Shown here: in pieces, positions 1 to 22,673 of the stretch
How positions within the stretch are numbered: the stretch's first letter is position 1
Layout: every line of letters begins with the position of its first letter
Virus record (IMG/VR): IMGVR_UViG_3300017744_003514
Coordinates: 1-22,673 of that record
Length of the DNA stretch: 22,673 nt
Direction: 5' to 3' (one strand)
Source of the DNA: a virus
Program-made: the position numbers and the translations under genes
Notes under the pieces: generated by a model
Seen by the model: the letters and a program-made list of their open reading frames with translations, nothing else
Databases searched by the model: none
What the model was told of the DNA's origin: nothing

Positions 1-2
1 TT

Positions 3-182
3 GTTTCGGACATTGAAGATATCAAAAAAATGTTACCCGGAAAAGATGTAAAATATATCGGTGAACATCCAAACGGAAAATATCCCGGCTACGACGGTTG
101 GTATGAGAGAACCCTCGGTGGCAAGAAGCATATGAAAATTATTCTCGGAAAACCAAACGGAGTGAGGGTCAAAAATGCCTAA
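3..182 (+). CDS. 3' end of an unrecognised phage gene (partial)
   Basis: An open frame enters from the left edge and ends with TAA at 180-182, giving 59 visible residues. The fragment is rich in Lys, Gly and Tyr and has no motif I recognise. Its stop overlaps the next start by 8 bases (ATGCCTAA), a tight coupling like that used throughout the window, which supports it as a real gene end. No function can be assigned from the tail alone. By position it may belong to the same structural or late group as the following two genes, but that is inference. Confidence 0.6.
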   Translation, partial: VSDIEDIKKMLPGKDVKYIGEHPNGKYPGYDGWYERTLGGKKHMKIILGKPNGVRVKNA

Positions 183-1071
183 GAGTTTCTTACGTTTTAT
201 CAAAGAAGAAGAACAGCAACAGGGTGATCCTTTGTTTGGTTGGTGGTTTAGAGCCAAAAATACTTGGGGTGGCAATAGCAGTAACAATAACACACTGCCC
301 GGTATGCTTGGTGGTGTCCAAACTTGGGGCGGGGCCCCGTTTACGAACTTACCAAATCTTCCTCAGCCTATGCTAGATTTATACGACTGGAATGGTGATG
401 GTATCATTGGAGACAACGACCAAGAACTTATTTTTCAGATTTCCGAAATAGCATTTCAAATATATGAACAAACTGGTGAGTTTCCTCCGGCAATGACTGC
501 CGCTGAATACCTAGAGAACTGGGAATACTACAGTGAACTTTATGGTGTAGACTTCCCTGATCCAAATGGATTTATCGAAAACCCCGGTAGCAATTTAGAT
601 AGAGCCGATGAGCCAAATGATTTTCTTTCGGGAACTTCTATTGCAGGGTTGAAAGGTATTTTGCAATTTATGTCGGGTCAGTTTACAATTTTTGGTGTAG
701 AGTTCTTTCAAGAGTATCACCCAGAGTTTTATGAACAAATCATTGCGTTGTATGATTACGATGGAGATGGCACTATTGATTTTGGTATCAACGGTGATGG
801 CACAATTACAGGTGCTGAAGCCGCTGCATTTTTCTTGATATATTACTACAACCTCTCAAGAGGTTTCAACCCAGTTGATACAGAAAATACAGTCACGGCA
901 GAAAACTATAATGATTTTTTATACAATGCAACTCGTCTGACCGATACCCCACTTCAAGACTTAGTGCAAAATTATAATTTACCCGGACTTCCATTTAGAC
1001 CAACACCTCCAGACCAACCCCCAGAAGCACCCGCTGGTGATTTTGGTGGATCTGCCCCAGTTAGACCTTGA
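175..1071 (+). CDS. EF-hand-like protein with putative capsid-targeting N-terminus, paralogue 1
   Basis: A 298-residue protein. The N-terminus (residues 2-13, PKSFLRFIKEEE) resembles the T4 internal-protein capsid-targeting sequence (MKTYQEFIAE). It contains I-K-E, which fits the (L/I)-x-E pattern cut by the T4 gp21 prohead protease. Residues 71-82 (DWNGDGIIGDND) look like a dockerin or EF-hand calcium loop. A second acidic cluster at 194-215 holds DYDGDGT and NGDGTITGAEA. The C-terminus (about 272-298) is rich in Pro and Gly. The gene directly downstream is a close paralogue with the same layout. Seen: motifs and duplication. Inferred: a head-internal, possibly injected, calcium-binding protein. 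It could instead be a scaffold or decoration protein. The ATG at 175 overlaps the previous stop. Confidence 0.8.
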   Translation: MPKSFLRFIKEEEQQQGDPLFGWWFRAKNTWGGNSSNNNTLPGMLGGVQTWGGAPFTNLPNLPQPMLDLYDWNGDGIIGDNDQELIFQISEIAFQIYEQTGEFPPAMTAAEYLENWEYYSELYGVDFPDPNGFIENPGSNLDRADEPNDFLSGTSIAGLKGILQFMSGQFTIFGVEFFQEYHPEFYEQIIALYDYDGDGTIDFGINGDGTITGAEAAAFFLIYYYNLSRGFNPVDTENTVTAENYNDFLYNATRLTDTPLQDLVQNYNLPGLPFRPTPPDQPPEAPAGDFGGSAPVRP

Positions 1072-1465
1072 AAGGAAAAAAATGACTAAAAGTTTCTTAC
1101 GATTTATCAAAGAAGAAGAACAGCAACAGGGTGTTGATCCTATTGCTGCTTTTTGGTTCCTAGCCCAAAATCGATGGGGGGCTTCTAGTTCTAACTTTAC
1201 TGGTAGTCTGGGTGCTTCAAGTAGTTGGGCTAATGGTGGTAATCTAACAAATCTTCCTCAGTTTGTGTTGGACCTATACGACTACAATGGCGATGGTCTT
1301 GTCGGATCTAATGATCAAGCACTAATACGTGAAATCGCAGATTTAGCATACCAAATTTACGCACAGACTGGTGAGTATCCACCAATTATGACCGCAGAAG
1401 ATTACCTCGAAAATTGGGAATACTATAGTGAACTTTATGGTGTAGACTTCCCGGATCCAAATGGA
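511..1465 (+). repeat. Near-identical DNA blocks shared by the tandem paralogues
   Basis: The 60 bases at 511-570 match 1406-1465 with only a few, mostly synonymous, differences. A second block at 915-954 matches 1798-1837 at 39 of 40 positions. The stretches between them have diverged strongly. This points to a tandem duplication in which some segments are held constant by selection or by gene conversion. Confidence 0.8.
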
Positions 1466-1957
1466 TACGCTGGTGTTCCCGGTGGTGGTCAGTCTCCTAA
1501 TCAACCCGGAAACGCGGATGCCTCGACTGTTGGTGGTTGGAGATATTCTTACGCTTTTTGGAAAGGTCAATTGGATGCACTGGGTATGGAAAACTTTATC
1601 TTGATGTTTGGTCAAGATGTTTATGATGAAATTATGGCATTGTATGATCTTGATGGTGATGGTGTGCTACGCACAAATATAGGGCAATCTGGAACGGACA
1701 ATTATGGAGAGGCTGCGATCTGGCTAATGATTCTTTATTATATGTCTACACGAGGATTCGATGTAAATGACACCCCAATGCCAGAAGACGTAAATAATTT
1801 TTTATACAATGCAACTCGCCTGACCGATACCCCACTTGCAGATTTAGTAAATGATTTTTATGGTGTTCAAGGACTTCCATTTAGACCAACACCCCCAGAA
1901 CAACCTCCAGAATCGCCCGGTGGAGATTTTGGTGGATCTGCTCCAATTAGACCTTGA
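1082..1957 (+). CDS. EF-hand-like protein with putative capsid-targeting N-terminus, paralogue 2
   Basis: A 291-residue paralogue of the preceding gene. I chose the ATG at 1082 over an in-frame ATG at 1037 because it reproduces the paralogue's N-terminus (TKSFLRFIKEEEQQQG) and follows an AAAGGA Shine-Dalgarno at 1071-1076. The I-K-E site, the calcium-type loop at residues 67-78 (DYNGDGLVGSND), a second loop at 189-195 (DLDGDGV) and the Pro-rich tail ending GGSAPIRP are shared. The middle (about residues 128-165) is divergent and Gly-rich. The NGDGTITG half of the second loop in paralogue 1 is degraded here, so calcium binding may differ. Function is inferred as for paralogue 1. Confidence 0.8.
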   Translation: MTKSFLRFIKEEEQQQGVDPIAAFWFLAQNRWGASSSNFTGSLGASSSWANGGNLTNLPQFVLDLYDYNGDGLVGSNDQALIREIADLAYQIYAQTGEYPPIMTAEDYLENWEYYSELYGVDFPDPNGYAGVPGGGQSPNQPGNADASTVGGWRYSYAFWKGQLDALGMENFILMFGQDVYDEIMALYDLDGDGVLRTNIGQSGTDNYGEAAIWLMILYYMSTRGFDVNDTPMPEDVNNFLYNATRLTDTPLADLVNDFYGVQGLPFRPTPPEQPPESPGGDFGGSAPIRP

Positions 1958-1981
1958 CAGGAATCAAATCACTGCTAGACT
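1954..1981 (+). promoter_or_regulatory. Candidate sigma70-type promoter, TTGACA-N16-TAGACT
   Basis: A perfect -35 hexamer at 1954-1959 overlaps the stop of the preceding gene. A 16-base spacer leads to TAGACT at 1976-1981, which matches TATAAT at 4 of 6 positions. The predicted first transcribed base is the A of the ATG at 1988. The spacing matches the stronger promoter before the polymerase exactly. It sits where probable head genes give way to metabolic and replication genes, as expected for an early promoter. Confidence 0.45.
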
Positions 1982-1987
1982 GTTCGT

Positions 1988-2521
1988 ATGAATATTTTTG
2001 TAGTAGACGAACATCCTGTCCGTGCTGCCCATCAGATGGTAGACAAACATATCGTAAAAATGATTTTAGAAGCGGGTCAGATGCTATCGACTTCCCATCG
2101 TGTTCTCGATGGCGATGAGTGGACTGATCTAGGCAAGAACAATCGTCGCATCAAGCGTTGGCGACTGAACGACGAGCGAGAGGACAAACTCTGGAAGGCT
2201 TCATTTGTTGGTCATCCCTGCACGCAGTGGACGATGGAAACTCAGATGAACTATCGCTGGCATGCAACACATGCAATGGCACTGTGTCGTGAGTACACAC
2301 ACCGTTATGAAAAGACCCACAAAGCACAACCGCTGATTGAGTATCTCTTCAATCGAGAACCACAAAATATTTCAGTTGGAAAACTTACAAAGTTTGCTGT
2401 TGCAATGCCTGATCAATATAAGGTAGAATGCCCTATCGAATCGTATCGAAACTACTACAGAGGAGAAAAGGCATACTTCGCTAAATGGAAAAAGCGTGAA
2501 GTGCCGGGATGGTGGCAATGA
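1988..2521 (+). CDS. Conserved phage protein of unknown function (MNIFxxDxxP family)
   Basis: A 177-residue protein. Its opening, MNIFVVDEHPVRAAHQMVDK followed by HIVKMILEAGQML, belongs to a protein type I recall from many large phages, usually annotated as hypothetical. Asp7, His9, Asp19, Lys20, His21 and Lys24 are clustered, so a metal or nucleotide site is possible but unproven. The protein is rich in His, Trp and Arg and has no signal peptide or membrane segment. The ATG at 1988 gives the family's usual N-terminus, yet no Shine-Dalgarno precedes it, which fits the leaderless promoter just upstream. The stop overlaps the next start (ATGA). I do not assign a function. Confidence 0.8.
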   Translation: MNIFVVDEHPVRAAHQMVDKHIVKMILEAGQMLSTSHRVLDGDEWTDLGKNNRRIKRWRLNDEREDKLWKASFVGHPCTQWTMETQMNYRWHATHAMALCREYTHRYEKTHKAQPLIEYLFNREPQNISVGKLTKFAVAMPDQYKVECPIESYRNYYRGEKAYFAKWKKREVPGWWQ

Positions 2522-3519
2522 ACAAAGATCAAAACGTTTTAGTAACTGGTGGTGCGGGTTACATTGGTAGCCACATCGTTCTTGCATGTCTGGATGCAGG
2601 CTATGGGGTTGTGGTGATTGACCGTGACGAGAAAGCATGTAAGCATTTACAAAAGTGCCTGAGCCGTCGCAAGAAACTCAAGGTGTTCAACGCAGACATT
2701 GAAAACGAAATCTACTTGGATGGGGTTTTCAAAGATGAAAACATTGGTGCAATTATTCACTGTGCCGCAGACATTTCTGTTGGTGAGTCAGTAGATAATC
2801 CACTCAAGTATTATTACAACAATACATCAAAGAGCATCAAACTTCTTGAGCGAGCAAAGAGATTTGGGGTCAATCGGTTTATTCTTTCGTGTACGGCTGC
2901 TGTATACGGAGAGCCAAAGGGTGACGTAGCAAAGTCAATTCCAGAGACTCAGCCATGTAGACCTATCAATGCTTATGGTGAATCAAAGTTGATGTTTGAA
3001 ACAATTCTCAAGCGATACAGTGAGGTCAACTCAAACTTCAAATATACTTCTCTGAGATATTTCAACGTTGCAGGAAACGATATTCAAAACCGAGTACAGG
3101 ATATCAACTGGAGACACAAAGAAAATGTTGTCCCAAAGATCCTGTCTCGTTTGATTCAGGGAAAAGGTGAATTTACAATCTTTGGTAAGGATTACGATAC
3201 CCCTGATGGTACATGTATTCGTGACTATCTCCATCCCACAGATCTAGCCAATGCCCATCTGATGGCACTCAAGCAAAATGTTACGGGTGTGTATAACCTT
3301 GGAACGAACAAGGGAAACTCGGTGTGGGATCTTGTAAAAGAGGCTGTGAATATTGTTGATGTTGAATTGAATGTTATCAAAGGTAGCCGAAGAAAAGGCG
3401 ATCCTGAAATTCTTGTTGCCAATGCAACTAAGTTTATGAAAAAGACAGGGTGGGAACCATCCTACTCGCTCAATGATATTTTGCGTACAGCATATAAAGC
3501 ATACTTGAAAGTAAAGTAA
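2518..3519 (+). CDS. galE: UDP-glucose 4-epimerase-like extended SDR
   Basis: A 333-residue extended short-chain dehydrogenase/reductase. It has the NAD-binding TGGAGYIGSH motif near residue 11, the SCTAAVYGEP strand, and the catalytic Tyr and Lys in NAYGESKL. The C-terminal half carries the GalE-type IRDYLHPTDLANAH motif, the YNLGTNKG motif and RRKGDPE. Length is normal for GalE (about 330-340). The family interconverts UDP-glucose and UDP-galactose, or the N-acetyl forms, in the cytoplasm. I chose the ATG at 2518, which overlaps the upstream TGA as ATGA, over an ATG nine bases earlier. It may feed UDP-glucose or UDP-galactose to the dehydrogenase and glycosyltransferases downstream. Exact substrate specificity cannot be read from sequence. 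Confidence 0.88.
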   Translation: MNKDQNVLVTGGAGYIGSHIVLACLDAGYGVVVIDRDEKACKHLQKCLSRRKKLKVFNADIENEIYLDGVFKDENIGAIIHCAADISVGESVDNPLKYYYNNTSKSIKLLERAKRFGVNRFILSCTAAVYGEPKGDVAKSIPETQPCRPINAYGESKLMFETILKRYSEVNSNFKYTSLRYFNVAGNDIQNRVQDINWRHKENVVPKILSRLIQGKGEFTIFGKDYDTPDGTCIRDYLHPTDLANAHLMALKQNVTGVYNLGTNKGNSVWDLVKEAVNIVDVELNVIKGSRRKGDPEILVANATKFMKKTGWEPSYSLNDILRTAYKAYLKVK

Positions 3520-3532
3520 GAAAGGTAATGTA

Positions 3533-4141
3533 ATGGAAGAACAACAGAATAGTGAGTTTACACCCGATGTGTATACTTCAAATAAACAACAATCGCTAAA
3601 TGCCCGAGAAGGGATTGGCGAAGATCCACGAGCGGATATTTTTGAGATAGACGGAGAAGAACTCTACAACAAGTTGATGAAAGAAAAGCAAGATTCAGTA
3701 GAGAGTGGGACAACTCCGGTAGAGTCAGTGAAAGATGATGCAGAGATTCGTTCTCGTGCAGCAAAACTGACAGACGATATTGCCAGTCTTGTTCAAGAAA
3801 ATTTCATGGACATTATGTTTGGTCGTTACAAGCAAGCACCAGATTTCAAAGAAATGATTGAAAGTGCGAATGTCGATGCTGAAAATCTTTTGAAGATTTT
3901 GATTGCGTTTGAAAAACCACAGGCACAACTCCATGAAGTTGTGAACGTTCCTGAATCTGAGATTGGTAAAAAGTATTCTGAATTTATGAAGCCAGTCCAA
4001 CAACAACAATTGAATGATGTTCTTTCGGGGCTTGTCAATGACATCAAGTCATTGTATACTGATCCAGACATTGAACTTGTTTCGAGCAAAATTACCAGTT
4101 TGTTCAATCACATTGAAGAGGGAGATATCAAGGGACAGTAA
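3533..4141 (+). CDS. Acidic protein of unknown function
   Basis: A 202-residue acidic protein that I do not recognise. The first 60 or so residues look disordered (rich in Gln, Asn, Ser, Glu). The rest is predicted helical by eye, with amphipathic stretches from about residue 66. The ATG at 3533 follows AAAGG with normal spacing, 13 bases after galE. It lies upstream of the sliding clamp gene, where T4-like phages can carry transcription or replication accessory genes. I see no clear match to gp33, gp55 or RpbA, so no role is claimed. Confidence 0.75.
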   Translation: MEEQQNSEFTPDVYTSNKQQSLNAREGIGEDPRADIFEIDGEELYNKLMKEKQDSVESGTTPVESVKDDAEIRSRAAKLTDDIASLVQENFMDIMFGRYKQAPDFKEMIESANVDAENLLKILIAFEKPQAQLHEVVNVPESEIGKKYSEFMKPVQQQQLNDVLSGLVNDIKSLYTDPDIELVSSKITSLFNHIEEGDIKGQ

Positions 4142-4142
4142 C

Positions 4143-4337
4143 ATGGGAAACATGAAGCGAAAGAAGAGTAATCGAAATCCAAAGCGTAAATTTTTTGACA
4201 CTCGGGACAAAGGGGAAAAAAAGTCTGATCGCCGAAGTCAAAGACATCACGAAGATGTGTATCTGCGTAATGCAGCATTTGGAAATATGAACATTGAAGA
4301 CTATGAGGAATATATGGATGACAACTGCCAGAACTAA
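4143..4337 (+). CDS. Small charge-segregated protein next to the clamp gene
   Basis: A 64-residue protein. Residues 1-40 are strongly basic (many Lys and Arg, for example MKRKKSNRNPKRK), and residues 41-64 are acidic (NIEDYEEYMDD). I chose the ATG at 4143, one base after the upstream stop, rather than an earlier in-frame ATG that would lie entirely inside the previous gene. The clamp gene starts 4 bases after its stop. A nucleic-acid-binding or protein-docking adaptor is possible from the charge pattern alone, but the family is unknown to me. Confidence 0.65.
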   Translation: MGNMKRKKSNRNPKRKFFDTRDKGEKKSDRRSQRHHEDVYLRNAAFGNMNIEDYEEYMDDNCQN

Positions 4338-4341
4338 TACT

Positions 4342-5031
4342 ATGAAACTTTCAAAACAAACAATGGCTATTCTGAAAAGCATGGCTGGAATCAATTCGAA
4401 CATTCACATTCTTCCGGGGAACGAACTTGTTTCTGTTTCTCCCGGTAGAAACATTATGTTCAGATCAACAGTCGAAGAAGATTTTCCCACAGAGTTTGCA
4501 CTCTGGGATCTGAGTCAGTTTCTTGGAACATACTCGCTCTTCTCTGACGCAGAAATTGAATTCCGTGATACGGCTCTTCGGATCAAGTCCGGTCGGCAAA
4601 CATGTGAATACCACTATGCTGATCCGAGACTTGTAGAGGGATGTCGCCCACCAAGCAAATTCAACTTACCGGAGGTGAAGGTTGTATTTGAACTTTCACA
4701 ACAAGAATTGAATGATATTCTTCGGGCTTCCTCTGTGTTGCAACTCCCTGATATCTTGTTTACCAACGATGGAGACAAGGTGAAGATTATTGCACTCGAC
4801 AAAGAGAAGCCAAGTTCGACAAATAAATATGAGATTGAAGTTGTGCCATCAGACATGGATGTAAATTCTTCTTTCAAGATTTATCTAAAGTCAGATAATC
4901 TCAAAATTCTTCCCGGTGATTATGAGATATCACTATGTGAAAAGTTGGCTTTGACCATGAATCATAAAAATATTGATGCAAAATATACCCTTGCAGTAAC
5001 GAGTGATTCTGTATACAATGGGCTTGTATGA
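4342..5031 (+). CDS. gp45: DNA polymerase sliding clamp, T4 gp45 type
   Basis: A 229-residue protein, close to T4 gp45 (228). The start MKLSKQTMAILKSMAGINSN matches the T4 clamp N-terminus (MKLSKDTTALLKNFATINSG) in sequence and position. LWDLSQFLGTYSLF corresponds to the T4 YDLNGFLGILSL segment, and the C-terminal ILPGDYEISLCEKLA corresponds to MQPGNYKLLLWAKG. The family forms a ring trimer that tethers the polymerase and also activates late transcription in T4. The ATG at 4342 is chosen over an upstream in-frame ATG at 4294 because it fits the family N-terminus. Its stop overlaps the gp44 start (ATGA). Confidence 0.93.
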   Translation: MKLSKQTMAILKSMAGINSNIHILPGNELVSVSPGRNIMFRSTVEEDFPTEFALWDLSQFLGTYSLFSDAEIEFRDTALRIKSGRQTCEYHYADPRLVEGCRPPSKFNLPEVKVVFELSQQELNDILRASSVLQLPDILFTNDGDKVKIIALDKEKPSSTNKYEIEVVPSDMDVNSSFKIYLKSDNLKILPGDYEISLCEKLALTMNHKNIDAKYTLAVTSDSVYNGLV

Positions 5032-5975
5032 AAACTATGACTGAACAGTATCTCTGGGTTGAAAAGTTTCGACCACGAAAAGTAAAAGACTGTATCCTTC
5101 CCAGTGGCTTGAAGCAAACACTTCAAGCCATTGTGGATTCGGGTGAAATGCAAAATCTTTTGTTTTCTGGTGGTCCGGGTTGTGGCAAAACAACTGCCGC
5201 AATCGCAATGTGTGATGAAATGGGAGCAGAGTGGATCAAGATCAACTGCTCCGAAGATGGAAACATCGACACGCTTCGCACTCGTATACGTGATTTCGCT
5301 TCTGCTATGTCGCTTTCGGGTGAACAGAAAGTTGTGATTCTCGATGAATTTGACTACGCAAATGCAAACAGTTTTCAACCTGCCCTTCGTGGGTTCATCG
5401 AAGAGTTTGCGGCAAACTGTCGATTTGTTCTGACATGTAATTTCAAGAATCGAATCATTGAACCTTTGCATTCACGATGCACATGCGTTGACTTCCGCTT
5501 CACGAAAGAGGAGCAGATGAAAATGGGGTCACAGTTCTTGAAGCGTCTTGAATCGATTCTGGATGGCGAGAGCGTCCACTATGACGGTCGTGTGATTGCC
5601 AAGTTGATCATGCGTCATGCCCCAGATTGGCGAAGAATCCTGAACGAGTGTCAGCGATACTCTGCATCGGGTGAGATCGATGTTGGTATTCTTTCAGAGA
5701 TCGGTGATGTCGGTATTCATTCATTGATGGCAATACTCAAGAACAAAGACTTTTCAAAGTTGCGTGGCTGGGTTGTCGATAATAGTGGAAATGAAGAAAC
5801 TGAAATCTATCGAAAAGTTTATGATACGTTGAGTGATACTCTCAAGCCGCAGGCTGTTCCTGCGATTATTCTTATTCTTGCAAATTATCAATACAAGGCT
5901 GCCTTCGCTGCTGATTCGGAAATCAACATGATGGCTTGTCTAACTGAGATCATGATGGAGGCAGAGTTCAAGTGA
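5028..5975 (+). CDS. gp44: Clamp loader ATPase subunit, T4 gp44 type
   Basis: A 315-residue AAA+ ATPase, near T4 gp44 in length (319). It has Walker A GGPGCGKT at 48-55, Walker B VVILDEFD at 102-109, sensor 1 at about TCN 136-138 and the SRC arginine-finger motif at 149-151. The N-terminal YLWVEKFRPRKVKDCILP matches the family's EQKYRPSTIDECILP region. With gp62 it opens the gp45 ring and loads it on DNA. The ATG at 5028 overlaps the clamp stop, and a second in-frame ATG at 5037 is possible. Unlike in T4, its partner gp62 is not next but follows two sugar-metabolism genes. Confidence 0.95.
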   Translation: MKTMTEQYLWVEKFRPRKVKDCILPSGLKQTLQAIVDSGEMQNLLFSGGPGCGKTTAAIAMCDEMGAEWIKINCSEDGNIDTLRTRIRDFASAMSLSGEQKVVILDEFDYANANSFQPALRGFIEEFAANCRFVLTCNFKNRIIEPLHSRCTCVDFRFTKEEQMKMGSQFLKRLESILDGESVHYDGRVIAKLIMRHAPDWRRILNECQRYSASGEIDVGILSEIGDVGIHSLMAILKNKDFSKLRGWVVDNSGNEETEIYRKVYDTLSDTLKPQAVPAIILILANYQYKAAFAADSEINMMACLTEIMMEAEFK

Positions 5976-6820
5976 GTGATATTGGAATTATTGGCAATGG
6001 TTTTGTTGGTGGTGCGGTGGCACATGGATTTCGTGATAAGAACCCGTTGATCTATGATATCAATCCAAAGGTATCAACACATTCTTTCGATAAGGTCGCA
6101 CACTGTAAATATCTCTTTGTTTGTTTGCCCACACCAATGGTGAGCGAAACTGGAGGGGAGGCAAACACAAGAATTGTCGAAGACTGCTTAGAGCAACTTT
6201 ACCAAAATACAGAACAAGTAGTCATGTTGAAGTCTACGGTTCCTATTGGAACAACCAAAAGGTTGGCAAAAAAGTATCGGCTAGAAAACTTGGTTCATTG
6301 TCCTGAATTTTTGACGGCTGCAAACGCAAAGTATGATTTTGTGAACGCTGATAGAACCGTGATTGGATCACCTTACTTTAGAGATGGTAAGGTGGAAAAG
6401 TATTCTGAAATGGCAAAGGAATTGTTTGAAGAGGTTTTTCCTGAAATCCCTGTCCACACAATGTCATCATGTGAATCAGAACTGGTAAAGTATACTGCCA
6501 ATTGTTTCCTTGCAACCAAGGTTGGATTTTTCAACATGATTTATATGCTTGGTGAAAAAATGAATTTAGACTACACTCGTGTTCTCGAAGGGGTTTTGTC
6601 TGATCCTAGAATTGGTAGATCCCACACGAAGGTTCCCGGTCCTGATGGCGATTATGGTTTTGGTGGAACGTGCTTTCCAAAGGATGTGAACGCTATGATT
6701 AGAACACTTGAAGACAATAAAATTTCTTCTGCTATGCTGAGATCATTGTGGAAGGACAATATGATGTATCGTAACAATTGGGATTGGGCTAAGAACAAAT
6801 CAGCGGTGAGTGACCAATGA
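5972..6820 (+). CDS. Short UDP-glucose/GDP-mannose dehydrogenase-family protein
   Basis: A 282-residue NAD-dependent nucleotide-sugar dehydrogenase. It has the Rossmann motif IGIIGNGFVGGAVA at 4-17, the CLPTP strand at 51-55, KSTVPIGTT at 87-95, a substrate segment with Lys173 and Asn177 (VKYTANCFLATK), and the catalytic Cys234 in GFGGTCFPKDVNAM. Usual family members are about 390-450 residues. This one stops about 48 residues past the catalytic Cys and lacks the C-terminal UDP-binding domain. The stop is genuine, since the next gene overlaps it as ATGA. The start is GTG at 5972, overlapping the gp44 stop. The family oxidises UDP-glucose to UDP-glucuronate or acts on similar substrates. UDP-glucuronate would be the substrate of the decarboxylase-like gene at 10981. 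Confidence 0.87.
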   Translation: MSDIGIIGNGFVGGAVAHGFRDKNPLIYDINPKVSTHSFDKVAHCKYLFVCLPTPMVSETGGEANTRIVEDCLEQLYQNTEQVVMLKSTVPIGTTKRLAKKYRLENLVHCPEFLTAANAKYDFVNADRTVIGSPYFRDGKVEKYSEMAKELFEEVFPEIPVHTMSSCESELVKYTANCFLATKVGFFNMIYMLGEKMNLDYTRVLEGVLSDPRIGRSHTKVPGPDGDYGFGGTCFPKDVNAMIRTLEDNKISSAMLRSLWKDNMMYRNNWDWAKNKSAVSDQ

Positions 6821-7473
6821 GTATTACAGGTAAAGAATTTTATTTTGCAACCAAGGGTCTTCCAAGACATGAAATGATTTTTGTTGAAACTGGAAGTCAC
6901 GAAGGTGATACAATTGAAATGGCTCTTGAATTTGGGTTTTCCGAGGTTCGAAGTGTAGAAATAACTGAAAAGTGGTACAATCACTGCAATGAGCGATTTG
7001 ACAAAGAAGTGGCATCAGGGAAGGTGAAATTGTATCACGGAGATTCGACAAATCTGTTAGAAAAGATGATTGGAAAAACAAAAAAACGAATCGTGTTTTG
7101 GCTTGATGCACATTGCAGTGAAGGAGATACTGGAGGTGATGACGACCAGAATCCGTTAGTTCAAGAAGTGAAAACCATCAAAAAAGTTGCATCTAGGAAT
7201 GATCATGTTATCATGATTGATGACATGAGATACATTCGGGACGGTCGGTTCAAAAATAATGGCGAAACACTTACGGAAATGCAATTGAACAATTTAGTCA
7301 TGTCAATCAATTCCGACTACAAATTCAAGTATAGTGATTTTGCAACACCAGTAGATCATGGGTCTACACGACAAATTTCTTATCGTAGCACAGTTGATAA
7401 TCGTGTATTGAAGTTGGATGAGACTTACTTTGTTTTTCCCGATGATGTTTTGTACGCAAGGACAGATTGGTAA
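6817..7473 (+). CDS. Class I SAM-dependent methyltransferase-like protein of glycan clusters
   Basis: A 218-residue protein. Motif I is IFVETGSHEGDT (about 21-32), followed by the acidic SVEI, the LYHGDS segment and FWLDAHCSEGDTGG. This combination is typical of methyltransferases found in polysaccharide gene clusters and is related to the FkbM group. The ATG at 6817 overlaps the dehydrogenase stop, and its own stop shares a base with the gp62 start (TAATG). It probably methylates a sugar or related small substrate, but the acceptor is unknown. It is the second cargo gene inside the clamp-loader operon. Confidence 0.75.
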   Translation: MSITGKEFYFATKGLPRHEMIFVETGSHEGDTIEMALEFGFSEVRSVEITEKWYNHCNERFDKEVASGKVKLYHGDSTNLLEKMIGKTKKRIVFWLDAHCSEGDTGGDDDQNPLVQEVKTIKKVASRNDHVIMIDDMRYIRDGRFKNNGETLTEMQLNNLVMSINSDYKFKYSDFATPVDHGSTRQISYRSTVDNRVLKLDETYFVFPDDVLYARTDW

Positions 7474-7850
7474 TGAAACTTGGCGATTATCTAAATGCGA
7501 TCAACTACACAAAGGAGAGTCTTCTGGAGGACGCTACAGCACATAGTGGCTATGCACCCTTCGTAATCAATCGAAGCCTCTCATACTTCCCTGACACCGT
7601 ACTACAAGCCAATGATATGAACACACAGCATCATCTTGGTAAACGAGAGCAGTTTGATTACCTGCGAAATTCGATTCGTAAGCGTCGGCGTTTCAGCAAG
7701 TGGCTCAAAAAAGGTTCTGATGATAGGGTTGAATCAGTGAAGTTATTTTATAATTATGGCACGAAGAAGGCATTGGAGGCAATGAAAGTCTTGACGGAAG
7801 AGCAGGTGGATGATATTCATGATAAGATGCGAAAAATGCAAGGCTCCTAA
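7473..7850 (+). CDS. gp62: Clamp loader small subunit, T4 gp62 type
   Basis: A 125-residue protein, shorter than T4 gp62 (187). It carries the family's central signature: YAPFVINRSLSYFPDTVLQA then NDMN, followed by KREQFDYLRNSIRKRRRFSKW and YNYGTKKALEAMKVLTEEQ. As I recall them, these match marine T4-like gp62 proteins. It pairs with gp44 to load the clamp and has no ATPase motif, as expected. I chose the ATG at 7473, which shares a base with the previous stop, over a TTG six bases upstream. Translational coupling to the upstream gene, known for T4 44-62, seems to be preserved through the inserted methyltransferase. Confidence 0.88.
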   Translation: MKLGDYLNAINYTKESLLEDATAHSGYAPFVINRSLSYFPDTVLQANDMNTQHHLGKREQFDYLRNSIRKRRRFSKWLKKGSDDRVESVKLFYNYGTKKALEAMKVLTEEQVDDIHDKMRKMQGS

Positions 7851-7883
7851 ATACGAGTGTGGGATTGATACCCCTTTTCGTAT
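7851..7883 (+). promoter_or_regulatory. RNA hairpin immediately upstream of the regA ribosome binding site
   Basis: ATACGA at 7851-7856 pairs with TCGTAT at 7878-7883. Inside, GGG at 7861-7863 can pair with CCC at 7872-7874, with two G-U pairs between and an 8-base loop. No U-run follows, so a terminator is unlikely. The stem ends four bases before the regA Shine-Dalgarno GGAG (7887-7890). It may control translation, stability or processing of regA mRNA. The left arm overlaps TAAATA at 7848-7853, which resembles a T4 late promoter core. Confidence 0.5.
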
Positions 7884-7895
7884 CATGGAGTTATC

Positions 7896-8312
7896 ATGGA
7901 AAATAATGACAAGATCGTGGAGTCTCTTGTAGAAGTTACACTGAATGATCCACAAGACTTTTTGAAAGTCAAAGAAACACTAACGAGAATTGGAGTGTCA
8001 TCCCGTGTAGGGAATAAACTTTTCCAATCGTGCCATATTTTGCACAAACGAGGAAAATATTATATTACACACTTCAAAGAACTTTTTGCTCTTGATGGTT
8101 TGCCATCCAAAATGTCAGATGATGATTTCGGTCGCAGGAACACAATTATTGGACTGCTTGCCGAGTGGAATTTATTGAAAATTGTCGATGAAAAAACCTG
8201 TGAGAATCCTCTTGCATCTATTCGTAGAATCAAGATAATATCTCATAAGAATCGACACGAATGGGAATTGATTCCCAAGTATCATATTGGAAACAAACCA
8301 CCAAAGGAGTAG
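7896..8312 (+). CDS. regA: RegA translational repressor
   Basis: A 138-residue protein (T4 RegA is 122). DFLKVKETLTRIG is almost identical to T4 DFLKVKETLTRMG. LFQSCHILHKRGKYYITHFK matches LYQSCHILQKQGKYYIVHFK, and the C-terminal KHEWKLVPKYTIGN region of T4 appears as RHEWELIPKYHIGN. RegA binds initiation regions of early phage mRNAs, including clamp and loader genes and its own, and blocks translation. The ATG at 7896 has a good GGAG and adds about 11 residues before the T4 start, with no better internal start visible. It closes the clamp-loader operon. The GT25-like gene begins 2 bases after its stop. Confidence 0.95.
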   Translation: MENNDKIVESLVEVTLNDPQDFLKVKETLTRIGVSSRVGNKLFQSCHILHKRGKYYITHFKELFALDGLPSKMSDDDFGRRNTIIGLLAEWNLLKIVDEKTCENPLASIRRIKIISHKNRHEWELIPKYHIGNKPPKE

Positions 8313-8314
8313 TG

Positions 8315-9004
8315 ATGAAAATTGATCTTCGTAATGTAAGGACTCGTTGGATAAATGTAGACAAAGACATCGACAAAGCCCGTCAAATGAACGAGTTGCT
8401 TGATGGTCTTGGTTTTCAAAACAGTGAAAGATTTTCAGCAATCACTGGTATTGAACCACACGAAGGTGTTCGAAAAGGTGAAGAACACTACAGAAGTTGT
8501 GCGGAATCTCATTTTGCCCTTCTCGAAAACACAATCCTAAAAGATGGCAAGCCAGTTTTGATTCTGGAAGATGATGTAGAAACAACTGATGCAATCAATG
8601 ATTTTGTTTCCACGGAATACAAGACAGAGTTGGAGTATCCAGAAGATGCTGCTGCAATTTATGTTGGCACATCACAAGGTGATGGTCAATACTATGCCGA
8701 AAAGAAAGATGATTCAGAATGGCTCAAGGTCAGAGGAGTCTTCGCAACACATGCAATTTTGTATCTGAGTGAAGAGTACGCAAGACAAACAATTGAAGTT
8801 GGCAAAAGATGGATCTACGAAAAGAACATACCTTTTGATGTTGGTCTTGCAAAAGATTTGCAACCAAATCATGCGGTGTATGCACCAATTGTTCCGTTCT
8901 TTTATCAAGCAGATTCAAAGAATTCTGTAAACAAATGGGAAGCAATAACTAAAACTCCTTTGAAATTTGCAACAGAATTTAGTCTCGGTACAATTTCGTG
9001 GTAA
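8315..9004 (+). CDS. GT25-like glycosyltransferase
   Basis: A 229-residue protein with a GT25-like plan: an N-terminal IDLRNVRTRW strand, SERFSAITGIEPHEG around 37-51, SCAESHFALLENTI at about 61-74, and the LILEDDV metal/nucleotide motif at 82-88. Members transfer galactose or similar sugars in LPS and on collagen hydroxylysine. I chose the ATG at 8315, which follows AAAGGAG at 8303-8309, rather than an in-frame ATG at 8261 inside regA. It opens the glycan island and overlaps the next gene by 7 bases. Donor and acceptor are unknown. Confidence 0.78.
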   Translation: MKIDLRNVRTRWINVDKDIDKARQMNELLDGLGFQNSERFSAITGIEPHEGVRKGEEHYRSCAESHFALLENTILKDGKPVLILEDDVETTDAINDFVSTEYKTELEYPEDAAAIYVGTSQGDGQYYAEKKDDSEWLKVRGVFATHAILYLSEEYARQTIEVGKRWIYEKNIPFDVGLAKDLQPNHAVYAPIVPFFYQADSKNSVNKWEAITKTPLKFATEFSLGTISW

Positions 9005-9756
9005 AGAAAAGTTTATCGTTCAATTCTCTCGGGGGATTTGGAAGGCTCGGTAACCAAATGTTTCAGTATGCAGCAGTGTACTCCGCTGCAAAAAGACTTG
9101 GAATGACACCTACCGCAAATCTTTCATCGAGTACACTCAAAGATTGTTTTGTTTTGGGTGGAGTCGAAGACACTGTTTCGCAGCCAGACACCATATTTTT
9201 GGAGTCCGACTTTGCCTATGACGATAGGCTGAGATCTCTTCCTACGGACAGAAACATTGATGTCAGAGGTTACTTCCAAAGCGAAAAAAACTTTGCGGAC
9301 TATGACTTTCAAATCAGAGAGCAGTTTGAATTCCAAGATGATGTAAGAGAACCAGCACTTGAAAATTTACCCGAAGGTGTCTTGGTTTCTATTCACATTC
9401 GAAGAGGAGACTATGTTCAACTTTCCGACACCCATACAAATCAAGGCGAAGCATATTACAAAAAAGCCATAGAAAATTTCAGGGATCACCGTCCGGTTGT
9501 TTTTTCCGATGATATTGAATGGTGTAAAAATGAAATGAAATGGCTTGACAACGACCCTGTTTTTATGGACAATGACCAGTACACCGATCTTTGTTTGATG
9601 ACAAACTGTAATACACACATCATCGCAAATAGTAGTTTTAGTTGGTGGGCTGCATGGCTGGGTGGTGGAAAAACTGTTGCACCAAAACAATGGTTCGGTC
9701 CAAATGGACCAACGGATTGGAGTGACATATATTGTAAAGACTGGATTATATTATGA
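8998..9756 (+). CDS. GT11 family (alpha-1,2-fucosyltransferase-like) glycosyltransferase
   Basis: A 252-residue protein with the defining GT11 motifs: GGFGRLGNQMFQYA at 12-25, HIRRGDY at 133-139 and NSSFSWWAAWL at 211-221. The family transfers L-fucose, or sometimes a related sugar, from a GDP donor in an alpha-1,2 linkage. The start is GTG at 8998. The next ATG would cut away the first motif, so GTG is well supported. Somewhat shorter than typical members (about 280-300). No GDP-fucose synthesis genes are visible, so the donor would have to come from the host or from elsewhere in the genome. Confidence 0.9.
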   Translation: MVKKSLSFNSLGGFGRLGNQMFQYAAVYSAAKRLGMTPTANLSSSTLKDCFVLGGVEDTVSQPDTIFLESDFAYDDRLRSLPTDRNIDVRGYFQSEKNFADYDFQIREQFEFQDDVREPALENLPEGVLVSIHIRRGDYVQLSDTHTNQGEAYYKKAIENFRDHRPVVFSDDIEWCKNEMKWLDNDPVFMDNDQYTDLCLMTNCNTHIIANSSFSWWAAWLGGGKTVAPKQWFGPNGPTDWSDIYCKDWIIL

Positions 9757-10334
9757 AAACAAATCCCCGCATCTTGATCTACGGTTCTTCCTACCTTACA
9801 GAACTGGTGATTGACAAAGTAAGAAGAACACATGAAATAGTTGGGTATGTCCCATGTAAAAGTAAACCAACAGTTCCCGGTTCAAATATTCGTGCCCCTC
9901 TGTATGATGGTACTACCCCGTATGACATTGCCATTTCTATACAGTATGATAGAAAAATTCCTGTCGATGGTAAAACATTCAATTTGCATACAGGTCTTTT
10001 ACCTGAGTATGGTGGACGGGATATTCTTCGACACACACTAAATGAAAACCAGAGCGAGCAAGGATTGACTTTTCATGTGATTGATGAGGAATATGATAGT
10101 GGTAATATCATTAGTAAAATAACATATCCTGTCCTTGCCGATGATACAGAAAAAGATTTATACCAAAGACAGTGCTTGATTGCACCGGGCTTTATGGTAT
10201 CATGTCTACAACTTCTTAGAGTAATGGACGAGGAGCAGATTGAGAGATGTCACTCTTATCCTCCGCGTCTTCTGGATAGAGATGGAACAGGAAAAGATAA
10301 AGACTTTTCCAAATGGAGATTGATCAATGTCTGA
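9753..10334 (+). CDS. Nucleotide-sugar N-formyltransferase-like protein
   Basis: A 193-residue formyltransferase-fold protein. The formyl-transfer triad Asn-x-His...Asp is present as Asn77, His79 (FNLHTGLLPEYGG) and Asp115 (DEEYDSGNII). The spacing His to Asp is 36 residues, the same as in the N-terminal domain of E. coli ArnA (His104, Asp140). It is much shorter than methionyl-tRNA formyltransferase and has no tRNA-binding C-terminal domain, so a sugar substrate is likely. The family uses N10-formyltetrahydrofolate to formylate an amino sugar. It sits with a sugar aminotransferase and a decarboxylase-like SDR. The ATG at 9753 overlaps the GT11 stop. Confidence 0.85.
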   Translation: MKTNPRILIYGSSYLTELVIDKVRRTHEIVGYVPCKSKPTVPGSNIRAPLYDGTTPYDIAISIQYDRKIPVDGKTFNLHTGLLPEYGGRDILRHTLNENQSEQGLTFHVIDEEYDSGNIISKITYPVLADDTEKDLYQRQCLIAPGFMVSCLQLLRVMDEEQIERCHSYPPRLLDRDGTGKDKDFSKWRLINV

Positions 10335-10968
10335 TTTTTTAGTTGATGAAAATGTTATTCGAGCCGAAATTGGCAGAGATGTAAAGGGAGTGATTCACAT
10401 CGGGGCACACTTTGGTCAGGAGCATGACTTTTACGAATCTGTCGGAGCAAAAAATATTTTGTATTTTGAATGCCACCCAGAAACATATGAAAAACTTTTG
10501 ATTTCGGTTGGTGAAAAGAGAAACACGGTTTGTGTAAACAAAGCACTCGGTGATGAAAGTGGTGTGACCAAAACGATGTATTGTGAAACTGCAAACACTG
10601 GAATGTCAAACTCACTGTTGAAGCCAAAAGCACACGAGGAAGTTTATCCCAGTATCAAGTTTGATGAAACTGTCGAGGTCGAGCAACTTACACTTGATGA
10701 TTATGCCAAGGATCATGATCTCAGTGAATACAATTTTATGAACATCGATGTACAAGGTTATGAAATGCACGTGTACCGAGGTGCGGTTGAAACCCTAAAA
10801 AATATCAAGTGGATCGTTACGGAAATCAACTTTGCAGAAATGTATTCTGGCTGTGCTAAATACAGAGAAGTCGATGCGTTCTTGAAGGAACAAGGCTTCG
10901 AAATGAAGACAGGCATTGACACTCGATGTGGTTGGGGTGATGCCTTTTATGTAAGAACTGATTCGTAA
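10327..10968 (+). CDS. FkbM family methyltransferase
   Basis: A 213-residue protein with the FkbM pattern. SAM-binding motif VIHIGAHFG is at 22-30, YFECHPE at about 46-52, and the characteristic NIDVQGYE at 139-146. FkbM-type enzymes O-methylate hydroxyls on sugars and polyketides and are common in surface-glycan clusters. The start overlaps the formyltransferase stop by 8 bases. The gap of 12 bases to the next gene holds a TGGAG ribosome binding site. The methyl acceptor is probably a sugar of this island, but that is inference. Confidence 0.88.
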   Translation: MSDFLVDENVIRAEIGRDVKGVIHIGAHFGQEHDFYESVGAKNILYFECHPETYEKLLISVGEKRNTVCVNKALGDESGVTKTMYCETANTGMSNSLLKPKAHEEVYPSIKFDETVEVEQLTLDDYAKDHDLSEYNFMNIDVQGYEMHVYRGAVETLKNIKWIVTEINFAEMYSGCAKYREVDAFLKEQGFEMKTGIDTRCGWGDAFYVRTDS

Positions 10969-10980
10969 TGGAGCAATATC

Positions 10981-12033
10981 ATGAATGTAATCAAAAGTGA
11001 TCTGAAAAATATTATCTGTTCGTCGCTGTCTACCCGTGAAATCAATCGTTTCAAAGGCAAAAGTATTTTTATCTCCGGAGCCAGTGGCTTTCTTGGTCGC
11101 TGGTTTAGTGCCTTATTTGAACATCTCAATGACTCTGCGTTTGTGAGCAGTGCGGATAAGTGCCGCGTGTATGCAGTTGATGTTGAAGATCTTGATATTA
11201 CAAATAATAATTTTCAAGATATGGACATCGGACCATTTGATTTTTATATCAACAGTGCAGGTATCGCCTCTCCGAAGTGGTACAAAAAGCAACCATTCAA
11301 AACTATCGATGTTTCCTATACTGGAACCGTAAATGTTTTTGAAAGAGCATTGCGAGAAAACGCAGAGTCAGTTCTTGTGTTCTCTTCAAGTGAGGTTTAC
11401 GGTGATCCACCAGCAGAGCATATTCCAACACCAGAAACATACACTGGGCAGATCCCAACGATGGGAAGTCGGAGTTGCTACGACGTTGGTAAGTTGGTAA
11501 TTGAAACTCTAAGTGACATCTTTCATCAACAGCACAATCTTCCTGTGAAAATTATTCGCCCATTCAATCTGTATGGACCATACATGCGACTGGATGATGG
11601 ACGTATGATGGCAAACCTGTGCAAGAGTGTTGTTGAAAATGATATCATGTCTGTGTACGGAACTGGTAATCAAACACGAACTTACTGCTATGTTGCAGAT
11701 GCGATTCTTCTAATGATCAAGGCTCTGCTCTCTGATGAAAACGGTGAGATCTTCAATGTTGGTAGCAACTATGATGAGATGTCTGCACTTGAAGTATGTG
11801 AAACATCGTATGATATTCTTGGTGCAAACAAAGATAATCTGAGAGTTATCGAACACCCATCGTTCTATCCAAAGGATGAACCCAATCGTCGTAAGGCTGA
11901 TATTAGTAAAGTTATCAAGGCTTTTGGTCACGAGCCAAAGACTCCGTTTACCGAAGGGATCAAGAGAACTTATCAATATGTCGAGGAAGTGTACAGTAAC
12001 TCACGCGAAAACTTTGGAGGTGAGATCCGATGA
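10981..12033 (+). CDS. UDP-glucuronate decarboxylase-like extended SDR (UXS/ArnA type)
   Basis: A 350-residue extended SDR. It has NAD motif GASGFLG at 33-39, AGIASPKWYKKQPFKT at about 93-108, SSSEVYG at 135-141 with Glu138, and catalytic Tyr167 and Lys171 in SRSCYDVGK. PFNLYGPYMRLDDGR (194-208) and YGTGNQTRTYCYV follow, and Arg303/304 lie in RRKADI. The Ser-Glu pair and the C-terminal Arg are the residues that ArnA and UXS use to decarboxylate UDP-glucuronate. The overall reading is closer to UXS (UDP-xylose forming) than to RmlB. Whether the product is UDP-xylose or the released 4-keto-pentose is not visible. The next gene, an aminotransferase coupled by ATGA, favours the keto product. Confidence 0.85.
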   Translation: MNVIKSDLKNIICSSLSTREINRFKGKSIFISGASGFLGRWFSALFEHLNDSAFVSSADKCRVYAVDVEDLDITNNNFQDMDIGPFDFYINSAGIASPKWYKKQPFKTIDVSYTGTVNVFERALRENAESVLVFSSSEVYGDPPAEHIPTPETYTGQIPTMGSRSCYDVGKLVIETLSDIFHQQHNLPVKIIRPFNLYGPYMRLDDGRMMANLCKSVVENDIMSVYGTGNQTRTYCYVADAILLMIKALLSDENGEIFNVGSNYDEMSALEVCETSYDILGANKDNLRVIEHPSFYPKDEPNRRKADISKVIKAFGHEPKTPFTEGIKRTYQYVEEVYSNSRENFGGEIR

Positions 12034-13121
12034 TTCCTTTGATGAAAGTTCACTGCCCAACAGATATTGGTGAAACTTTACAAGAAGTTTTCTCATCAGG
12101 ATTCGTGACAGAGGGTGAGTATTCCGACAAGTTCGAAATGGCAATCGGAGAGTACCTTGATAATCCTAATGTCTGCCTCGTCAACTCTTGCACAAGTGCA
12201 TTGCATCTTGCTGCACACATGCTGGACTTGGAGGAGGGTGATGAAGTCATTACCACAGCGATGACTTGTATGGCAACCAATGAGCCTTTCTATCATACAG
12301 GTGCAACTCTTGTGTTTGCAGACATTGATCCGACAACAGGGAACATTGATCCGAAGAGCATTGAGGAAAAAATCACAGATCGCACGAAGGGTATCATTGC
12401 GGTACATTGGGGTGGACAACCCTGCGACATGGATGAGATTATGTCGCTTGCAAACGAGTATGATTTGAAAGTTATTGAGGATGCTGCACACGCCTTACGT
12501 TCAACATACAAGGGCAAACTGATTGGAAACCATGGAGACTACGTTTGTTATTCCTTCCAAGCCGTGAAGCACCTTACCACCGTTGATGGTGGTGCGATTG
12601 TATGTAAGAGTTCGGAAGATGCCACCCGAATCAGAAAACTAAGATGGTTTGGTTTGGATCGACAGTTCAAATGTGCATCACGATGGGAGCAAGATATTTC
12701 CGAGTGTGGATATAAGTTTCACATGAATAATGTCAATGCTGCGATTGGTCTTCGACAACTCGAAACAATTGATTTACTGATTGATCGACATGTTGAGAAT
12801 GCAGATTACTTGACAAAATATATCGACAACCCAAAAGTTGATGTTATCAAGTGCAAAGAGGACCGAACATCTTCGGCTTGGCTGTTTAGTGTTCTGGTTG
12901 ATGACAAGGCAAAGTTTAGAAAGCATCTAAATGAAAATGGTATTGCAACAGACAATGCCCATGTCAATAATTTGCGTTACAGCGTTTTCGAAAAGTTCGC
13001 GGTAAAACTTCCCGGTCTTGAAAAGTTTGACTCTGGCTTGATGAATATTCCATGTGGCTGGTGGGTGAGTAATAATGATCGGCAACACATTGCAAATGTA
13101 ATCAATAGTTACGGAAAATAA
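12030..13121 (+). CDS. DegT/DnrJ/EryC1/ArnB-family sugar aminotransferase
   Basis: A 363-residue PLP enzyme. It has SCTSALHLA (53-61), TTAMTCMATNEP (75-86), VHWGGQPCDMDEI (125-137) and EDAAHA (150-155, with Asp151 for the PLP ring nitrogen). The Schiff-base lysine is Lys180 in SFQAVKHLTTVDGG. Length is typical (360-390). The family transfers an amino group, usually from glutamate, to a 4-keto or 3-keto nucleotide sugar. It is translationally coupled to the decarboxylase-like SDR and one gene away from FkbM and the formyltransferase. That context suggests the product is a 4-amino sugar that is then formylated. Confidence 0.92.
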   Translation: MIPLMKVHCPTDIGETLQEVFSSGFVTEGEYSDKFEMAIGEYLDNPNVCLVNSCTSALHLAAHMLDLEEGDEVITTAMTCMATNEPFYHTGATLVFADIDPTTGNIDPKSIEEKITDRTKGIIAVHWGGQPCDMDEIMSLANEYDLKVIEDAAHALRSTYKGKLIGNHGDYVCYSFQAVKHLTTVDGGAIVCKSSEDATRIRKLRWFGLDRQFKCASRWEQDISECGYKFHMNNVNAAIGLRQLETIDLLIDRHVENADYLTKYIDNPKVDVIKCKEDRTSSAWLFSVLVDDKAKFRKHLNENGIATDNAHVNNLRYSVFEKFAVKLPGLEKFDSGLMNIPCGWWVSNNDRQHIANVINSYGK

Positions 13122-13122
13122 A

Positions 13123-13851
13123 ATGTCATACGGTATTGAAAAGAAAATATCTATTGTCATGCCCACCCATGAAATGGGTGGCAACGGTATCAAATACTTT
13201 GACCAACAATTCCAAGCATTATTGCACCAAACAACTGATGACTTTGATTTGGTTGTTTCTGATCAAAGCACAGATGATCTTATTGAGAAGCGTTGTGAGT
13301 ATTACAGCGATAGGATCGATATCAAGTATCATCGGTTTGATGGTCCTCGGCGTGCTGCAAACAATGTAAATAATGCAATGAAACTTGCAACAGGACAAAT
13401 TCTCAAGCCGCTGTTTGTTGATGATCGTATGTTTAGAAAGGACTCTCTTGAAACATACATTCAATTACACGAAGATAATCCGTTTCATCATTGGGCATTC
13501 ACTGGGTTTATTCATTGTAAAGATGATTCCGCAGAAGAAGGTAAACTCTTCAACCCAAGATTACCAAGATGGAATCAAGAGATTTATCTAAGCAATACGG
13601 TGGGGTGTCCAAGTGGAATGAGTATTCTCAATCATGAAGATTTACCAATAATTGATGATACCTTTTTGTGGGTTATGGACATCGAATGGTATATGCGTCT
13701 TTATTTGAAATATGATCTGCCTGTTTTCCATGAAGATATTCATACGCTGATTCGAATTCACGACGAATCCGTTAGTTCACAAACACAAGAGGAAACAAAA
13801 AAATCAGAAGATGAGAGAGTTCGTGAAATGTATACAGGGGTTACAAGATGA
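13123..13851 (+). CDS. GT2 family glycosyltransferase
   Basis: A 242-residue GT-A fold protein. KISIVMPTHEMGG at 8-20 and VVSDQSTDD at 44-52 form the nucleotide-sugar binding part. RAANNVNNAMKLATGQ leads to the metal-binding VDD at 99-101. The later WVMDIEWYMRLYLKY region matches the acceptor-side WxxDxEW pattern often seen in GT2. It starts one base after the aminotransferase stop and overlaps the next gene as ATGA. Donor and acceptor are unknown. Confidence 0.85.
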   Translation: MSYGIEKKISIVMPTHEMGGNGIKYFDQQFQALLHQTTDDFDLVVSDQSTDDLIEKRCEYYSDRIDIKYHRFDGPRRAANNVNNAMKLATGQILKPLFVDDRMFRKDSLETYIQLHEDNPFHHWAFTGFIHCKDDSAEEGKLFNPRLPRWNQEIYLSNTVGCPSGMSILNHEDLPIIDDTFLWVMDIEWYMRLYLKYDLPVFHEDIHTLIRIHDESVSSQTQEETKKSEDERVREMYTGVTR

Positions 13852-14666
13852 TTACTTTCAATGAAAAGGCATCATGGTGTGCAAACTTTACGCATGAACA
13901 CATGTCAAATGAACTTATTGGAAGTTATGACATTCACTCTGTTGCAGTGCCGCAGACACGAACACCGGGAGCAACGATGGTTTACATTGACGCATTCGAA
14001 CCTGACTTCGTTTCCTCCCCTGTTGATGCTGTCCATGCAAATATCAAAAATATTGATTTGATTTTGAGTAGAAGACCTGAAATTTTGGCAGCGTATCCGG
14101 ACAAGGCTCGAAAGTTTATTTTTGGTACAACCCACCTTGTTCAACCAAGAACTGAAAACAAATCAGAGTCAGTATCATTTACGATGACTGGGAAACGAAA
14201 CAATCTGGCTGATGGATACAACCTCCGTTGGAATCTTATAGAAAATGCAAGTACGATAAATTTTTCTTTGCCTTTTCATTATTATGATAGTTCAAAGGTT
14301 CCTGCTCTCGTAGACTACCCTCACAAACTTGGGGAAACTAAAGAGCAACTGTTTGATTCTATGTTTTCTGTAATCATTGAAAACCAAAGACTCCCCAACT
14401 ACATCACCGAAAAACTAATTGATTGTATCTTATCCAAAACTGTACCTTTATATTTTGGATCACCAAATGTCGCAGATTACTTCGACACATCAGGTATGAT
14501 TATCATTAGAGACTTTACACACTTGAAAGAGGTTCTCGAAAACTTGACTGTCGAGGACTATGAAACTAGAAAAAATGTGATGCAAAAAAATCTTGACTTA
14601 GCACAAGATCTTGCACGACCACTTGCTGATCGAACAATTGAAGCGATCAAGCAGGTGAATACATAA
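13848..14666 (+). CDS. GT10-like (alpha-1,3-fucosyltransferase-like) glycosyltransferase
   Basis: A 272-residue protein. The GT10 donor-binding signature is clear in the C-terminal half: FSVIIENQRLPNYITEKL (173-190), then SKTVPLYFGSPNVADYF. This mirrors the family pattern of FENS...YxTEK...VPVxxG. The N-terminal half is divergent. GT10 enzymes use GDP-fucose and usually make alpha-1,3 or 1,4 links. With the GT11 gene this gives two putative fucosyltransferases in one island. Coupling to GT2 is by ATGA. A 17-base gap with AGGAG precedes the next gene. Confidence 0.8.
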   Translation: MITFNEKASWCANFTHEHMSNELIGSYDIHSVAVPQTRTPGATMVYIDAFEPDFVSSPVDAVHANIKNIDLILSRRPEILAAYPDKARKFIFGTTHLVQPRTENKSESVSFTMTGKRNNLADGYNLRWNLIENASTINFSLPFHYYDSSKVPALVDYPHKLGETKEQLFDSMFSVIIENQRLPNYITEKLIDCILSKTVPLYFGSPNVADYFDTSGMIIIRDFTHLKEVLENLTVEDYETRKNVMQKNLDLAQDLARPLADRTIEAIKQVNT

Positions 14667-14683
14667 TACCACAGGAGAAAATT

Positions 14684-15946
14684 ATGAGTAAGCGACCCAG
14701 CGTAACCCTTTGTATGATTGTCAAAAATGAAGAACACATTATCTGTGAGTGCCTTGAATCTATTGCACCACATATTGATAGGTACGATATTTCTGACACC
14801 GGATCTACTGATGGTACTATCAAAGTGATCAAAGACTTCTTTGAAGACAAGGGAATCCCCGGTGAAGTCCATGAAATTCCTTGGCGGGGGTTTGGTAAGA
14901 GTAGAACAGAGTCACTCGACAATGCCGCTAAGAGTGGTGCAGAATACGCATGGGTTATTGACGCTGACGATAGACTTCAAGGAAACTTCAAGTACCCAAA
15001 AGAAATGACTGCGGACAGTTATGCCCTGAATATTCTTCGTGGTGAATTCAACTGGTGGAGACAACAGATTTTCAAACTTGATATGAGTTGGGAGTATGTT
15101 GGTGTGCTTCACGAATATGCACATAGTAGAAAGGCAAAGGACGGTGGGTTTACCGCAACTGCTATCAAATTAGAGGGCGACTATAATATTGATGCCCGGA
15201 CAATGGGTGATCGAACAGTTCAATTTGGAGATGATCAAGCAAAGAAGTATCGAACCGATGCCGAAACTTTGATCGATTGTCTTGAAAATCCTGAAAATGA
15301 AAATTATGAACCCGATAATTTACGTTACATGTTCTATGTCGCACAGTCATATTTTGATGCCCAAGATTTTGAAAAGGCATGTGAGTGGTATACAAAGCGT
15401 GCGAAAAAAGGTGGGTGGGAAGAAGAAGTTTGGTACTGCGTCTATCGTGTTGCTATCTGTAAGTGCCTGCTGAAGAAGCCGTGGGAAGAAGCCCAAGATC
15501 ACTTCTTGCAGGCATGGAACATCCGTCCCTCACGACCTGAGCCACTATACCACCTTGCAAGAATTCATCGACAGAATGGTAACCCACGATTGGGATATTT
15601 GTTTGCAACACAGGCAAATAAAATTGCTCCACCAGTCAATGATATTTTGTTCCTGTCTCACGATGTGTACGATTGGATGGTTCTTGATGAGGTTGCCTCT
15701 TCAGCATGGCACGTTGGTGATATGATTGCGGGACTTGAGGCATCGAATAAACTTCTGGAAGATAAAAAATTCCCCAAAGAGCATGAAGAAAGAATTGTAA
15801 ATAATTTTGCACAATATGCAAAATGGCTTGAGCAAAAAAGACTCGAAGAACAGGCACAACATGAAGAGCAAGTGAAGAAGGCTGTTGAAGAAAAAATGAA
15901 GCGAACCAAAACGCCTGCACCGAGGAGAAAAAAGGCTAAGAGATAA
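14684..15946 (+). CDS. GT2 glycosyltransferase with TPR-like C-terminal region
   Basis: A 420-residue two-part protein. Residues 1-110 are a GT2 core: CMIVKNEE (10-17), DTGSTDGT (38-45) and the metal motif DADD (93-96). [21 protein letters not shown] completes the acceptor side. Residues of about 205-350 form helical TPR-like repeats ([34 protein letters not shown]), suited to holding a protein partner. The tail (about 365-420) is a charged coiled coil ending in a basic patch. GT2-TPR fusions are known in large viruses and bacteria. The ATG at 14684 has AGGAG upstream. The stop shares one base with the start of the collagen-like fibre gene. Confidence 0.85.
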
Positions 15947-17019
15947 TGGCTGGATTCACCTTTCCATCTAGTGTTACATTTGGAACACCCCTGACTATCG
16001 GAGTGAAGAACTATCGATGGAACGGGTTTGGTTTCGATTTGCTTAGTCTGGAAGGTCCGACAGGTCCAACTGGTGCTACGGGATCTGATGGTGCGACAGG
16101 AGCCACTGGCTCTGATGGGGTGACAGGAGCCACTGGTGCTACGGGATCTGATGGTGCGACAGGAGCAACCGGACCCGTTGGTGATTTTGTTGAATTTTTG
16201 AACGGAGTAACAGGAGCGATTACGACTGAGGGCTTGACGTTTGCCTTTGCCGGTATCTCGGTGGGTGCTTCTGGGATTACAAACAATGGTGCTTTCCACA
16301 AAGTCGTGAAGACAAGTGCTGGCATCTCGATGGATACCGCAGGACTGACCTTTCCTGATGGCTCTCATTTGACATCCGAAGCCCAAATTGCTTTCAAGAA
16401 TGAAGAAAATCATTTCACAGTAAATCAATTTTTGACTGCGGCTAAGGGAATTGGAGTGAACGGCGGTGAGCCATCTATTAGATTTGATTCTAATAATGTT
16501 GTTGTAATTGGTGATCCCGAAGAAGGCACTAATTCTACGAAACTTACTGTTAGTGACAGCGGACAAAAAATTACAGCAAATAAAGTGTTCAATACAAGTG
16601 CCGGTATCTCAATGGATACCGCAGGAATCACCTTCCCCGATAGCACTCATCAAAAAGGTGCAGTAAAAGATGTAGCAACATTTACGATGAAGTCTTCTTC
16701 TGCCATTGCAACCGGACAAAAGATTGAAGCGATGTATCGTATGCCCTACAATGCAAAACTGCTTCGTCTAGATGCTAAACTTTCATCGGCTGGTAACTTT
16801 AGAGGCACTATCGACATTGCTGGATCTGACTTCGGTAATCCAACATCAAGTCATACAGAGGCATTGACTTTCAATCACACAGCCGGTGGTATTTCTTTTG
16901 ATGTGACATCAATGACAACGGCATCAGTCACGGCAGGAAACTTTTTGTATGTTGATCTTTCAGTGAACGGTGCGGGTGCGACCGGCGCACAACTTTTCTT
17001 GACTTACGAAACGAGGTAA
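15946..17019 (+). CDS. Collagen-like repeat fibre protein (probable tail fibre or adhesin)
   Basis: A 357-residue protein. An N-terminal region (1-36) is followed by 14 Gly-X-Y triplets at 37-78, 10 of them with Thr in the third place (GPT, GAT, GVT). Then come two copies of a [10 protein letters not shown](L/I)TFPD module separated by a linker, as seen in marine phage fibres. A C-terminal beta-rich domain (about 245-357) ends in LFLTYETR. Collagen-like triplets trimerise in phage fibres. Probably a virion structural protein that contacts the host, although no exact family match is claimed. It follows the glycosyltransferase genes with a one-base stop/start overlap, so the Thr-rich triplets are candidate glycosylation sites. 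Confidence 0.82.
16054..16179 (+). repeat. Collagen-type triplet repeat with a 35-base perfect direct repeat
   Basis: This stretch encodes 14 Gly-X-Y triplets. At DNA level the segment 16069-16103 is repeated perfectly at 16132-16166, 63 bases apart (21 codons). Such repeats can expand or contract by recombination in whole triplets, changing fibre length without a frameshift. Confidence 0.9.
16312..16650 (+). repeat. Two copies of a 57-base fibre module
   Basis: The bases 16312-16368 and 16594-16650 encode near-identical 19-residue modules ([11 protein letters not shown](L/I)TFPD...H). DNA differences are mostly at third positions. This is a protein-level repeat under selection and is typical of modular phage fibres. 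Confidence 0.85.
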
Positions 17020-17022
17020 TGA

Positions 17023-18186
17023 ATGGCACTCACTAACGTTTACTATTCACCATCGGGAGCAGGTTCAGAGGACGGGTCATCTGCTGCAAACGCAAAGGCA
17101 GCAATCACGGGAACTTCGTGGACAACTGACATCGAAGGGGAAACACGACAAAACACTCGTTGGATTTTTCTTGCTGGAACCTACACTGTGACCGAGGAGT
17201 TAGCCCCGACATCCACCGACCCGAACGCAGACAATCCACACTTCTGGGTTGGTGCAGATGCAAGTGGTAATCTTCTTGAACCAAAGTGGTCTGACGATTC
17301 GCAAGCACATCTTGACACCACCGACTATCCAAAGATTATCCGAACGAACAACGGTGGAATTTTTGATGCTGCTGGTTCGTCAACGATTTACAAATGTTTG
17401 TATTTAGAAAACACAAGCACATCATACAATCAGGGTGGTGTTCTCAACTCTACTTTTGCAGAATCTCTTCGTAATACTCATTTCGGCTTGTTTATGAAGT
17501 TTGGTGCAAACGCAAGTGCGAGCAATAACAACGCAAGAGTTCACTCCAACTTTAGTGCTAAAAGCATAATGTGTGAGTTTGTTGCGGGTGGAACAAAGTT
17601 GGATTCTATTGTTCAGAACGGTGGTTCACACTATAGCACTCTTGTCAACTGCCGACTCTATGGAGCAGGGACATCAGGAAGTGGAAACGGAAACGGTGTC
17701 AAGTGCGATACTATTTCTCCAATCATTATAAACTGCGTGATTGACAATCTACACGGAAATGGTATTTCTGACCAATCAACATCAGAAAATAGAAACGGAA
17801 CATTCTTTAGTAATACAATCACTCGCATGGGTGGAAATGGTGTTGACTCTGATGCCGCTGCTCAAACACAAGGTGGTGTATTGGTGGAAAACAATGTCAT
17901 TTACGATGTTGGTGGCTTTGCCGTCACTGCAAATGCAAACGATGACGATAGAGTTCTCGGTTCACAGATTGGTATTGGCGATGCAACATCTGGAAACTTT
18001 CAGAACCTTGATGAATATGAAAATGCCTTTACAGTCACCGCAGTGGCAACGACAGATTTTGTGGATTATGCAAATCAAGACTATCGGATTCGCAGAGACT
18101 CTGCACTTTACAAGAAGACCGAAGCAGGTAACTTGAATCTTGGTGCGATTCAAAACGAAGACTTTGAGTTTGTTTCAGTTTCCTAA
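17023..18186 (+). CDS. Predicted parallel beta-helix fibre or tailspike-like protein
   Basis: A 387-residue protein rich in Asn, Gly, Ser and Thr. It begins TNVYYSPSGAGSEDGSSAAN, a start often seen in right-handed beta-helix surface proteins. Repeated short strands with Asn turns (for example TLVNCRLYGAG, PIIINCVIDNLHGNGI, GTFFSNTITRMGGNGV, GGVLVENNVIYDVGGF) are typical of PbH1-type coils. No signal peptide. I see no clear catalytic motif, so it may be a receptor-binding fibre rather than a glycan-cutting tailspike. The ATG at 17023 follows GAGGT. Its stop TAA at 18184-18186 lies inside a TAAATA motif. Confidence 0.75.
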   Translation: MALTNVYYSPSGAGSEDGSSAANAKAAITGTSWTTDIEGETRQNTRWIFLAGTYTVTEELAPTSTDPNADNPHFWVGADASGNLLEPKWSDDSQAHLDTTDYPKIIRTNNGGIFDAAGSSTIYKCLYLENTSTSYNQGGVLNSTFAESLRNTHFGLFMKFGANASASNNNARVHSNFSAKSIMCEFVAGGTKLDSIVQNGGSHYSTLVNCRLYGAGTSGSGNGNGVKCDTISPIIINCVIDNLHGNGISDQSTSENRNGTFFSNTITRMGGNGVDSDAAAQTQGGVLVENNVIYDVGGFAVTANANDDDRVLGSQIGIGDATSGNFQNLDEYENAFTVTAVATTDFVDYANQDYRIRRDSALYKKTEAGNLNLGAIQNEDFEFVSVS

Positions 18187-18190
18187 ATAG
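18181..18190 (+). promoter_or_regulatory. Candidate T4-type late promoter core (TCCTAAATAG)
   Basis: TAAATA at 18184-18189 resembles the core of the T4 late promoter TATAAATA. It is followed 3 to 8 bases later by the GGATAGGAG ribosome binding site of the gene at 18205. The downstream genes look structural, which suits late expression. The same nine bases TCCTAAATA occur at 7845-7853. With only a short motif and no -35 requirement, chance occurrence is possible. Confidence 0.3.
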
Positions 18191-18204
18191 GATAGGAGAA
18201 TCAC

Positions 18205-18627
18205 ATGGCTGCCGAATACAACATCACACACGACAAGGGAACCACTTTCAAGTTTTATGCCCTTTATAAAGATTCGTCAGGAAATGCAGTGGATCTTGCT
18301 GGACAAACAGCAAGTATGCAAATTCGTCGAAGTCCAGACGATACAGAACTAACCTTGTTTATCACAAACACTGGGGTAACCAGTGGTGGAACTACTGGAG
18401 AGTTTAGCATTGGCGGCGGAACATCCGGAACCGGCGGGATCACACTCAATGGATCTTCAGCAGGTGCAGCAGGAACGACTGGGGGAGTCTATGTTGAATT
18501 TGACGCAGCAACCTCAACTTCTCTACCGACTGGAAGAATGTTCTATGATTTTGAACTTTTGAAAGGCGAAGAAGTTACTCGTCTTGTTCAAGGTAGATTT
18601 GAAACTATTTCTAATATTACGCGATGA
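18205..18627 (+). CDS. Small beta-rich probable virion protein
   Basis: A 140-residue protein. The plan is GTTFKFYALYKDSSGNAVDL, TASMQIRRSPDD, a Gly/Thr-rich middle, then MFYDFELLKGEEVTRLVQGR and an ending in TR. It matches a type of small phage structural protein I recall from fibre and baseplate regions of many tailed phages (beta-sandwich, residues about 1-140). A good GGAG precedes the ATG. It lies after two fibre-like genes, which supports a structural role. No enzymatic motif. Confidence 0.7.
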   Translation: MAAEYNITHDKGTTFKFYALYKDSSGNAVDLAGQTASMQIRRSPDDTELTLFITNTGVTSGGTTGEFSIGGGTSGTGGITLNGSSAGAAGTTGGVYVEFDAATSTSLPTGRMFYDFELLKGEEVTRLVQGRFETISNITR

Positions 18628-18848
18628 GTAAAATAGAAATTGAAACTGAAAGAAATCCTACAATTTCAGGTCTTGATGCAAAGAATAGACTTGAGATCGA
18701 AGATCCTCGTATCCCCACGGTGTCTGGTGAGCAGACAAATGTTGCAATAAAAAAACGAACAGATTCTAAGATTACCCTTTACTTGACCGAACCTCAGAGT
18801 ATAATCATTCAACAGAGGTCGGATGTCACTGAGACATTCCAAGTATAA
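18624..18848 (+). CDS. Small hypothetical protein coupled to the preceding virion gene
   Basis: A 74-residue protein with alternating hydrophilic beta-like segments (KIEIETERNPTIS, SKITLYLTEPQSIIIQQ) and no recognised family. The ATG overlaps the previous stop as ATGA, so both are probably co-translated. By position it may be another small structural component. A candidate promoter for the dUTPase operon lies inside its 3' end. Confidence 0.65.
   Translation: MSKIEIETERNPTISGLDAKNRLEIEDPRIPTVSGEQTNVAIKKRTDSKITLYLTEPQSIIIQQRSDVTETFQV
18778..18805 (+). promoter_or_regulatory. Candidate promoter TTTACT-N16-TATAAT for the dUTPase operon
   Basis: A perfect TATAAT at 18800-18805 is preceded, after 16 bases, by TTTACT, which matches TTGACA at 4 of 6 positions. 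It lies inside the small gene at 18624. Transcription would begin near 18812 and give a leader of about 46 bases with an AAGGAG site. The position marks the change from structural to nucleotide-metabolism genes. The 16-base spacer equals that of the other two promoters called here. Confidence 0.38.
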
Positions 18849-18857
18849 GGAGTAATC

Positions 18858-19316
18858 ATGAGTAATAATTTGTACGAAGCAAACCTTGGTTGTTACAAAC
18901 TAAAAGAAAACGCCAAACTTCCAACCAAAGGTTCACACCACGCTGCGTGCTATGATCTGTATTCTTGCAGTGAAGCACCAATTGTAATTGATCCAAAAGA
19001 GCGAATGCTAATTCCAATTGGATTAGTTCTTGATATTCCCCGTGGATTCTCTGCACGAATCCATACTCGATCTGGAATGGCAGCAAAGAAAGGCATTGGT
19101 CTTTCTGTATCACAGGGAATCATTGATTCAGATTATGTTGAAGAAGTTTTTGTTCCGATGGTGAACAATACAAATAAATCTTTTTACATTCACCCCGGTG
19201 ATCGTATCGCACAACTTGAACTTGTTCGTGAAATTGTTACTGATGTTTATGAAACCGAAGAAAGACCTTCACAGAAGACCAACCGTGAGGGCGGTTTTGG
19301 AAGCACAGGCAAATGA
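18858..19316 (+). CDS. dut: dUTPase (dUTP diphosphatase), trimeric type
   Basis: A 152-residue protein with all five trimeric dUTPase motifs in order. These are AACYDLYS (29-36), RSGMA (71-75), GIIDSDYVEE (87-96), PGDRIAQL (113-120) and GGFGSTG (145-151). The enzyme splits dUTP to dUMP and pyrophosphate, keeping uracil out of DNA and supplying the thymidylate route. Motif 1 has Cys at position 31 where Gly or Ala is common. Normal length. The ATG at 18858 follows AAGGAG. It heads a coupled set (ATGA overlaps) leading to the DNA polymerase. Confidence 0.96.
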   Translation: MSNNLYEANLGCYKLKENAKLPTKGSHHAACYDLYSCSEAPIVIDPKERMLIPIGLVLDIPRGFSARIHTRSGMAAKKGIGLSVSQGIIDSDYVEEVFVPMVNNTNKSFYIHPGDRIAQLELVREIVTDVYETEERPSQKTNREGGFGSTGK

Positions 19317-19603
19317 AACTAAATGACTACTACATTTGTGATGCTAACGGCTATGTGAAACAAAAAATCAAAGCACGCACACTTGTAAACGAAGTACAAT
19401 CAAACGGAAACCATAACTGGATTTTGAAAAATCTTTATGGTCAACCAGAAAGTCTTGAACAAGCAGAGAATGAAATGTTTTGTCACCATTCGTGTTGGGT
19501 TGATCCTGACGCAGAGTTTGAAGACAAAATAAAAGAAGGCTGTGAAGTAGAGTTTGAATTTTTTATGAAACACGGATACCACATGAAAGGAAGTGACAAA
19601 TGA
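19313..19603 (+). CDS. Hypothetical protein between dUTPase and the DUF1599-like gene
   Basis: A 96-residue acidic protein that I do not recognise. It has a beta-like N-terminus (DYYICDANGYVKQKIKARTL) and a short MFCHHSCW segment with His and Cys that could bind metal, though a single cluster is weak evidence. It ends in an acidic region (about 65-82). It overlaps both neighbours as ATGA, so it is very likely translated with the dUTPase and the next gene. Confidence 0.7.
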   Translation: MKLNDYYICDANGYVKQKIKARTLVNEVQSNGNHNWILKNLYGQPESLEQAENEMFCHHSCWVDPDAEFEDKIKEGCEVEFEFFMKHGYHMKGSDK

Positions 19604-19920
19604 CCCGAGATGAACTTTTGAAAAATCACGAAATAATTTGCAAAGAAGCCAGAGATCTGATGGAATTGAAAAATAAAGATTACGCAGGCAACGGCGGTCT
19701 TGAACCATTTGCAAACTTTACTCGATGCGAGGCGATGGGTGTCTGCACCACGGAGCAAGGATTCCTTGTTCGAATTGTTGATAAACTTTCTCGAATGAGT
19801 TCTTTTATCGAATCTGGAACCATGCACGTTGAAAACGAATCTTTTCACGACTCCTGTATTGATATCGTAAATTATATGGTTCTGCTCTCCTCTTACATCG
19901 GTGAAAAAGAATCTGCTTGA
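19600..19920 (+). CDS. DUF1599/MazG-like all-alpha protein, possible nucleotide pyrophosphohydrolase
   Basis: A 106-residue helical protein. KNKDYAGNGGLEPFANFTRC (about 24-43), VRIVDKLSRMSSFI and the final SFHDSCIDIVNYMVLLSSYI follow the pattern of DUF1599, a group related to all-alpha NTP pyrophosphatases (MazG, dimeric dUTPase) that has also been linked to nucleotide modification. A role in cleaning or remodelling the nucleotide pool fits its place between dUTPase and DNA polymerase. The assignment is from remembered motifs. The ATG overlaps the previous stop. Its last codons contain the -35 box of the polymerase promoter. Confidence 0.75.
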   Translation: MTRDELLKNHEIICKEARDLMELKNKDYAGNGGLEPFANFTRCEAMGVCTTEQGFLVRIVDKLSRMSSFIESGTMHVENESFHDSCIDIVNYMVLLSSYIGEKESA

Positions 19921-19944
19921 CACAGAGCAGGCTGGCGGTACAAT
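19917..19944 (+). promoter_or_regulatory. Strong sigma70-type promoter TTGACA-N16-TACAAT for DNA polymerase
   Basis: A perfect -35 box at 19917-19922, a 16-base spacer and TACAAT at 19939-19944 (5 of 6). Six bases later comes the ATG of gp43 at 19951, so the predicted first transcribed base is the A of the start codon. No good Shine-Dalgarno is present; GGCGG at 19934-19938 is too far and imperfect. The -35 box overlaps the stop of the upstream gene. Confidence 0.6.
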
Positions 19945-19950
19945 CTATAC

Positions 19951-22482
19951 ATGAGTCGGTTTTATACTAATGTTAGTATTCGTGGAGACAACATCCTCTA
20001 CAGGGGATATGAGGATGGTAAAAGGGTCGAGGGCAGGATTGATTACCGCCCCACCCTTTTTGTCTCCACAAACAAGTCATCAAAATTTCATACGATGACC
20101 GGGAAGTCAGCCGAGCCGATTCAACCGGGAGCCATGTCTGATTGTCGAAACTTTATTCAAAGTCATGAAAGTGTGACAGGCTTTGAAATCTATGGTAATA
20201 CAGATTACATCTATCAGTTCATCGGAGATAAGTTTCCAGATGAAGTCGCATATGATAAAAGCACAGTAAAAGTCGCATACATTGATATCGAGACTACAGC
20301 GGAGAATGGCTTCCCGCAAGTTACAAATCCAAACGAAAGTGTTATTGCTATCACCCTTATTGTGGAGGAGCGTGAGTATGTGTTTGCACTTGGTGATTGT
20401 AAACTAAAAGAAGGAATTGATCTCTATACTTTCACGAACGAAGAAGACTTGCTCTTGAAGTTCTTGGAGATTTGGGAGGGCGAAGATCCTGACATCGTGA
20501 CTGGTTGGAATGTCAAGTTCTTCGACATGCCATATCTTTTTGCTCGTATGGAACGAGTGATCGATAAGCGTTCAAAGAAACTTTCACCATGGGAGATTGT
20601 CAAGCAACGCAATGTCCAAACACAAAGTGGGGATCGGATTGCATTTGATTTTGTGGGAGTCACGATTCTTGACTACTTCGATCTGTACCAAAAGTTTACT
20701 TATGTAAACCAAGAGTCATACAAGTTGGATCATATCGCCTTCGTCGAACTCGGTGAAAAGAAAGTCGAGTATGAGTATGATCACTTCAAGGATTTCTATA
20801 CAAAAGATTTTCAGAAGTTTGTAGAATACAACCATCAAGATGTCAAACTTGTACAAAAGATGGAACAGAAACTTGGGCTGATGGAACTTGCTCTTGCACT
20901 CGCATATACAGCGAAGGTAAATCTTGGCGATGTCTTCTCTCAGGTTCGGACTTGGGATCAGATTATTTACCACCACCTGCGTGCGAAGAACATCGTGATT
21001 CCGCGTAAGAAGAATGGTGGTAAGAAAGACGGGCAGATCATCGGTGCGTATGTAAAGGAGCCGATCACTGGTCGGCACGACTGGGTTGTGTCCTTCGACC
21101 TCAACAGTCTGTATCCGCACCTCATCATGCAATACAATATCTCACCAGATACACGGATGAATCCGGGGGGCTTCCTAAAGAATCCTAACATTACTGCGGA
21201 CGGGGTTCTTGAGGGTTCTGATCTGTGTGAAAAAAATCTCAATCATCTGAGGAAACAAGACTTTTCTATCGCAGCCAACGGAGTGTGCTTCCGCAAGAAT
21301 CAACTTGGCTTCATGCCGGAACTGATGGAAAAGTTTTACAAAGAACGTAAGCACTACAAGAAGTTGATGATTGCAGCAGAAAAAGAAAAACAAACCTTGA
21401 TGAAGTCTGGTGCATTGGGTGCAGACACTCGCAAACTCATCGAGGAAAAAGAGTACGAGATTGCCAAGTATCACAACTTCCAACTGGTGCGAAAGATTCA
21501 ACTGAACTCTGCCTACGGTGCGATGGGCAACCAATACTTTCGATACTTCAATACTGATATTGCTGAAGCGATTACGACTTCGGGTCAGTTGTCGATTCAA
21601 TATATTGCAAACGAATTGAATCGTTTTCTAAACAAAACACTAAACACTGGAGACTATGATTATGTTATTGCTTCTGACACTGACTCTGTTTATCTTCGCC
21701 TTGGGAACCTTGTTCGGGCATTGGCTGGCGAGAAGACCAAAGATGAGATCGTACGATTTCTTGACAAGTCCTGCAAAGAAGTCATCGAGCCGTTCATCAA
21801 CAAGTGCTACGAAACGCTTGCAAACAAAATGAACGCATACTCCAACAAGATGGTGATGGAACGAGAAGTCATTGCCGATGTTGGAGTATGGACTGCCAAG
21901 AAGCGATACATGCTCAACGTGCATAATTCCGAGGGCGTGCAATACGATGAACCCAAGATGAAGATTATGGGCATCGAAACCACCCGCTCATCGACTCCGA
22001 TGGTTGTGCGACAAAAGTTGAAGGATGCAATCAAGTTGGTGCTGACGGGAACTGAGGATCAAGTCATCAACTTTGTGTCGGACTTCAAGAGTGAATTCAA
22101 GAATTATCCTGCGGATGAAATTGCGTTCCCTCGGGGCTGTAATAATATCAATAACTATATTGATGAGACACTCATATATCGCAAGTCTACACCGATTGCC
22201 GTGAAGGGTGCGTTGATCTACAACCACTATCTGAAAAAGATGAAACTTTCTAACAAGTATCATAAGATCAATGAAGGTGACAAAGTAAGATTTCTATATC
22301 TGTCTGTGCCAAATCCATACAAAGATTCTGTGATTTCTTTTCCCGGTTCATCACCAAAGGAGTTTGAACTGGATGAGTTTGCCGACTACGATAAACAGTT
22401 TTCGGTTGCTTTCCTTGAACCGCTAAAAAACATTCTTGAAAAGGTTGGGTGGGATTACGAATATAGGGCGACGTTGTTTTGA
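19951..22482 (+). CDS. gp43: Replicative family B DNA polymerase, T4 gp43 type
   Basis: An 843-residue protein (T4 gp43 is 898). The proofreading exonuclease is complete: Exo I Asp112 and Glu114 (YIDIETT), Exo II Asn187 and Asp192 (GWNVKFFDMPYL), Exo III Tyr293 and Asp297 (YNHQDVKLV). Polymerase motifs are A SFDLNSLYPHLI with Asp383, B KIQLNSAYGAMGN with Lys515 and Tyr522, C SDTDSVYL with Asp576 and Asp578, and KKRYML. All catalytic residues are present and no intein or split is seen. The C-terminus ends ATLF, a hydrophobic end of the kind that docks on gp45. The N-terminus MSRFYTNV fits marine T4-like polymerases, so the start is firm. Confidence 0.97.
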   Translation: MSRFYTNVSIRGDNILYRGYEDGKRVEGRIDYRPTLFVSTNKSSKFHTMTGKSAEPIQPGAMSDCRNFIQSHESVTGFEIYGNTDYIYQFIGDKFPDEVAYDKSTVKVAYIDIETTAENGFPQVTNPNESVIAITLIVEEREYVFALGDCKLKEGIDLYTFTNEEDLLLKFLEIWEGEDPDIVTGWNVKFFDMPYLFARMERVIDKRSKKLSPWEIVKQRNVQTQSGDRIAFDFVGVTILDYFDLYQKFTYVNQESYKLDHIAFVELGEKKVEYEYDHFKDFYTKDFQKFVEYNHQDVKLVQKMEQKLGLMELALALAYTAKVNLGDVFSQVRTWDQIIYHHLRAKNIVIPRKKNGGKKDGQIIGAYVKEPITGRHDWVVSFDLNSLYPHLIMQYNISPDTRMNPGGFLKNPNITADGVLEGSDLCEKNLNHLRKQDFSIAANGVCFRKNQLGFMPELMEKFYKERKHYKKLMIAAEKEKQTLMKSGALGADTRKLIEEKEYEIAKYHNFQLVRKIQLNSAYGAMGNQYFRYFNTDIAEAITTSGQLSIQYIANELNRFLNKTLNTGDYDYVIASDTDSVYLRLGNLVRALAGEKTKDEIVRFLDKSCKEVIEPFINKCYETLANKMNAYSNKMVMEREVIADVGVWTAKKRYMLNVHNSEGVQYDEPKMKIMGIETTRSSTPMVVRQKLKDAIKLVLTGTEDQVINFVSDFKSEFKNYPADEIAFPRGCNNINNYIDETLIYRKSTPIAVKGALIYNHYLKKMKLSNKYHKINEGDKVRFLYLSVPNPYKDSVISFPGSSPKEFELDEFADYDKQFSVAFLEPLKNILEKVGWDYEYRATLF

Positions 22483-22498
22483 GAAAGGAGTCCTGAAG

Positions 22499-22672
22499 TT
22501 GAACGAAAAAGAAAAAGATATTGTTCTTGAAGCATTGAAGTGTCTTCGTTATGATACAGAACGTGTAGAAAAACTGATTCTGAAAACAAAGTCTGCCTCA
22601 ACAGATGACCATACTGACGTATTGAATAAATTGGAGGCGATTGATGTTCTCATTAGAAAATGGCGAGAATAA
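22499..22672 (+). CDS. Small helical hypothetical protein, TTG start
   Basis: A 57-residue protein starting at TTG 22499, chosen because AAAGGAG (22484-22490) sits 8 bases upstream and after the gp43 stop. An earlier in-frame ATG at 22436 lies inside gp43. The protein is almost entirely helical by eye (KEKDIVLEALKCLRYDTERV, DVLNKLEAIDVLIRKW), with an amphipathic pattern that suggests a small coiled coil. Function unknown. Confidence 0.6.
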   Translation: MNEKEKDIVLEALKCLRYDTERVEKLILKTKSASTDDHTDVLNKLEAIDVLIRKWRE

Positions 22673-22673
22673 A
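22644..22673 (+). CDS. Possible start of the next gene (partial)
   Basis: An ATG at 22644 follows GGAG with good spacing and reads MFSLENGENK to the edge of the window. It would overlap the preceding small gene by 29 bases. Only ten codons are visible. An alternative start is the ATG at 22660 in another frame. No product can be named. Confidence 0.35.
   Translation, partial: MFSLENGENK

What the first reader, a model, noticed from the sequence alone, without database searches (positions are those of the whole stretch)
14684..17019. Glycosyltransferase chain runs into a Gly-X-Thr collagen-like fibre: self-glycosylation hypothesis
The GT2-TPR gene shares a base with the fibre gene start, and the fibre has 14 collagen triplets, ten ending in Thr. 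In Bacillus BclA, Thr in such triplets carries glycans that include the acylated, methylated amino sugar anthrose. This island similarly encodes amino-sugar, formyl-transfer and methyl-transfer enzymes. TPR regions can dock a protein acceptor. The phage may therefore decorate its own fibre, altering host recognition or protecting it. The gene order and sequence are seen; the acceptor is inference.
Basis: partly seen in the sequence, partly recalled or inferred. Interest (0 to 1): 0.7.

Follow-up and report, generated by a model that had tools for sequence, protein, structure and literature searches.

The report
Phage fibre with its own sugar-adding enzyme
A marine T4-like virus of bacteria carries, directly next to a collagen-like tail-fibre gene, an enzyme of a type that attaches sugars to threonines in collagen-like proteins, so the virus probably sugar-coats its own fibre; the same enzyme-collagen pairing recurs across many bacterial phyla.

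Summary
In detail: a GT2-TPR glycosyltransferase (14684-15946) shares one base with a fibre gene (15946-17019) holding 14 Gly-X-Y triplets, ten ending in Thr. The acceptor hypothesis gains strong comparative support. (1) The enzyme's closest solved relatives modify proteins or peptides (GmaR, SunS, ThuS). (2) C. difficile SgtA, with the same architecture and gene order, O-GlcNAcylates Thr in collagen-region peptides of BclA3 (PMC7157674). (3) 49 of the 80 closest bacterial homologues lie within 6 kb of a collagen-like gene (other GT2 loci: 1 of 20); those collagens have median 67% Thr at Y, against 10% in genomes lacking the enzyme. (4) Among 40 collagen genes picked without regard to the enzyme, 7/11 Thr-rich but 1/29 Thr-poor ones have a GT2-TPR neighbour. 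The fibre ends in a jelly-roll head like a solved phage tail-fibre tip. Limits: about a third of phage loci with the enzyme lack a nearby collagen gene, one 136-kb record has none, and two have Thr-poor collagens, so another virion acceptor is possible there. The anthrose analogy is loose, the biological effect unproven, and no biochemistry exists. Verdict: probably a phage version of the SgtA-BclA3 pair.

The parts
14684..15946 (+). GT2-TPR protein glycosyltransferase, 420 aa: GT-A domain about aa 1-175 with D93-A94-D95 (DXD) and H143-E144; TPR/helical region about aa 185-360; charged helix and basic tail about aa 365-420
   Evidence: Pfam PF00535; AlphaFold model pLDDT 89 and Foldseek/VIA top hits SunS, ThuS; profile hit GmaR 1.6e-20; residues invariant or nearly so across 119 homologues
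15946..17019 (+). collagen-like tail-fibre protein, 357 aa, proposed glycan acceptor; start codon overlaps the GT stop (TAATG)
   Evidence: PF01391 and tail-fibre PHROGs; junction kept in five relatives
15946..16053 (+). N-terminal module FP..Y.WNG.GF, probable virion anchor (inferred)
   Evidence: similar motif starts fibre-type ORFs in related loci L013, L174, L175, L182
16054..16179 (+). 14 Gly-X-Y triplets, ten Gly-X-Thr: proposed O-glycosylation sites
16663..17016 (+). C-terminal jelly-roll head domain of the fibre
   Evidence: AlphaFold pLDDT 83; VIA Z 10.6, rmsd 2.0 over 101 residues to the Agrobacterium phage 7-7-1 tail-fibre tip; C1q head Z 8.5; BFVD hits to phage collagen-repeat proteins
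17023..18186 (+). neighbouring gene of unknown function in the same cluster, conserved in L003, L171, L173
   Evidence: no Pfam or PHROG hit
18205..18627 (+). phrog_1084-like (called BppU-like here by eye) Gly/Ser/Thr-rich protein; most constant downstream neighbour of the GT in relatives; rival acceptor
13848..14666 (+). GT10-family glycosyltransferase (fucosyltransferase-type), candidate glycan extender
   Evidence: PF00852
13123..13851 (+). GT2-family glycosyltransferase, candidate extender
   Evidence: PF00535
12030..13121 (+). DegT/PseC-like sugar aminotransferase
   Evidence: PF01041 2e-90; PseC model below cut-off
10981..12033 (+). NAD-dependent sugar dehydratase/epimerase
   Evidence: PF01370; dTDP-glucose 4,6-dehydratase model below cut-off
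10327..10968 (+). FkbM-family methyltransferase
   Evidence: PF05050, TIGR01444 above cut-off
9753..10334 (+). formyltransferase (ArnA/PurN-like)
   Evidence: PF00551; PurN and ArnA models below cut-off
8998..9756 (+). GT11-family glycosyltransferase
   Evidence: PF01531
8261..9004 (+). GT25-like glycosyltransferase (weak)
   Evidence: PF01755 just under cut-off

Best explanation
The GT2-TPR enzyme is a soluble protein O-glycosyltransferase of the SgtA type. Its GT-A domain takes a sugar from a nucleotide donor (by analogy UDP-GlcNAc) and its TPR domain holds the collagen-like acceptor, so that it puts the first sugar on the Thr residues of the Gly-X-Thr stalk of the fibre encoded by the next, overlapping gene. 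The upstream, rapidly exchanged glycosyltransferases and sugar-modifying enzymes probably extend and vary that sugar. Shown: gene order, predicted fold, kinship to the collagen-linked GT2-TPR family, reciprocal genomic linkage of that family with Thr-rich collagens. Inferred: donor, site, extension by the island enzymes, and any benefit (shielding of the stalk, altered binding, protection from proteases).
For: Profile search of the PDB: top hits GmaR (transfers GlcNAc to flagellin, PMC9638930) 1.6e-20, SunS 1.5e-10, ThuS (7msk) 1.8e-8; predicted fold best matched by SunS/ThuS over GT plus helical domains. C. difficile SgtA: 358 aa, GT-A plus four TPRs, gene immediately upstream of bclA3, adds beta-O-GlcNAc to Thr of collagen-region peptides in vitro (PMC7157674). 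49/80 closest bacterial homologues within 6 kb of a run of at least 8 collagen triplets, in 21 of 39 taxon labels; control GT2 loci in 20 of those genomes 1/20 (a GVV artefact) against 12/20; 20/20 genomes tested carry PF01391. Y-Thr fraction near the enzyme 0.67 median (0.95 in Proteobacteria) against 0.10 in enzyme-lacking genomes, p 4e-11. Reverse test: 7/11 Thr-rich against 1/29 Thr-poor collagens have a GT2-TPR neighbour, p 1e-4; one apparent exception, L302/L315, proved to have a divergent GT2-TPR. In phages the six collagens that abut the enzyme have 67-93% Thr at Y. DXD, HE and several TPR-region residues are invariant or nearly so from phage to Streptomyces. The acceptor is a tail-fibre-type protein with a jelly-roll head.
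Against: About one third of 36 phage loci with the enzyme have no collagen gene within 7.5 kb downstream; the 136-kb record of L185 has no PF01391 match; L197 and L204 have almost Thr-free collagens just downstream of the enzyme. The most constant phage neighbour is the BppU-like protein, not the collagen. The phage-only association is modest (16/24 against 7/22, p 0.04, not corrected for kinship). 31 of 80 bacterial loci show no collagen run within 6 kb, some because the contig ends.
Confidence: 0.7

Rival explanations
1. The enzyme glycosylates phage virion protein, but the true, conserved acceptor is the BppU-like Gly/Ser/Thr-rich protein (18205-18627 and homologues) or another baseplate/fibre protein; collagens are optional extra substrates.
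For: It is the next gene in 23 of 36 phage loci and the only structural-type gene at the locus in several collagen-less relatives; its middle loops are rich in Gly, Ser, Thr. SgtA also accepts Ser (PMC7157674).
Against: The bacterial homologues were found beside Thr-rich collagens in both directions of testing. TGTTGG-type loops also occur in relatives without the enzyme (L205, L209).
Confidence: 0.2
2. The whole cassette, including the last enzyme, remodels the host's LPS O-chain or surface polysaccharide to exclude other phages.
For: Published reading of glycosyltransferase-rich host-recognition islands in pelagimyophages (PMC7029224). The upstream GT10/GT11/GT25 and sugar-nucleotide genes are of kinds common in polysaccharide loci.
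Against: The GT2-TPR enzyme belongs to a protein/peptide-modifying fold group and is genomically tied to Thr-rich collagens. Still open for the upstream genes.
Confidence: 0.07
3. The cassette modifies phage DNA (glucosylated or otherwise decorated bases).
For: T4-like phages do this with other glycosyltransferases (general knowledge); the phage enzymes have a basic C-terminal tail.
Against: No DNA-glucosyltransferase family was reported for any of the enzymes scanned; the GT2-TPR family is associated with collagen genes in bacteria.
Confidence: 0.01
4. Chance adjacency: fibre modules and glycosyltransferase islands are both variable regions that happen to meet here.
For: Hypervariable islands near fibres are usual in these phages (PMC7029224).
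Against: The enzyme is essentially one clade in phages, nearly always last before the fibre module while the genes before it change; reciprocal linkage in bacteria.
Confidence: 0.02

Closest known systems
SgtA-BclA3 of Clostridioides difficile (PMC7157674)
   Same: GT-A domain plus TPRs, about 360-420 aa; gene immediately upstream of a Thr-rich collagen-like surface protein; SgtA shown to initiate O-GlcNAc on Thr of collagen-region peptides
   Different: Here in a phage; acceptor is a tail-fibre-type protein; preceded by a large variable glycan cassette; basic tail added; activity not yet tested
SunS / ThuS peptide S-glycosyltransferases (PDB 7msn, 7msp, 7msk)
   Same: Same two-domain fold; SunS is itself prophage-derived
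   Different: They modify Cys of a glycocin peptide; window protein scores 29 bits against a cut-off of 350 in TIGR04195
GmaR of Listeria (PDB 22ao; PMC9638930)
   Same: GT domain followed by TPR; glycosylates a fibre-forming protein (flagellin) with GlcNAc
   Different: GmaR is 637 aa with a linker and antirepressor domain; acceptor flagellin
Glycosylated mycobacteriophage virions (Che8; Freeman et al. 2023, cited in PMC11256854)
   Same: A phage glycosylating its own virion protein
   Different: Acceptor reported there is the major capsid protein, no collagen stalk mentioned; not compared by sequence here
Mimivirus L230 (PMC9614988)
   Same: Virus-encoded enzyme that glycosylates viral collagen-like protein
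   Different: Acts on hydroxylysine with glucose; GT fused to lysyl hydroxylase; a virus of amoebae
BclA / anthrose of Bacillus anthracis
   Same: Thr-rich glycosylated collagen stalk; sugar pathway with aminotransferase and methylation (general knowledge)
   Different: Spore protein; no formyl transfer in anthrose; the enzyme sets were not compared here

Membership tests
SgtA-type collagen O-glycosyltransferase (GT2-TPR) | N-terminal GT-A/GT2 domain with DXD | tested here: met
   PF00535 above cut-off; D93-A94-D95 conserved in 99-100% of 119 homologues
SgtA-type collagen O-glycosyltransferase (GT2-TPR) | C-terminal TPR/helical-repeat domain | tested here: met
   TPR Pfam matches, each below its own cut-off; helical repeats in the model and TPR-chain matches
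SgtA-type collagen O-glycosyltransferase (GT2-TPR) | gene next to a Gly-X-Thr-rich collagen-like gene | tested here: met
SgtA-type collagen O-glycosyltransferase (GT2-TPR) | direct sequence homology to C. difficile SgtA | not tested
   SgtA sequence not obtained; architecture taken from PMC7157674
SgtA-type collagen O-glycosyltransferase (GT2-TPR) | transfers a sugar to Thr of the collagen region | not testable with these tools
   needs biochemistry
SunS family peptide S-glycosyltransferase | passes the TIGR04195 equivalog cut-off | tested here: not met
   29.3 bits against 350
SunS family peptide S-glycosyltransferase | SunS/ThuS two-domain fold | tested here: met
   VIA Z 20.9 over 270 residues (rmsd 2.8) to 7msp, Z 19.7 over 316 (rmsd 7.2) to 7msk
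GmaR | C-terminal linker plus antirepressor domains (637 aa) | tested here: not met
   window protein is 420 aa without room for such an extension (PMC9638930)
collagen-like phage tail fibre | collagen repeat above Pfam cut-off | tested here: met
   PF01391 33.0 bits against 27.2
collagen-like phage tail fibre | fibre-type head domain | tested here: met
   Z 10.6 to the phage 7-7-1 tail-fibre tip; phage collagen-repeat proteins in BFVD
collagen-like phage tail fibre | present in the virion | not testable with these tools
   uncultured phage, no proteomics

The most novel reading that the evidence does not exclude
GT2-TPR enzymes and Gly-X-Thr collagens form a widespread, unrecognised collagen-glycosylation module found across bacterial phyla; T4-like aquatic phages captured it as a lasting lineage gene and couple it to an exchangeable sugar-building cassette, so that each lineage displays a differently glycosylated tail fibre that tunes adsorption or shields the fibre.
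Probability: 0.45. Interest if true: 0.82.

Novelty: new variant of a known kind. Interest (0 to 1): 0.7.

Why it matters
Glycosyltransferase islands in abundant marine phages have been read as tools to alter host LPS (PMC7029224). This locus gives a concrete, testable alternative for at least one conserved enzyme: it decorates the phage's own fibre. The reciprocal linkage also turns a single proven pair (SgtA-BclA3) into a rule that predicts acceptors for many GT2-TPR enzymes across bacteria, and points to enzymes for making glycosylated recombinant collagens.

Tried and rejected
tblastn of the fibre in the annotated phage collection: no match; of the BppU-like protein: none. Distant GT hits only in a few huge phages and short fragments. 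T4 late-promoter motif ATAAATA: one match far away, at 4823, fewer than by chance; sigma-70 scan at background. Co-occurrence by genome alone is weak evidence: 7/8 enzyme-positive against 122/291 enzyme-negative Pseudomonadota carry PF01391, including the genome used as centre; the Bacillota sample had only its centre positive at that strict cut-off. A Ser/Thr-rich BppU-like acceptor specific to enzyme-bearing phages was considered, but similar loops occur without the enzyme. One control collagen (L276) was an antisense artefact. C1q likeness of the fibre head is only middling (Z about 8), so it is described as a jelly roll like a tail-fibre tip. No sequence-level PDB relative of the head was found. 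Two family searches failed on wrong coordinates. The paper on Che8 glycosylation is not held.

Full report
What is there. The window is a 22.7-kb uncultured virus record. Its DNA polymerase is about 50% identical to those of marine cyanophages; sliding-clamp- and clamp-loader-like genes were recognised by eye from the translations. A sugar cassette runs from about 8.2 to 14.7 kb: GT25-like, GT11, formyltransferase, FkbM methyltransferase, dehydratase/epimerase, DegT aminotransferase, GT2, GT10. Its last enzyme is a 420-aa GT2-TPR protein (14684-15946), whose stop codon shares a base with the start of a 357-aa fibre gene (15946-17019). The fibre has an N-terminal FP..Y.WNG module, 14 collagen triplets (ten Gly-X-Thr), a middle part and a C-terminal domain predicted as a jelly roll, best matched by the tip of the Agrobacterium phage 7-7-1 tail fibre (Z 10.6, rmsd 2.0 over 101 residues) and by phage proteins annotated as collagen repeats.

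The enzyme. A profile of eleven phage orthologues (A1) finds in the PDB first GmaR (1.6e-20), then SunS and ThuS. The predicted structure (pLDDT 89) matches SunS/ThuS over both domains. GmaR glycosylates flagellin (PMC9638930) and SunS/ThuS are named peptide S-glycosyltransferases, so the fold group is that of protein or peptide glycosyltransferases. The window protein is not a SunS-family equivalog (29 against 350 bits) and lacks the extra GmaR domains.

A proven look-alike. C. difficile SgtA has GT-A plus four TPRs in 358 aa, its gene lies immediately upstream of bclA3, and the purified enzyme adds beta-O-GlcNAc to Thr (also Ser) of synthetic BclA3 peptides, mainly from the collagen region (PMC7157674). 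This is the same architecture and gene order as here. SgtA's sequence could not be obtained for direct comparison.

Family-wide linkage in bacteria. Of the 80 closest bacterial homologues, 49 have a run of at least 8 collagen triplets within 6 kb, often within a few hundred bases; they span Thiothrix, Bacillus, Desulfosporosinus, Mesorhizobium, Methylobacterium, Streptomyces, Planctomycetales, Mucilaginibacter and others, 21 of 39 taxon labels. In 20 of these genomes, a set assembled by hand rather than drawn at random, PF01391 is present in all, and 12 of the 20 GT2-TPR loci have a collagen run while 1 of 20 top-scoring other GT2 loci does, that one being a GVV repeat. Thr occupies the Y position in a median of 67% of triplets beside the enzyme (95% in Proteobacteria) against 10% in 39 collagens from Pseudomonadota without it (p 4e-11); the comparison set was picked by Pfam score, which may favour Thr-poor collagens, and rows are not phylogenetically independent. 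The reverse test avoids choosing by the enzyme: of 40 collagen loci chosen by Pfam score in two phyla, 7/11 Thr-rich but only 1/29 Thr-poor have a GT2-TPR-like gene nearby (p 1e-4). A high-Thr collagen first scored as enzyme-free (L302) turned out to have a divergent GT2-TPR and a GlcNAc-transferase/2OG-oxygenase fusion beside it.

Phages. The phage enzymes form essentially one clade (38 of 39 rows, SH-aLRT 98 in a quick tree; one long-branched row lies outside) near Bacillus/Desulfosporosinus/Thiotrichaceae homologues. In 36 loci counted as distinct, the next gene is a collagen fibre in 7, the BppU-like gene in 23, and other, including three fibre-type genes, in 6; a collagen gene lies within 7.5 kb downstream in about two thirds. 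The genes before the enzyme differ from lineage to lineage, as expected if it starts a chain that other, exchangeable enzymes finish; that is inference. The six collagens that abut the enzyme have 67-93% Thr at Y. Against a universal collagen acceptor: several relatives, including the subclade L188/L007/L184/L230/L193/L195, have no collagen at the locus; the 136-kb record of L185 has none; L197 and L204 have Thr-poor collagens. In those phages the enzyme may use another Ser/Thr-rich virion protein, the BppU-like neighbour being the first candidate. All these records are fragments or of unknown completeness.

Mechanism and standing. Most likely the enzyme primes Thr residues of the collagen stalk with a sugar from a nucleotide donor, with the TPR region gripping the acceptor (several TPR-region residues are invariant across 119 sequences), and the cassette extends it. 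Donor, sites, extension and benefit are not shown. Published discussion of similar islands assigns them to host LPS change (PMC7029224); the present data argue against that for this one enzyme only. Phage self-glycosylation itself is known (Che8, cited in PMC11256854), as is viral collagen glycosylation in mimivirus (PMC9614988). New here, as far as the searched open-access library shows, are the phage SgtA-like pair on a tail fibre and the cross-phylum link between GT2-TPR enzymes and Gly-X-Thr collagens.

Noticed in passing
L315:4610-6394 (-) and L315:3482-4573 (+), beside the Gly-X-Thr collagen at 8622-10307: A bacterial collagen locus with a PF11397 GlcNAc-transferase fused to a 2OG-Fe(II) oxygenase-like stretch plus a divergent GT2-TPR: possibly combined hydroxylation and glycosylation of a bacterial collagen.
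   Followed up: partly
window 14684-15946, aa 365-420: Phage GT2-TPR enzymes carry a charged helix and Lys/Arg-rich tail beyond the aligned part of the bacterial homologues; role unknown.
   Followed up: no
window 175-1071 and 1037-1957: Two tandem related proteins with repeated DxDGDG-type (EF-hand/dockerin-like) motifs, seen by eye; function unknown.
   Followed up: no
window 18205-18627: phrog_1084-like Gly/Ser/Thr-rich protein is the most constant neighbour of the enzyme in this phage group and has no match among annotated phages by tblastn.
   Followed up: partly
L008:7555-9183 and L009:7562-9184: A carbamoyltransferase-type gene (Pfam tested for L008 only) sits in the sugar cassette of these relatives, pointing to carbamoylated sugars.
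   Followed up: no
L002:11260-12471 and L003:11272-12105: Collagen stalks expanded into long Gly-Thr-Thr runs, with Thr at X as well as Y.
   Followed up: partly
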